Source: Salinicola halimionae
GTDB lineage: Bacteria > Pseudomonadota > Gammaproteobacteria > Pseudomonadales > Halomonadaceae
Length of the DNA stretch: 64,000 nucleotides
Direction: 5' to 3'
Assembly: GCF_003206065.1 (NCBI RefSeq)
Contig: NZ_PZJQ01000004.1
Span: 717,168-781,167, forward strand
In this document: in pieces, positions 1 to 64,000 of the stretch
Numbering within the stretch: the first letter of the stretch is position 1
Layout: each line of letters starts with the position of its first letter
The notes under the pieces: model-generated
The model's database searches: none
What the model was told of the DNA's origin: nothing
What the model saw: the letters and a program-made list of their open reading frames with translations, nothing else
Made by a program: the position numbers and the translations under genes

Positions 1-654
1 AGCGACGATGGCGGCGTGGACAACGGCGGCGGTATCATGTTCGGCGGGCCTGGGCCCGGTGGCCGAACCACGGCGTTCGTCGACGAGAGCGACCAGGTTG
101 CGACATTGAGCGCCCCGGGCCGCCGGGCGGCCAACGATGTCGCGGCCAGCGACGGTGCCGGTCAGGTCGCGTCCACGCGAGATGACGGTGATGCCACCTT
201 CGGCACCACCAATACCGGTGCAGCGGCAACGCCGAGCTCTGCGGCAGACGCCTCGAACGCGACGGGAGCCGTCCCGAGCGCCTCCGAGAATAGCAGAGGC
301 CGCAACAACCAGCCGGCATTGCCGGATGCCTTCGACGAGGTTGTCGCCGATATAGTGATTCGCCAGGAAGGGGAGGTGCTGAGCTTCGACGTGGCCGAAG
401 CAGGTACGGTATCGGTCGTCAGCTCCACCTTCCCCGGGAACGAAGGCACCTATCGCCTTCAGGCCAAGATTCTCGATGCCAACGGCAATACGGTCGCCAG
501 CGACGAAGGCTCCCTGGCCGATGGCGACTTCGATATCGAGAGCGTGCTGCAGCCGGGGCGCTATCGCGTCTGGGTCAAGGGGCAGCGGTTCGGTTCAGCA
601 ATGAACGGTGCCAACAATTACACTCTGCGCGTTCAGCAACTCGACACACAGTAG
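1..654 (+). CDS. C-terminal part of a Gly/Ala/Asp-rich hypothetical protein
   Basis: The reading frame is already open at base 1, so the N-terminus lies outside the window; an in-frame GTG at 16 has no ribosome binding site in view and is unlikely to be the start. The visible 217 residues begin with about 105 residues of low-complexity Gly/Ala/Thr/Asp/Asn sequence. They end in a compact beta-rich segment (EGEVLSFDV, GTYRLQAKI, GRYRVWVKG, NYTLRVQQL) that resembles a pre-peptidase C-terminal type sandwich, usually found on exported proteins. No catalytic motif is visible. The gene is closed by a strong hairpin at 667-706. Function unknown; an extracellular or periplasmic location is inferred from composition only. 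Confidence 0.6.
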   Translation, partial: SDDGGVDNGGGIMFGGPGPGGRTTAFVDESDQVATLSAPGRRAANDVAASDGAGQVASTRDDGDATFGTTNTGAAATPSSAADASNATGAVPSASENSRGRNNQPALPDAFDEVVADIVIRQEGEVLSFDVAEAGTVSVVSSTFPGNEGTYRLQAKILDANGNTVASDEGSLADGDFDIESVLQPGRYRVWVKGQRFGSAMNGANNYTLRVQQLDTQ

Positions 655-666
655 CGATTTGCCCGC

Positions 667-706
667 AACGACAAGGCCCGGTGCATCGTCTCCGGGCCTT
701 GTCGTT
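667..706 (+). terminator. Hairpin after the Gly-rich gene
   Basis: A perfect 15-bp inverted repeat (667-681 with 692-706, core AAGGCCCGG/CCGGGCCTT) around a 10-base loop lies 13 bases after the stop codon. There is no long T-run, so it may act as a weak intrinsic terminator or as a 3'-end stabiliser. Confidence 0.6.
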
Positions 707-794
707 ACTGGGCGTCGAATTCGTGCCGCCATGCCGAAGTGGGATATACTCGCCCGCCGCTACTGACTCCTTTCGTTATCGACGAGATTTTTCC

Positions 795-1823
795 ATGTAC
801 GCCCTCGTTCGCTCCCTGTTATTTCGGTTAGAGCCAGAGACTGCCCATCGACTGACGCTGACCGCATTGGATACGGCGCATCGCGCGCGCCTGACCAGCA
901 TGCTGGGCGATGCCTACGTGGCGTCGGCATCCACCGACCTCATGGGGTTGTCATTTCCGAACCGGGTCGGGTTGGCTGCAGGGCTGGACAAGAACGCCGA
1001 TCACCTGGACGCTCTCGGGGCGCTGGGTTTCGGTTTCGTCGAAGTCGGCACGGTGACGCCCAAACCGCAGCAGGGCAATCCCAAACCGCGGCTGTTCCGG
1101 TTGACCGGGCCGCAGGCGGTCATCAATCGCATGGGATTCAATAACGCGGGCATCGACCACCTGGTCGCCAATGTCCGCAGGAGTCGCTACAACGGTGTCA
1201 TCGGCATTAATATTGGCAAGAATCTGACGACGCCGGTCGAACGTGCAGTTGACGATTACGTGACCTGTTTGCGCAAGGCCCATGTGGCAGCACACTACGT
1301 GACCGTGAACATCTCGTCGCCCAACACGCCGGGCTTACGTAATCTCCAGTTTGGTGATCACCTCGATGGCCTGCTCAGTGCGCTGAAGGCGGAGGTGACA
1401 AAACTCGATGCCGAGAACGGTCGGCGCGTGCCGTTGGCGGTCAAGATCGCTCCAGACATGACTCGAGACGAGATTGCCCTGGTGGCGGAGACGCTTCAGG
1501 CCAACGAGATCGACGGAGTCATCGCGACCAATACCACGGTATCGCGGGAGCACGTGGCGGGGATGCCCCATGCGCACGAGGCCGGGGGGTTGTCGGGGGC
1601 GCCGCTGTTCGCGAGCTCGACGGCGGTGGTTCGGGAATTGAGGCGTCTACTACCCGCGATGCCGATCATCGGTGTGGGCGGTATCGACAGCGGGGTTCGG
1701 GCGAGCGAAAAATGCCAGGCAGGGGCCGATCTGGTCCAGCTTTATACCGGTTTCATCTATCGCGGGCCTGAATTGATCGGCGAGTGCGTTCGCGCGACCC
1801 AGGCTGATGGCCGTCGGACATGA
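795..1823 (+). CDS. pyrD: Dihydroorotate dehydrogenase (quinone), class 2
   Basis: Membrane-associated FMN enzyme that oxidises dihydroorotate to orotate with quinone as acceptor, the fourth step of pyrimidine synthesis. The 342 residues match the usual class 2 length (about 336). Visible signatures are GLAAGLDKNADHLDALG near residue 60, INRMGFNN at 110, GINIGKN at 137 and VNISSPNTPG at 171, in which Ser175 is the class 2 catalytic base. The N-terminal helix MYALVRSLLFRLEPETAH is the membrane-associating segment and fixes the start at 795; the frame stays open upstream to 681 but that part has no family similarity and overlaps the preceding hairpin. pyrF, a later step in the same pathway, is about 34 kb away. 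Confidence 0.96.
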   Translation: MYALVRSLLFRLEPETAHRLTLTALDTAHRARLTSMLGDAYVASASTDLMGLSFPNRVGLAAGLDKNADHLDALGALGFGFVEVGTVTPKPQQGNPKPRLFRLTGPQAVINRMGFNNAGIDHLVANVRRSRYNGVIGINIGKNLTTPVERAVDDYVTCLRKAHVAAHYVTVNISSPNTPGLRNLQFGDHLDGLLSALKAEVTKLDAENGRRVPLAVKIAPDMTRDEIALVAETLQANEIDGVIATNTTVSREHVAGMPHAHEAGGLSGAPLFASSTAVVRELRRLLPAMPIIGVGGIDSGVRASEKCQAGADLVQLYTGFIYRGPELIGECVRATQADGRRT

Positions 1824-1930
1824 GTCATCATTCGTGAATTAAAGGAGTGACCAGGAAGTTGGCAAAAGCGGTAGGGAAACGGAAGCGACACGGGCGTTGG
1901 TCGGAGGGATGTGAAACGCCGGAATGAGCC

Positions 1931-1960
1931 ATAAAAAGGCCCGTCAATGACGAGCCTTGA
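1931..1960 (-). terminator. Intrinsic terminator of rmf
   Basis: Read on the minus strand this is a GC-rich stem AAGGC.CGTCA / TGACGGGCCTT with a tiny loop followed directly by TTTTTAT. It sits 21 bases downstream of the rmf stop codon and fits a Rho-independent terminator. Confidence 0.75.
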
Positions 1961-1980
1961 TTGTCCTGAGTAAGCGCCAG

Positions 1981-2190
1981 CTACGTCATCACCGCCGGGT
2001 TCTTGTGGATGCCTGAAACGCCTGTCATTCCGGCCCATTGGTCTCCGCGACCTTCACGCCAACCGCTCATCCAGTTTTCGCGCAGATTCACGTCCTGGCT
2101 GGGACATTCATCGCGTGAGCGACCGACGACACCCGCTTTGTAACCGTGGAGAAATGCCCGCTGGTTGCGATCACGTTTCTGTCGTTTCAT
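1981..2190 (-). CDS. rmf: Ribosome modulation factor
   Basis: Small basic protein that dimerises 70S ribosomes into inactive 100S particles in stationary phase. The 69-residue product begins MKRQKRDRNQRAFLHGYKAG, followed by GRSRDECP and WMSGWREGR, which correspond closely to the Enterobacterial protein (MKRQKRDR, GYQAG, GRSKEMCP, WLGGWREA). It is slightly longer than the 55-residue E. coli protein, with an extra C-terminal tail (GVSGIHKNPAVMT). The frame stays open upstream to 2379, but the conserved N-terminus and an AAGAGG ribosome binding site at about 2200 fix the start at 2190. It is transcribed alone, with its own terminator. Confidence 0.95.
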   Translation of the reverse strand: MKRQKRDRNQRAFLHGYKAGVVGRSRDECPSQDVNLRENWMSGWREGRGDQWAGMTGVSGIHKNPAVMT

Positions 2191-2410
2191 CGTGTAGTAG
2201 CCTCTTGTCTGAACAAGTGCATCTCCTAGGGAAAACCACAGTCTGCCGAGCGGCACGAGGCCAAGTTCGACCGACTGCCCGCGAAAACGTCCGGACAGGC
2301 AAACCGCATGCGTTGTTTCGTAGCTACGACTATTATCTTTAGTCGAAATGAGAAACGATGTCGATAGGCGTTTTGTCATAAAGCCTTTTTTTTACTGTCT
2401 CCAAGGGAAT

Positions 2411-4636
2411 ATGACCGCTATACACGGGTCCGATGATGCCGCCATGAATGACGATAACTTGCTGTTAAATCTCTACATCACCTGCCCTTGGGGTATCGAG
2501 TCCCTGCTGGCCGACGAAGTCGCGACTCTGGGAGCCGAGATACAAAAAACTACGGTCGCCGGTCTCCACGCGAGCGCCGACCGGGCCACTGCCTATCGCA
2601 TCTGCCTGTGGTCACGCCTGGCCAACCGGGTGATCTTGACGCTGGGGCGGGAGAACGGTTGCGAGGAGCCCGCAGCGATCGTCGAAGCGGTCAGATCCCA
2701 GCCGTGGGCCAAGATGCTGAAGCCCGGGCAGACCCTGGCCGTGGATTTTCATGGTCAGTCTGCCGCCATTCGCCATACACGCTTCGGCGCGCAGGTCGTC
2801 AAGGATGGCGTGGTGGAAGCGCTGCTCGCGGCGGGCTGGGAGAGGCCTTCCATCGATCCGCGAGAGGCGGACGTGCGCCTTTATGCCCATCTGCACAAGG
2901 GCCAGCTGCTGGTCGGTATCGATCTGGTGGGCGCGAGCCTTCATCAGCGGGGCTACCGGCGCGATGCCGGACACGCCCCACTGAAGGAAAACCTGGCCGC
3001 AGCGCTATTGGTTAGGGCTGACTGGCCGGCGCGCGCCAAACGTGGAGAGCCGCTGGTCGACCCGATGTGCGGAGCAGGCACGCTGTTGATCGAAGCAGCG
3101 ATGATGGCCGCAGACGTGGCCCCGCAATTGAGCCGTGAACGCTTTACCCTGGAAACACTGGCCGATTTCGACGCCGAGGCCTGGCACACGCTGCGTCGCG
3201 AGGCACAAGCGCGCGGCGACGTTGGCCGGCGTCGCGCCCGGTCGCGGCTGTTTGGACTGGATCAGAGCCCTCAGGCGATTGGCGCCGCGAAGAGTAATGC
3301 CATGCGCGCTGGCATCCCCGCCTTGATTACGCTGAATGGCGGCTCGGTGAAATCGCTGGTATGCCCGGAAGCGCCCGACGAGAGAAATGCCGATCAAACG
3401 GGTCTGATCGTGACCAATCCGCCTTACGGCGAGCGCCTGGGAGAACTGCCCGAACTGGTCGCGCTCTACAGCGATCTGGGTGAACGCATGCGTCAGCAGT
3501 TCCCGGGTTGGCAGTTGGCGTTGTTCACCGGTAACCCGGACCTGGGTCATCGACTCGGCCTGCGGGCCCATAAACAGTATGCGTTCAAGAATGGGCCTCT
3601 CGACTGCAAGCTGTTGCTGATCGACATCGACAAGCGAGAGGCCGCCGAGACCGACGATTCTCCGCCTCGGTCGGTGCCGAGAGAGGCGCCGTTAAGTGAG
3701 GGCGCGAAGATGTTCGCCAATCGCTTGCAGAAGAATCGTAGGCGGTTGAACAAGTGGCTCAAGACGTCCGGCGAGTCCTGCTACCGACTTTACGACGCCG
3801 ATATGCCGGAATATGCCCTGGCCATCGATATCTACGGCCATCAGATCCACGTCCAGGAGTACGCGGCACCTAAATCGGTCGATCCCGGCAAGGCCCAGCG
3901 GCGCTTGATGGATGCGCTGAGCGCGATACCCGGGGCCATGAACGTGCGCCCCGAGCAGATCCACTACAAACAGCGAGAGCGCCAGAGCGGTAAGGCGCAG
4001 TATCGTAAACAGGCCAATAGCGGCGACCGCTTCGTGGTCGAGGAGGGCGGCGCCAAACTCTGGGTCAATCTCAAGGACTATCTGGATACGGGACTGTTTC
4101 TGGACCATCGCCCGGTGCGCCGTCTGCTCCGTGAGAAGGCCTCGGGAAAGCGTTTCCTCAACCTGTTCTGCTATACCGCTACGGCCACCGTTCACGCTGC
4201 GCTGGGCGGGGCGAGCGACAGTATCAGCGTTGATCTATCGAACACGTATCTCGAGTGGGCACGGGATAATTTCGCGCTCAACAAGCTCGACCCGAGTCGT
4301 CACCGGGTCGTGCGTGACGACTGCCTGCGCTGGCTGGAGACCGCCGGCAGCGAGTTCGATCTGATCTTCATGGATCCGCCTACGTTCTCGAACTCCAAGC
4401 GGATGGAGGGAACGCTGGATATTCAACGCGATCACGCTCGAATGATCGAGCTGGCAATGGCACGCCTGGCACCAGCGGGGGAACTGATCTTCTCCAATAA
4501 CCAGCAGCGGTTTCGTCTGGACGATGCAGTGGTTGCGAGCTATCGCGTCGAGGAAATCACCGCCCAGACCTACGATCTAGACTTCACCCGGCGAGCCAAT
4601 CTGCATCACTGTTTTCGTATTCGGCACGCTGGTTAG
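2411..4636 (+). CDS. rlmL: Bifunctional 23S rRNA methyltransferase RlmKL
   Basis: Fused enzyme that methylates G2445 (N2) and G2069 (N7) of 23S rRNA. The 741 residues contain an N-terminal ferredoxin-like/THUMP region (LYITCPWGIESLLADEV), a first Rossmann methyltransferase with VDPMCGAGTLLIEAA and the catalytic TNPPYGERLG, and a second methyltransferase with FLNLFCYTATATVHAA and FMDPPTFSNSKRM. This two-domain layout is the gammaproteobacterial RlmKL fusion. Start chosen at 2411 behind AAGGGA with short spacing; ATG at 2444 (MNDDNLLLNLYITCPWG) is also possible and lies nearer the conserved domain. It stands alone; the convergent gene downstream is separated by a hairpin. Confidence 0.94.
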   Translation: MTAIHGSDDAAMNDDNLLLNLYITCPWGIESLLADEVATLGAEIQKTTVAGLHASADRATAYRICLWSRLANRVILTLGRENGCEEPAAIVEAVRSQPWAKMLKPGQTLAVDFHGQSAAIRHTRFGAQVVKDGVVEALLAAGWERPSIDPREADVRLYAHLHKGQLLVGIDLVGASLHQRGYRRDAGHAPLKENLAAALLVRADWPARAKRGEPLVDPMCGAGTLLIEAAMMAADVAPQLSRERFTLETLADFDAEAWHTLRREAQARGDVGRRRARSRLFGLDQSPQAIGAAKSNAMRAGIPALITLNGGSVKSLVCPEAPDERNADQTGLIVTNPPYGERLGELPELVALYSDLGERMRQQFPGWQLALFTGNPDLGHRLGLRAHKQYAFKNGPLDCKLLLIDIDKREAAETDDSPPRSVPREAPLSEGAKMFANRLQKNRRRLNKWLKTSGESCYRLYDADMPEYALAIDIYGHQIHVQEYAAPKSVDPGKAQRRLMDALSAIPGAMNVRPEQIHYKQRERQSGKAQYRKQANSGDRFVVEEGGAKLWVNLKDYLDTGLFLDHRPVRRLLREKASGKRFLNLFCYTATATVHAALGGASDSISVDLSNTYLEWARDNFALNKLDPSRHRVVRDDCLRWLETAGSEFDLIFMDPPTFSNSKRMEGTLDIQRDHARMIELAMARLAPAGELIFSNNQQRFRLDDAVVASYRVEEITAQTYDLDFTRRANLHHCFRIRHAG

Positions 4637-4647
4637 CCGACGAATCC

Positions 4648-4669
4648 GACCTCCGCGGCGACGGAGGTC
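4648..4669. terminator. Hairpin between rlmL and the convergent WGR-like gene
   Basis: An 8-bp perfect stem GACCTCCG/CGGAGGTC with a 6-base loop lies 11 bases past the rlmL stop. There is no T-tract on either strand, so it is at best a weak terminator; it could serve both convergent genes. Confidence 0.45.
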
Positions 4670-4672
4670 GCG

Positions 4673-4723
4673 CGAGGTCTAGCCCAGTGCGAGGTCTAAT
4701 CCAGTGCGAGGTCTAATCCAGTA
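4673..4723. repeat. Three tandem 17-bp repeats at the end of the WGR-like gene
   Basis: Units 4673-4689, 4690-4706 and 4707-4723 share CGAGGTCTA(A/G)(T/C)CCAGT(G/A). The third unit carries the stop codon of the minus-strand gene (4713-4715), so on that strand the terminal Leu-Asp-stop segment is followed by two further copies of itself. This looks like slippage duplication of the gene end. Confidence 0.85.
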
Positions 4724-5015
4724 GCGAGAGCTGGGCCACGGCCTGGCGGCCCTCGGGGCTGTCATCGTCGGCCTCCAGCACCTTGCGGTAGCCTCGCGCG
4801 GTCTGGATGTGAGAGAGGTCATCGACCCACATCATTGCCTGAGCGTAACTCTCGGCGACGGCATGCTTGAGTCCCCCATACTGGGTGCCGATCTGGCCCC
4901 AGGCGCGACTGTAGATCCAGTCGCCAAACATGTCCTGGTGCAGATGGACCAGGACATAGTCATGTTCACTTTCCCAACGGACGATCACACGGTCTCCTGC
5001 TGCGTTGGCGCTCAT
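4713..5015 (-). CDS. WGR-domain-like small protein
   Basis: 100-residue protein whose core reads VIVRWESEHDYVLVHLHQDMF, then WIYSRAWGQIGTQYGG, then AVAESYAQAMMWVDDL and ARGYRKV. The order of a short strand, a Trp-Gly-x-Ile-Gly-Thr turn and a following helix resembles the WGR domain, a nucleic-acid-associated module seen in PARPs and bacterial regulators. The start at 5015 is chosen because upstream residues lose any pattern; the ribosome binding site is poor, so a start further upstream is possible. The 3' end sits in tandem repeats. It is divergent from pdxB. Function unknown. Confidence 0.6.
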   Translation of the reverse strand: MSANAAGDRVIVRWESEHDYVLVHLHQDMFGDWIYSRAWGQIGTQYGGLKHAVAESYAQAMMWVDDLSHIQTARGYRKVLEADDDSPEGRQAVAQLSLLD

Positions 5016-5237
5016 CGCTTGTTCATCGCGAATGGCGGGCCTAATATGACTGCGCCAAGCGTTGCGGTGCTTCGACCCCGCGGCGCAGCTGACGTCAGGC
5101 GCCATTGTAAAGCAAGCGCTGCAGAAATCGACGCCGCTTTCGAGGCCCATGACCGGCACTTGATCGGTCGTTACCATGGCCTGGGGTCGGGATTGAACGA
5201 GACAACCGTCGGGGCGGAACCAATCAAGAGGAAAGTC

Positions 5238-6389
5238 ATGCGTATCCTGGTGGATGAGAACATTCCGCTGGCGGAAGAGTTTTTTGGCGAGCTGGGCGAA
5301 GTCACTCGTCAGCCCGGCCGCGAGATGACGGCAGACAGTCTTCGCGGGCACGATGTGTTGGTGGTGCGATCGATCACACAGGTAAACGCCACGCTGCTGG
5401 AAGGCGCCGACAAGCTGAGGTTCGTCGGCACCTGTACCATCGGCACCGACCATATCGATACGAACCTGCTCGCCGAACGGGGTATCGGTTTTGCCAGCGC
5501 GCCGGGCAGCAATGCCGATTCGGTGGTCGACTATGTGCTTTCCAGTCTGTTGCTACTGGCCGAAGAAGACGGCTTCTCGCTATCCGGCAAGACGGTGGGA
5601 ATCGTGGGTGCCGGCAACGTCGGCGGGCGGCTGGCGGCACGTCTGGACAATCTCGATGTCGACTGTCTGATCTGTGATCCCCCGCGTGCCGAGGCCGAGA
5701 ATCGGGAAGATTTTCTGGATCTGGATACGCTGATCGAGCGTGCCGACATCGTCTGTCTGCACACGCCGCTGGTGGCCGACGGCAAACACGCCACGCACCA
5801 CCTCATGAATCGCGACCGTATCCAGGCACTCAAACCCGGCACCGTGCTGATCAATGCCGGCCGCGGCGACTGTCTCGACGGTGTTGCGTTGCGCGAGCGG
5901 CTCGAACGCAAGGTCGACCTGCGTACGGTGCTTGATGTCTGGGAGCACGAACCGGGGATCGACGAGGCGCTGTTCGAGCTGGTCGATATCGGTACGCCGC
6001 ATATCGCCGGCTACAGCGTCGACGGCAAGATGCTGGGCACCGAGATGATCTATCAGGCCGCCATGCGCCACTTCGGGTTGCCGTCACGCAAGAAACTCGG
6101 CCAGCTCAAGCCGGACCCGTGGCTGCGCAAGATCGTGCTGCACAGCTGGACGCCACCGCTGGAAGCGCTGTCGCTGTGCGCGCGGGCCTGCTACGACGTG
6201 CGCCGGGACATGCTGGCGTTCGATCGCTATCGTCGTCGACTGGGCATGGCCGCGGGGTTCGATGCCTACCGCCGCGAATACCCCTCACGGCGGGAATTCC
6301 AGACGCTGCGGGTCGAGCTGAAGAAGAACAAGGGCGGCCTGCGTGACGCCATGGAAGGCTTCGGGTTCAACGTCAAACTGGGCAAATAG
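5238..6389 (+). CDS. pdxB: Erythronate-4-phosphate dehydrogenase
   Basis: NAD-dependent 2-hydroxyacid dehydrogenase that oxidises 4-phosphoerythronate in the DXP-dependent pyridoxal phosphate pathway. The 383 residues (E. coli enzyme about 378) begin MRILVDENIPLAEEFFGELG. They contain TCTIGTDHID, the dinucleotide-binding VGIVGAGNVGGRLA, the INAGRGDCLD segment with its catalytic Arg, the VWEHEP motif and the GTPHIAGYS catalytic-His region. The C-terminal PdxB-specific dimerisation domain follows. The start at 5238 has a good AAGAGGA ribosome binding site at 5226; the long upstream extension of the frame runs antisense through the WGR-like gene and is not coding. Confidence 0.95.
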   Translation: MRILVDENIPLAEEFFGELGEVTRQPGREMTADSLRGHDVLVVRSITQVNATLLEGADKLRFVGTCTIGTDHIDTNLLAERGIGFASAPGSNADSVVDYVLSSLLLLAEEDGFSLSGKTVGIVGAGNVGGRLAARLDNLDVDCLICDPPRAEAENREDFLDLDTLIERADIVCLHTPLVADGKHATHHLMNRDRIQALKPGTVLINAGRGDCLDGVALRERLERKVDLRTVLDVWEHEPGIDEALFELVDIGTPHIAGYSVDGKMLGTEMIYQAAMRHFGLPSRKKLGQLKPDPWLRKIVLHSWTPPLEALSLCARACYDVRRDMLAFDRYRRRLGMAAGFDAYRREYPSRREFQTLRVELKKNKGGLRDAMEGFGFNVKLGK

Positions 6390-6433
6390 CCGAGTCCCGC
6401 CTCGTCAGAGAGCGCCCGTGCCGACCTCCTTGG

Positions 6434-7201
6434 CTAGGCGCTCTCGATTTCTTCTATTTCCGCGTCTTCGCGCTTGACCACGCGGTGGCCATCTTCGCTC
6501 GCGCCCAGTTTCCAGTAGCTCGAAATATACATCTCCCGTTTGCCCACGCCGCGATCGTCGATCAGATGGCGACGTAGCTTGCGCATGGCCGAAAATTCGC
6601 AGGCGACCCAGATCCCTGGGGCGCCCGGAAGCCAGTCGAACTCGCGCAGGGCGTTAGTGAGACGGTCGCTGTCGCTACCCGGGTGCGGATTGATCAACCA
6701 GTCGATCCGCATGCCGTCGGGCAGCTCGAACGCTTGGATGTCGGCTTCGCTGGTCACTTCGATGATCGCGCGCCCTTTGGCGTCAGGTGGCAAGCGTTCC
6801 AGATTGGCGCCGATCGCCGGTAGCGAGGTCATATCGCCGACCAGCAGATACCAGTCGGCGTTTTCCGGCAGACGTTTGGCGGGTCCCGGGCCACCGATCA
6901 GGATCGTGTCGCCGGGATTCGCTGCAGCGGCCCAGGTGGCGGCGGGGCCACCGTCATCGTGAACCACGACGTCCACGTCGATCTCTCCGTCGCGCTGATG
7001 GCGCACCGTGTAGGTGCGCGGGACCGTCCGGGCGTTGCCCTGTTCGTCTTGTCCATCGGGAACCATCAGCTTGACGTAGGCGCTCTCCTGATCGGCGGGA
7101 AAGCCGGCCATGCCTTCACCGCCGAAGGTCAGTCGCAGCATGTGAGGTGTGACGAACAGGCGATTCAGTACGGTATAGCATCTAGGGGCGGGCTTGGGCA
7201 T
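6434..7201 (-). CDS. Siderophore-interacting FAD/NADPH ferric reductase (SIP family)
   Basis: Cytoplasmic flavoprotein of the ViuB/YqjH type that releases iron from ferric siderophores by reduction. The 255 residues show the FAD-binding RTYTVR near residue 62, a DGGPAATWAA loop, the nucleotide-binding GDMTSLPAIGANLE, and the family-typical C-terminus SSYWKLGASEDGH. It lies 12 bases downstream of a MarR-type regulator gene and is probably co-transcribed with it; the shared promoter carries a Fur-box-like sequence, consistent with iron control. The Vibrio, E. coli and Shewanella enzymes are of similar size (about 250-270 residues). The exact siderophore is unknown. A GAGAGCGC/GCGCTCTC hairpin at 6408-6445 overlaps the gene end. 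Confidence 0.9.
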   Translation of the reverse strand: MPKPAPRCYTVLNRLFVTPHMLRLTFGGEGMAGFPADQESAYVKLMVPDGQDEQGNARTVPRTYTVRHQRDGEIDVDVVVHDDGGPAATWAAAANPGDTILIGGPGPAKRLPENADWYLLVGDMTSLPAIGANLERLPPDAKGRAIIEVTSEADIQAFELPDGMRIDWLINPHPGSDSDRLTNALREFDWLPGAPGIWVACEFSAMRKLRRHLIDDRGVGKREMYISSYWKLGASEDGHRVVKREDAEIEEIESA

Positions 7202-7213
7202 GGGGCGTTCTCG

Positions 7214-7636
7214 TCAGTTCAGATTGGCAATCATCAACCGCGACAACCGTAGAAAGGCATCGAGATCCGTCTGCGCCATTCCGTTCGACAATCGCGCGTG
7301 GGCGTCACGTTCACAGCCGTCGACCTGTGCCAGTACGGATCGACCATGATTGGTCAACGAGAGAATCTGGCTACGTCGGTCTTCGGGGTGAGGCGATTTG
7401 GCGATGATGTCGGCATCGAACAGATCCCGCAGGAGCCGAGTGATCTGGGCCTTATCACGTTGGGTGCGCTGTGCAATATGTTGAGCGGTGCAGGGCGTCA
7501 GGCTGCGAATGGCCTTGAGCGTGCGGATGTGCGAGACAGTGAGGTTCAGCTCGGTCTCGGCGTAAGCTCGGCGCAGGGCACGTTTGTAAGCGTGCATGAG
7601 CTGATGTAACGATTCGCCCACCGCAGTATCGGTCAT
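7214..7636 (-). CDS. MarR-family transcriptional regulator
   Basis: 140-residue winged-helix repressor or activator. N-terminal dimerisation helix (LHQLMHAYKRALRRAYAE), recognition region (TPCTAQHIAQRTQRDKAQITRLLRDLFDADI) and wing (SPHPEDRRSQILSLT) are in the standard MarR order, and the length is typical. The start has AAAGG eight bases upstream. It is the first gene of a two-gene unit with the siderophore-interacting reductase, so it probably controls itself and iron-siderophore use. A perfect palindrome (7650-7666) just upstream of the start is the obvious candidate operator. Confidence 0.9.
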   Translation of the reverse strand: MTDTAVGESLHQLMHAYKRALRRAYAETELNLTVSHIRTLKAIRSLTPCTAQHIAQRTQRDKAQITRLLRDLFDADIIAKSPHPEDRRSQILSLTNHGRSVLAQVDGCERDAHARLSNGMAQTDLDAFLRLSRLMIANLN

Positions 7637-7649
7637 GTCGCGGCCTTTC

Positions 7650-7666
7650 GGTTGACAGTGTCAACC
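7650..7666. promoter_or_regulatory. Palindromic candidate MarR operator
   Basis: GGTTGACAGTGTCAACC is a perfect 17-bp palindrome 14 bases upstream of the marR start codon. Part of it (TGTCAACCA) recurs 32 bp upstream inside the Fur-box-like site, about three helical turns away. MarR proteins commonly bind such dyads over their own promoter; the assignment is inferred from position and symmetry. Confidence 0.6.
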
Positions 7667-7685
7667 AAGTAGGCGCCTGAAACGC

Positions 7686-7704
7686 AATAATGTCAACCAT
7701 TCTC
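7686..7704. promoter_or_regulatory. Fur-box-like site overlapping the marR-sip promoter
   Basis: AATAATGTCAACCATTCTC matches 14 of 19 positions of the classical Fur box (GATAATGATAATCATTATC). On the minus strand it contains TTGACA, a consensus -35 element for the marR-sip unit, so Fur binding would block transcription. Iron control also fits the gene product downstream. Binding itself is inferred. Confidence 0.5.
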
Positions 7705-7784
7705 ATTAACGGCCAGTGCGCCACTATCCTTTTGAACCCTGTGCGGCAGTCGCCAGGGATAGCAGCGCAGTGTATCCAGTCAGA

Positions 7785-8546
7785 TCAGAGTTCTACGGCA
7801 CGTCCGATGAATTGAATCGGGCCGGTAGGGCGGTTCAGCGGAGACCCCGAGGCGTCCTCGAGCGTCAGCTCGAACAGCTGGTTGTCTTCGAGTGGCGGCA
7901 GATCCTTCAATGAGAGACGCTGGGTCTGGCCCGGTTGAACCAGGCCCAGCGAGACCGGCCCGCTCCAGTCGTCTGCCTTGGTCCAGAATTCCAGCGCCTT
8001 GCCTGGCGGCACCTCGAAAGTGCCCATCGGTATCAGGCTGATCTGCTGCGAAGAGCTCGCCTGGATCACCCAGCCAGCCTGGGTATGTTGCGGCGTCATC
8101 AATACCACCATGTATCGAGGTGACGGCGCCGAAGTCGGGCCGACGGCTAGCGTGGCTGCCAGACCGATCGCCACGGCGACGCTGGCGAAACTCATGCCGC
8201 GCCATAGCGTCAAGTTGCGCCACAGGCTGTTCCAGAACCCTTCTTTCGGTGCCCGGATCTGCCTGCTGCGCGGAGAGGCAATCGCACTCGTTTCCTCGTT
8301 GTCGAGCGTACGCTCGATCCGCTGCCAGAGGCTGGTCGAGGGCGCAGCGGGCTCGGCCATGACGGCGTAGGGCTGCAACCTCGCTTCCCAGGTCTGGATG
8401 GCATCTTGCAGCTGCGAGTCTTCAGACAGTTGGCGTTCGACGATCTCGCGCTGCTCGGCATCCAGCGTGCCCAATACATATTCCCCGGCAAGCTCGTTCA
8501 GCTCATTCGGGTCTATAGAAGGTGGGGTGTTCGACGGAATATTCAT
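7785..8546 (-). CDS. Anti-sigma factor, RskA family
   Basis: 253-residue single-pass membrane anti-sigma factor. The N-terminal cytoplasmic anti-sigma domain has the typical LAGEYVLGTLDAEQREIVERQL sequence start, followed by a tryptophan-bearing helix (AIQTWEARLQP), one transmembrane segment (MSFASVAVAIGLAATLAV) and a periplasmic RskA domain (GWVIQASSSQQISLIPMG, FEVPPGKALEFWT). Its ATG overlaps the sigma-factor stop codon (ATGA), so the two are translationally coupled in the usual regulator-antagonist arrangement. It should hold the ECF sigma factor inactive until an envelope signal. The gene upstream encodes an exported DUF3455 protein. Confidence 0.9.
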   Translation of the reverse strand: MNIPSNTPPSIDPNELNELAGEYVLGTLDAEQREIVERQLSEDSQLQDAIQTWEARLQPYAVMAEPAAPSTSLWQRIERTLDNEETSAIASPRSRQIRAPKEGFWNSLWRNLTLWRGMSFASVAVAIGLAATLAVGPTSAPSPRYMVVLMTPQHTQAGWVIQASSSQQISLIPMGTFEVPPGKALEFWTKADDWSGPVSLGLVQPGQTQRLSLKDLPPLEDNQLFELTLEDASGSPLNRPTGPIQFIGRAVEL

Positions 8547-9151
8547 GACAGGCACTCGTGCAGTGCGGCCAGGCTACGTTTGATCCAGGCCTTGACGGTG
8601 CCCAGGGGTCGGTCGAGACGGGTGGCGATTTCCTGATGACTGAAACCATCGACATAAGCGTGAAACAGGCAATTGCGCCGCTCCGGCGACAGCTGGCCGA
8701 GGCAACGATCCAGCTCTCCGTGGCCAAGCCAGTCGAAATGATCCTGAACATCCGTAGCCGCCTCCTGCGATCGTTCTGCCTCGAGCCGCTCGGCGGTGTC
8801 ATCATCGACGGTCACTTCACGATGGCGGGTTCTGACGTGGTTGAGGGCCTGATGACGCGCGACACTGAATATCCAGGTTTTTCCCGAGCCACGTCGGGCA
8901 TCGAAGGTATGGGCCTTGTTCCAGATATTGACGAAGGCATCGTGAATAATGTCTTCGGCGACACCGCGATCACCGACGATACGTAGCACCACCCCCAGCA
9001 GGCGTGCCCCCTCCTGAACGTAGAGTCGCTGTAGCGCCTGACGGTCGCCTCTGGCGCAGGCTTCCAGCGCGACGCTGTGGTCGAAGCCCGTATGGTCAGA
9101 CCCCGTGGGGCCGAAGCCTGCCTTGTTGAACGTTGCCGCGTCGTCTGTCAC
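8543..9151 (-). CDS. ECF sigma factor (partner of an RskA-type anti-sigma)
   Basis: 202-residue RNA polymerase sigma factor. Region 2 reads LYVQEGARLLGVVLRIVGDRGVAEDIIHDAFVNIW, region 2.4 continues into SGKTWIFSVARHQALNHVR, and region 4 is LSPERRNCLFHAYVDGFSHQEIATRL with LGTVKAWIKRSL. This is the SigK-like ECF type that pairs with RskA. A GTG at 9151 preceded by AAGGAAGG is chosen as start; the longer frame to 9370 would run through a 30-bp palindrome and lacks family similarity. It is coupled by ATGA to the anti-sigma gene. Confidence 0.9.
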   Translation of the reverse strand: MTDDAATFNKAGFGPTGSDHTGFDHSVALEACARGDRQALQRLYVQEGARLLGVVLRIVGDRGVAEDIIHDAFVNIWNKAHTFDARRGSGKTWIFSVARHQALNHVRTRHREVTVDDDTAERLEAERSQEAATDVQDHFDWLGHGELDRCLGQLSPERRNCLFHAYVDGFSHQEIATRLDRPLGTVKAWIKRSLAALHECLS

Positions 9152-9206
9152 ACGAACCTTCCTTGAAGCACATCCCCTCCAGGGACCCATGGACGTCATA
9201 CTACGC

Positions 9207-9236
9207 AACGCGGGCTCGCCATGGCGAGCCCGCGTT
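9207..9236. terminator. 30-bp palindrome between the DUF3455 and sigma genes
   Basis: AACGCGGGCTCGCC, then AT, then GGCGAGCCCGCGTT form a 14-bp perfect stem with almost no loop, 72 bases after the DUF3455 stop on the minus strand. There is no T-tract. It may partly terminate or process the transcript so that the exported protein is made in excess over the sigma factor. Confidence 0.5.
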
Positions 9237-9308
9237 GGTGTGTCGATCAACATTAACGTGATCGGCCGGTTTGCCAGCGCGTCGACTGGCTTTTCAAAAC
9301 AGGCTGCA

Positions 9309-9830
9309 TCAGCTGGCTTTCCAGAACAGGTAGTCGGCCTGATATTCGACAACTTCCTCGTCGCCTTCACTATCTGCGCTGCATGCCATGTCCGGCGCTA
9401 CACCGCCCTGGGTGTTCAGGCGTTGAACATAGGTCACGCCAGCCATGTGACCCTCACCGTCGGCGGGATTGGCTTCGACCAGTTGGAACGGGATGTTGCC
9501 TTCGCCGCCTGGCGCGGTGGCGAGCTGTGTGCCGGTGATCTTGGAGCCATCGCTGGACTCCCATGTGGCCGGCGGACCGTAGTAGCTGCCGACCTGATTG
9601 CCGTCAGCATCATTAAGCTTGGCATCCGGACCTTTGAATACCCAGGCGTAGTCACCTTCCTTGGCTTCACAGGCATAAGTGATTTCGCCGACACCTACCG
9701 TTTCCATGGCAACCATATTGCCGTCCGGCACCTTGACGTCCTTCGGCACCATATCGGCCAGCGCGCCCAGGCTGAAGGTCCCCAGAAGGGCAGTGGTCAA
9801 GGTAACGCTGGCTAGCTTAAGGGTTTTCAT
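9309..9830 (-). CDS. Exported DUF3455 protein
   Basis: 173-residue protein with a Sec signal peptide (MKTLKLASVTLTTALLGTFS, cleavage near GALA-DM). The mature part has the DUF3455 pattern: VPDGN, ITYACEAKEGDYAWVFKGPDA, SYYGPPATWESSDGSKI and AGVTYVQRLNTQGGVAP. The biochemical role of this family is not known. The ATG at 9830 has GGAGAG upstream; a longer frame to 9869 adds only residues before the signal peptide. It precedes an ECF sigma/anti-sigma pair on the same strand, so it could be a target or a sensor of that regulon. A small perfect hairpin occupies its 5' leader. Confidence 0.85.
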   Translation of the reverse strand: MKTLKLASVTLTTALLGTFSLGALADMVPKDVKVPDGNMVAMETVGVGEITYACEAKEGDYAWVFKGPDAKLNDADGNQVGSYYGPPATWESSDGSKITGTQLATAPGGEGNIPFQLVEANPADGEGHMAGVTYVQRLNTQGGVAPDMACSADSEGDEEVVEYQADYLFWKAS

Positions 9831-9855
9831 TGGCGTCTCTCCAAGCGTGAAAATA

Positions 9856-9878
9856 AGGCGAGACATCATGTCTCGCCT
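9856..9878. promoter_or_regulatory. Leader hairpin of the DUF3455 gene
   Basis: AGGCGAGACAT and ATGTCTCGCCT are perfect 11-bp arms around a single base, 26 bases upstream of the DUF3455 start. It could be an operator dyad or an mRNA 5' stem; position alone does not decide. Confidence 0.45.
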
Positions 9879-10012
9879 CAGGGATACACACGAGCAGAGC
9901 CATCGGATGCAACAGGTAGCGTCTTTTTGCAGTAGCCGTTACGGTTTGTGCTTCTGAAGCTGACATTCGCCGTTTGAGATTATTGACGCAGGCACGCGTG
10001 GGTTTATCCCAT

Positions 10013-10044
10013 AAATAAAAGAGCCCCGCGCTGTGGCGGGGCTC
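10013..10044 (-). terminator. Intrinsic terminator of htpX
   Basis: On the minus strand GAGCCCCGC / GCGGGGCTC forms a 9-bp stem with a short loop, followed by TTTTATTTA. It lies 38 bases after the htpX stop codon. Confidence 0.85.
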
Positions 10045-10081
10045 GGCGCGAGGCTCTCAGCCGAATCGTGAAGCCTTGGAA

Positions 10082-10981
10082 TCACTCCCGGTAGGCTGAC
10101 TCCTTCAGCGCCCGGATGCGGTCGTCGAGCGGCGGATGGCTGGCGAACAGTTTCTCCATGATCTTGCGCGTCTGCCCGGTGGTAATGGCGAACGCCGTCA
10201 GCGAGTCGGGCATCTGGTCTGGCAGGCCAGTTTCGGCTTTCAGCCTCGCGAGCGCGTTGATCATCGCCCCGCTACCCGCAAACTTGGCTCCGGCAGCGTC
10301 GGCGCGATACTCGCGGAAGCGAGAGAACCAGGCGACGATGATTGAGGCGACCAGACCGAATACGATCTCGGCAACGATCACCACCACGAAATAACCCATG
10401 AAACCGAGACCGCCGCCATTGTCGCGGCCGCGCAGGAAACTATCGACGAGCTGGGCGACCACGCGTGCGAAGAACATCACGAAGGTGTTGAGCACACCTT
10501 GGATCAAGGCCAGCGTGACCATATCACCATTGGCAACGTGGCCGATTTCGTGTGCCAGCACGGCACGGATTTCTTCCGGGCGCATCCGCTCGAGCAGTCC
10601 TTGAGAAACGGCGACCAGCGCATCGTTTTTATTCCAGCCGGTCGCAAAGGCGTTGGACTGCTGAGCCGGAAAGATCGCGACTTCCGGCATCTGGATATTC
10701 GCCTGCTTTGCCAGTTCTCGGACCGTGTCGAGTAACCATTGCTCGGTCGAATTGCTCGGTTGCTCGATCACCTTGGCCTTGGTGCTCATCTTGGCCATCC
10801 ATTTGGAGATGAACAGCGAGATCAGCGAGCCGGCCATGCCGAACACGAAACAGAAAATCAACAGGCTATTCATGTTCAGCCCGTTGGCGTTGAGATAAGG
10901 CTCCACGCCCAGAAGCCGCAGCGTGATACTGGCAACGAGCACCACCGCCAGGTTGGTCGCCAGGAACAGGATGATTCGCAT
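10082..10981 (-). CDS. htpX: Membrane zinc metalloprotease HtpX
   Basis: Inner-membrane M48 protease that degrades misfolded membrane proteins with FtsH. The 299 residues include two N-terminal membrane segments ([19 protein letters not shown] and [19 protein letters not shown]), the zinc-binding HEIGH at residues 144-148 followed by GDMVTL, two more membrane segments, and the downstream EYRADAAGA motif that supplies the third ligand. E. coli HtpX is 293 residues. The second of two adjacent ATG codons is taken as start by analogy with MRIILF. In E. coli it is CpxR and heat controlled; no such site was identified here. Confidence 0.95.
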
Positions 10982-11127
10982 CATCGGTTTCTACCCTCAG
11001 TCATGGAAAGGCCAATTTCGTAAAAGATACGACCCTCGCATCGCGCGCTGGTCTCTTATTCGTCTGTTATTCGTTATCACCTGGTAATCAGGCGGTTATG
11101 AAGCGTTAGATACGACTTTCGCGAATA

Positions 11128-11172
11128 GGTTTCAAGAGGGCTGGTTTCGAGAGAGCAGGTTTCGAGAGGCTG
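11128..11172. repeat. Three tandem 15-bp repeats between alaA and htpX
   Basis: Units 11128-11142, 11143-11157 and 11158-11172 each begin GGTTTC(A/G)AGAG. They lie in the 218-base gap downstream of alaA and upstream of htpX, just before the alaA terminator, and are probably slippage products. Confidence 0.75.
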
Positions 11173-11173
11173 A

Positions 11174-11197
11174 ACGGCCGCGCCGAGGCGCGGCCGT
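11174..11197 (-). terminator. Hairpin downstream of alaA
   Basis: ACGGCCGCGC and GCGCGGCCGT form a perfect 10-bp stem with a CGAG loop, 6 bases beyond the alaA stop codon. There is no T-tract on the minus strand, so the strength is uncertain. Confidence 0.6.
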
Positions 11198-11202
11198 GAC
11201 AA

Positions 11203-12429
11203 TCATTGGCGATAGCGTGACAGGAAGCGGGCGAAGCGGTCGATAGCATCACCCAGTTGATCGGCCCACGGCAGCGTCACGATGCGGACATGATCGGGTG
11301 TCGGCCAGTTGAAGGCCGTGCCCTGGACCAGAAGAATGCGCTCCTGCAGCAGCAGATCGAGCACCATCTGCGCGTCGTCGTGAATCGGATAGACCTCCGG
11401 GTCGAGCCGTGGAAAGGCATAAAGCGCCCCCATTGGCTTGACGCAGGAAACGCCGGGGATCGCATTGAGCTTTTCATATACCACATTGCGTTGGGCCAGC
11501 AGGCGTCCACCCGGGAGGATCAGGTCATTGATCGACTGGTAGCCACCGAGCCCGGTCTGGATAGCATGCTGCGCCGGCACGTTGGCGCATAGTCGCATCG
11601 AGGCCAGCATGTTGAGCCCCTGGATGAAATCCTCGGCATTTTGCTTGCCCTGGCCGCCGGAAAGAATCATCCAGCCCGAGCGGAAGCCGGCGCAGCGATA
11701 GCTCTTGGACAGGCCGTTCATGGTCACGACCAGTTGATCGTCCGCTGCCAGCGCGCCGGTCGAGACGTGCTCGGTGCCGTCGTAGAGGATCTTGTCGTAG
11801 ATCTCGTCGGAGAACACGACCAGGCCGTGCTGGCGGGCGACCGTCAGGATTTCCTTGACCACCGCCGGCGGGTAGACCGCGCCAGTCGGGTTATTGGGGT
11901 TGATCAGCACGATCGCCCGGGTGCGCGCGGTGATCTTGTCGCGGATATCCGCAATGTCCGGTGACCAGTCGGCCGCCTCATCGCACAGGTAGTGGACGGG
12001 GTGGCCGCCGGAAAGGTTGGCGGCAGCCGTCCACAGCGGATAGTCCGGCGCCGGAATCAGCACCTCGTCGCCATCGTTAAGCAGTGCCTGCATCGCCATC
12101 ACGATCAGCTCGGAAACGCCGTTGCCGATGAACACGTCCTCAACGCCGACGCCGGGAATTCCCTTGCGCTGGCACTCTTGCATGATCGCCTTGCGCGCCG
12201 AATAGAGCCCCTTGGAGTCGCAGTAACCCTGTGCGGTCGGCAAGTTGCGCATCACGTCCTGAAGAATCTCTTCAGGCGCTTCGAAACCGAAGGGTGCAGG
12301 GTTGCCGATGTTCAGTTTGAGAATGCGATGGCCTTCATCCTCGAGCCGTTTGGCATGATCGAGGACGGGCCCGCGAATGTCGTAACAGACATTGTCGAGC
12401 TTATGCGATTTCCGAATGGGGCTGTTCAT
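11203..12429 (-). CDS. alaA: Alanine aminotransferase AlaA
   Basis: PLP-dependent class I transaminase that makes L-alanine from pyruvate and glutamate. The 408 residues align closely along their whole length with E. coli AlaA: KLDNVCYDIRGPVL, LKLNIGNPAPFGF, PTAQGYCDSKGLYSARKAIM, APDYPLWTAA, NPNNPTGAVY and SDEIYDKILYD. The Schiff-base Lys242 sits in NGLSKSYRCAGFR, and the C-terminus has LLQERILLVQGTAFNWP. The start is preceded by GGAA with 5-base spacing. Between this gene and rbgA upstream there is a structured leader with similarity to a TPP aptamer; the 3' stem strand of that structure abuts the ribosome binding site. Confidence 0.95.
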   Translation of the reverse strand: MNSPIRKSHKLDNVCYDIRGPVLDHAKRLEDEGHRILKLNIGNPAPFGFEAPEEILQDVMRNLPTAQGYCDSKGLYSARKAIMQECQRKGIPGVGVEDVFIGNGVSELIVMAMQALLNDGDEVLIPAPDYPLWTAAANLSGGHPVHYLCDEAADWSPDIADIRDKITARTRAIVLINPNNPTGAVYPPAVVKEILTVARQHGLVVFSDEIYDKILYDGTEHVSTGALAADDQLVVTMNGLSKSYRCAGFRSGWMILSGGQGKQNAEDFIQGLNMLASMRLCANVPAQHAIQTGLGGYQSINDLILPGGRLLAQRNVVYEKLNAIPGVSCVKPMGALYAFPRLDPEVYPIHDDAQMVLDLLLQERILLVQGTAFNWPTPDHVRIVTLPWADQLGDAIDRFARFLSRYRQ

Positions 12430-12438
12430 TGGGGTTCC

Positions 12439-12532
12439 GTATGCTGCACAGCCTAAAGAGTCAGGCGGGTGGATCAGGTTTAAGGGTCTCAGTACCTCTG
12501 CGGCGGGCTGCGTCGCCGAGGTCCCAGCATAC
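12439..12532 (-). promoter_or_regulatory. Structured alaA leader with TPP-riboswitch-like core
   Basis: On the minus strand the leader can fold as a closed three-way junction. P1 is GTATGCT (12532-12526) with AGCATAC (12445-12439). Arm A is GGG and ACCTC pairing with GAGGT and CCC. Between its strands sits ACTGAGA (CTGAGA at 12492-12487), which matches the invariant pyrimidine-binding CUGAGA of TPP aptamers. This is followed by CCCTTAAACCTGATC (12486-12472), close to the consensus CCCUUnGAACCUGAUC. A second arm GCCT/AGGC follows, and then CAGCATACGGAA (consensus CAGCGUAGGGAA). The P3 side arm is short and the usual UAAU loop is not seen, so it is a divergent member or a look-alike. It ends 9 bases before the start codon. 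Confidence 0.45.
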
Positions 12533-12597
12533 CGCCGCGTGGAAGCGGCGCAAGGGGCAGCAAAGACACAATTTTCAGGCCATCTGTATGGCGAGAA

Positions 12598-13542
12598 TCA
12601 GCTTTCGGATTCGTCGACTGTGTCCTCTGTCGGCTCGGGAATGTCCTCGGGCAGTTCCAGGCTTACCCTGCCCAGTTTGCCGTCACGCAACTCGTGCAGC
12701 AGCACTTCGGCGCCACGGTGCAGATTGATCACACCACCAGCCTTCAATCCGCCGCGCTTGCGTGCGATTTCGTTCATGATCGCGTGACCGTCGAAGCCGG
12801 CTTTGGCTTGAAAATCTACTAGCTTGGGTCCATCGGCATCGACGCTGTCGGTCTCCGTGGGCGCGACATAGATGGGGAGCTCGCCAAGCTTGTAGCGCTC
12901 GCGCAAGGCGTCGGGGTAACGCTTGGCCAGTTCGGCGGCACAGACGATGGCGACATCGACGTACTCGATCGCAGTGTCGCGAATCGCGCCGCTGGCCGCG
13001 AGCCGATAGGCGCTAGCCTGATTCTCGATCTTCGGCCACAGCACGCCTGGCGTATCGATCAGCGACACGCCACCGTCGATACGAATTCTCTGCTGGCGCT
13101 TGGTTACCGCCGGTTCGTTGCCGGTCTTGGCGATCGTGCGTCCGGCCAAGCCGTTGATCAGCGTCGATTTGCCCACGTTGGGAATGCCCATCACCATCAC
13201 GCGGACGTCGCGGTCGGCTCGGACCTGGCCTGCGAGTTCGTGACACAACGCGGAAATCGGCTTGAGTTCGCGGGCCTGAGTGGTGGTGACGGCAATGGCA
13301 CGGCTGTCAGGCTGCGCGTCGAAAAAATCGATCCACTTTTGCGTCGCTTCAGGGTCGGCCAGATCGGCGCGTGAGAGGATCTTCAGCACTGGCTTGTGCT
13401 CGGTGAGTTCGGCCAGCATCGGGTTGCCGCTGGAGTAGGGCAGGCGTGCGTCGAGAACCTCGATCACTACGTCGATTCCCGGGAGTGCCTGGGTAATCTC
13501 GCGCCGCGCCTTGTTCATGTGTCCGGGATACCAGCCGAGCAT
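12598..13542 (-). CDS. rbgA: Ribosome biogenesis GTPase RbgA/YlqF
   Basis: Circularly permuted GTPase of the YlqF/YawG family that assists late assembly of the 50S subunit. The 314 residues open with the family hallmark GWYPGHMNKARREI, then the permuted G4 (LSRAD near residue 57), the P-loop GIPNVGKST at 119-127, and the G3 element DTPGVLWPK. The C-terminal RNA-binding helical part follows, ending in an acidic tail. The start has AGGAG at 7-base spacing. It is upstream of alaA on the same strand with a 168-base gap that holds the alaA leader structure, so it may or may not be co-transcribed. Confidence 0.93.
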   Translation of the reverse strand: MLGWYPGHMNKARREITQALPGIDVVIEVLDARLPYSSGNPMLAELTEHKPVLKILSRADLADPEATQKWIDFFDAQPDSRAIAVTTTQARELKPISALCHELAGQVRADRDVRVMVMGIPNVGKSTLINGLAGRTIAKTGNEPAVTKRQQRIRIDGGVSLIDTPGVLWPKIENQASAYRLAASGAIRDTAIEYVDVAIVCAAELAKRYPDALRERYKLGELPIYVAPTETDSVDADGPKLVDFQAKAGFDGHAIMNEIARKRGGLKAGGVINLHRGAEVLLHELRDGKLGRVSLELPEDIPEPTEDTVDESES

Positions 13543-13759
13543 ATCTGTCTCCTGCCTATCTATGTACCTGCGTCGTGCTTATCGAGCGTTCCCGATGCAA
13601 AAGCGGGCAGCTATTCTACCAGCATGTTCGGGTGGTTTGCTGGAGGCCGCACGCGGGGTGCCGTCTGAGGTTTGCCGAGCGAAGGTGAGGGGTCGCCGAT
13701 ATCGGCGAGGGGCATAGCCGCAAAGAGGTGAGGTAATCGTCAGCCATGTTTATAAGCAA

Positions 13760-13790
13760 TAAACCCCGATCGAGCTTTCCGATCAGGGGT
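13760..13790 (-). terminator. Terminator of the 46-codon gene
   Basis: On the minus strand CCCCTGATCG pairs with CGATCGGGG (one bulge) around a GAAAGCT-type loop and is followed by TTTATTG. It lies 29 bases downstream of the stop of the small gene at 13819-13959, supporting that gene as a separate transcript end. Confidence 0.7.
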
Positions 13791-13818
13791 CATTGAAGCG
13801 GGGCAGCGTTAGAGCGGG

Positions 13819-13959
13819 TCAGTGTTTCGGCCCGCGGTCCGGTGTACTTTTCCGGTTCTGGTACTTCCCATGCAGATCCCGCGCCGTTCGCTTGGCTTTC
13901 TCCCGGTTTTCGGGTTTGCGTAGCCAGTTGGCGATGGCTCCGAATAGCAATTTCTTCAT
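13819..13959 (-). CDS. Small basic protein, 46 residues
   Basis: A complete short gene: ATG at 13959 preceded by GGGGGAA at 6-base spacing, stop at 13819, and a terminator shortly after. The product begins MKKLLFGAIANWLRKPENRE and ends STPDRGPKH. It has a short hydrophobic/aromatic N-terminal helix followed by a strongly basic helix (EKAKRTARDLHGKYQNRK), suggesting a membrane-surface or nucleic-acid/ribosome-associated peptide. I do not recognise a named family. It lies between msrB and rbgA on the same strand, with over 100 bases on either side. Confidence 0.7.
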   Translation of the reverse strand: MKKLLFGAIANWLRKPENREKAKRTARDLHGKYQNRKSTPDRGPKH

Positions 13960-14068
13960 ATCGATTCCCCCGATTGCGATCAGCTATCGACTATATGGGT
14001 GCGAATCACAAACGCGTCAACGCGTTCGCTGCCCGAGCCTTGTCACCTGGAGTCAGCGTCGGCACTGA

Positions 14069-14467
14069 TCATTCGCCGGCATGGAATGTCATCGCCACCG
14101 AGTTGATGCAATAACGTTGACCGGTGGTTTCCGCGGGGCCATCCGGAAAAACGTGTCCCAGATGCGCATCGCAGCGCCGACAGGTCACTTCTATGCGGCG
14201 CATGCCGTGACTGTCATCGTGATGCTCCTCGACCGATGCCGCCGCCAGAGGCCGGTCGAAGCTCGGCCAGCCGCAGTGCGCTTCGAACTTGTGCTCGTTC
14301 TCGAACAGCGGGGCGCCACAACAGACACAGTGGTAAATTCCCTGTACTGGCTCGACTTGGTAGTCGCCGGTGAACGGCCGCTCGGTGCCTTTCTCGCGAG
14401 TGACGTGGTACTGCTCGGGAGTCAGCTTTTCGCGCCATTCGGCTTCGGTCTTTTCTACCTTGCTCAT
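14069..14467 (-). CDS. msrB: Peptide-methionine (R)-S-oxide reductase MsrB
   Basis: Repairs oxidised methionine (R-sulfoxide) in proteins, using thioredoxin. The 132 residues carry the two structural zinc pairs CVCC (C47, C50) and CRRC (C96, C99), the HCGWPSF substrate motif and the catalytic cysteine at 120 in RYCINSVAM. Length matches the family. The start at 14467 ([20 protein letters not shown]) is chosen on family similarity and a GGAGACCC ribosome binding region. The frame stays open upstream through three 24-bp tandem repeats to 14575, which would add repeats of the octapeptide SSDKRCTV; that is probably untranslated leader. Confidence 0.95.
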
Positions 14468-14516
14468 GTCGGGTCTCCTCGTCGCTTTGGCACTATTCAT
14501 TGCTCGATACCATTTA

Positions 14517-14588
14517 TCACTCGACACGGTGCATCGCTTATCACTCGACACGGTGCATCGCTTATCACTCGACACGGTGCATCGGTCT
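14517..14588. repeat. Three tandem 24-bp repeats upstream of msrB
   Basis: Units 14517-14540, 14541-14564 and 14565-14588; the first two are identical and the third differs only in its last bases. A more decayed fourth unit may precede msrB around 14498-14516. The period is a multiple of three and keeps the msrB frame open. There are no spacers, so this is not a CRISPR array. Confidence 0.9.
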
Positions 14589-14731
14589 ATGCCATGCCTG
14601 CATTACAGGTCATTTGGCGGCCGCTGACCAGCCCGGATTGAGCTGCGGTGAAAAACGGTTAAATCAATCGCTTGACACCTCAAAACGGCCTCAGTAACAT
14701 ACGCGCCACTTCGACGGAGCTGAGACATTGC

Positions 14732-14807
14732 GTCCCATTCGTCTAGTGGTCTAGGACACCGCCCTTTCACGGCGGTAACAGGGGTTCGAACCCCCTATGG
14801 GACGCCA
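14732..14807 (+). tRNA. tRNA-Glu (anticodon TTC)
   Basis: 76 bases with encoded CCA. Acceptor GTCCCAT/ATGGGAC, anticodon loop CCTTTCACG giving TTC, variable region GGTAAC and T-loop GGTTCGAACC are all intact. First of four tRNA genes in a Glu-Gly-Glu-Gly array; it is identical to the copy at 15014. Confidence 0.97.
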
Positions 14808-14841
14808 CTCGGTTTTGCGAAGTTTGTGTAAAAAGTACGGT

Positions 14842-14916
14842 GCGGGAATAGCTCAGTGGTAGAGCATCGCCTTGCCAAGGCGAGGGTCGGGAGTTCGAAT
14901 CTCCTTTCCCGCTCCA
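14842..14916 (+). tRNA. tRNA-Gly (anticodon GCC)
   Basis: 75 bases with encoded CCA. Acceptor GCGGGAA/TTTCCCGC, anticodon loop CTTGCCAAG (GCC) and GAGTTCGAATCTC T-arm are present. It follows tRNA-Glu by 34 bases, so both are likely one transcript. Identical to the copy at 15143. Confidence 0.97.
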
Positions 14917-14988
14917 ACATTTGGTAGCGTCAGATAGGTAGCATGGGTCGTGAGCCGGAACGCCGGTCCGACGGATGGCCGCCCCATC

Positions 14989-15007
14989 GATCTCCTTTCT
15001 TGCTCCA
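14989..15007 (+). pseudogene. 3' fragment of a tRNA-Gly
   Basis: GATCTCCTTTCTTGCTCCA reproduces the T-arm 3' strand, acceptor and CCA end of the neighbouring tRNA-Gly with one base missing and one substituted. It lies directly before the second tRNA-Glu, and no 5' portion is recognisable. It reads as a relic of duplication in the array. Confidence 0.6.
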
Positions 15008-15013
15008 ATATGC

Positions 15014-15089
15014 GTCCCATTCGTCTAGTGGTCTAGGACACCGCCCTTTCACGGCGGTAACAGGGGTTCGAACCCCCTATGGGACGCCA
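15014..15089 (+). tRNA. tRNA-Glu (anticodon TTC), second copy
   Basis: Same 76-base sequence as the gene at 14732, including encoded CCA and TTC anticodon. The spacer to the following tRNA-Gly is 53 bases, against 34 in the first pair, so the spacers have diverged while the genes have stayed identical. Confidence 0.97.
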
Positions 15090-15142
15090 CTTTCATGATC
15101 GCCAGGTCATGTCGTCGTCGCTAATAGCGTCGGCAGCGATAA

Positions 15143-15217
15143 GCGGGAATAGCTCAGTGGTAGAGCATCGCCTTGCCAAGGCGAGGGTCGGGAGTTCGAA
15201 TCTCCTTTCCCGCTCCA
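15143..15217 (+). tRNA. tRNA-Gly (anticodon GCC), second copy
   Basis: Identical to the tRNA at 14842, with encoded CCA. Last intact gene of the array; a short hairpin with a T-run follows at 15257-15276. Confidence 0.97.
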
Positions 15218-15546
15218 TATCGCGACACTCCAGAAATTCGGCTCCCCTCAGTCATGAAACAGTCAGTCTGTTTTTTGGCGATTCTCGCATCCGATTCGTC
15301 TGTCTCACTCGACCAATGGCTCGAAAAGTCGTTGTTACCATGGCGGTAACTGGGGCTCTAATCTCTTTGGGGCGCTACGCTCTTCGCTTTTCTTTTCGCC
15401 GCGTCCGGAGGTGTCAGCAGCCAGGTCGTGCAGCGCGGTCAATACCGAACCATCCATTCGTCTGCTAAAGATTGAACCTCATGGAATTGCCCCCATATTC
15501 AGGGCACTTCGTTTCACTTGATTCTCAAACATGACAGGAATCCCTG
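15218..15546. other. Gap between tRNA array and exporter operon, with tRNA-Glu-like relic
   Basis: No gene is supported here. AAACAG/CTGTTT with a following T-run (15257-15276) can end the tRNA transcript. From about 15288 to 15376 the sequence keeps patches of tRNA-Glu: ATTCGTCT at the D-arm position, GGCGGTAAC at the variable region, and a GGGGCTCTAA-type T-arm with a GGGGCGC end. This suggests a heavily decayed third tRNA-Glu. The alignment is short and gapped, so confidence is low. Confidence 0.35.
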
Positions 15547-16530
15547 ATGGCAGAACCGGCACTAGCCATCCGCGGGCTGAGCAAAGTCTACGGTAATGGT
15601 TTCGAGGCCCTGAAAGGCATCGATCTCGATGTTCCTCAGGGCGACTTTTTTGCGCTGCTCGGCCCCAACGGGGCGGGTAAATCCACCACGCTCGGCATTG
15701 TCTGCTCGCTGGTCCAGAAGACTGCAGGGCAGGTGAGCATTTTCGGTATCGATATCGACAAGGACTTCGCCAAGGCGAAGTACGCGCTCGGTGTCGTGCC
15801 ACAGGAATTCAACTTCAGTCAGTTCGAAAAAGTCGAGGATATCGTGCTGACCCAGGCTGGCTACTATGGCATGCCGATGAAGGAAGCCAGGCCGCGCTGC
15901 GATCGCCTGCTCAAGGATCTTGGCCTGTGGGACAAGCGCAACGGTGCGGCACGTATGCTTTCCGGCGGTATGAAGCGCCGTCTGATGATCGCCCGCGCCC
16001 TGATACATCGTCCACGCCTGCTGATTCTCGACGAGCCTACCGCGGGTGTGGATATCGAGCTGCGCCGCAGCATGTGGGAATACATGCGTCGGATCAATGA
16101 GGAAGAGGGCACTTCGATCATTCTGACGACCCACTACCTCGAGGAAGCGGAGAGTCTGTGTCGCAACATCGCCATCATCAATCGCGGCGAGATCATCAAG
16201 AACACCTCGATGCGGGGTCTATTGACCGAGCTGGATACCGAAACCTTTCTGCTCGATCTAGCCGCGCCGCTCGAAACGGCGCCGGTGATCGAAGGCTTCG
16301 AGATCGAGCGTGTTGACTCGCATCAAGTGGCGCTGTCCGTGCGCAAGGGCACTGATCTTAACGACGCTTTCCAGCAATTGACCGGCCAGGGCGTTCGCGT
16401 ACTCTCGATGCGCAACCGCGCCAATCGCCTGGAGGAGCTGTTCGTCTCGATGACTTCGCAGCCGGAAACCTCTAAGGGCATCGACAGTGAATCTGCGCAA
16501 TCTACGCAGGCCAAGGAGACGGCGTCTTGA
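15547..16530 (+). CDS. ABC exporter ATP-binding protein (YadG-like)
   Basis: 327-residue ATPase subunit of an ABC-2 type exporter. Walker A LLGPNGAGKSTT near residue 40, Q-loop VPQEFN, signature LSGGMKRRLMIARAL, Walker B LLILDEPTAG and the switch His in LTTHYLEEAE are all intact. The C-terminal extension past residue 240 is typical of the YadG/DrrA group. A TTG start of the permease overlaps its stop (TTGA), so subunits are made together. Ribosome binding site AGGA at 8 bases. The substrate is unknown; this pair is conserved in gammaproteobacteria without a settled role. Confidence 0.92.
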   Translation: MAEPALAIRGLSKVYGNGFEALKGIDLDVPQGDFFALLGPNGAGKSTTLGIVCSLVQKTAGQVSIFGIDIDKDFAKAKYALGVVPQEFNFSQFEKVEDIVLTQAGYYGMPMKEARPRCDRLLKDLGLWDKRNGAARMLSGGMKRRLMIARALIHRPRLLILDEPTAGVDIELRRSMWEYMRRINEEEGTSIILTTHYLEEAESLCRNIAIINRGEIIKNTSMRGLLTELDTETFLLDLAAPLETAPVIEGFEIERVDSHQVALSVRKGTDLNDAFQQLTGQGVRVLSMRNRANRLEELFVSMTSQPETSKGIDSESAQSTQAKETAS

Positions 16531-17300
16531 ATACCCGGCAATTGCTGATTTCTCTCTGGACCATGGTGGTCAAGGAAGTGCGGCGTTTCGTGCGCATCTG
16601 GCCGCAGACGCTGGTGCCGCCATCGATCACCATGACGATGTACTTCATCATTTTCGGTAATCTGATCGGCTCGCGTGTGGGCGAGATGCACGGTATCTCC
16701 TACATGTCCTACATCGTGCCCGGATTGATCATGATGTCCGTGATCACCAACAGCTACTCCAACGTGGCCTCGTCGTTCTTCTCCAACAAGTTTCAGCGCA
16801 GTGTGGAAGAGATGATGGTTTCACCGATGCCCAATTGGGTCATCCTGGCGGGCTTCGTCATCGGTGGCGCGGCGCGTGGCCTCGGCGTCGGGCTGATCGT
16901 CACGATCGTGTCGTTCTTCTTCACCGACCTGAATCTGCATCACCCACTCGTGACCCTGGCCGTCGTGATCATGACCGCGATGCTGTTCTCGATCGGTGGC
17001 TTCATCAACGCGTTGCTGGCCAAAAAGTTCGATGATATCTCGATCATCCCGATCTTCGTGCTGACCCCGCTGACCTATCTCGGCGGCGTGTTCTACTCGA
17101 TCGATCTGCTGCCCCAGTTCTGGCAGAACGTGACGATGATCAACCCGATCCTCTATATGGTGAACGCCTTCCGCTACGGTATTCTCGGGATCTCCGATAT
17201 CCCCGTGGGTGGTGCACTAGTGGCCATTGCTGCATTTATCGTCGTGCTCTGGAGCCTGGCGTTGTGGATGCTCAATCGCGGCAAGGGAATTCGCTCATGA
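16527..17300 (+). CDS. ABC-2 type exporter permease (YadH-like)
   Basis: 257-residue membrane subunit with six hydrophobic segments, for example TMTMYFIIFGNLIG, VPGLIMMSVIT, LGVGLIVTIVSFFF and LAVVIMTAMLFSIGGF. It has the ABC-2 signature region VLTPLTYLGGVFYSIDLLP followed by INPILYMVNAFRYGILG. The start is TTG at 16527, overlapping the ATPase stop codon. Its own stop overlaps the queF start (ATGA), so three genes form one coupled unit. The transported compound is unknown. Confidence 0.92.
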   Translation: MNTRQLLISLWTMVVKEVRRFVRIWPQTLVPPSITMTMYFIIFGNLIGSRVGEMHGISYMSYIVPGLIMMSVITNSYSNVASSFFSNKFQRSVEEMMVSPMPNWVILAGFVIGGAARGLGVGLIVTIVSFFFTDLNLHHPLVTLAVVIMTAMLFSIGGFINALLAKKFDDISIIPIFVLTPLTYLGGVFYSIDLLPQFWQNVTMINPILYMVNAFRYGILGISDIPVGGALVAIAAFIVVLWSLALWMLNRGKGIRS

Positions 17301-18136
17301 GTCAGGAACGCCCACACACGCTGACCGATGCGCCCCTCGGGCGGGAGTCCGCTTACCCCGAACGCTACGACGCCTCGCTGCTGTTCCCCATCGAGCGTGC
17401 GTCCAATCGTGCGCCGCTGGGAATCGATGCGACGTCGCTGCCATTCGTCGGAGGCGACGAGTGGTGGGCGTTCGAGCTCTCCTGGCTCGATCTACGTGGC
17501 AAGCCGGTCGTCGCCGTGGCGCGATTCCGCTTGCCGGCGGATTCGCCGCAACTGATCGAATCCAAGTCGTGGAAGCTCTACCTCAACAGCTTCAACCAGA
17601 CCACGTTTGCCGACCGCGAGGCGGTTATCGACTTCCTGCGGCGGGATTTGAGCGCAGCAGCTGGCGCACCAGTCACGATCGAGCTCCATGGCGCCGATGA
17701 TGCCGAGCTCTCGCCCCAGCCGATGCCGGGCGACTGTATCGACGACATCGAAGTCGATATCGATCGTTACACGCCAGCGCCGGATCTGCTCGCCTGCGAT
17801 GAGAGCGATATCGTCGAGGAAACGCTGCATTCGCACCTGCTCAAATCCAACTGCCCGGTCACCGGTCAGCCGGACTGGGGCAGCGTGGTGATTGCCTATC
17901 GCGGCCCGCGACTCGATCGCGCCGCTTTGCTGCGTTACGTGATCTCCTATCGCCAGCATCAGGATTTCCACGAGCACTGCGTCGAGCATATTTTCGTTGA
18001 CCTGATGGCGCGCTGTCGTCCGCAAGACTTGTTGGTGATGGCGCGCTACGTGCGCCGGGGCGGGCTGGATATCAATCCCTGGCGCGCTACGCCTGGCTGG
18101 ACGCCCACACTGCCAGCACGTCTGCTGCGGCAGTAA
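17297..18136 (+). CDS. queF: 7-cyano-7-deazaguanine reductase (long form)
   Basis: NADPH-dependent nitrile reductase converting preQ0 to preQ1, the last free-base step of queuosine synthesis. At 279 residues it is the two-domain YqcD type (E. coli 282). The nucleophilic Cys186 lies in SNCPVTGQPDWG. ESKSWKLYLNSFNQTTF is the QueF motif of the N-terminal half, and FHEHCVEHIFVDL holds the C-terminal substrate-binding residues. The ATG overlaps the permease stop by ATGA, an unusual translational coupling to an exporter. A longer frame from 17264 would only re-read the permease end. Confidence 0.95.
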   Translation: MSQERPHTLTDAPLGRESAYPERYDASLLFPIERASNRAPLGIDATSLPFVGGDEWWAFELSWLDLRGKPVVAVARFRLPADSPQLIESKSWKLYLNSFNQTTFADREAVIDFLRRDLSAAAGAPVTIELHGADDAELSPQPMPGDCIDDIEVDIDRYTPAPDLLACDESDIVEETLHSHLLKSNCPVTGQPDWGSVVIAYRGPRLDRAALLRYVISYRQHQDFHEHCVEHIFVDLMARCRPQDLLVMARYVRRGGLDINPWRATPGWTPTLPARLLRQ

Positions 18137-18240
18137 CGCTTTTGACGTACAGTCGGGCAACCGGCAATCGCATCCGATATCCTGTTCAGCACTCGCTAAG
18201 AACATTCGTTTAACATCGCGCCTGGATGGAGAAGACGAAC

Positions 18241-18801
18241 ATGGACGCTCTGGAATTACTGCATCAGCGCCGCTCGATGGGCAAGCTGGCAGGCCCCGCA
18301 CCCACCGACGAACAGCTCGACGCCCTCTATCGCGCGGCTCTGAGGGCACCGGACCATAAGGAAATGACACCCTACCGCTTCATCGAGATAAGCGGGGAAG
18401 GGCTCGACCGGCTAGGTGAACTCTTCGCGCAGTCCGATTACCAAGCCAATCCGCATATCGACGACGGTAGTCTCGATGCCGTACGCAAGAAGCCCAAGCG
18501 CGCGCCAATGATCATTGCCGTGATCGCCAATGTCACGCCGGGCCTGCCCAAAGTGCCTCCGGTCGAGCAGATCATCTCGGCTAGCTGCGCGGCTCATGCC
18601 ATGCTCTACGCGGCCTACGCCCAAGGCCTCGGCGCCATGTGGCGTACCGGCACATACGCCCATGACAAGACCGTTTGGCGTGGCCTTGGCCTCAGCGAGC
18701 AGGAAGAGCTGATCGGCTACCTCTACCTCGGGCAGCCGGGCGGACGCTATCCCGGCATGCAGATACGCAATCCGGATGACTACGTCGAGCGATGGACCTG
18801 A
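18241..18801 (+). CDS. Nitroreductase family protein (YdjA-like)
   Basis: 186-residue FMN-dependent NAD(P)H oxidoreductase of the small YdjA subgroup. MDALELLHQRRS with the FMN-phosphate-binding RRS, RAPDHKEMTPYRF, SASCAAHAMLYAAYAQGLGAMWRTG and GYLYLGQPGG correspond to E. coli YdjA element by element. The start at 18241 has GGAG upstream and family support; the ATG at 18226 is less likely. The physiological substrate of YdjA is not known. Apparently monocistronic, followed by tRNA-Ser. Confidence 0.9.
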   Translation: MDALELLHQRRSMGKLAGPAPTDEQLDALYRAALRAPDHKEMTPYRFIEISGEGLDRLGELFAQSDYQANPHIDDGSLDAVRKKPKRAPMIIAVIANVTPGLPKVPPVEQIISASCAAHAMLYAAYAQGLGAMWRTGTYAHDKTVWRGLGLSEQEELIGYLYLGQPGGRYPGMQIRNPDDYVERWT

Positions 18802-18935
18802 CGCTTCGGTTGTGTCCAGAAGAGGTAAAAGGGCGGCGGTAAGGAGAAAATGGCTTGCGATCACAGGCTTAGCTCGTTACTATGTGCGCCGTTCTGAACG
18901 GTGCGGCACAGCCGGAACGGTCGGGATGACAATGC

Positions 18936-19023
18936 GGAGGGGTGTCCGAGTGGTCGAAGGAGCACGCCTGGAAAGTGTGTAAGTCGCAAGGCTTCGAGGG
19001 TTCGAATCCCTCCCCCTCCGCCA
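18936..19023 (+). tRNA. tRNA-Ser (anticodon GGA)
   Basis: 88 bases with a long class II variable arm (GTGTAAGTCGCAAGGCTTC). Acceptor GGAGGGG/CCCCTCC, anticodon loop CTGGAAA (GGA), GGTTCGAATCC T-arm and encoded CCA are present. The last 19 bases plus the 6 bases after CCA are duplicated 158 bp downstream. Confidence 0.96.
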
Positions 19024-19029
19024 CGAATT
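19005..19029. repeat. 25-bp repeat at the tRNA-Ser 3' end, copy 1
   Basis: This copy covers the T-arm 3' strand, acceptor and CCA of tRNA-Ser plus CGAATT. The identical copy at 19163-19187 is offset by 158 bp. Downstream flanks (a GCCGGC-type hairpin, a TGTC(C/T)GGAATA motif) are also recognisably similar, so the whole 158-bp block looks like a diverged tandem duplication rather than only an attachment-site repeat. Confidence 0.85.
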
Positions 19030-19036
19030 CTGAATC

Positions 19037-19061
19037 AGCCGGCTCGAGTAGCCGGCTTTTT
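19037..19061 (+). terminator. Terminator of tRNA-Ser
   Basis: AGCCGGCT, a CGAGT loop, AGCCGGCT, then TTTT: a perfect 8-bp stem with a T-run, 14 bases after the tRNA CCA. Confidence 0.9.
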
Positions 19062-19162
19062 CATGTCCGGAATAAAGCGCGAGGCGGGGGAGGTGATGAG
19101 AACCCTCCGGTTCGCACCGAGGCGCTCACGGTTTTGCTTTTCGAGCGCCGACAAGCGCCAGC

Positions 19163-19187
19163 AATCCCTCCCCCTCCGCCACGAATT
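19163..19187. repeat. 25-bp repeat of the tRNA-Ser 3' end, copy 2
   Basis: Exact copy of 19005-19029 without the rest of the tRNA. It is followed by a decayed version of the terminator (ACCGGC...GCCGATTTT). No integrase gene is visible nearby. Confidence 0.85.
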
Positions 19188-19340
19188 GAAAAGAACCGGC
19201 CTTCAACAGCCGATTTTCGTGTCTGGAATAGGGCTCCGCGTGGAGGAAACGTCGAGAATTCTCCAGTTTTCATAGAGCCCCGTCACAATCCGGCGACTGT
19301 GTTATAAAAAGTGTCTAGGAACGGCCACGCGGGGATCGCG

Positions 19341-20036
19341 ATGAAAACCATTGGTGTACTGGGCGGCATGAGCTGGGAATCCACCCAAAGTTATTACCGA
19401 CTGCTCAATGAGGGCGTGCGAGAGCGCCTCGGCGGATACCACTCGGCAAAGATCGCGATGGTAAGCGTCGACTTCGCCGAGATCGAGGCGCTGCAGCAAA
19501 GCGGTGACTGGGACAAGGCAGGGGAGGCGCTGGCGTTGGCGGCCCGTCAGGTCGAAGCCGCCGGTGCGGAGTGCCTGTTGCTGGCGACCAACACCATGCA
19601 CAAGGTAGCCGGCGCGATCGAGTCGGCGCTGAGCATTCCCTTTCTCCATATTGCCGATGGCACCGGTTCACGATTGCGTGCCGATGGCATCGATCAGGTC
19701 GGCCTGCTGGGAACGCGCTTCACGATGGAGCAGGATTTTTACCGCGGCCGGTTACTCGACGGTCATGGCGTTTCCTGCCTGGTGCCGTCTCGGGAGGATC
19801 GGGATAGCGTCCATCGAATCATCTTCGAAGAACTGGTCCACGGCGTGATCACAGAATCGTCGCGACAGGTTTACCAGGAGATCGTCACCAGGCTTCAGGC
19901 GCAGGGCGCGCAAGGTGTGATTCTGGGGTGTACGGAAATTGCGTTGCTACTCCACCAGCAGGATTGCGATCTGCCGCTTTATGACACGACTGCGCTGCAT
20001 GTCGACATGGGGTTAAAGTTTGCCTTGAGCGAATAG
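19341..20036 (+). CDS. Aspartate/glutamate racemase family protein (YgeA-like)
   Basis: 231-residue cofactor-independent amino-acid racemase. It matches E. coli YgeA closely: MKTIGVLGGMSWEST, EGVRERLGGYHSAKI, ATNTMHKVA, FLHIADGTG, LLGTRFTMEQDFYRGRL and ILGCTEI. As in YgeA, the first catalytic position is Thr (in TNTMHK) rather than Cys, while the second is Cys in GCTE. This is typical of the L-stereospecific branch. The start at 19341 has GGGGA upstream; ATG at 19311 is less supported. It is followed by a strong terminator and seems monocistronic. Confidence 0.9.
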   Translation: MKTIGVLGGMSWESTQSYYRLLNEGVRERLGGYHSAKIAMVSVDFAEIEALQQSGDWDKAGEALALAARQVEAAGAECLLLATNTMHKVAGAIESALSIPFLHIADGTGSRLRADGIDQVGLLGTRFTMEQDFYRGRLLDGHGVSCLVPSREDRDSVHRIIFEELVHGVITESSRQVYQEIVTRLQAQGAQGVILGCTEIALLLHQQDCDLPLYDTTALHVDMGLKFALSE

Positions 20037-20137
20037 CCACATCCCGACAAATCTCCCTCGCGTTGACCAGACAATTCAGCCTCTCGTTAAGGCCTTGTCG
20101 ATCGATAATGGCGCTGGGGATAATCCCCTGCGTACTT

Positions 20138-20164
20138 GCCCGGTCTCCGGACCGGGGCTTTTTT
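20138..20164 (+). terminator. Intrinsic terminator after the racemase gene
   Basis: GCCCGGTC pairs with GACCGGGGC, followed by TTTTTT. It is 101 bases downstream of the racemase stop and immediately precedes the end of the convergent DUF4236 gene. Confidence 0.85.
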
Positions 20165-20176
20165 GATACTTGCCCG

Positions 20177-20401
20177 CTAACGCCTCTTCTTGCTCGCCTT
20201 CCCCGTACGTGATTTTCGTTCCCACAGTGATTGCCGATGATAGACCCCGGAACCGGGGATGCCAGCGTGGCTATGGACGCCGCGCCGGCTGAAATTCAAG
20301 TTTGCGCCGCGCGGGCCCAGCGAGAGCGAAGGGCCGTGATTATTGAGTCGAATCCGTAAACCGGGACCGAGCCTGAGCGTGCGTCGGAAAAGAAGTCCCA
20401 T
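20177..20401 (-). CDS. DUF4236 small protein
   Basis: 74-residue Gly/Arg-rich protein. MGLLFRRTLRLGPGLRIRLN, GPSLSLGPRGANLNFSRRGV and AGIPGSGVYHR follow the DUF4236 pattern (F/R..LGPGvR...S..G.S.S.G.RG..v.....G....GiPGtG). The family is of unknown function and often occurs at the N-terminus of larger proteins; here it stands alone with a basic tail SRTGKASKKRR. On the minus strand behind the small membrane protein gene at 20424, 22 bases apart. Confidence 0.8.
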   Translation of the reverse strand: MGLLFRRTLRLGPGLRIRLNNHGPSLSLGPRGANLNFSRRGVHSHAGIPGSGVYHRQSLWERKSRTGKASKKRR

Positions 20402-20423
20402 TCGGGTGCTCCTGAAAATATTC

Positions 20424-20771
20424 TTATGATTGACTGTCAGTGGGTGAATTCGTTCGACGACTTATGGAGGCTCCACGCACCGACCTGAGCTTGCGCCATA
20501 GCGGGCTGCCGGGAACAAGCATCGCAAACACGGCGCAGACTGCAGCGGGCGAAAGTACGTCAAGGCTCGAATCCAGTGACCAGTGGTGGAAAAGCCCGTA
20601 AAAATAGCTCACCGCATTGGGGCCGCCGCCCGCGTATTCATGCTGGGCAATTTCGCGCCCCAGAAACACCGCGACGATCAGCGATCCGCCGACCCAGCGG
20701 CCGACCAATGGCCACAGTAGACATTGGAAACTCAGGGCGATGATGGCGTGCTCCAGGTGGGTAACGTTCAT
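20424..20771 (-). CDS. Hypothetical small membrane protein
   Basis: 115 residues from MNVTHLEHAIIALSFQCLL. Two or three hydrophobic segments (HAIIALSFQCLLWPLVGRWVGGSLIVAVFLG and LDVLSPAAVCAVFAMLVPG) flank a polar GREIAQHEYAGGGPNAVSYFYG stretch; the C-terminus is basic. The Gly-Arg-Glu-x-x-Gln-x-Glu-Tyr motif after a helix recalls small phage-type membrane proteins, but I cannot assign a family. The frame is open upstream to 20990, but that part overlaps the divergent GFA-type gene. Probably co-transcribed with the DUF4236 gene. Confidence 0.65.
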   Translation of the reverse strand: MNVTHLEHAIIALSFQCLLWPLVGRWVGGSLIVAVFLGREIAQHEYAGGGPNAVSYFYGLFHHWSLDSSLDVLSPAAVCAVFAMLVPGSPLWRKLRSVRGASISRRTNSPTDSQS

Positions 20772-20979
20772 GACGCCTCGCTGCACATGCCTTGATCTTG
20801 ATGTCTTGTTGTTGATGCCAATTCTGATCATAGCGGTTTGTCGGACGCATGAAATCGCGACCTGAGATTGATTTATCTCACCTAGGCAGTGGGGACTACC
20901 TCCGGAATGTCGTGCTACGAGAGGGCTATAATGTTGGTTCGATCCCTTTCCGCCGGCAACGATGAGGTGTGTATTGACA

Positions 20980-21381
20980 ATGTCTTCCAAGGTGATTCAG
21001 GGCGGCTGCCATTGCGGCGCAGTAACCTGGTGTTTTTCCGGCCAGCCGGAGAGGGCGACCATCTGTAACTGCACTGTCTGCCGGCGATATGGCGTACTTT
21101 GGGCTTACGCACACGAGAATGATGGCATCACGGTCGCCGGCGGGACCCAAGCCTATCAACGGGGACACCGCATCGCGTTCCACTTCTGTCCCAACTGCGG
21201 TTGCGTCGCTTATTGGCGGGCGACATTTTTGGGGTCGGATGGCCGACGGCGCATGGCCGTCAACCTTCGACTGGCGGAACCCGACGACGTGGCTAATGTC
21301 CCCATCGATCGCTTCGACGGCCTCGACACGTTCGAGAATCCGCCTCGCGACGGGCGCTGTGTCATCGACTACTGGTTTTGA
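20980..21381 (+). CDS. GFA-family zinc protein
   Basis: 133-residue member of the glutathione-dependent formaldehyde-activating (GFA/CENP-V) fold. The expected zinc cysteines are visible: GGCHCGAV near residue 10, CNCTVCRRYG near 32 and FCPNCGC near 72. The family was named from Gfa, but most members have no proven glutathione or formaldehyde activity, so a specific reaction should not be assumed. The ATG at 20980 is chosen, with GAGG at about 12 bases; ATG 20962 is an alternative. Divergent from the small membrane-protein gene. Confidence 0.88.
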   Translation: MSSKVIQGGCHCGAVTWCFSGQPERATICNCTVCRRYGVLWAYAHENDGITVAGGTQAYQRGHRIAFHFCPNCGCVAYWRATFLGSDGRRRMAVNLRLAEPDDVANVPIDRFDGLDTFENPPRDGRCVIDYWF

Positions 21382-21422
21382 TCCAGAGCCAATCGCATGA
21401 CGGCCCTGATCGCCTTCGCGGT

Positions 21423-22400
21423 TCAGCTTCGGGGTCGTTGCCTGACCCGGCTGGCGCCCGGTGTGACGTGGCGACAGGCGGGGAGGACGCGTTCGCGTAA
21501 GTAGCGTTGATTGGCGGCGCAGACGCTGAGGCCATCGCCACCGTAATGCTCCAGGCAGATCACGCCGCGGAAGCCGGCCTCGACGGCCAGCTTCATCGCC
21601 TGCCGGTAATTGATCAGGCCGCTCTCCATCGGAGCAGGAAAGGCGACATAGTGGCCGCGCTCGGTATCCTCGTCGCGCATGTAGTTCTTGGCATGCCAGA
21701 AGTTCGACCACGGCAGCACCTTGCGAAAGGCGTCGAGCCATGGCTCCACCGGCCGGTGCAGGCGAATCAAGTTGCCGATATCCGGATTCAATCCCACCGA
21801 ATCGAGGCCGATCTCCTCGATCATGGCGACGGCCGAATCGGCGCTGCCAAGATAGGTGTCCTCGTACATCTCCAGCGACAGCACGATACCGAGTTCGGCG
21901 GCATGCTGGCCCAGTTCACGGATACGCGTCACCGCCTTTTGCCACTGGGCCCGATCTTCGGCGTCGTCGCGGTGACCTTCGGCCGTCCAGAACCAGAGTT
22001 GACGCTGCTGAGTCTCTGTCAGCGGCCGGTGTAGACCGATCGAAACGGTACCGATGCCGAGCCTGGCCGCGGCGTCCAGCGATCGATGGCTGTAAGCGAG
22101 ATGGTCGTCGCCATGGCGTTCGTCGATTACGCTCGAGCGCACCACCGATATGGAGCTGGGTACAAGACGTGCCGATTTGATGACGCTGGCGAGCGTGTCC
22201 AGTCGATCGGTCGACAGGTCTCCGGGGCGAAAGCAGTTGTCGGATAGATCGACGCGGTCGAAACCGGCTTCGGCGATCTCCTGGAACAGCGGCTGCCACT
22301 GCTCGGCGCTCGCTTCCTGAAGCGGAGAGCCATCCGGCAGCCGGTTGGAGAAAGGCAGCATGGCGGCGGCGATTGGCCAATCGGTAAGGTCAGAGGTCAT
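21423..22400 (-). CDS. Sugar phosphate isomerase/epimerase-like TIM barrel
   Basis: 325-residue protein of the xylose-isomerase-like AP-endonuclease 2 superfamily (COG1082). Features are a first strand with AEAGFDRVDLSDN, a metal-site Glu in LSLEMYEDTYLG, GLNPDIGNLIRLH, FWHAKNYMRD, and a final metal Glu in GVICLEHYGGDG. The metal-binding Glu-Asp-His-Glu set of this superfamily is therefore plausible. The ATG overlaps the stop codon of the SAF-domain dehydrogenase gene (ATGA), so both belong to one operon with the upstream Tct transporter and PdxA-like genes. Probably a catabolic isomerase or epimerase; the substrate is unknown. Confidence 0.88.
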   Translation of the reverse strand: MTSDLTDWPIAAAMLPFSNRLPDGSPLQEASAEQWQPLFQEIAEAGFDRVDLSDNCFRPGDLSTDRLDTLASVIKSARLVPSSISVVRSSVIDERHGDDHLAYSHRSLDAAARLGIGTVSIGLHRPLTETQQRQLWFWTAEGHRDDAEDRAQWQKAVTRIRELGQHAAELGIVLSLEMYEDTYLGSADSAVAMIEEIGLDSVGLNPDIGNLIRLHRPVEPWLDAFRKVLPWSNFWHAKNYMRDEDTERGHYVAFPAPMESGLINYRQAMKLAVEAGFRGVICLEHYGGDGLSVCAANQRYLRERVLPACRHVTPGASRVRQRPRS

Positions 22401-23833
22401 TTCGATGTCTCGGTAGCGGCGTGAGTCGGAGTCATGGCGGAGGCGAAGAACAGTGCGTCCTGAGTCTGACGCAACTTCCACAGATATGAGCTTTGGTCGA
22501 TCGCGACATCGCGCAGGCGAATCGGCTCGCCGGCCCTGACCGGGCGCATCAGCACCCGATTGGCGGCGAGATAGTAGGGTAGCGGTGCATCGTCGCCGAG
22601 CGGATTGGCCGGTACCAGTGCCGAAGATACATTGTCGATGCTGTGATGATGGCCGTGGGCGGTAAGCGTGGTGCCCTCGGCAAGATCCGATTCGGCCATC
22701 GCGATCAGATCGACATCCGGCCTGGGCTGACTGACGCTGCTGGGGACGCCGCGGCGTACCATTTCCAATAATGTGGTGGCGGCTTCGAGCCCGAGCAGGT
22801 GACGCGGTAGCGGGAGCATCGCGCTGTCGCCGCGCCGGCTGACCAGATGACCTTTCTCGGCCAGCATCTGCCAGCTGGCCCGATCATGACCCCGTACGAC
22901 CACGAACACGCCGCCCGCGAGACTGAATTCATCGGGGCGACGCAGACAGTGAAATACCTCCAGCGCGGGCGTTCGCGTCAACAGCCCACCTTGGGCAGCC
23001 GGTACGAATAGCTCGGCAATTTCGCTGACTCGCGCGATGGGGTAATGCAGCGCGGGGCGGTCCGGCAGCACGCCGGTGGCGTTGGCGACGATCGACATCT
23101 CGCAAAGGTCCGGCACCGCATGCTGGGGTAGCGCGCCAGCGATTCGGGCGCGATCTGCCACCCACCGATGATGTCCCTCGCTGTCCAGTCCCGCGGGCAT
23201 GTCCCAGCGTTCCCCGAAGCCGGGCACCGCGACGCGACGTCCATTGCTGGTCATTGTCTCGGTGGCGGGGTCGAAGACGAAGTCGTATTCGCTCGATTTC
23301 CCGGCAGCCAGAATTTCCAGCCCCACCGTCTCGGCCCAACTGACCAGACCGATTGCCAGCGCCGGCTGATCGCCGTCCACCGGACTGATGACGCAGCCGC
23401 GCTTGCGGGCCATGGCCGCGAGCCCAGGGCCGACCACACTGTCGACCTCCTTGGTGACCAACGCGACATGGTGCCCGGCCTCTATCGCGAGGGCGGCGTG
23501 GCGGGCGCCGGCTTCGGGATGACCGGTGGCTTCGATCACCACGTCCAGTGGCAGCTCGACCACGGCCTCTAGTCGATCGCTGACGATCCAGTCGCCCCTA
23601 TCCCAGGCTCGTTTGGCTTCTGCGGGCGTTCGGCAATGGCGAATTCGCCCCGGCTCCACGCCTGCATCGATCAACGCCTTGGCGGCGAGATCGGGGTCAA
23701 GGTCGAGCACGATCCGGGCCTCGATGCTCGCCAGGTGGCGAGCGTGGACCACGAAACTGCGACCGAACCCACCGGCGCCGATCACGCAGCAGCGGATGGG
23801 CTCGCCGCCCTCGAGATAGTGGGAAAGGTGCAT
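22397..23833 (-). CDS. Homoserine-dehydrogenase-like oxidoreductase with SAF domain (COG4091 type)
   Basis: 478-residue NAD(P)-dependent oxidoreductase. An N-terminal Rossmann fold starts at CCVIGAGGFGRSFV (residues 15-28), with VIEATGHPEAGARHA and HVALVTKEVD of the homoserine-dehydrogenase-like group. A large middle domain and a C-terminal SAF domain follow (NPLGDDAPLPYYLAANRVLMRPVRAGEPI, RLRDVAID). This layout matches predicted homoserine dehydrogenases with a SAF domain, which occur in carbohydrate-acid catabolic loci. It lies 33 bases downstream of tctA and is coupled to the TIM-barrel gene. It is not the threonine-pathway homoserine dehydrogenase; the true substrate is unknown. Confidence 0.8.
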   Translation of the reverse strand: MHLSHYLEGGEPIRCCVIGAGGFGRSFVVHARHLASIEARIVLDLDPDLAAKALIDAGVEPGRIRHCRTPAEAKRAWDRGDWIVSDRLEAVVELPLDVVIEATGHPEAGARHAALAIEAGHHVALVTKEVDSVVGPGLAAMARKRGCVISPVDGDQPALAIGLVSWAETVGLEILAAGKSSEYDFVFDPATETMTSNGRRVAVPGFGERWDMPAGLDSEGHHRWVADRARIAGALPQHAVPDLCEMSIVANATGVLPDRPALHYPIARVSEIAELFVPAAQGGLLTRTPALEVFHCLRRPDEFSLAGGVFVVVRGHDRASWQMLAEKGHLVSRRGDSAMLPLPRHLLGLEAATTLLEMVRRGVPSSVSQPRPDVDLIAMAESDLAEGTTLTAHGHHHSIDNVSSALVPANPLGDDAPLPYYLAANRVLMRPVRAGEPIRLRDVAIDQSSYLWKLRQTQDALFFASAMTPTHAATETSK

Positions 23834-23866
23834 GGGCGTTTTCCTTGAATGGGACGGGGCCGAGAC

Positions 23867-25420
23867 TCAGGCTCGAGAATCGGGCGTGGAAGACTTGTGA
23901 TTCTCGGGTTTCTGGCGATGCAGCCGTTGGCGCCAGCCGCGCAGCCCGGTCACCTTGGAGATCAATGGCCATACCAGCATCAGCGCACCCAGCCCCATGA
24001 TCGTGGTGACCAGCGAGTTGGACCAGAAGATGGTCAACGAGCCGTCGGACATTACCATCGACTGCCGGAAGGCTTCCTCGGCGCGATGACCGAGCACCAT
24101 GGTCAGAACCAGCGGGGCAACAGGGTAGTCGAGCTTCTTGAACAGATAGCCGAGCAGGGCGAAGAACAACAGCAGCCAGAAGTCGAAGGTCGAGTTGGCG
24201 ACCTGGTACACACCGGTAAAGATCACCGCGACGATGACCGGGCCGATGATGGCAAAGGGTACCCGCAGGATCGAGGCGTAGAGCGGCACCGTCGCCAGTA
24301 CCAGAATAACCGCGACCACGTTGCCCAGATACATGCTGGCGATCAGGCCCCAGACGAAATCCGGACGGGTGATGAACAGCATCGGCCCCGGCGTGAGGCC
24401 CCAGATCATCAGCCCGCCCATCATGACCGCGGCGGTCGCGGACCCGGGTACGCCAAGCGCCAGCATCGGCAGCAGCGCGGAGGTGCCGGCGGAATGATCC
24501 GCGGCTTCCGGCGAGACGATACCGTTGGGTTCGCCCTTGCCGAAGCGCTCGGGATGCTTGGAGAAGCGCTTGGCGATGCCGTGACTCATGAACGAGGCGG
24601 CTGTCGGGCCGGCCGGGGTGATGCCCATCCAGATCCCGATCAGAATGCTGCGGACCAGCGAAACCCAGTAGCGTGGCAGTTCGGCCACGGTGCGCAGAAT
24701 ATCCATGATGCGAATCCGGCTCTTGATGCCGTTGAAGCTCAGGCCTTCCTCGGTCGTCACCATCAGTTCGGCGATGCCGAAAAGACCCATGACCGCGACC
24801 AGGAAGCTGATGCCCTTGACCAGATCGGGGATGCCGAAAGTCAGGCGCAGGCCACCGGAGACGCTATCCATGCCTACGGTGGCGAAGGCCAGGCCCAGCA
24901 TCATCGAGACCAGCGTCTTCGAAGGCGCGCTGGAACTCATGCCGATGAAGCTGCAGAACGCCAGGAAGTAGACGGCAAAGTATTCCGGTGACGAGAACTT
25001 GAGGCCGAACTGAGCGACCCAGTTGGCCAGCAGAGTGATCATCACCACGCCGGCGAGGGCGCCGAGACCGGCGGACATGAAAGCCAGCGTCAGAGCGCGG
25101 GTTGCTTCACCGTTGCGCGCCATCGGATAGCCATCGAACGTCGTGGCGACCGATGAAGGTTCCCCCGGAATGTTGAACAGAATCGAAGTGGTGGAGCCGC
25201 CGAACAGCGCCCCCCAGTACATGCAGCTCAACAGGATGATGGCCGATACCGGGTCCATGGTGAAAGTCAGCGGCAGCAGCAACGAAACGCCGTTGGGGGC
25301 GCCAAGGCCTGGCAGTACGCCGACCAGCATGCCCAGCATCACGCCGATCACCATGATCATGAGGTGATTCCAGGTGAGGATGGTGGCGAAGCCGTCCATC
25401 AGCAGCGAGAGATTATTCAT
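23867..25420 (-). CDS. Tripartite tricarboxylate transporter, TctA large membrane subunit
   Basis: 517-residue integral membrane subunit with about 12 hydrophobic segments. Typical TctA sequences are visible: GVLPGLGAPNGVSLLLPLTF, a FGGSTTSILFNIPGEPSSVATTFDGYP stretch, GITPAGPTAASFMSHGIAKR and GVPGSATAAVMMGGLMIWGL. It cooperates with TctB (next gene upstream) and a periplasmic TctC to take up carboxylates by an ion-coupled mechanism. GGGGA precedes the start. The subunit order tctC-tctB-tctA is standard. It differs clearly in sequence from the second TctA at 57740. Confidence 0.93.
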   Translation of the reverse strand: MNNLSLLMDGFATILTWNHLMIMVIGVMLGMLVGVLPGLGAPNGVSLLLPLTFTMDPVSAIILLSCMYWGALFGGSTTSILFNIPGEPSSVATTFDGYPMARNGEATRALTLAFMSAGLGALAGVVMITLLANWVAQFGLKFSSPEYFAVYFLAFCSFIGMSSSAPSKTLVSMMLGLAFATVGMDSVSGGLRLTFGIPDLVKGISFLVAVMGLFGIAELMVTTEEGLSFNGIKSRIRIMDILRTVAELPRYWVSLVRSILIGIWMGITPAGPTAASFMSHGIAKRFSKHPERFGKGEPNGIVSPEAADHSAGTSALLPMLALGVPGSATAAVMMGGLMIWGLTPGPMLFITRPDFVWGLIASMYLGNVVAVILVLATVPLYASILRVPFAIIGPVIVAVIFTGVYQVANSTFDFWLLLFFALLGYLFKKLDYPVAPLVLTMVLGHRAEEAFRQSMVMSDGSLTIFWSNSLVTTIMGLGALMLVWPLISKVTGLRGWRQRLHRQKPENHKSSTPDSRA

Positions 25421-25445
25421 GGTGCGATCCCCTGAAGACGGGCGC

Positions 25446-25937
25446 TTAATAGATGCCGAGGGCGTGTTCCAGCGGGCCTTTCAGCAGCGGCACCTGGAAC
25501 ACGAGCTCGAACAGCAGATAGAAACAGACGCTGATGGCGATACCGCTGGCGAGCGATTTCCACCAGGCGTAGTGGCCCTGCAGACGCATGGCGAAAAATA
25601 CGTAGAGCGTCGTGCCGACGTAGAGCCCCAGCAGCAGGGAGATCACGGCAAAGCCGATGATCGGCAGCGTGAACCGGGCCAGTGATCGGAGCCGGGCCGC
25701 ATCCAGGAAGACTTCGTCCTTGTGGCGGTGGCCGATGATCGTGCGCAGCAGATTGATTAGGCTGCCGGCGACGACCAGTACGCCGATCCAGAACGGGAAG
25801 TAGCCTGAGTCCGGTCCGCTGGGCGTCCATCCGGTGCCGACCTGCCAGGCGCCGTAGCAGATCGCCACGCCGATACCACCTGTCAGTAACGCGGTGGCGA
25901 TCTCCATGCTGTAACGGGAAATGCCGTTGTGGGTCAT
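25446..25937 (-). CDS. Tripartite tricarboxylate transporter, TctB small membrane subunit
   Basis: 163 residues with four predicted membrane helices (ATALLTGGIGVAICYGAW, FPFWIGVLVVAGSLINLL, FTLPIIGFAVISLLLGLYVG and SGIAISVCFYLLFELVF), the DUF1468/TctB pattern including GPDSGYFPFW. AGAGGGGG precedes the ATG. It lies between tctC and tctA. Small TctB subunits are poorly conserved, and the call rests on topology and position. Confidence 0.88.
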   Translation of the reverse strand: MTHNGISRYSMEIATALLTGGIGVAICYGAWQVGTGWTPSGPDSGYFPFWIGVLVVAGSLINLLRTIIGHRHKDEVFLDAARLRSLARFTLPIIGFAVISLLLGLYVGTTLYVFFAMRLQGHYAWWKSLASGIAISVCFYLLFELVFQVPLLKGPLEHALGIY

Positions 25938-26011
25938 GCTGTCCCCCTCTGGAAAAGAAGGGCAGCGCGAGGCTGCCCTGCGACGTCAACCAATCAAACC
26001 GCGGCATCGAC

Positions 26012-27025
26012 TCAGGAAGCGCTCCAGCCTTCCTGCTCGAACACTTTCTTGACGGTGCTGGCGTTGTCGTCGATGTACTGCTCGAGGTCATCGCCGCTAA
26101 GGAACTGGCTGGTCTGTACCGTGCGGGTGACGTAATCCTTCCATTCCGGAGTTTCACTCACTTTCTTCAACAGATCCTGGTAATAAGTCACCGCTTCCTC
26201 TGGCGCTCCCGCGGGCAGCCAGACGGTTCTCGGCATGCGGTATTCGCTGATGTCGATGCCCTGAGATTGGCAGGTGGGGATATCACCCCAGCCTTTGCCC
26301 TCGTAGACGGGTTCGCCTTTGGGCAACTGTTCCGGGCTGAATACACATAGCGGTTTGACCATACCGGCTTGCCACTGGCCAAGGTTTTCATTGGGGTTGT
26401 TGACGTTGGCGTCGACGTGGCCGCCGGCCAGTTGAACCAGTGCCTGGCTACCGCCGTTGAAGGGCACGTAGCGGAAATCAGTATCGGTCGCTTCCTCGAT
26501 CATGCTGACCAGTGTCTGATCGGTATCCTTGGACTGGCTGCCGGCGAACTGCATCTTGCCGGGATTTTGCTTGGCGGCGTCGATGAAATCCTTGGCACTG
26601 TCGTACTTGGCGTCGCCGTTGACCCAGATCAGAAACTCATCCATGGCCATTGAGGCGACCGGCTGGAGGTCCTCGGCGGCATAGGGCATTTCTCCGACTT
26701 CGGGCAGCAGATACTCGTTGTTGGTACCAAATGTCAGCTTGTAAGGGTCATCCTTGGACGAGGCCGAGTAGACGTAACCCTCGGCACCGCTGCCACCGCC
26801 CTTGTTGGAGACGATGATCGATTTGTCCATCAACTGATGCTTGCCGATGATCGACTGCACCGTGCGTGCGAAGGTATCGGTCCCGCCGCCGGCGCCGGAT
26901 GTCACCACGAACTCGACGGGGCGGTCCGGCTGCCAGGCCAGCGCGCTACCGGAGACGGTGAGCGCGGCGAAAAACAGGGTCAAGGGCTTGAGCTGTGCTG
27001 TCGTAATAGAGGTGAGCTTGTACAT
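26012..27025 (-). CDS. Tripartite tricarboxylate transporter, TctC periplasmic binding protein
   Basis: 337-residue solute receptor. A signal peptide (LKPLTLFFAALTVSGSALA) precedes the mature start WQPDRPVEFVVTSGAGGGTDTFAR, the canonical TctC/Bug N-terminus with its carboxylate-binding loop. PFNGGSQALVQLAGGHVDANVNNP is the second conserved region. The start at 27025 has AGGAGAA upstream; the frame to 27103 has no support. First transporter gene after the PdxA-like gene. The ligand cannot be read from sequence; Bug proteins bind di- and tricarboxylates and other organic acids. Confidence 0.92.
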   Translation of the reverse strand: MYKLTSITTAQLKPLTLFFAALTVSGSALAWQPDRPVEFVVTSGAGGGTDTFARTVQSIIGKHQLMDKSIIVSNKGGGSGAEGYVYSASSKDDPYKLTFGTNNEYLLPEVGEMPYAAEDLQPVASMAMDEFLIWVNGDAKYDSAKDFIDAAKQNPGKMQFAGSQSKDTDQTLVSMIEEATDTDFRYVPFNGGSQALVQLAGGHVDANVNNPNENLGQWQAGMVKPLCVFSPEQLPKGEPVYEGKGWGDIPTCQSQGIDISEYRMPRTVWLPAGAPEEAVTYYQDLLKKVSETPEWKDYVTRTVQTSQFLSGDDLEQYIDDNASTVKKVFEQEGWSAS

Positions 27026-27144
27026 GGCGTTTCTCCTGTCGTTTCTTGCGTTATTGCTTTTGTGAAAGACACTTGTGATCCATGGGTGAGTCTTACGAGT
27101 CACTACCTTTCAGCGTGCCGGCCTGCACCGGCCACGATGAAACT

Positions 27145-28185
27145 TCAATCAGCCTTTGCCTGACGGGCTCGGCTTGCCATGCGTGCTGCCAACAGCAAAG
27201 CCTGACGCGAGGCGCCGAGATCGGCGATGCCGCGGCCGGCGATGTCGTAGGCCGTCCCATGAGCCGGCGTGCAGACGGGGAAAGGCAGGCCGCCGAGCAT
27301 CGTCACGCCGCTATCGAATCCCATCATTTTCATCGCGATCTGACCCTGGTCGTGATACATGGTCAGCACCGCATGAAAACCTTCTTTCACGGCACGCAGG
27401 AAAACGGTGTCGGCAGGGAACGGGCCTTCCACATCCATTCCCTGTTCGCGCGCACGCTGGATCGCCGGTTCGATGATATCGATCTCTTCCATGCCGAAGC
27501 TGCCGCCGTCACCGGCGTGGGGATTGAGGCCAGCAACGGCGATACGCGGATGATCATGCCCGGCTTGCTGCAGGCAGTGGTGCGTCAGCGTCAGTTCATC
27601 GATGATCGATTCTGGCGTCAGCGCGGCGGCGACGTCCTTCAGAGGAATGTGTGAGGTCACGCGAGCGTTCCACACCGATTCCAGAATGTTGAATTCCCGT
27701 GCCTTGCCATCGAAGCTGATGGCGTCGGCCACGAATCGGATTTCGTCGTCGTAGCCAGGGTTGGCGTAGCGCATGGCTTTCTTGTTGAACGGGGTAAAGC
27801 AAACTGCGTCCACCTGGCCTTCATGGGCCAGTGCGAGCGCTCGACGGAAATTGGTCGAGGCGAATTCACCGCCGGCCGGTGTGGCCTTGCCTCGGTCGAC
27901 GTCTTCCAACGCCAGATGGCCAAGATCCAGAAACGCCGGTGAATCGGCGTTCGAAAGTGCGTCGCCGTCATGGGCGGCCTGAAGCACAGGCGCAACACCG
28001 GCGACCTGGGCGCCGTCGTCGAAAATTCGGCGGTCACCGATGATGATCAGTCTTGCGGCGCGATTGACGGCGTCGTCTGCCGCCAGTTTTGCCGTCAATT
28101 CGGCGCTGATGCCGGCAGGATCGCCCATGGCCAGGGCAATGATCGGCCGCTCGGACGCGTCGTGACGTGATGGGAAAAGAGTCAT
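27145..28185 (-). CDS. PdxA-like dehydrogenase with altered substrate site
   Basis: 346-residue member of the 4-hydroxythreonine-4-phosphate dehydrogenase family. The N-terminus has AMGDPAGISAEL; the three metal-binding histidines are kept (H179 in SHIPLKDV, H223 in LNPHAGDGG, H278 in MYHDQG), and so is a Lys at 286. But the family's GHTE substrate motif is replaced by YDDE (145-148), and the positions equivalent to E. coli Asn283 and Arg292 appear to be Thr295 and Val304. These residues contact the phosphorylated substrate, so this enzyme probably acts on a different, perhaps unphosphorylated, acid. First gene of the operon with TctCBA, SAF-dehydrogenase and TIM-barrel isomerase; divergent from the GntR gene. 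It is not the vitamin B6 PdxA. Confidence 0.88.
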   Translation of the reverse strand: MTLFPSRHDASERPIIALAMGDPAGISAELTAKLAADDAVNRAARLIIIGDRRIFDDGAQVAGVAPVLQAAHDGDALSNADSPAFLDLGHLALEDVDRGKATPAGGEFASTNFRRALALAHEGQVDAVCFTPFNKKAMRYANPGYDDEIRFVADAISFDGKAREFNILESVWNARVTSHIPLKDVAAALTPESIIDELTLTHHCLQQAGHDHPRIAVAGLNPHAGDGGSFGMEEIDIIEPAIQRAREQGMDVEGPFPADTVFLRAVKEGFHAVLTMYHDQGQIAMKMMGFDSGVTMLGGLPFPVCTPAHGTAYDIAGRGIADLGASRQALLLAARMASRARQAKAD

Positions 28186-28256
28186 GAGGTCTCCTCGTCG
28201 TTGGGTAGCACTTCGGAGGAAGTACTCGCTTGGGAGGAGATTGCGCTCAAATTCAA

Positions 28257-28271
28257 AATGTATACATTATA
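28257..28271. promoter_or_regulatory. GntR operator and -10 box of the PdxA-like operon
   Basis: AATGTATACATT (28257-28268) is a perfect 12-bp palindrome with the GTATAC core typical of FCD-type GntR operators. The overlapping minus-strand TATAAT (28271-28266) is a consensus -10 for the operon starting at 28185. Repression by the divergent GntR protein is the natural reading. Confidence 0.65.
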
Positions 28272-28405
28272 CGTTGGTATTGAGGCGAGGGTCCCCGGGG
28301 CGAAGTATGATGGCGACACACCATTCGCCTTGGTGCGTAGCCTTGAGCGCCTGGAAGCTGAATCGATACATTAACGCGCCACATTCAATAACCGGTCCCA
28401 CATTC

Positions 28406-29086
28406 ATGAAGAAATCAGCCACGTCCGCCGCGTCATCGCCTCGTTCCGCGATTACTCGGCATTCGCTTCATGATGCGATTACCAGCCACCTCCGAGACAT
28501 GATCATTGAAGGTGAGCTCGAGCCGGGTAAGCGCATCTACGAAGGTCCACTCTGTGAACGCCTTGGGGTATCGCGAACGCCGCTACGGGAAGCGCTTCGC
28601 TATCTGGCGAGCGAGGGGCTGGTCGACCTGACGCCTCAGCGCGGCGCGTCGGTCCGCCAGTTTTCAGCCAAGGATATTCAGGACATGCTGGTACTGATTC
28701 GCACGCTCGAGGAACTGGCGGGACGACTGGCCTGCGAGGAGGGGAGCGATGAAGAAATTTCGGAGGTACGACAGCTTCACAATGAGATGCTGGTTTACTA
28801 CCGGGAGGGGAATCGCCTCGACTACTACAAGACCAACCAACGTATTCACTCCGCCATTGTGGCGTTAAGCCACAACGAGTCTCTGATTCAGGTTCATGCA
28901 TCGTTACAGTCGAAATTAAAGCGTGTGCGCTTCATTGGACATGAAGGGAAGGAGAAGTGGGCCGCGGCAGTAGCAGAGCACGAGGCGATGATTCGAGCGC
29001 TGGAGCGACGCGATGCGTCGGCGCTGGTTGCCGCGTTGAGTGCTCACCTCGAGCATGCGTGGGAGCGGGTAAGGGATGTCGTCTGA
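28406..29086 (+). CDS. GntR-family regulator, FCD subfamily
   Basis: 226 residues. The winged helix runs from HSLHDAITSHLRDMIIEGEL through LGVSRTPLREALRYLASEGLVDLTPQRGASV, followed by an FCD ligand domain (LEELAGRLACEEG, YYKTNQRIHSAIVALSHN, EHEAMIRALERRDASAL and HLEHAW) with the Asp/His metal-site pattern. The start at 28406 is chosen at the beginning of the coherent protein; the ribosome binding site is weak. The frame to 28184 would cross the operator region. It is divergent from the PdxA-like catabolic operon, which it most likely represses until its substrate or intermediate binds. Confidence 0.92.
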   Translation: MKKSATSAASSPRSAITRHSLHDAITSHLRDMIIEGELEPGKRIYEGPLCERLGVSRTPLREALRYLASEGLVDLTPQRGASVRQFSAKDIQDMLVLIRTLEELAGRLACEEGSDEEISEVRQLHNEMLVYYREGNRLDYYKTNQRIHSAIVALSHNESLIQVHASLQSKLKRVRFIGHEGKEKWAAAVAEHEAMIRALERRDASALVAALSAHLEHAWERVRDVV

Positions 29087-29560
29087 TTTTGCAAAAGGAA
29101 GGGAAGAAGCCAAAACAGTTATATGAATAGTGGTTTGTTTAAATTCATTATCTGCGGTGTCCTTTCGCAGATAGAGCCAATTTCCTACAGGAAAATAGGA
29201 TCAAGTGGCCTACCCAATTCCGTTTTTAGACACTAAAATTTTCGTTCGTTGTAGATCCTTGGTTCCCCGATTTCGGTCGGGGATTTTTTTGCCTCATATT
29301 AGATAGCTAGTCATTTACAGGACTGGCTCTACTGTTCTGCGACCGTGCAGAATCTCGCTCTAATAAAAATTACAATTTGCTACTAAATACCCGCTTCTTA
29401 GTTAATCTGGGTTGGCTTTAATGGTGTCTGAATCGGTGCAAACTGAGTCAAGATCGACAGGGTAGGTGGCATGATATTAATGGTAAGTTAGTTTACCTGA
29501 AATGATGACATCAAATAGACATCATTTTTTGAAATAATTAATCAATGGCTGTTGGAATGA
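29087..29560. other. AT-rich gene-free stretch with an isolated terminator
   Basis: No reading frame of substance is present and base composition is markedly more AT-rich than the neighbouring genes. At 29264-29290 a clear plus-strand terminator is seen: TCCCCGA/TCGGGGA, then seven T. It lies 178 bases after the GntR stop, so it could end either that mRNA or an unrecognised small RNA. At 29482-29497 GGTAAG..TTTACC forms a small dyad about 70 bases upstream of the candidate Csr/Rsm-type RNA. Confidence 0.6.
29264..29290 (+). terminator. Intrinsic terminator in the AT-rich gap
   Basis: A 7-bp stem TCCCCGA/TCGGGGA with loop TTTCGG and a run of seven T. It is a textbook Rho-independent terminator on the plus strand. 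Confidence 0.88.
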
Positions 29561-29564
29561 TTTT

Positions 29565-29697
29565 GACGCATGGACAGCGACAGGAACTTCCGTAGGGAAT
29601 ACGGTGCCATGGAAGCGGGTAACATCTGACCGCAGCCGTCAGCAGGTTAGGCACATGCTGATTGAGAGCCCGGCCGCTTGATGGCCGGGCTCTTTCT
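29565..29697 (+). ncRNA. Candidate Csr/Rsm-type regulatory RNA
   Basis: An untranslated unit with promoter and terminator. TTGAAA (29529-29534), an 18-base spacer and TGGAAT (29553-29558) give a start near 29565. The 5' half has closely spaced GGA motifs: ATGGACA, ACAGGAAC, a perfect hairpin CCGTA-GGGAA-TACGG (29590-29604) with the motif in the loop, and ATGGAAG. This is how CsrA/RsmA sponges (RsmX/Y/Z, CsrB) present their sites. The RNA ends at a strong terminator (29666-29700). Length about 130 bases fits RsmY-type RNAs. It is named here from structure only; a CsrA partner is not in the window. Confidence 0.55.
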
Positions 29698-29700
29698 TGT
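29666..29700 (+). terminator. Terminator of the candidate small RNA
   Basis: GAGCCCGGCC pairs with GGCCGGGCTC over 10 bp around a 7-base loop, followed by TTTCTTGT. Confidence 0.9.
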
Positions 29701-29817
29701 CTGGAACGGTATTTTTCAGGCCCCTATTTGGCTGGCGAGAAAGAAGTCGTGTGAATGATGGCGTGAAAGCGGAAGAGCTTGCAAGTCTAAGTCGTTGGAT
29801 TTACTATCAAAACCATT

Positions 29818-29891
29818 GCGGGTGTAGCTCAATGGTAGAGCAGAAGCTTCCCAAGCTTAAGACGAGGGTTCGATTCCCTTCACCCGCTCCA
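29818..29891 (+). tRNA. tRNA-Gly (anticodon CCC)
   Basis: 74 bases with encoded CCA. Acceptor GCGGGTG/CACCCGC, anticodon loop CTTCCCAAG (CCC), GGGTTCGATTCCC T-arm. Single copy, unlike the GCC isoacceptor which is duplicated at 14.8-15.2 kb. Followed by a gene-poor stretch. Confidence 0.96.
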
Positions 29892-30214
29892 ATAGCTCGC
29901 CCAAGTGCGTCCCGATCGATACGCCAAATCTCCGCTAGTACCCCATTCCTGCGGTTTCCTGTTTACATATGTCCATCCATGATTAGTGAGCAGCGACCGC
30001 CCTGTATGGCCTAATGTATGGCTAGATTTCAGCCATACATGAAAGGTTCAATGAAGCGCGACCAGATAGAATGCCGTCCGCTTGCGGGCATCTTGCTCGC
30101 CAGGCTTGAGCCACGGACCCGAGAGTGCCGCAAAAGCGATGGCGTCGACCGCCTCTATTGCGGCATAGCCCATCCGGTTGCAAACGATGGGAAGCGAAAT
30201 TCGATCAAGCGCAC
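29892..30214. other. Gene-free stretch after tRNA-Gly
   Basis: No protein-coding signal is convincing. A perfect 10-bp inverted repeat ATGTATGGCT/AGCCATACAT with a 7-base loop lies at 30014-30040. The rest is unremarkable; short open frames on both strands (up to 67 codons) lack ribosome binding sites and recognisable content. No integrase or duplicated tRNA end was found. Confidence 0.5.
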
Positions 30215-30445
30215 TCAGTAAGAATGTCTCCCCCAATGAGCCGCCTTTTCGACGATGCCGTCGATTTCGGCGCGGACGCGGGCTGCCGGTCGATCCATTG
30301 AGGTACCGCCTAGCGCCTGCAAAGCGGCCACTCGCGGATCCTCGTCCGTCACCACAGCACGGTAGACACCCATCGCCTCAAGGCGCCCGAGAATTTCGGC
30401 CTGCATCAGCAGGATTGCATCCAGCTTTTCGTCGGTTGTGGCCAT
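30215..30445 (-). CDS. Hypothetical protein, 76 residues
   Basis: Starts MATTDEKLDAILLMQAEILG behind GAAGGG at about 9 bases. An amphipathic helix (LDAILLMQAEILGRLEAMG) suitable for oligomerisation is followed by DEDPRVAALQALGG and a second helix (ARVRAEIDGIVEKAAHWG). No signal peptide or membrane segment. I do not recognise the family. It stands alone between tRNA-Gly and a zinc-ribbon gene; the gene density and sizes here suggest an accessory patch. Confidence 0.55.
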   Translation of the reverse strand: MATTDEKLDAILLMQAEILGRLEAMGVYRAVVTDEDPRVAALQALGGTSMDRPAARVRAEIDGIVEKAAHWGRHSY

Positions 30446-30661
30446 GTCGTCAGCCCTTCGGTGCGGAGTGTTGGAACGCTGACTGTAGCCACTAACGGCA
30501 TGGCCTTCTATTGCACACAAGTCGACCAGCAAACGGTCGCGTAAGCATTCCGGGGCGGAGGATGTGACGCAAGCGGCTGACTACCGCGAATGGTGGTTGC
30601 AGCGCGTATTCGCGATAGATCCACTACGCTGAGAAGGACGACTCAGGAGGAGGAATGCCCG

Positions 30662-30895
30662 ATGACAGAAGCCCACGCCAAATGCCCCAAATGTGGTCAG
30701 GAGAGTCTGGATGTGACAAACGGCGATACACAGAATCAGGTAGTGCGCTGTACTTCCTGCGGTGCAGTCGTCGGTAAGAGATCGGACTTCACCAGCGACA
30801 TGCAAAAGCGCGAAGACGATTTCGTCAAGGAGGAGATCGCGGACAAGTTCGAAAAGACACTTCCCGGTGACGAAACCCAAGGTGGCAGCCACTAA
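30662..30895 (+). CDS. Small zinc-ribbon protein, 77 residues
   Basis: An excellent ribosome binding site (AGGAGGAGG, 8-base spacing) precedes ATG 30662. The first 45 residues are a two-knuckle zinc ribbon: CPKCGQESLDV and CTSCGAVVGK, with two Cys-x-x-Cys pairs 22 residues apart. A charged helical tail follows (DMQKREDDFVKEEIADKFEK). Such ribbons usually bind nucleic acid or mediate protein contacts; nothing more specific can be said. Transcribed alone, convergent with the gene at 30966. Confidence 0.75.
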   Translation: MTEAHAKCPKCGQESLDVTNGDTQNQVVRCTSCGAVVGKRSDFTSDMQKREDDFVKEEIADKFEKTLPGDETQGGSH

Positions 30896-30950
30896 GACAA
30901 GGCTGGTCACGTTGAAAAGGCGCCGTCGGTACGAGAGGCGTCTCTTTAAC

Positions 30951-30978
30951 CCGGCAGTCGCAGTGTTATCTCTGCCGG
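30951..30978. terminator. Hairpin between two convergent small genes
   Basis: CCGGCAG/CTGCCGG, 7-bp perfect arms, 14-base loop, overlapping the 3' end of the minus-strand gene and 55 bases after the zinc-ribbon stop. No T-run. Confidence 0.4.
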
Positions 30979-31187
30979 GGACGGCCTTGAGGGCCTATCG
31001 GGTTGACGAGAGCGAGGCGAATGGCTTTTTCTCTGTCGATGCCCTGATCGACCAATTTCTTTACTCGTGTCTTGAGAGTTCCCAGCGGCATATCGTGTAG
31101 CTGAGCCAGATACGCCAGGCTTTTTTTCTCGGGGCTGATGCCTTTTTTGATGAGAGGTTCTGCTCGGTCCCTCGCGGTCATTCTCAT
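30966..31187 (-). CDS. Hypothetical helical protein, 73 residues
   Basis: Begins MRMTARDRAEPLIKKGISPE behind AAGGGAAGG. The sequence SLAYLAQLHDMPLGTLKTRVKKLVDQGIDREKAIRLAL has a helix-turn-helix-like rhythm (a short helix, MPLGTLKTRV turn and recognition-like helix). A small DNA-binding protein is possible but not proven. Strongly basic. No neighbour suggests a role; a start at 31238 is less supported. Confidence 0.55.
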   Translation of the reverse strand: MRMTARDRAEPLIKKGISPEKKSLAYLAQLHDMPLGTLKTRVKKLVDQGIDREKAIRLALVNPIGPQGRPRQR

Positions 31188-31358
31188 TGCCTTCCCTTTC
31201 TCTGCCCTATCAATACTCAAGTTACACAATGAAACCAATGCGTACTGATAGTTAAACGGCGGAAAGCGCTGAAAATTTAATTTTTCTTAGGTCTGTAGAG
31301 ACGTGTGTCTACGGGACCTTGGCGTTATTCGTGTCCATCAGCCGATAAAGCGGAGCCT

Positions 31359-31751
31359 CTATTCGACCAGTCGACGGTGCATGAGATTTTGTAAGGCACT
31401 TTGCGGCCTTTCCTGCGACGCTCTGGTGTCATGATGCCTGCTGCCGGTTTCGCGAAGGTCCGCCGAGTTGCCAAAAATCGAGACCGGGCCGACGGCAACA
31501 TTTTCGGGAGCCATCGGCTCGATCTGAGGAGCAGGCGTTGTCAGCGGCCTCCAGTCGCTAAGGTGGCAGTATGGCGCCTCTTTGAGCTGCTGACGATGGT
31601 GATGGCGATTTAGCCATCTGGCTTCATCCTGCGCGGCCCGCAGGTTGAAATAGGCATTGATGCAGGCGCCATCCTGATGGTAGTCGGCGACCACGAAGTG
31701 CTCATTCAATGAATGGGGATTGACCGTTCGAACGAAGTAGCGACTAGACAT
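31359..31751 (-). CDS. Hypothetical protein, 130 residues
   Basis: Begins MSSRYFVRTVNPHSLNEHFV. The N-terminal 70 residues form a compact pattern of aromatic and charged residues (VADYHQDGACINAYFNLRAAQDEARWLNRHHH). The C-terminal half is Pro/Ser-rich and probably disordered. No signal peptide, membrane helix or known motif. Start selected at 31751 downstream of a G-rich stretch; moderately uncertain. Neighbouring small genes are also unassigned. Confidence 0.5.
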   Translation of the reverse strand: MSSRYFVRTVNPHSLNEHFVVADYHQDGACINAYFNLRAAQDEARWLNRHHHRQQLKEAPYCHLSDWRPLTTPAPQIEPMAPENVAVGPVSIFGNSADLRETGSRHHDTRASQERPQSALQNLMHRRLVE

Positions 31752-32257
31752 GTTGCAGCCCCCAACGCAGCACATTGGCTTTGAATTTACTGTCGTTCAA
31801 GGAGATACGCATTAGCTCAACACTTAGATGCATGTAAGCGATCGCCGCTATCGATGTTGGACATTACATAATATGTAATACATCTGATTGTGCGCACGGT
31901 TTAGCCGGTAGCGGCGCCAGGAGAGTCAAGGCGAGGTTGTCGAGAAAACTCAGTAATACTTGTATCGGGAGCTAAGGTACAGAAGAGAAAATTTAGAAGC
32001 GCAGGTTCTAGAGAGGCTCTCGATATGAGTTATGCATTTGATTTTCCTACCTGTCGTTATTGAAGGTCTGTCAGGTTCAAAACGGGAAATAGAAGGACGA
32101 GAAGAGGCGAGAAGAGGTCTTCAAGCATTCCCTTGCAGGTCATGAGGAAGGGACGACTGTCGGCGGCAAGGATCGGGAGTTGGAAGGGTCGCGAGTCGAT
32201 AAGGGCTCGGTCTGGCAAGGAGATCGGTAAGCGAAAGAGTATAAGGGGAAATGCGAA

Positions 32258-32296
32258 AACCCGATACCCGAGTCGTCTGAACTCGAATATCGGGTT
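32258..32296 (-). terminator. groEL terminator (distal)
   Basis: On the minus strand AACCCGATA pairs with TATCGGGTT around an inner CGAGT/ACTCG stem; TTTTC overlaps its 3' end. About 100 bases after the groEL stop. Confidence 0.8.
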
Positions 32297-32313
32297 TCCA
32301 GCGATACTAACTT

Positions 32314-32345
32314 GTGGTCACCGGCTCTTCGGAGTCGGTGACCAC
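32314..32345 (-). terminator. groEL 3' hairpin (proximal)
   Basis: GTGGTCACCG and CGGTGACCAC form a perfect 10-bp stem with a 12-base loop 50 bases after groEL. It lacks a T-run, so it may protect the 3' end while the distal hairpin terminates. Confidence 0.6.
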
Positions 32346-32394
32346 GATGGGCCTAGGCCCAATCAGACAGCAAGTCGTGGAAGACTTCGTCTTC

Positions 32395-34050
<1,656 letters not shown>

Positions 34051-34101
34051 CTAATGTAATGCGTGAAATCGTGATGAATCGTCGAGCGTTGGTCAGGCCA
34101 A

Positions 34102-34395
34102 TCAGTCTTCGACGACGGCCAGGATGTCGTTTTCGCTCATGATCAAGACTTCTTCACCGTCGACTTTCTGCTTTTCGACGCCGAAACCTTCCTTGAAAAT
34201 CACGGTATCGCCGACTTTGACGTCCAGCGCGCGCACTTCGCCGCTCTCGAGGATGCGGCCGTTGCCCACTGCCAGGACTTCACCACGCGTCGGCTTTTCC
34301 TGGGCGCTGCCCGGAAGCACGATGCCGCCGGCAGTTTTCTGCTCTTCTTCTTTGCGACGTACGATGACGCGATCGTGCAAGGGACGGATTTTCAT
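34102..34395 (-). CDS. groS: Co-chaperonin GroES (10 kDa)
   Basis: 97-residue lid of the GroEL chamber. [20 protein letters not shown], the mobile loop [21 protein letters not shown] and [11 protein letters not shown] are canonical. It precedes groEL on the same strand. Heat-shock control is expected; a clear sigma-32 promoter could not be picked out by eye upstream of 34395. Confidence 0.97.
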
Positions 34396-34562
34396 TGCTC
34401 ACATTCTCCTAATGGTTGCATGTTGCAAATGCACATTCCCGCATGAGTCAGACTCAAGGGGCGAAGGCTTGGCCTTCCGGTTAATGGGCCTGATGGCCTA
34501 AAGCTATCGCTGCTGCCTTGATTGGGTCTGGATGACCGGTTTCAAGGGGCAGGTGAAAAAAA

Positions 34563-35069
34563 TTATCGCTGACGGGGGTCTGGGCCCGGGTCATCTTTGT
34601 CCAGATAGTCACCCTCGATGAGCGGGGTGGAATCCTGACGTTTGCCGTCATCGGTGGTACTTTCGGTTCGGTGTTGATGAGTGCTCCAGTCGCCGGGTAT
34701 TTCATTGCCGTTAGCGCCGGCGCGGCGCGAGCTACGGCCTGACCAGCGCCGCCATAACTGGCCGCTGCCCGGAAGCAGGCACAGTAGTCCAATTACGTCC
34801 GAGAGAAAACCGGGGGCCATCAGCAGAAGGCCGGCGAAAACGAAAGAGGCGCCTGCCATGAGTTCGTCCGAGGGGATTTCCCCGATCGCTAAGCGTTCAC
34901 GCGCGCGCTGAAGGGTCAGCAGGCTCTCGCGGCGGATGAGATGGATGCCGAATGCGGCGCTGACGACGATCCATAGCACGCTTGCCAGCAGGCCAATCTT
35001 GGCGCCGACCGAAAACAGTATGGCGAAGTCGGCGATGGCCAGAAGCGCAAAGAGCAAAAGCAGGGGCAT
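34563..35069 (-). CDS. fxsA: FxsA family membrane protein
   Basis: 168-residue inner-membrane protein. Two N-terminal helices (LLLLFALLAIADFAILFSVG and IGLLASVLWIVVSAAFGIHLI), then RRESLLTLQRARERLAIGEIPSDELMAG and a third/fourth segment (FVFAGLLLMAPGFLSDVIGLLCLLP). The PGFLSDVIGLLLLLP motif is the FxsA hallmark. The tail is polar and disordered. E. coli FxsA affects T7 exclusion by F plasmid when overproduced; its normal role is unknown. GGAG precedes the start. It lies upstream of groES-groEL on the same strand, 167 bases away; fxsA-groESL proximity is also seen in E. coli. Confidence 0.92.
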   Translation of the reverse strand: MPLLLLFALLAIADFAILFSVGAKIGLLASVLWIVVSAAFGIHLIRRESLLTLQRARERLAIGEIPSDELMAGASFVFAGLLLMAPGFLSDVIGLLCLLPGSGQLWRRWSGRSSRRAGANGNEIPGDWSTHQHRTESTTDDGKRQDSTPLIEGDYLDKDDPGPDPRQR

Positions 35070-35139
35070 GATATCTCCGTCGTTGACGCTGCTTGATGAG
35101 TCAAGATGGAGACGATCGATAGGATTGCAAGCTTGATTG

Positions 35140-35166
35140 ACCCGGAGCCGCTCTTGGCCCCGGGGT
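35140..35166 (-). terminator. Possible terminator after the comEA-like gene
   Basis: On the minus strand ACCCCGGGGCC and GGCTCCGGGT form an imperfect GC-rich stem 19 bases after the ComEA-like stop. No T-run follows immediately. Confidence 0.4.
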
Positions 35167-35184
35167 AGCGATACCGGTGAAGAA

Positions 35185-35448
35185 TTAGAGCGTCGCGCTG
35201 TCAGCGAGGTTGGTCACCGTGGTTTCGCCGATGCCGTCGACCCGAGTAAGGTCTTCGAGCGTCTTGTAGTCGCCGTTGGACTCGCGATCATCGACGATGG
35301 CCTGCGCCTTTACCTCGCCGATACCCGGTAGCGTCGTCAGTGTTTCCACCGAGGCTTGATTGATATTGACCGGTGTGTCCTGCGCCAGCGCCGGAAGCGC
35401 GCAGAAGCTGAGAAGCGATAGCAGTGCGGCGTGAATCAATGTCTTCAT
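35185..35448 (-). CDS. ComEA-like helix-hairpin-helix protein
   Basis: 87-residue exported protein. Signal peptide MKTLIHAALLSLLSFCALPA with cleavage after ALA, then one ComEA module: VNINQASVETLTTLPGIGEVKAQAIVDDRE and LEDLTRVDGIGETTVTNLAD with two HhH Gly-Ile-Gly loops. ComEA-type proteins bind DNA in the periplasm during uptake for transformation; short single-module versions are common in gammaproteobacteria, and some are called YbaV or Cas-unrelated 'competence protein'. The start at 35448 is fixed by the signal peptide. Confidence 0.88.
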   Translation of the reverse strand: MKTLIHAALLSLLSFCALPALAQDTPVNINQASVETLTTLPGIGEVKAQAIVDDRESNGDYKTLEDLTRVDGIGETTVTNLADSATL

Positions 35449-35675
35449 ATTGGTGTTCCCTCGAAAAGAGATGGGTGAGATCGGTGTTGTTCTTGGCCGA
35501 CCATCACTAGTTTTTATCGACGACGCTGAGCGAGGGTTGATAGGGAAAAATCGGAGATTGGCGTAAGCCACCTCCTACACGGGAGTCCACAAAGATGCAT
35601 TCCCGCGCCTTCGGCACCCGCGAACGCTTAGCATTCGGTATACTCCGGCACGAAATCGACTGTCGGAGATCATTC

Positions 35676-36383
35676 ATGCCCGCTACGGAATCGCCGCTCA
35701 TCATCGCGCTCGACTACGCGGATCTACCCTCAGCGTTGCAGCTGACCGATGCGCTCGATCCGGCCCGTTGCCGCGTCAAGATTGGCAAGGAGTTGTTCAC
35801 TCGGGTAGGTCCGGCGGCCATCGAAGCCATGCACCGACGTGGCTTCGAAGTCTTTCTGGATCTGAAGTTTCACGATATTCCCAATACTGTGGCGGGCGCA
35901 GTCGAGGCGGCGGCGGACCAGGGGGTGTGGATGGTCAATGTGCACGCATCCGGTGGCCGTCGCATGATGGAGGCCAGCGTCGAGCGTCTGATGCAGCGAG
36001 GGCTGAAGACCCACCTTATTGCGGTCACGGTGCTGACCAGCATGTCCGATGAGGAACTCGGGGAGACGGGCGTGCAGGGCAGTGCGTTGAGTCAGGTCGA
36101 ACGACTGGCGAGGTTGTCCCAGGAGAGTGGGTTGGACGGCGTGGTCTGCTCGGCGCGTGAAAGTGCCCGGTTACGGGAGCTGTGCGGGGAAAATTTTCTC
36201 AAGGTGACACCGGGAATTCGTCCCGCAGCGGCCGATCCAGGGGATCAGCGACGCGTGATGACACCCGAAGCAGCGATGGCGGCCGGCAGTACGCATCTGG
36301 TCATCGGTAGAGCGGTGACACAGGCAAGTGATCCGATGGCGGCGCTGACGAGTATCGAGCGCTCGCTGACGCTCGACACTTGA
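35676..36383 (+). CDS. pyrF: Orotidine 5'-phosphate decarboxylase
   Basis: Final step of UMP synthesis. 235-residue TIM barrel with [21 protein letters not shown], the catalytic [13 protein letters not shown] (Lys64 with Asp62 and Asp67), VNVHASGG and TPGIRP. Length equals the usual bacterial enzyme. GGAG precedes ATG 35676; the frame is open to 35595 without support. In E. coli and relatives pyrF lies directly behind lapA-lapB; here lapB is adjacent but convergent, so the neighbourhood is kept while the orientation is inverted. Confidence 0.95.
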
Positions 36384-36411
36384 CTGCACTCGAGTAGCCA
36401 CCGGATCAGGT

Positions 36412-37599
36412 CTACTCGCCTTCCAGCCCGGTGACCGGTTTGCAGGTACCCCAGCTGCGACAGCGCGGGCACTGCCAGTGCAGTTGCTCTGCGCCGAAGC
36501 CGCAGCGCTGGCAACGATGCCGGGGCCGAATGCTCAATAGCTGGCGGGTGTGTTGCTTGAGCAGTTCCAGGCGATCGCGTTCTTCGGGGTCGCTGTCGTC
36601 CAGATAGAGATCCATCAGATAGTCGACCCCGCGCAGGCTGGGATGCTCGCGAAGCTGCTCGCTGACGAACGCGCAGGCGACCTCCGTGCCCTGGCGGTGT
36701 CTCAGCGTGTCCGCGGCCATCATCACGAGCGTGGTCTGTGGATTGTGTTGCAGCTGCTTCTCCAGAAATTGCCACCAGCCATTGTCGTCATCGAGTAACC
36801 GATAGGCGTCCCGTAACGGCTCCAATACGATGGCGGTAAACCCCGGATCCTGTTCCGGCACACGTTGCCAGAATCGCGTCGCATCGCGGTAATGGCCGAT
36901 ATCCCACTCGATTTGTCCCAGCATCCAGTTGGCGCGGATGCAGCGTTCGTCAGTCTGTAGCGCCTGTCTCAGCGCCTTGCGGGCAAGTGACGAGCTGTTA
37001 TCGCAGCGATGCCGATGAGCCAGCTCGCAATGCCAGTGTGCGGCGGCCCGCCGAATATCGGCATCCTGACGAACCAGTTGGGGCTGGGCGGTTTCCAGTG
37101 CCTGTGCCCATTCCTTCTCGCGCTCGAATAGATCGACCAGCAACCTTTTGGCCGCAAGCTTCTGCGCATCCTCGACGTGGCTTTTCTGCAGCGACAACAA
37201 CAGACGCTCGGCGCGATCCAGCAAGCCGAGATTGAGAAAGTCGCGGGAAAGTTCCAGCTGTACCTGACCGCTTTGGGAGGGGGTCAACGCTGGGCGGGCG
37301 AGGAGGTTCTGATGAATGCGAACGGCGCGATCGGCTTCTCCACGCGAGCGATAGAGATTACCCAGCGCGATATGCGTTTCGACCGTATCGCTGTTGACCT
37401 CGAGCGCTTGCGTGAAGGTCTCGATCGCCCGATCGGGTTGCTCGTTGAGCAGGTAATTGAGGCCGACGAAATAATCTCTCGGCAGAGACCCGCGCGGCGG
37501 TTGAGGCGGGGCGCGAAAGCGCCCCGATTCCCAACGCCCCAGCAACCAGCCGATGGCGATGGCTGCCACCAGCAACGCTAGCAGCAGTACATCGCTCAT
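36412..37599 (-). CDS. lapB: LPS assembly/TPR protein LapB (YciM)
   Basis: 395 residues. One N-terminal membrane anchor (LLLALLVAAIAIGWLLGRW) is followed by TPR repeats (YFVGLNYLLNEQPDRAIETFTQAL, THIALGNLYRSRGEADRAVRIH and more) and a C-terminal rubredoxin-like zinc site with two pairs, CQRCGF and CPRCRSW. LapB recruits FtsH to LpxC and so limits lipopolysaccharide synthesis. The start abuts the lapA stop (TGA-ATG), showing tight coupling. Confidence 0.93.
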   Translation of the reverse strand: MSDVLLLALLVAAIAIGWLLGRWESGRFRAPPQPPRGSLPRDYFVGLNYLLNEQPDRAIETFTQALEVNSDTVETHIALGNLYRSRGEADRAVRIHQNLLARPALTPSQSGQVQLELSRDFLNLGLLDRAERLLLSLQKSHVEDAQKLAAKRLLVDLFEREKEWAQALETAQPQLVRQDADIRRAAAHWHCELAHRHRCDNSSSLARKALRQALQTDERCIRANWMLGQIEWDIGHYRDATRFWQRVPEQDPGFTAIVLEPLRDAYRLLDDDNGWWQFLEKQLQHNPQTTLVMMAADTLRHRQGTEVACAFVSEQLREHPSLRGVDYLMDLYLDDSDPEERDRLELLKQHTRQLLSIRPRHRCQRCGFGAEQLHWQCPRCRSWGTCKPVTGLEGE

Positions 37600-37905
37600 T
37601 CAGGTGCTTTCCTTGAACTCCTGCGTCCGCAGACGATCGAGTTCCTTTCGTTGTTGCTGATTGTGACGTTGAGCGCGGGTCAACAGGGTGCGCAGACGCA
37701 GGTACATGCCGGTCATGGCGAGCATGCCGAGAATTACGCCGCAGGCGAGAGCCACCAGAAGCCACAGCGACAGTGACGCCGGTGGCAGCTGAACCCAGAT
37801 CAGATCCAACGGCAGCGGTTGCTGGTTGTTGACCGCAAATAGAATGCCGAGCAGCAGCACGACGATCAGAATGATGGCGAGAATGACGCCTTTGAGCCAG
37901 CGCAT
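37600..37905 (-). CDS. lapA: LPS assembly protein LapA (YciS)
   Basis: 101 residues. Two membrane helices (MRWLKGVILAIILIVVLLLG and SLWLLVALACGVILGMLAM) flank the AVNNQQPLPLDL loop typical of DUF1049/LapA, and a basic coiled tail follows (TRAQRHNQQQRKELDRLR). AGGAA precedes ATG 37905. Works with LapB; the coupled lapA-lapB order is conserved in gammaproteobacteria. ihfB is 96 bases upstream on the same strand and may share the transcript. Confidence 0.92.
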   Translation of the reverse strand: MRWLKGVILAIILIVVLLLGILFAVNNQQPLPLDLIWVQLPPASLSLWLLVALACGVILGMLAMTGMYLRLRTLLTRAQRHNQQQRKELDRLRTQEFKEST

Positions 37906-38001
37906 AGCAATTCCTGGTGACACACCGCTGGCAGCTTTCGCCGCCAATCGATCCCGCGGTGGCAGCCTTCGATGAGACGACGGCTGCAGTGACTGGGGAG
38001 A

Positions 38002-38298
38002 TCAGTAGCCGAGCGCACGGCTGGCGTTGACCTGTTCGCGTAATTCCTTGCCCGGCTTGAAGTGCGGGACATATTTGCCGTCGAGGTCCACGGCATCGCC
38101 GGTCTTGGGATTTCGTCCGGTGCGCGGCTCGCGAAAATGCAATGAAAAACTGCCGAATCCACGAATCTCGACGCGTCCGCCATCGGCGAGCGCACTGGTG
38201 ATGTCGTCAAGAATGACACGCACCGCGGATTCCACTTCTTTGGCCGATAGCTCGGGCCGGCGTGCGGCAATCTGTTCGATCAATTCAGACTTGGTCAT
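38002..38298 (-). CDS. ihfB: Integration host factor beta subunit
   Basis: 98-residue DNA-bending protein. [51 protein letters not shown], and the intercalating proline arm [10 protein letters not shown] are canonical for HimD/IhfB. Start at 38298, because GGAG is spaced 7 bases from this ATG; an ATG two codons upstream is too close to it. In many gammaproteobacteria rpsA lies directly upstream, but here the upstream gene is the divergent sdhE. Confidence 0.96.
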
Positions 38299-38493
38299 CG
38301 ACATTCTCCGTGAAGCCTCTGCCTAGCGGTGGCGGACGGCATAACGGACGTCCGACATCTATTATTGTCGCTTCAGCATACTTCGCAACTTTTGAGAAAA
38401 CAACGCATTAGCCGTTCGGCACCGGTTTGCTGATAGTGGCGGAGAATCCGCTTGGGTATAATGCTGTGCAACACACTCGATCGAGGAAAATTC

Positions 38494-38778
38494 ATGTCGG
38501 ACAACGAAGATGTGACGCGCAGACGACTGTACTGGCATTCCCGGCGTGGCATGTGGGAGCTCGATCTGCTGCTGATGCCATTTCTCGAGGACCGGTATGA
38601 TCATTTGCCAGCTCGAGATCAGGTGCTCTATCGAGAGTTGCTGGCCAATGAAGATCAGGATCTGTTTACCTGGTTGATGCGGCGCGAATGGCCGCTGGAC
38701 CCGGATATGCGCCGCCTCGTCAAGATGATCGTCGAACATGCCGAAACCGTCGACCGTAGTCGTCATCAGGCGCTCTAG
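38494..38778 (+). CDS. sdhE: FAD assembly factor SdhE
   Basis: 94-residue protein that promotes covalent FAD attachment to succinate dehydrogenase and fumarate reductase. RRRLYWHSRRGMWELDLLL carries the essential RGxxELD motif, followed by the small helical domain with DLFTWLMRREWPLDPDMRRLV. Start at 38494 behind GAGGA. It overlaps the ygfX-like gene by about 40 bases, an arrangement conserved in gammaproteobacteria. Confidence 0.95.
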   Translation: MSDNEDVTRRRLYWHSRRGMWELDLLLMPFLEDRYDHLPARDQVLYRELLANEDQDLFTWLMRREWPLDPDMRRLVKMIVEHAETVDRSRHQAL

Positions 38779-39148
38779 GCTATCGCTGGCCGTCCAGGTT
38801 CTGCTGGGGCTGGTTCTGGCGAGCTACGCGGGATGGTGGCTCGACTATCGAATCGCTGCCGTGGTGGCGCTGACTGCGGCCGGGCTTGGCTATCGCCATT
38901 ATCTCGCTCTGCCGCGACGCCGCTATCTTCGACGCGGGCAGGCCAATGGACACGCGGTATGGGAAAGCTCTCCCGACGGCCGGGTCTGGCAATCAGAGAG
39001 ATGCCAGTGGGTACGCCTGGGTCCACTGCTGTCGGCGCTCGATCTTTCCGGGCAACGCCTGTGGCTATGGCCGGACAGCAGCGATGCCGAGTCGCTGCGC
39101 CATTTGCGTGAAGCACTCTCCGAGCAGTCGGATGGCTCGTCAGAATAG
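38738..39148 (+). CDS. YgfX-like membrane protein
   Basis: 136 residues. Two adjacent hydrophobic helices (LAVQVLLGLVLASYAGWWL and IAAVVALTAAGLGYRHYLAL) precede a soluble beta-rich domain ending in LWLWPDSSDAESLRHLREAL, the YgfX/DUF1434 pattern. In E. coli the gene is next to sdhE (ygfY) and the pair was once described as a toxin-antitoxin; the SdhE assembly role is better established. The start overlaps sdhE; the exact ATG is uncertain. Confidence 0.82.
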   Translation: MPKPSTVVVIRRSRLSLAVQVLLGLVLASYAGWWLDYRIAAVVALTAAGLGYRHYLALPRRRYLRRGQANGHAVWESSPDGRVWQSERCQWVRLGPLLSALDLSGQRLWLWPDSSDAESLRHLREALSEQSDGSSE

Positions 39149-39457
39149 ATCGTGTTCAACCATGGAAAGAGCCCGACGATGCTTGTGGTGACGATTCGGC
39201 AGTTCCCACGCAGCGTCGAACAGAAGCGCGAAATCGCGGAAGGTGTGACCCGAGCTCTCGTTGAAGCGTAAGGCCTCGGAGTCCTTGCAGATATTATTCC
39301 AGAGACTGACGAGAAGAACCGAGCGGCAGGGGGTAGGCGAGGGAACGCCTAGGCATCGCTCATAACCCCCGACGGCTCCATGGTCGCCACGAAGGGGTGC
39401 CACGGAGCCGTCAGAGGTCATGCTGTCTTGCCGTTCGGCCGTTGAACGGCCGGAAAC
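39149..39457. other. Gap with a long hairpin
   Basis: No gene is supported. GACGGCTCC (39371-39379) and GGAGCCGTC (39404-39412) are perfect arms with a partly self-complementary interior (GGTCGCCAC/GGGTGCCAC). The hairpin could terminate both ygfX and the convergent DUF883-type gene at 39458. Confidence 0.55.
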
Positions 39458-39694
39458 TCAGCGTCGGCCGGCGAGAAAACCGATGGCAAATCCTGCCAGT
39501 GCGGCAACGCCCATGCTGCTCCAGGCATTACGATGCACGTAGTCATCGGTATCGCGCCACGCTTCTTCGGCATGTTCAGCCAGTTCGTGGCTGACGTCGT
39601 CGGCACGATGGCGAGCCCGGTCGAGACTCTGGCGCCCGCGGCGCTTGGCATCTTGATAATGACGGCGGGTATCTTCCCGGTAATTGCGGCTCAT
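39458..39694 (-). CDS. DUF883 (ElaB/YqjD-like) membrane-anchored protein
   Basis: 78 residues. A charged N-terminal helix (REDTRRHYQDAKRRGRQSLDRARHRADDVSHELAEHAEEAW) is followed by a C-terminal tail anchor DDYVHRNAWSSMGVAALAGFAIGFLAGRR, the DUF883 signature. In E. coli YqjD, ElaB and YgaM sit in the inner membrane and bind stationary-phase ribosomes. AAGGA precedes the ATG. Close to a second related gene upstream (39765) and distantly paralogous to 46757. Confidence 0.85.
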   Translation of the reverse strand: MSRNYREDTRRHYQDAKRRGRQSLDRARHRADDVSHELAEHAEEAWRDTDDYVHRNAWSSMGVAALAGFAIGFLAGRR

Positions 39695-39764
39695 GGGATC
39701 ATCCTTAATCGTTGGTCAGTGGTGAATGGCCGGTAACGACCGGCCAGTAGTTAAAGAAGTGGCA

Positions 39765-40136
39765 TCAGCGCCGAGTGAGTAACAGCGTCAGAAGAGCGCC
39801 GCCCAGTGCGGCGATGCCCACGCTCTGCCAAGGTTTGCGTTTTACGAACTCATCACAACTTTCGCAAGTGTCATTGATCTGATCATCCAGTCGTCGGCGG
39901 GAACGTTCACTCCAACCGTCATGCGCAAGATAGACCGCTGCATGGGACGGCGGCTCGTCGATGCTCTCTTCCAGAGGATCTAACCTCGATTCCCGGGGAT
40001 CCGGCCCCGAAGTCAGATCGGGTTCCTCACGAATGGGATCGTCTCCCAGATGGGGGGCGCGCTCGGCGGCCACCGCCATATCTTCATCGATACGGCTTTC
40101 TCCGGCTGTCTTGTCGTCACGATGGAATAGACTCAT
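39765..40136 (-). CDS. DUF883-like tail-anchored protein, long acidic form
   Basis: 123 residues. MSLFHRDDKTAGESRIDEDM begins a long acidic, probably disordered N-terminus. The C-terminus DEFVKRKPWQSVGIAALGGALLTLLLTRR is the same tail-anchor motif as in the neighbouring gene (D..v...PW.s.G.aAl.g...g.L..RR). A C-x-x-C (CESC) precedes the anchor. GGAGGAG at 6 bases fixes the start at 40136. A variant of the ribosome-associated YqjD/ElaB group is the likely reading. Confidence 0.75.
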   Translation of the reverse strand: MSLFHRDDKTAGESRIDEDMAVAAERAPHLGDDPIREEPDLTSGPDPRESRLDPLEESIDEPPSHAAVYLAHDGWSERSRRRLDDQINDTCESCDEFVKRKPWQSVGIAALGGALLTLLLTRR

Positions 40137-40246
40137 GTTCACTCCTCCGGCTCGATGAAACGATCTCTCCGCGGTTTTTGCAACAGCATTCATCGCACTC
40201 ACGTGCCTTGCAACAGCGCCGTCGAATTAGTGTAGTCGCAATTCCA

Positions 40247-43200
40247 TCAGTCGCTAGGGCGGCTTCTCACCACGTCGTCGCGCTGCATTTCGCTTTCCAA
40301 CCGCCGGCCTACGTCACCGGGAGATCCGGTACGTCGTGCCAGCAGGTCGTAGGCCACCGGCACGATGAATAGCGTGAGTAGGGTGGCCGCGGCAACGCCG
40401 CAAAAAATGACGGTGCCAATCACGATGCGCGATTCAGCGCCGGGTCCGAATGCCAGGATCAAGGGAACGGCGCCGGCCATGGTCGTGACGGTCGTCATCA
40501 GAATCGGTCTGAGTCGAGTTACCGCGGCCTCGACCAGGGCGTCGGCAAAGGCTAGACCCTCATCTCGCAATTGATTGGCGAATTCGACGATCAGAATGCC
40601 ATTCTTGGCTGCCAGTCCAACCAGCATGACCAGTCCGACCTGACTGTAAATGTTGAGCGATTGTCCACTGGCCCAGAGCCCCAGAAGCGCGCCACTGATC
40701 GCCAACGGCACGGTGAACATGATCACCAGGGGGTGGACGAAACTCTCGAACTGGGCGGCGAGAACCAGGAACACCACAACGACACCCAGGATTAGCAGAA
40801 ACGTGGTTGCGCCGCTGGCTTCCCGGTAATCGCGTGAAGGCCCCTTGTAGTCGACGACCGCTTCACTGGGGAGCTCCTCGCTGGCGATCTGCCGGAGATA
40901 GTCGAGTGCGTCACCGATCGCGACGCCATCCCCTAGATTGGCCTCGATCGTGATGGCGCGCATGCGATTGAAACGATTGAGCTCGCTGGCACCGGCGAAC
41001 TCCGATACCGACACCAGGCTCGCCAGCGGAATCAATTCACCGCTGACGGCCGAGCGTACCTGTACGTTATCCAGCGTGTTGGGTGCACGCTGGCGGTCAT
41101 GCTCGCCTTCGACAATGACATCGTACTCTTCGCCGTTATCGACGTAGGTGGTGACGTTGCGCCCTCCGAACAGGGTCTCAAGCGTATTGCCAATGGTGCT
41201 GACGGTCACGCCGAGAGCGGCGGCACGGTTGTAGTCGATCTGGATACGCAGCTGAGGCTGGGTTTCCTTGTAGTCGCTGTCTACCGCCTCGAGGCCGATG
41301 CTTCCGTCATCGCGAATACGTGTCAGTAGACGGTCACGCCAGTCGACCAGCTGTTCATAGGTGCTGCCGCCAATGACGAACTGGATCGGCTTCTCGACCC
41401 GGCCACCAAAGCCCTGACGCATGACCGGGGTGGCGGTGACCCCGGGCAGGTCGGAAAGCTTGTGTCTGACATCGGTCATGATGTCCCAGGCGGAACGCCG
41501 CGCGCCCCAGTCATTGAGAGTTACGATCGCCATGCCGTCGTTGAAATTCTCGACATTGCCGAATCCGCGCGGCCCGCGAACCGAGACCTGCTTGATATCA
41601 CCGGCATCGACCAGCGTCATCAAGCGGGCTTCGATCTCATCGTAGTAATCCTGCATGTAACGGAAGGTGGCACCTGGCGGCCCCTCGATCAGCACGAAGA
41701 AGTTGCCACGGTCTTCCCTGGGCGTGTATTCGTTGGGCAGCTGCTGGAACAGCCAGGCCGTCAGTAACAGCACCAGCGCAAACAGTCCGATCACGATCCA
41801 GCGGCAGCGTAGCGCCCAGCGTAAGCAGTGCCGATAAATGGATTGCGAGCGATCCAGCAGCCAGTGCACGCCGCGACTGATACGACTCTCGTGCATTCTC
41901 GGGCTGAGCAGCTTCGAACACAGCATCGGCGCCAGCGACAGCGCGACCAGACACGAAAGACCAACGGCGGCGGCGAGCGTCAGCGCGAACTCCGAGAACA
42001 GGCGGCCGATGTCGCCCGGGAGCAGGCTCAGCGGAATGAAGACGGTGATCAACACCAGCGTGGTGGCGATGACGGCAAAACCGATCTGGCGCGTGCCTCG
42101 GTAGGCAGCAACCAGCGGTGTCTCGCCGTGGGTCATCATGCGTCTATGGACGTTCTCGATGACGACGATGGCATCGTCGACTACTAGTCCGATCGACAGC
42201 ACCAGTGCCAGCAGCGTTAGCAGATTGAGAGTGAATCCGAACAGCGCCAGAAAGATGAAGGTGCCGATCAGGGAAATGGGCACCGTCACCGCGGGCACCA
42301 GGGTGGTGCGCACATTGCCTAGAAACAGAAAGATTACGATGACGACGAGCGCCATGGCGATGAACAGTGTCGACACGACTTCGTGCAGCGCGCCAGAGAC
42401 GAACACCGAAGAATCGAAATTGAGCGACAGCTGCATGCCGTCGGGCAGCGTCGACTGCAGTCTGGCCATTTCCGACTTGGTCCCGTTGGCGACCTCCAGC
42501 ACGCTGGCGGTGGACTGCTTGATCATGCCGAGGCCGACCATCGGAACTTCATTGCCGCGGTATAACGAGCGCTCCTCGACCGAGCCGACTTCGACGCGGG
42601 CGACATCCGACAGCCGGACCAGATAACCGTCTGTGCCTCGGGCAACCACCAGATTCCGGAAATCGGCAGCGGTGGTAAAGCTGCGCGGAATGCGCAACGT
42701 GAATTGGCGGTCACGGGATTCGAGGAAACCGGCCGGCAGTTCGACGTTCTCATTCTCCAGCGCGTCGGCAACATCGTCGACGGTCAACTGACGAGCGGCG
42801 AGGGCGTTGCGGTCGAGCCACACGCGCATCGCGTACTCCTTGCCGCCGCTCAAGCGTACCCGCGCCACGCCGTTCTGGGTCGAAAATCGATCGACGAGAT
42901 AACGGTTGGCGTAATCGGTGAGCTCCGGAATGGTGTAGCCCTCGCCGGAGAGCGATAGCCAGATGATGACGTCGTCGCTACTGTCGCTTTTCTCGATCTC
43001 GGGCGGCTCGGCCTGATCAGGCAAGTTGTCGGCCACCGATGAGATGCGATCGCGGATATCGTTGGCCGCACCGTCGATGTCGCGATTCAGCGAGAACTCG
43101 ACGTCGATTTCCGATTCGCCGTCAGCGCTGCTGGATTCGATCGAGACGATGCCTTCGATACCGGCGATGCGGTCCTCGAGCAACTGGGTGATGCGAGTCT

Positions 43201-43378
43201 CCACGACGCTGGCGGAGGCACCCGGATAGTTCGTTTCAATACTGACGATCGGCGGGTCGATCGCCGGATATTCCTGTAGCGGCAGTCGCTCCATGGCCAG
43301 CAGACCAAACGCGATCAGCAGCAGCGAGACGACCGTTGCGAAGACCGGACGGCGAATCGAAAGATCCGAAATTCGCAT
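40247..43378 (-). CDS. RND efflux transporter, HAE1-type inner-membrane pump
   Basis: 1043-residue proton-driven pump. ISDLSIRRPVFATVVSLLLIAFG begins the protein; the proton-relay VVDDAIVVIENVHRRM in TM4, the AALGVTVSTIGNTL docking region, KNGILIVEFANQLRDEG and RLRPILMTTVTTMAGAVPL are typical of AcrB/MexB-like HAE1 pumps. Length and the twofold repeat of six helices fit. Its ATG overlaps the stop of the membrane-fusion-protein gene (TGATG). No outer-membrane TolC-type gene is adjacent. The substrate range is unknown. Confidence 0.93.
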   Translation of the reverse strand: MRISDLSIRRPVFATVVSLLLIAFGLLAMERLPLQEYPAIDPPIVSIETNYPGASASVVETRITQLLEDRIAGIEGIVSIESSSADGESEIDVEFSLNRDIDGAANDIRDRISSVADNLPDQAEPPEIEKSDSSDDVIIWLSLSGEGYTIPELTDYANRYLVDRFSTQNGVARVRLSGGKEYAMRVWLDRNALAARQLTVDDVADALENENVELPAGFLESRDRQFTLRIPRSFTTAADFRNLVVARGTDGYLVRLSDVARVEVGSVEERSLYRGNEVPMVGLGMIKQSTASVLEVANGTKSEMARLQSTLPDGMQLSLNFDSSVFVSGALHEVVSTLFIAMALVVIVIFLFLGNVRTTLVPAVTVPISLIGTFIFLALFGFTLNLLTLLALVLSIGLVVDDAIVVIENVHRRMMTHGETPLVAAYRGTRQIGFAVIATTLVLITVFIPLSLLPGDIGRLFSEFALTLAAAVGLSCLVALSLAPMLCSKLLSPRMHESRISRGVHWLLDRSQSIYRHCLRWALRCRWIVIGLFALVLLLTAWLFQQLPNEYTPREDRGNFFVLIEGPPGATFRYMQDYYDEIEARLMTLVDAGDIKQVSVRGPRGFGNVENFNDGMAIVTLNDWGARRSAWDIMTDVRHKLSDLPGVTATPVMRQGFGGRVEKPIQFVIGGSTYEQLVDWRDRLLTRIRDDGSIGLEAVDSDYKETQPQLRIQIDYNRAAALGVTVSTIGNTLETLFGGRNVTTYVDNGEEYDVIVEGEHDRQRAPNTLDNVQVRSAVSGELIPLASLVSVSEFAGASELNRFNRMRAITIEANLGDGVAIGDALDYLRQIASEELPSEAVVDYKGPSRDYREASGATTFLLILGVVVVFLVLAAQFESFVHPLVIMFTVPLAISGALLGLWASGQSLNIYSQVGLVMLVGLAAKNGILIVEFANQLRDEGLAFADALVEAAVTRLRPILMTTVTTMAGAVPLILAFGPGAESRIVIGTVIFCGVAAATLLTLFIVPVAYDLLARRTGSPGDVGRRLESEMQRDDVVRSRPSD

Positions 43379-44607
43379 CAGTCGTTGGCCTGCGATTCGA
43401 GGGACTCTGATTCAAGGGACTCTGATTCGGAGGTCTGGGATTCGGAGATCAGTGATTCGGAGGTCTGAGATCGAGAGGCGCGGTGCTGGCGTTCCAGCAC
43501 GTCTTCGATGTCGCCTGCCCCGACATCGGTGGCGATCAGTTCGATGGGGTCATCCTCGCGGACCTTGAGGGTGCCGTGGGTAACGATGCGTTGGCCGCTC
43601 TCCAGACCGTCGATGATCTCGACTTCGCCTTCTCGGCGCTCACCGGTAACGACCTCGCGGCGAGTGACGTGAGCCGGCTGGCCCGCCTCGATCAGCCACA
43701 CGGTCTGGCGCTCGCCATCCGGAACCAGCGCGCTCTCGGGTATCGTCAAGGCTTGCCGCGCGGGCTGATGGAGCTTGACCTCCATCAGCATGCCCGGCAA
43801 CAGCCGTCCATCCGGATTGGGCAGGTCGGCGCGAACCACCAGGCTACGAGAGACGGGATCGATCCGCGTGCCGAGCGTAGTGACCTTGGCGCGAAAGATC
43901 GCCTTGGGGTAACTGGGGGTCGTGGCGCTGAGCGTGAGTCCTCGGTGCAATACCGATAGCAGCGTTGCCGGTACGGTGAAGTCGAGCTTCATGGTATCGA
44001 GCTTGTCGAGCGTAACCAGATCCGTCCCGGGAGTGACCAACGCGCCGACGCTGATGTTGCGCAGGCCAACCGTGCCAGCGAACGGCGCCTGCAGACGATG
44101 GTCCGCCAACTGGGCTCGAATGGCATCGATTTCGGCCTCGCTCTGACGAACCTGCGCGGCATTGTCCTCGAGCGTGGCGCGAATCCCCAGGTTGCGGTCC
44201 TGCAGTTGCTGGGCGCGGCGGAGGGCGCTCTGACGCTGTCCGAGAAGTGCCTGGGCGGCTCGCAATTCGGCCTGCACTTGGTCGTCATCGAGCTGAACCA
44301 GCCATTGGCCAGCTTCGACGCGATCACCATCCTCGAAGTTGAACGCGCTGACGGTGGCGGTTAGCGTCGAGGAGAGGGTGACGCTCTCATCCGCCCTCAA
44401 TGTGCCCAATGCCTCGACCGGGTCCTGCCAGGTCGAAGCGCTGACCGTTGCGCCGATCACGGCAATCGGGGATTCGGTCTGGGCTTCTGCGTACACTGGA
44501 CTGAACAGCAGCACGGCAGCGGTTGTCAGGCCCAGGAGTGTGGTTGGCGAGAAAGCGCTCAGGCGAGAACGGAAGGCCGTCGAGAGAGCCGCGGGTATCA
44601 TTGTCAT
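43378..44607 (-). CDS. RND efflux membrane fusion protein with Ser/Glu tail
   Basis: 409-residue periplasmic adaptor. An N-terminal signal/anchor (LLGLTTAAVLLFSPVYAEA) precedes the biotinyl-lipoyl halves (ALGTLRADESVTLSSTLTATV, DGDRVEAGQWLVQLDD; LQAPFAGTVGLRNISVGALVTPG), a coiled hairpin and barrel domains (RLLPGMLMEVKLH, IPESALVPDGERQTVWLIE). Past residue about 375 comes an unusual Ser/Glu/Thr/Leu repeat tail (ISESQTSESESLESESLES), encoded by repetitive GATTC(G/A)-GAG DNA at 43384-43470. Start at 44607; the frame is open to 44700. Coupled to the pump gene. Confidence 0.9.
   Translation of the reverse strand: MTMIPAALSTAFRSRLSAFSPTTLLGLTTAAVLLFSPVYAEAQTESPIAVIGATVSASTWQDPVEALGTLRADESVTLSSTLTATVSAFNFEDGDRVEAGQWLVQLDDDQVQAELRAAQALLGQRQSALRRAQQLQDRNLGIRATLEDNAAQVRQSEAEIDAIRAQLADHRLQAPFAGTVGLRNISVGALVTPGTDLVTLDKLDTMKLDFTVPATLLSVLHRGLTLSATTPSYPKAIFRAKVTTLGTRIDPVSRSLVVRADLPNPDGRLLPGMLMEVKLHQPARQALTIPESALVPDGERQTVWLIEAGQPAHVTRREVVTGERREGEVEIIDGLESGQRIVTHGTLKVREDDPIELIATDVGAGDIEDVLERQHRASRSQTSESLISESQTSESESLESESLESQAND
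43384..43470. repeat. Degenerate short repeats encoding the Ser/Glu tail
   Basis: Repeats of GATTCGGAG, GATTCAAGG and GGACTCTGATTC-type units follow each other with small changes. They encode SES/ESLE repeats at the end of the membrane fusion protein, and such units can expand or contract by slippage. Confidence 0.8.
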
Positions 44608-44772
44608 ATAGGGCCGATGTCTAGGCTGTATTGCAACTCGAAGAGACGCGACCGAGCGCTGTGAAGTTTCGCTCCTCGTTAGTACCCTAACGCCCGTCAA
44701 ATGAAAAGGCAGTGTCGAAAAACGGCTCTGTTAGAATGCTCGCCCACTCAGCAAGCCAAGGTCGGTGTGGAG

Positions 44773-45954
44773 ATGAAAACCTACGACGTCGTGATCGTCG
44801 GGGCTGGCGCTGCCGGCTTGATGTGTGCGCTGACCGCGGGCTATCGCGGCCTGCGGGTAAGGGTCGTCGATCATGCCAGCAAGGCTGGCAAGAAAATCCT
44901 GATGTCCGGCGGCGGACGCTGTAATTTCACCAATCTTGCGACCACCTCGGCACACTTTTTTTCGCGCAATCCGCACTTTTCCATCTCGGCGCTGAAACGT
45001 TATACACCGCAGCATTTCGTCGAGTTGATCGAACGTCACGGGATCGAGTACGTCGAAAAGGCGCCCGGGCAGCTGTTTTGCGCGCATTCGGCCAAGGATA
45101 TCGTCGCTGTCCTGATGACGGAGTGCGAGTGGGCCGGTGTGGAAGTGTCTCTCTCCACATCGGTTGGCAGGGTCGAGCGTTGCGGCGACGGCATGCGCCT
45201 TGAGATCGATGGCCGCATGGTGGACGCTGGCGCAGTCGTCGTCGCATCCGGCGGTCTATCGATCCCGACGTTGGGGGCCAGTGGTTTCGGTTACGACGTG
45301 GCTCGTCAATTCGGTCTGGCAGTGACCGAGACGCGCGCGGCCCTGGTGCCGTTCACGGTGACATCGCAGTGGAAGACATCGCTCGCCACCCTTGCTGGGC
45401 TTTCATGTCCGGTAGAGGCCCGCTGCGGCGAGGGTCTCTACCGAGAGCCGCTACTGTTTACCCATCGCGGGGTATCAGGGCCGGCAATGCTGCAGGCATC
45501 GAGCCACTGGCAGCCGGGGATGACGGTAGCGATCGATTGGCTGCCGGCGACCCCGGTGGCCGAAACCTTGAGCGCACTGCGTCAAGGTTCGCCTCGCCGG
45601 CGTCTTGGCACCTGGCTGGGCGAGGTGTTGCCCAAGCGGCTCGCTCAGGCGCTGATCGAATGGCAGGGATGGAAGGACAAACCGCTGGCAGAACTCTCCA
45701 ATGCCGATATCGAGGCGCTGGCACAAGGGCTGGAAGCGTGGCAATTCAAGCCAGCAGGCACGGAAGGGTGGCGAACGGCGGAAGTCACCATGGGTGGCGT
45801 AGACACCGATGCGGTGTCGTCGAAGACGTTCGCCGTCAACGCCATTCCGCAGCTCTTTTTCATTGGAGAAGTCCTGGATGTCACCGGTCAGTTGGGAGGC
45901 TTCAACTTCCAGTGGGCCTGGGCATCCGGCGTGGCCTGTGGTCAGGCCGTCTAA
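44773..45954 (+). CDS. HI0933-family flavoprotein (YhiN-like)
   Basis: 393-residue FAD-dependent oxidoreductase. MKTYDVVIVGAGAAGLMCAL is the FAD-binding start; GKKILMSGGGRCNFTNL, SALKRYTPQHFVELIERHGI, GQLFCAHSAKDIV, AVVVASGGLSIPTLGASG, LFTHRGVSGPAML and the C-terminal FFIGEVLDVTGQLGGFNFQWAWASG are the HI0933/BaiN-like pattern. The family is widespread; some members are annotated as aminoacetone oxidase or 3-dehydro-bile acid reductase, but the role here is unknown. Divergent from the efflux genes. The start follows the FAD motif; the ribosome binding site is ordinary. Confidence 0.9.
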   Translation: MKTYDVVIVGAGAAGLMCALTAGYRGLRVRVVDHASKAGKKILMSGGGRCNFTNLATTSAHFFSRNPHFSISALKRYTPQHFVELIERHGIEYVEKAPGQLFCAHSAKDIVAVLMTECEWAGVEVSLSTSVGRVERCGDGMRLEIDGRMVDAGAVVVASGGLSIPTLGASGFGYDVARQFGLAVTETRAALVPFTVTSQWKTSLATLAGLSCPVEARCGEGLYREPLLFTHRGVSGPAMLQASSHWQPGMTVAIDWLPATPVAETLSALRQGSPRRRLGTWLGEVLPKRLAQALIEWQGWKDKPLAELSNADIEALAQGLEAWQFKPAGTEGWRTAEVTMGGVDTDAVSSKTFAVNAIPQLFFIGEVLDVTGQLGGFNFQWAWASGVACGQAV

Positions 45955-46023
45955 CCGCAAGGACGATTCTTCCAAATCGATAACGGAAGGTTCTCTCGGG
46001 CGGTGGTGTCTGGAACCCCGACG

Positions 46024-46052
46024 AAAAAACGGCCACTGAAGACAGCGGCCGT
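46024..46052 (-). terminator. Terminator of the yqjDEK-like operon
   Basis: On the minus strand ACGGCCGCTG / CAGTGGCCGT pair over 10 bases (one G-T) with a TCTT loop and then TTTTTT. 33 bases after the last gene. Confidence 0.9.
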
Positions 46053-46084
46053 CGGAGGCGAAATGATGCTAGGCCGCAACCCTA

Positions 46085-46384
46085 CTAGCGGTTGCGTCCC
46101 CGCGTCGCCCGATAGAGCGCCTTGCCACGGTTGTACATCATCAAACCGGTCAGGCAGCGTTTGAACAGACGTCCGGTTGCACGCGGCTTGCGCACACCGC
46201 GCATTGCCAGCAAACCGCCCGCGGCCATCAACGGGACCCGCCAGCTCATCAGCTTCTCCCAGGCGTGATCAATAGGGGCCGTCGCATCACGCCATTCCCG
46301 CATCGCCGACGTCATGTCGAGCCGATCCTGAAGAATTTGATTCTCGAGATCGTGTATCTGCTGCTGCCGAGCGCGTTCAGTCAT
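46085..46384 (-). CDS. YqjK-like protein
   Basis: 99 residues. A charged helical N-terminus (RARQQQIHDLENQILQDRLDMTSAMREWRDAT), one hydrophobic segment (SWRVPLMAAGGLLAMRGV) and a basic C-terminus (RALYRATRGRNR type). Last gene of a yqjD-yqjE-yqjK order; its ATG overlaps the yqjE stop by 8 bases. Sequence identity to E. coli YqjK is not obvious, so the name rests partly on position. Function unknown. Confidence 0.75.
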   Translation of the reverse strand: MTERARQQQIHDLENQILQDRLDMTSAMREWRDATAPIDHAWEKLMSWRVPLMAAGGLLAMRGVRKPRATGRLFKRCLTGLMMYNRGKALYRATRGRNR

Positions 46385-46757
46385 GGGATGGCCCCAGCGA
46401 CCGGCGATCCTGGTCCAGGTGATGCAGGGTTGCAGCCATCAGCTTGCGCTGTTTGGCAACCCGCTTGGCGGCAAGAATCAATGCGCCCGAGATTACGAAA
46501 AGCACTGCCGAGCAGATCGCGATCGCCTGCAGTCGGTTGTCTTCCCAGTACATCACCACGACCAGCAGAAGCAGCATCCCGATAGCGAAGGAGAGCATGA
46601 TGAGCCCTGCGCCAGCGAGCAGCAGCAACTTCAGCAGCCGTTCGCGCTCGGCTTCCCATTCGACGACGGCGAGACGCAACCGCGTCTCGCCACTCGCGAT
46701 GAGATTGCCGATCAACCGCCGTGCGGCGGAGATGACATTTTCAGCCGGCCCTGCCAT
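46377..46757 (-). CDS. YqjE-like phage-holin-fold membrane protein
   Basis: 126 residues. Begins MAGPAENVISAARRLIGNLI, then an amphipathic ETRLRLAVVEWEAERERLLKLL and two membrane helices (LLLAGAGLIMLSFAIGMLLLLVVVMYW and AIAICSAVLFVISGALILAAK), the holin superfamily III/YqjE pattern. Its ATG overlaps the yqjD stop (TAATG), and it overlaps the next gene. E. coli yqjE is in the same position; role unknown but linked to the YqjD ribosome-binding protein. Confidence 0.85.
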   Translation of the reverse strand: MAGPAENVISAARRLIGNLIASGETRLRLAVVEWEAERERLLKLLLLAGAGLIMLSFAIGMLLLLVVVMYWEDNRLQAIAICSAVLFVISGALILAAKRVAKQRKLMAATLHHLDQDRRSLGPSHD

Positions 46758-47098
46758 TAACGACGCCCCAGCAGCAGCCCCAGCACCACACCGGAGGCGG
46801 CGCCGATCCCGATGCTGGTCCACGGATTGTCGTGAACATAGCGGTCGGTGGCGTCCATCTGCTCCCGGGCATTGGCGTAGAGCTTCTCGCCGCGGGCTTC
46901 CAGGCGCTCGCGAGTGTCCTGCAGGCGTTGCTGAGCACGTTCGCGGAGCTCCGCGATATTGCCGCGAGAGTCGTCCGCGGTTGCGTGGATCAGCTCTTCG
47001 ACCGTGTGCGACAGGTTGCGCAGATCTTCCTTGAGTTGCTCGGTGGAGGCTTCGCTCTCACGTTCGGGGCCGTTGCCGCCGATGGATTGCATGGTCAT
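46757..47098 (-). CDS. yqjD: YqjD-like ribosome-associated membrane protein
   Basis: 113-residue DUF883 protein. A long amphipathic helix (EQLKEDLRNLSHTVEELIHATADD, RERAQQRLQDTRERLEARGE) is followed by the tail anchor ATDRYVHDNPWTSIGIGAASGVVLGLLLGRR. E. coli YqjD localises to the inner membrane through this anchor and binds ribosomes at the N-terminus in stationary phase. GAGGAAG precedes ATG 47098. First gene of an operon with yqjE- and yqjK-like genes. Rmf and two other DUF883 genes are in the same window. Confidence 0.88.
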   Translation of the reverse strand: MTMQSIGGNGPERESEASTEQLKEDLRNLSHTVEELIHATADDSRGNIAELRERAQQRLQDTRERLEARGEKLYANAREQMDATDRYVHDNPWTSIGIGAASGVVLGLLLGRR

Positions 47099-47158
47099 GG
47101 TTGTCTTCCTCTGACAGTCGATTGGCGTGTATCAGCATAGACATGCTGACTGCTGTCA

Positions 47159-48082
47159 TCAACGCATGCCGGGGATCCCGGCTAAAAAGGTGTTGATGCT
47201 GAAGCCCAGTCCGAAACGTTGCACGTCATGGTTATAGTCGATCAAGCTCTCGCCGTAGCCCTTGTAGTACTGCAGATAGCCGCGAACCTTGCCGAATAGC
47301 GGGAACGAGTAGTCTAGCTGCCCCCCATAATGTGCCTTGCCGGGATTGCCGCGAACCATCAGCGAGACTTCCTGATCGCCGAACGCGCGCACCACCGTCA
47401 GGTCGCCGTAGCCGATGTAGTTTTCGAGATCGGGGTTGTCGTCCTCTTTCTCGTTTTCAGGAATGCGCCAGTGCGGGGCGATACTGAAGGCCCAGTCGCC
47501 ACGCTGGAATATCGTCTCGGCATAGATTCGGTTCCAGCTACGCGAGAGCGGATCCGAACGGCCATTGGATTGATGCGCAAAGCCGACCCGGTTGATGGTG
47601 TTGGTCCAGCCCAGCACCGTCCATCGGTTGTCGAAGCTCACGAAGCCCTCGGGCTCGTAGTTGGTCTCGCGGAAAGGCGCGGACGCTTCGGAATTGTAGG
47701 CTTGCCACCAACTGCGCTGGGTATAGGCGAAATACAGATCGCCATTCTTGCCGAAAATGTCATCGAGCAGCTTGATCTTGAAGCTCAGCTGAAACTTGAT
47801 CTCGGAGTTGTCGACATCACCCTCGGAGGTGATTTCGCGGAAATCGGACTTGTCCGGGTTGGTGTTGTATGTCCATGGCAAGATGTAGTTGCGGCGATAG
47901 GTCGTGATCGCCAGCGGATTCTCGGCGGTTTCCGCTTCGAGATCGCGACGCACATCTGCCTGCTCGTTCGCTCGTTGAACCGGGTCGACGTCGGTGACCG
48001 GCGCCTGTGCAGCCGCCCATGGCGTGGTCAGCATCCCCAGTAGTAGAAGACTGGTATGGCGCAGCGAGCGAATAGGCGTCAT
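47159..48082 (-). CDS. pldA: Outer membrane phospholipase A (PldA)
   Basis: 307-residue, signal-peptide-bearing (HTSLLLLGMLTTPWAAAQA) 12-strand barrel enzyme that hydrolyses phospholipids misplaced in the outer leaflet. The catalytic HQSNGRSDPLSRSWNR (His170, Ser172; E. coli His142, Ser144) and DLYFAYTQRSWWQAYN, ETNYEPEGFVSF and YLQYYKGYGESLIDYNH match family signatures. The C-terminal strand ends with an aromatic/hydrophobic pattern but the last residue is Arg, slightly longer than the usual Phe end. AGGACAG precedes the start. Confidence 0.93.
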   Translation of the reverse strand: MTPIRSLRHTSLLLLGMLTTPWAAAQAPVTDVDPVQRANEQADVRRDLEAETAENPLAITTYRRNYILPWTYNTNPDKSDFREITSEGDVDNSEIKFQLSFKIKLLDDIFGKNGDLYFAYTQRSWWQAYNSEASAPFRETNYEPEGFVSFDNRWTVLGWTNTINRVGFAHQSNGRSDPLSRSWNRIYAETIFQRGDWAFSIAPHWRIPENEKEDDNPDLENYIGYGDLTVVRAFGDQEVSLMVRGNPGKAHYGGQLDYSFPLFGKVRGYLQYYKGYGESLIDYNHDVQRFGLGFSINTFLAGIPGMR

Positions 48083-48321
48083 AAGACTGTCCTGTCAAGA
48101 TGATCCAATGAGTAGAAGCGCGATCATGGCGAGTAAAAATCAGGCTTCCTGTCGGGTAGTGTCGATTTCTAGCATGTCGCCGGCTTAAGTCAAACTCGGG
48201 CAATGAGGTTAAGGAACGCCTCGGAATCCGCTCGAGCTGGCGGTAAACTCCGGGTTCGACAGCAAAGCCCACCGCGCGAGCGCAATGGTGGTCGCATGAA
48301 CGGAGTCGACGAGGAGAGGGC

Positions 48322-51300
48322 ATGTCGGATTACCCGGCCAGGGATGAGACTGTCAGGCGATCAGGATCTATTGTTCAGAAACCGTTCCAACTTACGAAGG
48401 CGTTCGTCCTGATGGTATCTACCCCGGCCTCTGCCATCTTCGATGTCCCGGCATCTGCCGTCCTCGAAAAAGCGGCCCAGCGTATCACGTTCTTTGCGCT
48501 GGTAATGTGCATACTGATGACAAGCGTTGTCGCCTCGGCACAACAATCGGGAAGCCTGCCGACCCGGCCCAAGCTCGAGGCCGAACAACAGAAACTCGAA
48601 AAGATCGAGTCGCCCGGTGAACAGCAGCGCACGGATCTGGAAGATTTGCGTGTCGCCCTGGAGTCGCTGGATTCACTGGATTCTCTGCGCAAGGAGCTGA
48701 AGACTCTCGAGAGCTCGGCGCAGAAGGCCCCACAGCGCATTCGCGAACTCGAACGTCAGCTCTCTGGCCTGAGTGACAGCCAGCCGCCCGAGGCCGATGC
48801 TCTCGACCGGCTCTCGGTGGAGGCATTGGGGCAGAAGACCTCCAACTCCCTGGACCAGCTCGAGACGCTGCAGAACCAGTTGGCATCGGTGAACGCACGC
48901 TTGATCAGCGCCGAGACGCTACCGGAGCGGGCACAGTCGGCCATTGCCCAGGCGATGGCCGATGCGGAACAGGCGCGAACCCGTCTCCAGACGCCCAATG
49001 ACGACGAGAGCCAAGGTCCGACCTTCGACCCGGCCCAGGCGCGATATCAGCTGGCACTCGCGCTGGCGGAGTTGCGAGCCGATTATCATCGTCGGGAACT
49101 GGCCAACAATACGCAGCTGCGCGAGCTCGACGCGCAGCGACGCGACCTGCTCCAACGCCAGGTCTCTATCGAAGAAGCTCGCCTGAATGCGCTGCAGGAG
49201 GCTCTCGATCGCCAGCGCCGGGCCGAGTCCGAAAAGGCCGTCGCCGATATCGGCGAAGAGGGTAGCGCTGCGATCAAAGCGCATCCGGTGTTGCGTGACA
49301 TCCAGAACACCAACCGCGATCTCAGCAATCGCCTGCTCGAGGTCACGGATCGCACCAATGACCTGATCCGCCAGGCCATCGACACCCGTTCGCAGCTCGA
49401 TCGGGTACGCCAAGTCAAGCGTACGCTCAACGAGCAGATCGATGCGATCCGCGGTAGCCCGCTGCTGTCGCGACTTCTCAACGAACAGCGCCGTGCACTT
49501 CCGGATGTCGACCAACTCGGGGGGCTGCAGGAGGAAATCGCCGAGACGCGGTTGAGCCAGTTCGATCTGGTCGATCAGCGAGACGCGCTTCGTCACCCGC
49601 GGGCGCAGGCGGAAAAGAGCCTCGCCGATACCGATATCGAGGTGACTCCCTCGTTGATCGATGCCCTGACCCGATTGTTCCAGTCGCGTAGTGAGGTGCT
49701 GGAGCAGCTCGATCGAGAGTACGGCAGTCTGCTGACGGTTGCGATCGATCTGCAGCTCAATCAGGAACAGTTGGCGGCACTCACCACGTCGCTTCGCGGT
49801 GCGATCGAGGAGCAACTGTTCTGGGTCGCCAGCGCACGACCTTTGACCTTTGGCTGGTGGCAAGATGCGCCTGCCATTGTGGCCAATCAGGTCAAGAAAG
49901 GGGTCTGGAAAGAAGCATTGGCGAGCTTCTGGCAGGTGCCGGACATGCGTGCGTTGGCGGTCATCCCGGTGTTGTTGCTGACGGCCACGCTGCTGCTGGT
50001 GAGGCGTCGAATCAAGGTGCGTCTGCTCAACCTGCACGAGCAGATTGGCCGGCTCAAGCGCGATACGCAGATGCATACGCCGCGTGCGATTCTTTACAAC
50101 GCCATGCTGGCGGCGCATGGGCCTCTGATGCTGGCCGTCGCGGGTGGCTTGCTTCGCCTCGGCAGCGATGATTTTGCCGAGCGCGTGGGGGAGTCGCTGT
50201 TGCAGCTCGCGCTGGCCTGGGGCGTGCTCGGTTGGGCGCGGCGGTTGCTGGTGCCGGACGGTGTCGCGACGCGTCATTTTCACTGGTCGACCGGCTATGT
50301 CGCACAGCTGCGCCGACTGTTGTTTTGGCTCGGCATCTCGCTGATTCCAACCATCCTCATCAGTGGCACCTCGCCCGGCAGTCAGGCCGAGCTATCCAGT
50401 CGTCCGTTGTTTCTGCTGTTGCTGTTGGTTGGCTTGCTGGCGATGAGCGGAATCCTGGTGCGCCTGATTCTGGCGCATGTGCCCTATTTCGGTCTCAAGC
50501 TCTTCCGGCTGCTGCTGGGTCTTGCGCTGGCACTGGTGCCGTTGGTACTCGCCGGGTTGATCGCATTGGGCTATGAGTACGCTGCGCTGCGTCTGATTGG
50601 CCGGTTCATCAATTCGCTGTATATCTTCGGGCTGTGGATACTGGTCGAGGCCACGGTAGTTCGCGGGCTTGCCGTGGCCCAGCGGCGCCTGGCCTATCGC
50701 CGTGCGGTGGCGCGACGACGCGCGCAGATTCAGGAAGGCGCCGAAGGCGGGCTCGAAGTGGTCGAAGAGCCGCCGCTGGATATGGAGCAGGTCAACCAGC
50801 AGTCGCTGAGACTCTCGAAGCTGATTCTGTTCATCGGCTTTACCTGCGCCTTTTACCTGATCTGGTCGGATCTGCTGGAAGTGTTCTCCTATCTCGATCA
50901 CGTTAGCGTGTGGGAGATCGAACGTGGCCAGGGCGAATCGATGACCCTGGATCCGATCACCGTGGCGGATGTCTTCATTGCGATGATCACGGTGGCGTTG
51001 ACCATGATGCTGGCGCGCAATCTGCCGGGGTTGCTGGAGGTCATGGTGCTGTCTCGGCTGACCCTCAAGCAGGGCAGCGCCTACGCGATCTCGTCCCTGC
51101 TCTCCTACGTCATCGTCGGCACGGGCGTCGTAATTTCGCTGGGGACGCTCGGGGTATCCTGGGACAAACTGCAGTGGCTGGTGGCAGCCTTGGGCGTAGG
51201 GCTCGGGTTCGGTCTGCAGGAGATTTTCGCCAATTTCATCTCGGGCTTGATCATTCTGTTCGAACGCCCGATGCGGATCGGAGACACCATCACTCTCGGC

Positions 51301-51966
51301 CAGCTCCATGGCTCCGTCAGCCGAATTCGGATTCGCGCCACTACGGTGATCGACTTCGACCGCAAGGAGATCATCATTCCCAACAAGACCTTCGTCACCG
51401 ACCAACTGATCAACTGGTCGTTGTCGGATAACGTCACCCGGGTGGTACTGACTTACGGGGTCTCTCACGGCTCTGATCTCGACGAGGTACATCGGTTGAT
51501 GCGTCTGGCCGCGGACGAGAACCGTCGGGTACTGCGCGATCCCGAGCCGCAGGTGTTTTGTATCAGCTATGGGCCAACGGCGTTCAATTTCGAACTGCGC
51601 ATCTTCGTCAACGACCTGCTGGATCGGCTCTATGCCAGTGACGAGATCAATCGACGGCTGGATCGGTTGTTCAAGGAGCACGGAATTCGCGTGGCGTTCA
51701 ACCAGATGGACGTTTGGCTGCATGGTGACAATGGCCAGGTGGCGAAGGTGCAGAGTGCCAGCGGAGGCGACGCGACGCTGGGCTCCGACACTGATTCGAC
51801 ATCACGGGCTGCCGGCTCACATCAGGATTCGCGCCGGGTGTCCCATCAGGCGTCCGATTCGCGTCAGAAACCCAGCGGCGACGATGGTCACTTGGGTGAC
51901 AGCGATGTCGGCGGCGCTGGTCACGATGGCGGTAGCGACGGGGGTGGGGGTGATGGCGGGCGATGA
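48322..51966 (+). CDS. Large mechanosensitive channel, MscK/KefA type
   Basis: 1214 residues. A signal peptide-like region near residues 55-74 precedes a long periplasmic coiled-coil domain (about 75-500, rich in RELERQL/LEQL heptads). A multi-helix membrane domain follows (VIPVLLLTATLLLVRR onward), then the MscS pore and beta domain: LKQGSAYAISSLLSYVIVGTGVVISLGTLGVSWDKL, GLGFGLQEIFANFISGLIILFERPMRIGD and DFDRKEIIIPNKTFVTDQLINWS. MscK/MscM-like paralogues protect against osmotic downshock, important in a halophile. The last 65 residues are a Ser/Asp/Gly-rich disordered tail not usual in the family. GGAGAGG precedes ATG 48322. MscK versus MscM (YjeP) cannot be separated here. Confidence 0.9.
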   Translation: MSDYPARDETVRRSGSIVQKPFQLTKAFVLMVSTPASAIFDVPASAVLEKAAQRITFFALVMCILMTSVVASAQQSGSLPTRPKLEAEQQKLEKIESPGEQQRTDLEDLRVALESLDSLDSLRKELKTLESSAQKAPQRIRELERQLSGLSDSQPPEADALDRLSVEALGQKTSNSLDQLETLQNQLASVNARLISAETLPERAQSAIAQAMADAEQARTRLQTPNDDESQGPTFDPAQARYQLALALAELRADYHRRELANNTQLRELDAQRRDLLQRQVSIEEARLNALQEALDRQRRAESEKAVADIGEEGSAAIKAHPVLRDIQNTNRDLSNRLLEVTDRTNDLIRQAIDTRSQLDRVRQVKRTLNEQIDAIRGSPLLSRLLNEQRRALPDVDQLGGLQEEIAETRLSQFDLVDQRDALRHPRAQAEKSLADTDIEVTPSLIDALTRLFQSRSEVLEQLDREYGSLLTVAIDLQLNQEQLAALTTSLRGAIEEQLFWVASARPLTFGWWQDAPAIVANQVKKGVWKEALASFWQVPDMRALAVIPVLLLTATLLLVRRRIKVRLLNLHEQIGRLKRDTQMHTPRAILYNAMLAAHGPLMLAVAGGLLRLGSDDFAERVGESLLQLALAWGVLGWARRLLVPDGVATRHFHWSTGYVAQLRRLLFWLGISLIPTILISGTSPGSQAELSSRPLFLLLLLVGLLAMSGILVRLILAHVPYFGLKLFRLLLGLALALVPLVLAGLIALGYEYAALRLIGRFINSLYIFGLWILVEATVVRGLAVAQRRLAYRRAVARRRAQIQEGAEGGLEVVEEPPLDMEQVNQQSLRLSKLILFIGFTCAFYLIWSDLLEVFSYLDHVSVWEIERGQGESMTLDPITVADVFIAMITVALTMMLARNLPGLLEVMVLSRLTLKQGSAYAISSLLSYVIVGTGVVISLGTLGVSWDKLQWLVAALGVGLGFGLQEIFANFISGLIILFERPMRIGDTITLGQLHGSVSRIRIRATTVIDFDRKEIIIPNKTFVTDQLINWSLSDNVTRVVLTYGVSHGSDLDEVHRLMRLAADENRRVLRDPEPQVFCISYGPTAFNFELRIFVNDLLDRLYASDEINRRLDRLFKEHGIRVAFNQMDVWLHGDNGQVAKVQSASGGDATLGSDTDSTSRAAGSHQDSRRVSHQASDSRQKPSGDDGHLGDSDVGGAGHDGGSDGGGGDGGR

Positions 51967-51994
51967 TGGCAACGGAAGCCGTGAATGGCGCGGC

Positions 51995-52744
51995 TCAGCG
52001 GCGCCGGGCGTGCAGCAGAAACTCATGATTGCCGTCGCCGCCCAGGATCGGGCTCTCCTGCCAATGATCGATGTCGAGGCCATGAACACGATATGCCTGG
52101 TGCAAGGTATTGGCGACCACCGTATAGAGGCCTTTATCCCGCACGATGCCACGCGGGTCGACCTTGCCGGGTCCGACCTCGAACTGAGGCTTGACCAGGG
52201 AGTAGAGCTCGCCACCCTCGCGTAGCACACGAGCGATCTCCGGCAGAATCAGCGTCTGCGAGATGAACGATACGTCCATTACCACGACGTCGATGCCCGC
52301 AGGGGCAAGTCTCCCCAGATCGACGACGGGGAGACGGCGCGCATTGACTCCCTCCAGGCAGGTGACTCTCTCGTCGTTGCGTAGCGAGGCATCCAACTGA
52401 TCGTGCCCGACTTCGATACCGATGATCTGCCTGGCCCCGTGGCGCAGTGCGCAGTCGCTGAATCCGCCGGTGGACTGACCGATGTCGAGTACGGTCAGGC
52501 CATCGAGACGACGATCCAGCGTCTCCAGCAGCGCTTCCAGTTTCAGGCCTGCTCTCGATACATAGCGCTCCTCCGGCGCCTCGGCGATACGCAGGTCGAT
52601 GGTATCCGGCAGCTTCTCTCCAGGTTTTGTCGCCACTCGCCAAGCGACGCCTTCGTTGACACTGACGTAGCCCTGACGAATCAGTCGTTGAGCCCGTGTC
52701 CGTGAACGGACGTGAGCGGTAACCAGTTGATCGAGTCGTTTCAT
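51995..52744 (-). CDS. TlyA-family rRNA 2'-O-methyltransferase (hemolysin A)
   Basis: 249 residues. N-terminal S4 RNA-binding domain (MKRLDQLVTAHVRSRTRAQRLIRQGYVSV), then an FtsJ/RrmJ-type methyltransferase: GLKLEALLETL, LDIGQSTGGFSDCAL, VDVGHDQ-like GIEVGHDQLDASLRND, MDVSFISQTLILPEI and LVKPQFEVGPG with the catalytic Lys. In actinobacteria TlyA methylates 16S C1409 and 23S C1920; in gammaproteobacteria the target is less certain. The SAM-motif position usually Ala in D-x-G-A-S-T-G is Gln here. Start 52744 by S4 homology. It lies 7 bases behind the binding protein gene of the TctDE-like operon. Confidence 0.9.
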   Translation of the reverse strand: MKRLDQLVTAHVRSRTRAQRLIRQGYVSVNEGVAWRVATKPGEKLPDTIDLRIAEAPEERYVSRAGLKLEALLETLDRRLDGLTVLDIGQSTGGFSDCALRHGARQIIGIEVGHDQLDASLRNDERVTCLEGVNARRLPVVDLGRLAPAGIDVVVMDVSFISQTLILPEIARVLREGGELYSLVKPQFEVGPGKVDPRGIVRDKGLYTVVANTLHQAYRVHGLDIDHWQESPILGGDGNHEFLLHARRR

Positions 52745-52751
52745 GGACTGC

Positions 52752-53891
52752 TCACTCCGTTGAAGCGTCGGGCAAGGGGGAAGGATCGGCAAGGGGGCCG
52801 TCGGCATGGGTCGGCCGGTTGTCGAACGCTTGCTGCCACTGCTCCAGCAGCGTCTGGCGCTTGAGCGTATCCATCGTCGCCAGCAGGCCGGGACCAATCT
52901 GGACGGGGCGGATCGCGTCCCCCAATCGATTGCGCAGATCTGCTGCGGTGCCATCACCCTCGATGTCTGGATGCACGGCGCCAAGGGTCGTGCGGGAGGC
53001 GAGCAGACGTTGGGCCGGCGCGCTCAGCAGGTAGTCGACGAAGCGCTGCGCCGTGGCGGGATGGGGTGCGTTTCGAGATACCATCACCAGGCGCTGCAGG
53101 ACCAGCGCATAGTCCTGAGGCACGACCATGACCAGTTCGGGATGTGCGGCGACATAATCCTGCACGTAGGAGCCGATCAGGTTGTAGCCGATCCAGTAGC
53201 GTCCCTCGCTGAGTCCCTCGAGCATCGCGCCGGTGGTCGTCTCCAGCGCACTGTGGCTCTCTCCAAGGGCTTCGACCAGATCCCAGTAACGGGCGGAAAT
53301 TCTGGCATCCTCGATAGCGTAGGTATAGCCCGCCCCGCTGCGACGTGGGTCATAGGTGACCACTCGGCGATCCAGGGTGTCGGCGTGTTGCTGTAGCAGG
53401 TTCAGTAGATCGGCGTGGCTCGCGGGTGGGGGCAGGCGTTGGGCCAGGTCGCGGCGATAGACCATGACGATGGGCTCGAACGTGAACCCGAAAAGCTCCT
53501 GGCGCCAGCGTGCCCAGCTTGGCCAGGCAGCGGCGGCGGATGACTCCAGTGGCGCCGAAAGACCCTCGTTGGCGAGCTCGTACTGCCACGGCATGGCTGG
53601 GGACATCAAAACGTCGGCGCGGGGGGCGTTGCGCTCCTGCAGCACTCGGGCGTGTAACGTCAACGTTTCCAGATTGTGATACTTGATATCGATATCCGGA
53701 TGCCGGGAATGGAAGTCCGCTAACAGCGGGCGTACCTGAGGTGGATCGAGCACGCCGTAGATGGTCAGGGGCTGTGGCGACTCGCTATCTGCCGCGAAGT
53801 GCAGCGTTCGGGCGTGTGCCTGGGTTGTCGTCATCAACGAGAGTGCCAGCAGGATGCCGAGGACGCGTCTGATTCGCTGCAACGTCATCAT
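52752..53891 (-). CDS. Periplasmic binding protein linked to the TctDE-like system
   Basis: 379-residue extracellular solute-binding protein. The signal peptide (IRRVLGILLALSLMTTTQAHA) precedes LTIYGVLDPPQVRPLLADFHSRHPDIDIKYHN, the FutA/iron-type type II receptor start. EPIVMVYRRDLAQRLP, GEGRYWIGYN-like SEGRYWIGYNLIG and APHPATAQRFVDYLLSAPAQRLLA follow. No ABC permease is adjacent. Its ATG overlaps the sensor kinase stop (ATGA), so it is made with the two-component system and may present a ligand to the sensor's periplasmic domain. The ligand is unknown. Confidence 0.82.
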   Translation of the reverse strand: MMTLQRIRRVLGILLALSLMTTTQAHARTLHFAADSESPQPLTIYGVLDPPQVRPLLADFHSRHPDIDIKYHNLETLTLHARVLQERNAPRADVLMSPAMPWQYELANEGLSAPLESSAAAAWPSWARWRQELFGFTFEPIVMVYRRDLAQRLPPPASHADLLNLLQQHADTLDRRVVTYDPRRSGAGYTYAIEDARISARYWDLVEALGESHSALETTTGAMLEGLSEGRYWIGYNLIGSYVQDYVAAHPELVMVVPQDYALVLQRLVMVSRNAPHPATAQRFVDYLLSAPAQRLLASRTTLGAVHPDIEGDGTAADLRNRLGDAIRPVQIGPGLLATMDTLKRQTLLEQWQQAFDNRPTHADGPLADPSPLPDASTE

Positions 53892-55285
53892 CGGGCGTCG
53901 GCGGGGAAGGTCAGCGAGATACATAGGCCGGGGCGCTCGGAGTGATCAGGATTGGCTGGGTGCAGGTTCAGGCGGATGTCGTGGGCGCGGGCGATGCTAT
54001 CGACGATGGCCAGGCCCAGCCCGCTGCCGTCACCGGCCTCCTGTCCGCGATGGAAGGGTCGGAGCACCAGCAGGCGCTGGGATTCGGGAATGCCGGGACC
54101 ATTGTCCACCACCGTCAATCGTGCCGGGGCGTCGATGACCTGGACGGTGATCTGGTCGGCGCCATAGAGCGAAGCGTTTTCGATCAGGTTGTTCAGGGCC
54201 TCTTCCAGTTGCCATTCGGTGGCCGATACCATCACCGGGCGGTCGGGAATCTCGACGCCGAGATCGACGCCCCGACGGTGGTGCCGCGAAAATGATTCTC
54301 TCACGCAGCGCTGGGCCAGCGCGGCAAGATTGACGGGATGCTTGGCCGGAGTGGCTTCGGGGTTGTTGAGCCGCGTCAAAGACAGCAGTTGTCCGGCCAG
54401 TCGCGCGGTCTTGGTGGCGGTGCCATGCAGGGTTACGAGTCCCGCACGCCAGATTGCCGGGTCAGTCTGGCGCAGGGCGAGTTCTGCTCGAGCGGACAGC
54501 CCCGCAAGCGGTGTTCTCAGTTGATGGGAAGCGTCGCCGATGAAACGTTCCTGGTTGGCGCGGACACGCCGCATGCGCGCCAGCAGTTCGTTCAGGGCCT
54601 GGCGTAGTTCGGCCAGTTCGCGCGGCAGCGCCAGTTCGAGCGGCGCCAAGGTGCGAGGATTGCGCTGGCGAATCGCGCGGCGCAGGCGGGTCAGCGGCTC
54701 CAGTGCGAATCGCGCCGACAGCAGTACGACGACCATTGCCAATCCGGCGATAATGACGATATTGATGAAGCTCGCCAGAAACAGCTGGTTGGCCAGTGCC
54801 TGACGGCCTTCACGAGTCTGCGCGACCCTGACTTCGAAGCGGTCGCTGCGATCCCATCCTTCCAGACGAGAGCGCCGCACGCCGAGCCGCAACGACATGC
54901 CGTGAGACATGACGTCTCCGTAGCTCATCTGATCGTTAGCGACGGCGGGAAGCGAAGGTAGCGAGCGGTTGCCGGTAACGAAATGGCCCTGGGCGTCGTA
55001 GAGCGCGTAGAAAACGCGCTCCTCGGCATCGGTGGCGAGCATTTCCAGGGCCGAGGGCGGCAGGTCCATCCATAGCCGGCTCTGTTGCCAGCGAACCTGT
55101 TCAGCGATGGAGAGCGAGGCGGCATCGAGTAGCCGGTCGAAAGCGCGATCGGACGCTTCGCGCGAGGCAAGCCAGGCCTGCAACAACATGATCGCTACCA
55201 GTAGCGCGAGCGGGCAAAGCAGCCAGATCATCAATCGACGATAGAGGCTCAGGTGAGACAGGCGCCAGCGCCGTGACAGTATCAC
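53888..55285 (-). CDS. Sensor histidine kinase (TctE-like)
   Basis: 465 residues. First membrane helix LMIWLLCPLALLVAIMLLQAW, a periplasmic 2CSK-type domain to about 185, second helix (LFLASFINIVIIAGLAMVVVLL), HAMP-like linker, H-box ERFIGDASHQLRTPLAGL with phospho-acceptor His, N-box NNLIENASLYG, and G-boxes VVDNGPGIP and GDGSGLGLAIV. A GTG at 55285 is used as start, overlapping the response-regulator stop (GTGA). Partner of the response regulator upstream; likely controls the divergent TctCBA transporter. Confidence 0.9.
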   Translation of the reverse strand: MILSRRWRLSHLSLYRRLMIWLLCPLALLVAIMLLQAWLASREASDRAFDRLLDAASLSIAEQVRWQQSRLWMDLPPSALEMLATDAEERVFYALYDAQGHFVTGNRSLPSLPAVANDQMSYGDVMSHGMSLRLGVRRSRLEGWDRSDRFEVRVAQTREGRQALANQLFLASFINIVIIAGLAMVVVLLSARFALEPLTRLRRAIRQRNPRTLAPLELALPRELAELRQALNELLARMRRVRANQERFIGDASHQLRTPLAGLSARAELALRQTDPAIWRAGLVTLHGTATKTARLAGQLLSLTRLNNPEATPAKHPVNLAALAQRCVRESFSRHHRRGVDLGVEIPDRPVMVSATEWQLEEALNNLIENASLYGADQITVQVIDAPARLTVVDNGPGIPESQRLLVLRPFHRGQEAGDGSGLGLAIVDSIARAHDIRLNLHPANPDHSERPGLCISLTFPADAR

Positions 55286-55953
55286 TGCGCCTCCAGGAGA
55301 TAGCCGATGCCACGAACCGTGCGCAGACCGACATTGGCGCCGGCCAGTCGTCGACGCAGTCGGTGAACATAGACTTCGATGGCGTTGTCGCCGATGCTTT
55401 CGCCGGCAAAGGCTTCCTCCAGCAGACGTGCCTTGTCGACGGGCTCGCCGGCGAAGCGAATCAGGCACGCCAACAGGCGGTATTCACGCGGCGGTAGCGA
55501 TAACGCAACGCCATCCACGGTGAAATGCTGACGTTGTCGATCGAAGCGCAGAGAACCCAGCACCAGCGGTTCATTCTGGCCGTTCTGGCGTCGACGCAGC
55601 AGTGCCCGAACGCGAGCTTCCAGTTCGTCGAGTGCGAACGGCTTGGCGAGATAGTCATCAGCGCCAAGATCCAGCCCCTTGACGCGATCTTCGATCGCCG
55701 CTCTGGCCGTCAGGATCAGCACCGGAGTCCGGCGATCGCGGGAACGCAGTGCGGCCAACACATCGAGACCGCTCTGGTTCGGAAGATTGAGATCGAGCAG
55801 AATCAAATCGTAGTCGTGATCGATTGATAGCCGAGTCAGCGCTGTGCCGCCGTCATCGATTCGGTCGACGCACTGGCCTTCGACCGTCAACGTTTCCATA
55901 AGAGTACTGGCGAGTAGAGAATCATCCTCTATCAACAGCAACTTAGAGGTCAT
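55282..55953 (-). CDS. Response regulator (TctD-like, OmpR/PhoB family)
   Basis: 223 residues. Receiver domain with LLLIEDDSLL (acidic pair), phospho-acceptor Asp in LILLDLNLPNQSGLDV, Thr in LILTARA and Lys in YLAKPF. The winged-helix output domain follows (LSLPPREYRLLACLIRFAGEPVDKARLLEEAF, NAIEVYVHRLRRRL). AGGAG precedes the ATG. The gene is first of the regulator-sensor-binding protein set and divergent from tctCBA. In TctDE systems the regulator activates transporter expression when tricarboxylate is present. Confidence 0.92.
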   Translation of the reverse strand: MTSKLLLIEDDSLLASTLMETLTVEGQCVDRIDDGGTALTRLSIDHDYDLILLDLNLPNQSGLDVLAALRSRDRRTPVLILTARAAIEDRVKGLDLGADDYLAKPFALDELEARVRALLRRRQNGQNEPLVLGSLRFDRQRQHFTVDGVALSLPPREYRLLACLIRFAGEPVDKARLLEEAFAGESIGDNAIEVYVHRLRRRLAGANVGLRTVRGIGYLLEAQ

Positions 55954-56310
55954 GGCAACACTCCTGCCGGTGAGCGATAGCAGGTTTTGAAACGTTCATC
56001 TCAACGATCTCGCGTCTCGCCTGCCACTTTGTTCTCTTCGCCGTTCCATATCGACGTCGTTCCCTTCGGCGATGCGTCTTTCGTTGGGCGTTGCGTCAGC
56101 GGTAGTTTCGCGCATCGCATTGGGTGACGCGATTGTAAACGAATTGATAAATACGGCATTGAACTTTAGTCGGCTTTTGCACACGCGCCGTTGACCGTTA
56201 CGTGGCTTCACCCTAATTTCCGTCCATGGGAACAAAGTTCTACCTTACGAAACTGTAAGGTTGGCGTCGGCGTTCTGAATAACTCCGCTCCATCAGCGAG
56301 GAAATCAACC
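55954..56310. other. Divergent regulatory region between tctD-like and tctC genes
   Basis: 357 bases without a supported gene. ACCTTAC-GAAACT-GTAAGGT (56242-56261) is an inverted repeat with perfect 7-bp arms, 50 bases upstream of the tctC start. It is a good candidate site for the TctD-like regulator. The region near 56130-56160 is AT-rich and could hold the promoter of the regulator gene. One antisense open frame here (55996-56235) is rejected. Confidence 0.6.
56242..56261. promoter_or_regulatory. Candidate TctD-type binding site
   Basis: A dyad with arms ACCTTAC and GTAAGGT separated by six bases. Related regulators bind paired CTTA(A/C)-type half sites. Position just before tctC supports a role in transporter activation; inferred. 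Confidence 0.5.
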
Positions 56311-57297
56311 ATGTTTGCAGCCAGAACAATCAAGTGGGTGGCCGCTGCGGCGCTGGCCCTGACCGCCAGCAGCGCCATGGCATTCGAACCATCCGGCAAG
56401 GTCGAGTGTATTGCACCGTCGGACCCGGGCGGTGGCTGGGATTTCACCTGCCGTAGCGTGGGCAACGTGCTCGAGGAACTCGAGCTGGTGCCGGCCAGCG
56501 TGCAGACCATCAACATGGCAGGCGCCGGTGGCGGCGTTGCGTACGCGCACACCGTGAGCAAGCGCAAGGGTGATGATCAGTTGCTGGTGGCAGCATCGAC
56601 GGCGACCACCACGCGGCTGGCACAGAATCAGTTTCCTGGCATGAATGCCGACATGGTCAACTGGATCGGCGCGGTGGGCGCGGACTACGGCGTGATCGCG
56701 GTCTCAAAGGATTCTCCTTATCACGATCTCAACGAACTGATGGACGCGATGAAGAAGGACCCGCGGGCGGTCAAATTCGCTGGCGGCAGTGCCAACGGCG
56801 GCTGGGACCATCTCAAGGTACTGATCGCGGCCAAGGCGGCTGGGGTCGAGAACCTGCCGCGGATTCCCTATCTCTCCTACAACAATGGCGGCGAAGCGAT
56901 GACGCAGGTGATCGGCGGCCACGTCGATGCATTCACCGGCGATATCACCGAAACCCAGGGCTTCCTCAAGTCTGGCGATCTGCGCGTGCTGGCAGTGTTG
57001 TCCGATGAGCGTCTGCCCGGCGATCTCTCCAACATCCCCACCGCCAAAGAACAGGGAATCGACGCTGTCGGCCCCAACTGGCGCGGCTTCTACATGCCGG
57101 CCGATATCGACGACGATGCCAAGAAGTACTGGGTCGATGCCGTCGATAAGCTCTATGCCAGCGATCAGTGGAAGAAGGTCATGAAGAGTAACGGGTTGAT
57201 GCCGTTCCATCCGGATTCCAGTGAATTCGAAGCCTTCGTCAAGCAGCAAATTCAGGACATTCAGGCGCTATCCAAGGAAATCGGGCTGATTCAATGA
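56311..57297 (+). CDS. Tripartite tricarboxylate transporter, TctC binding protein (second system)
   Basis: 328 residues. Signal peptide (AARTIKWVAAAALALTASSAMA) then FEPSGKVECIAPSDPGGGWDFTCRSVG, the TctC N-terminus with Ser/Asp/Gly carboxylate loop. NMAGAGGGVAYAHTVSKRKGD, GSANGGWDHLKVLIAAKAAGV and GGHVDAFTGDI are conserved. It resembles the citrate/tricarboxylate-type TctC proteins more than the receptor at 26012. GAGGAAA precedes ATG 56311. The stop overlaps the tctB start. Confidence 0.93.
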   Translation: MFAARTIKWVAAAALALTASSAMAFEPSGKVECIAPSDPGGGWDFTCRSVGNVLEELELVPASVQTINMAGAGGGVAYAHTVSKRKGDDQLLVAASTATTTRLAQNQFPGMNADMVNWIGAVGADYGVIAVSKDSPYHDLNELMDAMKKDPRAVKFAGGSANGGWDHLKVLIAAKAAGVENLPRIPYLSYNNGGEAMTQVIGGHVDAFTGDITETQGFLKSGDLRVLAVLSDERLPGDLSNIPTAKEQGIDAVGPNWRGFYMPADIDDDAKKYWVDAVDKLYASDQWKKVMKSNGLMPFHPDSSEFEAFVKQQIQDIQALSKEIGLIQ

Positions 57298-57740
57298 GCA
57301 AGTTCAATGACCGCGTCTTCGGGTTGGTCATGCTGGTCATCGCCGTGGCCTACTACTACGGCGCTACCCAGTTTCCGGTCCCCTTCGGGGGATCGGAAGC
57401 CGTTGGGCCGGAGACTTTTCCCAAGCTGCTGGCCGTCATTCTGGCTGTCTGCAGTCTCTACATGATCGTCAAGCCCGACGCGGACAATCCCTGGCCGGTC
57501 GCCCAGACATTCCTCGAGCTGGGCATCGCCGTCGTGGTGCTGGTCGCGTATGCGCTGCTGCTGGAGCCGCTGGGTTTCATCATTTCGACCATGCTGGCCG
57601 TCGGCACCCTTTGCTGGCGCATGGGGGCTCGCCCCGTCAAGGCGTATCTCACCGGCTTGATTAGCGGCGCGATAGTCTTCGTGCTGTTTACCTATGGGTT
57701 GGAACTGCCGTTGCCGCTCGGCCTGCTGGAGATCAACTGA
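57294..57740 (+). CDS. Tripartite tricarboxylate transporter, TctB small membrane subunit (second system)
   Basis: 148 residues, four membrane helices (VFGLVMLVIAVAYYYGATQF, FPKLLAVILAVCSLYMIV, IAVVVLVAYALLLEPLGFI and LTGLISGAIVFVLFTYGLEL) with the GPETFPKLL pattern of TctB/DUF1468. Overlaps tctC (ATGA) and tctA (TGATG), so all three subunits are translationally coupled. Confidence 0.9.
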   Translation: MSKFNDRVFGLVMLVIAVAYYYGATQFPVPFGGSEAVGPETFPKLLAVILAVCSLYMIVKPDADNPWPVAQTFLELGIAVVVLVAYALLLEPLGFIISTMLAVGTLCWRMGARPVKAYLTGLISGAIVFVLFTYGLELPLPLGLLEIN

Positions 57741-59257
57741 TGGAGACGTTGCATTATCTATCGCTCGGCTTCGGCGTGGCGCTGCAGCCCGAGAATCTGA
57801 TGTTCGCCCTGATGGGCTGCTTTATCGGCACACTGATCGGCGCGCTGCCGGGTCTCGGCCCGGCCAACGGCGTGGCGATCCTGATTCCGCTCGCCTTCAC
57901 GCTGGGCCTCAAGCCCGAAACCGCGCTGATCATGCTGACGGCGGTCTACGCCGGGGCGATGTATGGCGGACGAATCTCATCGATCCTGTTGAATATTCCC
58001 GGTGACGAGCCAGCGATGATGACCTGTCTCGACGGTTATCCGATGGCGCGTAAAGGCAAGGCCGCCGAAGCGCTGGCCATCTCGGCGATCGCCTCGTTCA
58101 TGGGCAGCTTGATCGCTACCATCGGTCTGATTCTGCTGGCGCCGTTGCTGGCCCGATTCGCGCTGACGTTCGGCCCCGCCGAGTACTTTGCATTGTTCGT
58201 GCTCGCGTTCGCCACGCTGGGTGGCATCACCGGCAAGAATCCGATGAAGACCCTGATGGCCGCGGCGATCGGTCTGATCATCGCCACCGTGGGTATCGAT
58301 CTCTCCACCGGCACCCAGCGCTACACCTTCAACGTGCTGGAGCTTTACGAGGGTGTCGATTTCATCATCGCCATCGTCGGTCTGTTTGCCGTATCTGAGC
58401 TCCTTTTCTTCATCGAAGAGAAGGCCGGTGCCGGACGTGAAATGATCAAGGTCAATCCGCTCAAGCTGAAATGGCGCGAGATTCTGTCGATCTTTCCCAC
58501 CACGATACGCGGTGGCGTGATTGGCTTCATCGCGGGTGTATTACCGGGCGCGGGTGCTTCGCTGGGTAGCTTCATTACCTATACCCTGGAAAAGAAGATC
58601 GTCGGCAAGGACGGGTATTTCGGCGAAGGCGATCCGCGCGGCGTGGCAGCACCGGAAGCCGGCAACAACGGTGCCTCCAGCGGTGCACTGGTCCCCATGT
58701 TGACCCTCGGTGTCCCGGGCAGCGGTACCACGGCGGTTCTGCTGGCGATGCTGGTCTCGCTCAACATCACCCCCGGGCCGCTGATGTTTACCCAGAACGC
58801 CGAACTGGTGTGGGGCGTGATCGCGGCGCTGCTGGTGGGCAACTTCATGCTGCTGCTGCTCAACATTCCGTTGGTCGGCGTGTTCGTGAAGATTCTGTCG
58901 GTGCCGCCGATGTATCTGCTGCCGATCGTGACCATGGTCGCGTTCGTGGGCATCTACTCGATCAGTCACTCGACGTTCGATCTCTACTTCATGATTGCCT
59001 TCGGCGTCGGTGGGTACATTCTGCGCAAGCTCGAGATTCCGCTGGTGCCGGTCATTCTCGGTCTGCTGCTTGGGCCGGAGATGGAGAAGAACCTGCGTCA
59101 CGCGATGCAGATCTCCGACGGCGACTGGTCGATCCTGTGGAGCAGCGGTCTGTCGATCGGGCTTTGGCTGGTGGCGATCATCGGTCTGCTGTTGCCGGTG
59201 ATCGTGGGGCCGATCCTGCGTCGACGGATGCAGGCGGCCAAGTCCAAAGTTGGCTGA
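57740..59257 (+). CDS. Tripartite tricarboxylate transporter, TctA large membrane subunit (second system)
   Basis: 505 residues. GTLIGALPGLGPANGVAILIPLAF, MYGGRISSILLNIPGDEPAMMTCLDG, FIAGVLPGAGASLGSFITYTLEKK and TLGVPGSGTTAVLLAMLV are TctA signatures in order, among about 12 membrane helices. Its ATG overlaps the tctB stop by one base. Followed by a terminator at 59303. It is most likely the citrate/tricarboxylate-type system controlled by the divergent TctDE-like pair. Confidence 0.93.
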   Translation: METLHYLSLGFGVALQPENLMFALMGCFIGTLIGALPGLGPANGVAILIPLAFTLGLKPETALIMLTAVYAGAMYGGRISSILLNIPGDEPAMMTCLDGYPMARKGKAAEALAISAIASFMGSLIATIGLILLAPLLARFALTFGPAEYFALFVLAFATLGGITGKNPMKTLMAAAIGLIIATVGIDLSTGTQRYTFNVLELYEGVDFIIAIVGLFAVSELLFFIEEKAGAGREMIKVNPLKLKWREILSIFPTTIRGGVIGFIAGVLPGAGASLGSFITYTLEKKIVGKDGYFGEGDPRGVAAPEAGNNGASSGALVPMLTLGVPGSGTTAVLLAMLVSLNITPGPLMFTQNAELVWGVIAALLVGNFMLLLLNIPLVGVFVKILSVPPMYLLPIVTMVAFVGIYSISHSTFDLYFMIAFGVGGYILRKLEIPLVPVILGLLLGPEMEKNLRHAMQISDGDWSILWSSGLSIGLWLVAIIGLLLPVIVGPILRRRMQAAKSKVG

Positions 59258-59302
59258 CCCACGTCGCTAGCCGTGGCACGCAGTGTGCTGCACCACGATC
59301 CA

Positions 59303-59335
59303 TGCCCCGTACGGTGAATCCGGCGGGGCATTTTT
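59303..59335 (+). terminator. Terminator after the second tctCBA operon
   Basis: TGCCCCG pairs with CGGGGCA (loop 14 bases, partly pairing inside) and is followed by TTTTT, 45 bases after the tctA stop. It separates transport from the condensin-like operon. Confidence 0.85.
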
Positions 59336-59507
59336 CGTTCTGCACTTCCGGCAAAATGATCGGCAGCCAAAATGACCCGAGCCAGTAACCTTGGCATAAT
59401 GCGACGCTTTGGAAAGCGACGTATCGGCAAGCTGGGTTGCGTTGTCACGACTGCGCTCGGTGCGCGCTCGCTTTCCTTGTGTTCGTTGTTCCCCGTCTGG
59501 AGTCGAC

Positions 59508-60968
59508 ATGACCGCCTGGAACAAGCTGCTGGTCGCGACGACGCGGCTGCTGGATCTACATGACAGCGCCCACGAACCGGGTTCGCCCTTCGTTCAGGTG
59601 ACGCAAGAGCAGCGTCGCGGTTTGCGCGACGGCTACTGGCTCGATCTCGGCTGCCTGCTGCTGGATTATCTGCTCGAGGTCGATTTTGCCACCAACAGCG
59701 CGTTCGTTACCCAGCGCCGGTGCCTGACGCATCTGCGCGAAGATTATCCCGATCTGCCCGCCGACGACCTGAGCTTCGTGATCAATCTGCTGGCGACGCC
59801 CAGCGAGATTCATTTTCGGGAGTGGCAAGCGCCTCGGGCCGAAAAGGGCATGCAAGGCGACGCCGAGGACGGCGCTGCCTTGCGGGGGGAGCGTAGCGGA
59901 CGCAGTACCAAACGCACGTCGCTGATCGAGAAGCAGGGCCAGACCGGCCAGGTCAGGTTGACCCCCAGCGGGCGGCAGACCGTCACGCTGGCAAGCCAGG
60001 TCGAGGATTTGCTCTACTCCGAGTACGATGCCGCCAAGGTGGTCGCCGCGCTCTCTCGTGGCGACTATTCGCGGGTCCCGGACATTACCCAGCAGATCCT
60101 GATGGCGATTCGCGCCTTGACCCAGGAACTGCGTCGCGTACGCGAAAACCCGACTCATGAGGGCAAGCTCGCGGCGCTGCTCGACAACGAGCGCCATTAT
60201 CACAATGCGCTGAGTACCATTCAGAGCACGCTGCTCAGTGCGCGCTCGCAGCTCTCGACGCCGGCGCTGATCGCTCAGTTCGGCAGCTGGGCCGGGCAGC
60301 AGGAGGAAGAGTGGGATCTGCGCATGTTATCCGGTGCCATCGGTCGGGTGTTGAACGCGATCGAGAACCTCTCGCGGCGTCTATCCGAGCTGCTATCGGA
60401 TATCGCCGAGGGTCGGATTCAGTCGATGGGCGTGATCGACTTTGCCGGCCTGGCCCACAAGCTGTTGTTATCCCGCCCGCCCAGGCGTCTGCAGGATGCC
60501 GTCATCGCGCGGATGATGCCGCTGGGTACCGAGGTGGTCATGCCACGTGTCGAGACGCTGCTGCCGCTGGTGGAAACACGCCGCGCCGAGCGCAGCGGAG
60601 CGGCGCTGGTCTTCGACGAAGCGGGTGATAAGCCCAGCGCCGATCCACTGCTGGCGCGCTATCTCAAGTTGCAGGGGCCGGCGCTGCGTCAGCGTCTGCG
60701 CCAGGCGCCGCTCTCGTTGCCGGAAGCGCTCAGTGAAGGCTGGCATCACTTCGAGGCGGGTTCGGAGTCGACAAACACCGAAACCCTGGACTGCCTGCCG
60801 CAGTTGCTCAATACCTTCGTCGATACCCAATTGCTCGACGACCATTTGAGCGTCGGGATCGACGACACTCCCTTCACGATCGAATTGCCGGACGGGCGTC
60901 GCATCGAAGGCGCTGTCACGCCGTCGCTGCGCCTGCGCCAGACCGCTCCCGAAGAACAGGAAGTTTGA
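59508..60968 (+). CDS. MukF/MksF/JetA-like condensin subunit (putative)
   Basis: 486 residues, first gene of a three-gene unit with a small subunit and an SMC-like ATPase. It starts MTAWNKLLVATTRLLDLHDS with a winged-helix-like N-terminus (LGCLLLDYLLEVDFATNSAF, LTHLREDYPDLPADDL, SFVINLL). A long helical middle has AALLDNERHYHNALSTIQSTLLSARSQLS, and there is a C-terminal second domain. This wing-helices-wing layout is that of kleisin subunits. I recognise the class from operon order and architecture rather than from close sequence identity. GGAG precedes ATG 59508. In Wadjet loci the equivalent is JetA, in MksBEF it is MksF. Confidence 0.6.
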   Translation: MTAWNKLLVATTRLLDLHDSAHEPGSPFVQVTQEQRRGLRDGYWLDLGCLLLDYLLEVDFATNSAFVTQRRCLTHLREDYPDLPADDLSFVINLLATPSEIHFREWQAPRAEKGMQGDAEDGAALRGERSGRSTKRTSLIEKQGQTGQVRLTPSGRQTVTLASQVEDLLYSEYDAAKVVAALSRGDYSRVPDITQQILMAIRALTQELRRVRENPTHEGKLAALLDNERHYHNALSTIQSTLLSARSQLSTPALIAQFGSWAGQQEEEWDLRMLSGAIGRVLNAIENLSRRLSELLSDIAEGRIQSMGVIDFAGLAHKLLLSRPPRRLQDAVIARMMPLGTEVVMPRVETLLPLVETRRAERSGAALVFDEAGDKPSADPLLARYLKLQGPALRQRLRQAPLSLPEALSEGWHHFEAGSESTNTETLDCLPQLLNTFVDTQLLDDHLSVGIDDTPFTIELPDGRRIEGAVTPSLRLRQTAPEEQEV

Positions 60969-60971
60969 TTT

Positions 60972-61934
60972 ATGAACATGATGGAAATGGGCGAAGTCGT
61001 TGCCTACCTGTTGCGTTATCGCACCGCGGAGCGTGTTCCCAGCGGCGGGCGCAAACGTCGCGCGGCGCGTGAAGGCCAGCTCTCCGAGCGCGACGTCTGT
61101 GCGTTGATCGATGACGCCCAGGAAATCGAACGCGAGGCGCTGCGGGATTTTCTCGCCGGCCAGGGCCTACGCCTCAAGGCATTCGAATCCGGTGACTACC
61201 CCGGTATCGCGCCGGGCTCGCGCTTGTTTGCGTTGCTCCCGGATCCGGAAATGGAGCAGCCACCGCTCTACACTCGAGAACCGGTGTTCGAGGCGCTCAA
61301 GTTACGCCAGGAAAGCCGCGCCGAATTGGCGTTGTGGTATCTGCAGTTATGGCTGCTGCTGCACACGTTGATCTACACCCGTTTGAATCGAGCGCTGTCC
61401 GATGTCAGCCGCTATCAGGAAGCGACCTTCGTCACCCGTGAACTGGTCGAGCTGGTTCGCGAACAATTGGAAACGCTGCGCGGGCTCGGCGAGCGTGCGC
61501 CCGCGAACAGCCGGGTGTTGCTCGACGAGCGCGGCGAAGACATCCCGCGCCGGGTCAAGGCGTTCATCGACCTGCTGAGCCGCGCGGGTCATCTCGAGAC
61601 GGTGCGAGAAACGGCCGATGAGGATGTCTGGCAGCAGACGCTGCTGGGGGCACTGGAAGCCGAGCAGATCGGCGTCAATCACCTGACACACCTGATCGAG
61701 CTCACCTCCATCGAAGGTGTCGAAACAGAATGGGACGAGGTACCGGCGGATGAGATATCTGCGGGCGAGGGCGTAGCCGTCGACGATGAGATGGATACCA
61801 CTCGCGCGGAAGATGCCGGCGAACACGGGCACGAAAACGAGAACGCTACCCACGCAACTGACATGTTTGACCCGCCGTCGGTAGAGAAGACGGACGGAGC
61901 AACGGCCGAAAACGCCGAGGAGAATCGCCGGTGA
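60972..61934 (+). CDS. MukE/MksE/JetB-like condensin subunit (putative)
   Basis: 320 residues, four bases after the first gene. The fold reads as tandem winged-helix (KITE): CALIDDAQEIEREALRDFLAGQGLRLKAFESGDY, SRAELALWYLQLWLLLHTLIYTRLNRALSD, ATFVTRELVELVREQLETL and RRVKAFIDLLSRAGHLETV. It ends in an acidic, disordered tail of about 70 residues (DEMDTTRAEDAGEHGHENEN). The stop overlaps the GTG start of the SMC-like gene (GTGA). Size is larger than MukE/MksE (about 230) because of the tail. Assignment rests on context plus architecture. Confidence 0.6.
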   Translation: MNMMEMGEVVAYLLRYRTAERVPSGGRKRRAAREGQLSERDVCALIDDAQEIEREALRDFLAGQGLRLKAFESGDYPGIAPGSRLFALLPDPEMEQPPLYTREPVFEALKLRQESRAELALWYLQLWLLLHTLIYTRLNRALSDVSRYQEATFVTRELVELVREQLETLRGLGERAPANSRVLLDERGEDIPRRVKAFIDLLSRAGHLETVRETADEDVWQQTLLGALEAEQIGVNHLTHLIELTSIEGVETEWDEVPADEISAGEGVAVDDEMDTTRAEDAGEHGHENENATHATDMFDPPSVEKTDGATAENAEENRR

Positions 61935-64000
61935 GCGTGATCAACCGTATCGAAATTGCCAACCTGCTCAACAAGCACGGCGATATCGCGTCTCCTTGGG
62001 AAGCCAAGATGCGCCATCTGTTGCTCGATCTGCGGGGCCAGTCGAGCGCAATCAGCATGGAAAATGGCTTCGGCAAGACCACCATGGCCGAAGCGCTGAT
62101 CGGCATGCTTTCCCGCGATCGCCAACTGCTGACGCGAACCCGGCGTAAATGTTCCCCCTCCAAGGTCAATGGGGCAGGGCGCAGCTGGACCCATTTGCGA
62201 GTCGAATTTCGCGCGCAGGACAGCAGTCAGCAGGATGACATGCTGGCAGTGGCCGGCGAGGAAGTTGCCGGCGAGACCTTCGTTTTCGGCATGTACGGCT
62301 ACAGCGATGGCAGCGGGCTGGTGTTCTACCACTATCCCGGCAAACTGGCCGACGTGCCGGTGCATCACATTACCCGCGACGGCAAGCTGGCGCTCTACGC
62401 CAACGCTGATTTTCAGAGCACGATGCGGTCACAGGGCGTGACCCGAGCACACAACCGCGAGGAGTGGCTGGAAGCGGTTGGCGTGCATATTTCCCGGCGC
62501 GAACTGGCGCAGTTGGCAGCGTTTCAGAAGGAAGGCGGTGCCGACAAGAGCCAGATCTTCAATGCGATCAAGCCGCGTGCCGGGGAAAAAGCCGACCAGG
62601 CATTTTTCTACGAAGTACTGGCGCCGCAGATTCTCTCCGGGGCGACGCGTGGCGAGACCGATGAAGAAGAGGAGTTGATCGAAGACGTCATTCTCAACTC
62701 CGGTACTCGGATCACCGAGCTGCGCCATCGGCTGGCGGAAGCCGAGAGCGATCAGCGCCGCGCCGACGAAAAGGTCGAACGCCTCGCCACTCTGAACGAA
62801 GAGGGCGAAGGACTGCTCGAGGCGCGCCGCCAGCTCACCGGGCTGGATGCCTCGCTGCTCGAAGCCGAACGACTGCTGGGCGGCCAGGCGCTGGCACCTT
62901 TGCCAGGATTGCCGGGCTTTACCGACAGCGAATCGCGTCGCGAGCTGAGCCGTGAAGTCGCCGACAGTATCGGCGGTTTTGCCTGGGCGACCGGCGACAT
63001 CGAGCGGCCCCGCGTCTCTACCTGGCTGCTGTCGAAACTGTCGCGCCAGGCCGAGCGCAACGTGCGACAGGCTCTCTCCGAGCGTGGCGCTCGGGTCGAT
63101 ACGCATCGTCGTCTGGTTCATCTTCCCGAGGCGACATGGCTCACGGCGCGTGACATCGGCCATGTGTCGTTCGATCAGGCGCGCGCCTGGCTGGCTGACA
63201 GTCACGCCTTCAACGACGACGCTGCGCGCTACCGTGCCATCGGCGTGCTCGACGACGCCGCCGAAGTCTTCGAGGGGCTGGACGGCAACCGGTTCCGTGA
63301 AGAGGTGATCGCCGATCGTGAATATCGCCGCTCGTTGCGGCTGGATGCCGAACAGCTCGATGAAGAGCTCGAACGCGTGGAGCATGAGCGCGAACAGCTG
63401 GAGTCGCGGCAGCGCGATTTCATCGACAATCAGAGCGTCTACACCCAGGCGCTGGCGGAAGGGCTCTTCACCGAGACCGAGCTCGAATCGCCCGAAGCGA
63501 CGCGGGATGCCGCTCAAACGGCCCTCGCCGATGCCCGCAAGGCGCATGCCGATCATCTCGGCCGCATGGGCGAATTCAAACAGCCCGCACAGTGGTATCA
63601 AAGCTTCATCGCCGAGCATCCCGATACCTCACCCGAAGAACTGCTGGCGACCAAGCATGAGCAGCATGACGCTCTCGAAGCGCAGCTCGAGGATTGGAAT
63701 GCGCAGGCCAGTGCGTTGGACGCGCAGCGTGAATCGACTCGTGAGGGGTTGCAGACACGGCGTGAACAGCGCCATCGTCTCGAGGGAGAGCTGGCCCCGC
63801 TCGCGGCAGGACGCGATGCGTGGCAGACATTCGCCGAGCAGTGGCCCGACCACTCGGCGGTCGGTTTCTGGAGCGAGCGCAAGAGTGCCCTGGCCGAACT
63901 CGAACAGGCGCTGGCCGAAGCACGTCGTGCTCAGAGCGATGCCAAGGCACGGCTGTCACGGCTGGAACCGCTGAAGGGTGCGGCCGAACGCTATCGGCAC
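61931..64000 (+). CDS. SMC-like ATPase, MukB/MksB/JetC type, N-terminal part
   Basis: 690 codons are visible and the frame continues past the window edge. GTG at 61931 overlaps the upstream stop (GTGA). The N-terminus VSVINRIEIANLLNKHGDIA leads to a P-loop SMENGFGKTTMAEALIGML (Lys49), matching the MukB N-domain in order and spacing (NG.GK.TTMA..). The first glycine of the canonical G-x4-GKT is Met43 here. After a head domain of about 230 residues, long coiled coil follows (ELRHRLAEAESDQRRADEKV, EQLDEELERVEHEREQLESR and beyond). Signature and Walker B motifs would be outside the window. It is the motor of a condensin-like complex, either chromosomal (MksB-like) or a plasmid-defence Wadjet. Confidence 0.7.
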   Translation, partial: MSVINRIEIANLLNKHGDIASPWEAKMRHLLLDLRGQSSAISMENGFGKTTMAEALIGMLSRDRQLLTRTRRKCSPSKVNGAGRSWTHLRVEFRAQDSSQQDDMLAVAGEEVAGETFVFGMYGYSDGSGLVFYHYPGKLADVPVHHITRDGKLALYANADFQSTMRSQGVTRAHNREEWLEAVGVHISRRELAQLAAFQKEGGADKSQIFNAIKPRAGEKADQAFFYEVLAPQILSGATRGETDEEEELIEDVILNSGTRITELRHRLAEAESDQRRADEKVERLATLNEEGEGLLEARRQLTGLDASLLEAERLLGGQALAPLPGLPGFTDSESRRELSREVADSIGGFAWATGDIERPRVSTWLLSKLSRQAERNVRQALSERGARVDTHRRLVHLPEATWLTARDIGHVSFDQARAWLADSHAFNDDAARYRAIGVLDDAAEVFEGLDGNRFREEVIADREYRRSLRLDAEQLDEELERVEHEREQLESRQRDFIDNQSVYTQALAEGLFTETELESPEATRDAAQTALADARKAHADHLGRMGEFKQPAQWYQSFIAEHPDTSPEELLATKHEQHDALEAQLEDWNAQASALDAQRESTREGLQTRREQRHRLEGELAPLAAGRDAWQTFAEQWPDHSAVGFWSERKSALAELEQALAEARRAQSDAKARLSRLEPLKGAAERYRH

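Follow-up and report, generated by a model that had tools for sequence, protein, structure and literature searches.

A divergent, apparently Wadjet-related SMC operon without JetD in Salinicola halimionae

Three described systems stand closest to the operon analysed here. The MksBEF system of Pseudomonas aeruginosa is encoded in the order F-E-B, and MksB, at about 950 residues, is much shorter than the 1,641-residue SMC protein of Salinicola halimionae. Characterised Wadjet systems require a functioning JetC ATPase for cleavage, according to a passage of PMC10586767, a review that also speculates on a descent of MksBEF and MukBEF from Wadjet-like defence systems, with MksBEF arising through loss of JetD. 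A passage of PMC10123090 indicates that MksB of P. aeruginosa PA14 seems to lack Walker A.

The operon resembles Wadjet (JetABCD) in its gene order of kleisin, KITE and SMC and in the JetD-family gene that comes next in its relatives. It differs in that the copy studied lacks JetD, its Walker B motif reads D-G and no PADLOC JetA, JetB or JetC model matched with E < 0.5 (the SMC being scanned over its window part, and the first two proteins giving nothing at all); its SMC is also longer than the stop-to-stop frames of 998–1,219 residues in five type I Wadjet loci and 1,408 in one type II locus. With MksBEF it shares a nuclease-less F-E-B operon alongside ScpA, the part of SMC-ScpAB that was sought: the source genome gave one ScpA match, and the E. 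coli control searched alongside had no match to this family. It recalls MukBEF in that MukE chains rank with the nearest structural matches of its KITE-like protein, but PF04310, the MukB N-terminal domain, had no match in the genome while the E. coli control was positive. This missing domain rules out MukBEF, and a sequence-only reading of the locus had been right to set it apart from the E. coli type. Wadjet type III was left out of the comparison because its searches yielded little: five short, weak JetC3 matches in 249 genomes, 19 partial JetD3 matches in 329 genomes (15 of them in JetD1-matched genomes or the same family group), and, for DUF3584/JetC3, eight proteins of a phylum draw that passed the PF12128 cut-off (frames of 1,227–1,268 residues), of which five were inspected and none of the five had a G-x-G-K-[ST] pattern.

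Operon layout and gene products

The window is the whole 64,000-nucleotide stretch analysed, and the operon lies at its right edge, with the following features.

59302..59335, + strand: hairpin of terminator type with a U tract, separating the TctA gene from the operon, from fold energy
59508..60968, + strand: kleisin-like gene (JetA/MksF/MukF position), 486 aa, aligned with 14 relatives
60972..61934, + strand: KITE-like gene (JetB/MksE/MukE position), 320 aa
61931..64000, + strand: SMC gene, window part, the first 690 of 1,641 codons; continues to window-equivalent 66856 (L002:5099-10024)
62057..62083, + strand: Walker A of the SMC, MENGFGKTT, SMC residues 43–51; Met stands where the canonical motif has its first Gly

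The sequence-only reading had described three kleisin-like, KITE-like and SMC genes on one strand in F-E-B order, and this layout holds: 3 bases separate the kleisin-like stop from the KITE-like gene, and the SMC starts at a GTG at 61931 with a 4-base overlap. The SMC frame is open at the window end and stops in the genome at window-equivalent 66854-66856. A strong terminator had been proposed upstream, and folding agrees, with a hairpin at 59302-59331 followed by UUUU (−20.8 kcal/mol, z −4.55), but a consensus terminator scan listed neither this hairpin nor a second one that folding placed just 3′ of the SMC stop; a bulge in the stem is probably why the scan missed the upstream hairpin. The same reading had expected JetD/MksG as a fourth gene beyond the window. 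No such gene was found when the sequence was read past the edge: about 100 bases on, on the opposite strand, lies a cyclopropane synthase gene (cfa; CMAS 6.5e-94). Across the source genome, neither a JetD profile nor the PADLOC models JetD1, JetD2 and JetD3 (one each) gave a match. With no JetD next door and no match to it in these genome searches, the source copy falls short of a complete Wadjet that clears plasmids. The proposal of a divergent condensin or a Wadjet thus stands in part, as a divergent, Wadjet-related operon of condensin type.

The SMC protein has the Walker A lysine and threonine, Q-x-D, an MSEGQ signature, the Walker B aspartate and an IHN histidine. The sequence-only reading would have doubted an SMC without signature and Walker B; both follow downstream, and only the Walker B glutamate is replaced, by glycine. 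In an alignment of 15 diverse SMCs, the most distant of them 26% identical to the Salinicola SMC, N-G-x-G-K-T, Q-x-D, S-x-G-Q, the Walker B Asp and the IHN His are kept, Gly follows the Walker B Asp, and the first Walker A Gly is Met or Leu. The same holds more widely: in all 73 SMCs from the source genome (L002 in the tree and motif count) and 72 named loci, Walker B reads D-G-[LI]-F-S and N-G-x-G-K-T is present, and 72 of the 73 have the IHN pattern. By comparison, D-E-A-F was found in 7/7 other Wadjet-type JetC proteins with a recognisable motif (five type I loci, one type II and one unassigned; type III lay outside this comparison, and an eighth locus, L207, whose large protein shows no Walker motif by pattern, lay outside the count). 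Given glycine in every member examined, ATP hydrolysis would have to be slow or to rely on another catalytic residue. The missing glutamate speaks against an ordinary loop-extruding motor.

Profile comparison links this SMC to type I JetC (hhalign 89%, four loci). The N-terminal head alone reached a probability of 94% (E 1.2e-7) and the C-terminal head only 1.5%, although its signature and Walker B nonetheless line up. Within the window part, PADLOC matched LmuB (2.7e-5, residues 260-666) and JetC3 (0.51), both outside the head; in a distant relative, L077, JetC3 matched weakly around Walker A (E 0.0054). Lamassu is ruled out by the predicted KITE fold and the JetD neighbours, its LmuB match lying away from the head. 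Searches of PDB sequences with the SMC returned each time only a designed or coiled-coil chain.

For the first two proteins the evidence is structural and positional, as none of the three proteins had a Pfam or NCBIfam model over cut-off in single-sequence scans. The KITE-like protein is conserved to about residue 245, with a variable tail beyond. For a model built from 35 sequences (pLDDT 76.7), the six top-ranked PDB folds were MukE chains plus a single JetABC chain, taken as JetB, at E 0.005–0.023 (none below 0.001), probability 0.93–0.99 and TM-scores of 0.29–0.33 over the query and 0.42–0.50 over the target. These hits support a KITE fold for the second gene product; it had no PDB sequence match, and its profile reached 5.4% against type I JetB in hhalign, where twelve unlike-subunit pairs (four type I loci as reference) gave 0.03–0.5%. 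The kleisin-like model, also from 35 sequences (pLDDT 76.5, pTM 0.39), placed chains taken as MukF first and third and JetA eleventh in Foldseek, all non-significant (E 0.14–0.44); chain identities for both proteins come from entry titles and chain lengths. Its profile gave 0.15% against type I JetA, and its sole PDB sequence match was a laminin fragment at chance level (E 0.07). The order and sizes of the three genes fit Wadjet A-B-C, the kleisin fold being non-significant, and a kleisin identity for the first product is suggested only weakly, mainly by gene order and these MukF and JetA hits.

JetD among the relatives

The KITE profile matched 58 of 151 genomes of Halomonadaceae, in 13 of 24 genera, and 3 of 369 genomes in a class draw, the source genome among them. 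All 18 Salinicola genomes carry the SMC, far beyond chance, with the frame whole in 17 and in three pieces in the other (G017). We named 72 loci from the best 80 of 121 relatives, and the counts below refer to these; loci L054-L077 partly overlap them and were not added. They come mostly from Halomonadaceae, and also from Oceanospirillum, Endozoicomonas, Terasakiispira, Thiodiazotropha, a Cellvibrionales bacterium, Idiomarina, Aliidiomarina, Agaribacterium and Undibacterium. The source SMC falls within the Salinicola rows of the tree and is 92% identical to that of S. halophyticus. Downstream of the SMC, 33 of the 72 loci have a cfa-like gene, 39 a LysR gene and 35 a LysE gene, so the chromosomal place is often shared. 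Seventy-four pattern matches in viral contigs yielded none that was confirmed, and a phage origin was rejected. Among the papers listed by our search of the open-access literature on Salinicola or Halomonas with Wadjet, condensin or MksB, we found no description of this SMC family.

A JetD-family gene of 346–377 residues directly follows the SMC in 28 of the 72 loci and is missing in 44, two of which are undecidable at contig ends; L083, with 208 bases downstream, was counted as JetD-minus, and L086, with 632 on a short contig, lay outside the tree. Pfam JetD_C scored over cut-off in 6/6 scanned proteins directly following the SMC, and PADLOC JetD1 matched five fourth-gene proteins at E 1.5e-10 to 8.4e-18 (L060, sixth member of the first JetD cluster, stood outside these five-protein Pfam and PADLOC scans). 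The family aligned with type I JetD at 95% in hhalign (E 3.2e-8, 74 columns), with all unlike-subunit controls below 1%, and E-N and W-G-D-x-D, residues of toprim type, are invariant in a 19-row alignment. That relatives of the same family carry this gene in the same slot supports a kinship of the operon with Wadjet by descent. Two Pseudomonas aeruginosa plasmid records contain a relative of JetD that aligns with 96% of the query at 39% identity, and the stretch just before it matches 14% of the SMC.

JetD presence is clustered on the SMC tree yet repeatedly switched. On a FastTree tree of 72 SMCs the JetD state changes at least 14 times, and 14 changes are also forced by well-supported branches alone (support is poor at 12 forks of the tree, and some of its branches are long); 500 shuffles averaged about 22 changes and none was as low as 14. 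With a midpoint root, the six outermost rows are all JetD-positive. JetD and SMC identities are correlated (Pearson 0.91, Spearman 0.89, 378 pairs), with a Spearman coefficient of only 0.51 within Halomonadaceae (Pearson 0.86, 190 pairs).

Six pairs of JetD-plus and JetD-minus sisters were compared. In L146/L145 and L098/L099 the flanks (92–98% identity) pick up again 23 bases past the SMC where JetD is missing and about 1,130 bases past it where JetD is present, a nearly clean one-gene difference. A clean difference was wanting in the other four: in L142/L119 the JetD start remains and the flank resumes later; opposite JetD there are 1.3 kb of other sequence in L134/L104 and about 480 bases in L106/L139, both S. 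salarius; and L127/L123 have no matching downstream flank. The JetD of L106 is the sole one that the JetD profile found in the 18 Salinicola genomes. Since the JetD-less SMC end of L139 resembles other Salinicola, this gene may be a regain, and gains may account for part of the 14 changes. Loss in two lineages is proved by remnants after the SMC, two C-terminal pieces in Billgrantia gudaonensis and the N-terminal 45 residues in B. kenyensis, and we infer that most changes were losses.

The complex is maintained without its nuclease and is under purifying selection, as low dN/dS and near-full SMC frames indicate. By a Nei-Gojobori script on pairs of our choosing, SMC dN/dS was 0.07–0.16 in 11 JetD-less pairs, 0.08–0.16 in six JetD-bearing pairs and 0.07–0.16 in five mixed pairs, and that of JetD was 0.15–0.25; in 72/72 named loci the best SMC frame spans 93% or more of the model.

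Possible roles of the complex

The reading we favour, and hold to be somewhat probable, is that the operon encodes a three-subunit SMC complex descended from a four-gene Wadjet-type system, with JetD lost, that serves as a chromosomal, MksBEF-like second condensin. The ancestor would have had the JetABCD order, including the nuclease. Today's complex would most likely load on DNA as a kleisin-closed SMC ring, engage its heads with ATP and act on the host chromosome beside SMC-ScpAB. The presence of ScpA and the absence of a MukB match make it probably a second condensin, by analogy with MksBEF in Pseudomonas. Loop extrusion and a chromosomal role are what we infer for it.

It is unlikely, in our judgement, that the complex still defends against plasmids, sensing small circular DNA and either blocking it without cutting or recruiting a nuclease encoded elsewhere. 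That relatives bear JetD and that the complex is kept under selection speak for such a role, but 17 of 18 Salinicola genomes, the source included, have no JetD-profile match, and the neighbourhood is often shared (cfa downstream in 33/72 loci), unlike that of a mobile island.

The main mechanistic rival to loop extrusion is an ATP-locked DNA clamp, in which heads that lack the Walker B glutamate would bind ATP, engage, and keep their grip on DNA as a bridge or tether, with no processive extrusion. The D-G of all 73 SMCs, with the other nucleotide-binding motifs kept, and the D-E of the seven other JetC proteins fit such a clamp, and the seeming lack of Walker A in PA14 MksB, in the cited passage of PMC10123090, sets a precedent for a degenerate ATPase motif. 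However, JetD-bearing relatives also have the glycine, and characterised Wadjets need the JetC ATPase (in the passage of PMC10586767), which suggests that hydrolysis is somehow rescued; we regard the clamp as quite improbable. A decaying remnant after JetD loss, to which the JetD fragments in two lineages and the SMC in three pieces in one of 18 genomes (possibly a sequencing error) might point, was already disfavoured and is very improbable against dN/dS of about 0.1 and SMC frames that are near-full in all 72 loci and whole in 17 of 18 Salinicola genomes.

Returning to the Wadjet-derived condensin, a wider claim, which we put forward tentatively as a real possibility, is that these loci form an unrecognised Wadjet lineage whose invariant Walker B glycine would imply a non-canonical ATP cycle, and which may have shed JetD over and over under continued selection on the complex. 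If confirmed biochemically, the absent glutamate would question what an SMC needs for moving DNA. Within a single bacterial family this one locus is found now with JetD, now without it, and JetD makes up nearly all of the difference there in at least two closely related pairs, so the idea of an origin by JetD loss can be tested with matched strains. If the wider claim is true, the family would document, as a natural series with replicates, how plasmid defence gave way to a chromosome condensin.

JetD remnants and additional SMC sequence

In two Billgrantia species, remnants of the Wadjet nuclease gene JetD lie 3' of the SMC gene. The remnant of Billgrantia gudaonensis, a species represented by two loci (L123 and L065), consists of two C-terminal pieces, and that of B. 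kenyensis (L119) is a 45-residue N-terminal stretch.

In three JetD-bearing Halomonas loci (L091, L116 and L138), additional SMC-like N-terminal fragments, read in a separate frame, precede the main SMC frame. In the draft genome G015 of the Salinicola set, SMC occurs twice (L015 and L021) on different contigs, with one copy at a contig edge; the second copy may be an assembly duplicate.

Genes near SMC and elsewhere in the window

A bacterial-like globin gene is found 3' of SMC in 12 of the 72 loci. Positions of such genes include:

L069:5636-6034, bacterial-like globin gene
L071:5636-6025, bacterial-like globin gene

In 5 of the 12 loci no more than about 150 bases separate the globin gene from the SMC end; in the other 7 it lies about 1.0-1.1 kb past SMC, with JetD in between. 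Within the window, a tRNA-Glu/tRNA-Gly pair is present in two consecutive copies (14732-15217).

Other JetD-like loci

Two other loci have the same gene order, with a large protein followed by a JetD-like gene:

L206:5303-10326, large protein then JetD-like gene
L207:5542-9841, large protein then JetD-like gene

The large protein of L206 has a normal D-E Walker B, and pattern searching revealed no Walker motif in that of L207. The Pseudomonas aeruginosa plasmid NZ_MT732184.1 (L170) carries a JetD annotated as Wadjet together with a short SMC-like stretch, with a Tn3-type transposase and genes for mercury resistance in the vicinity of both.
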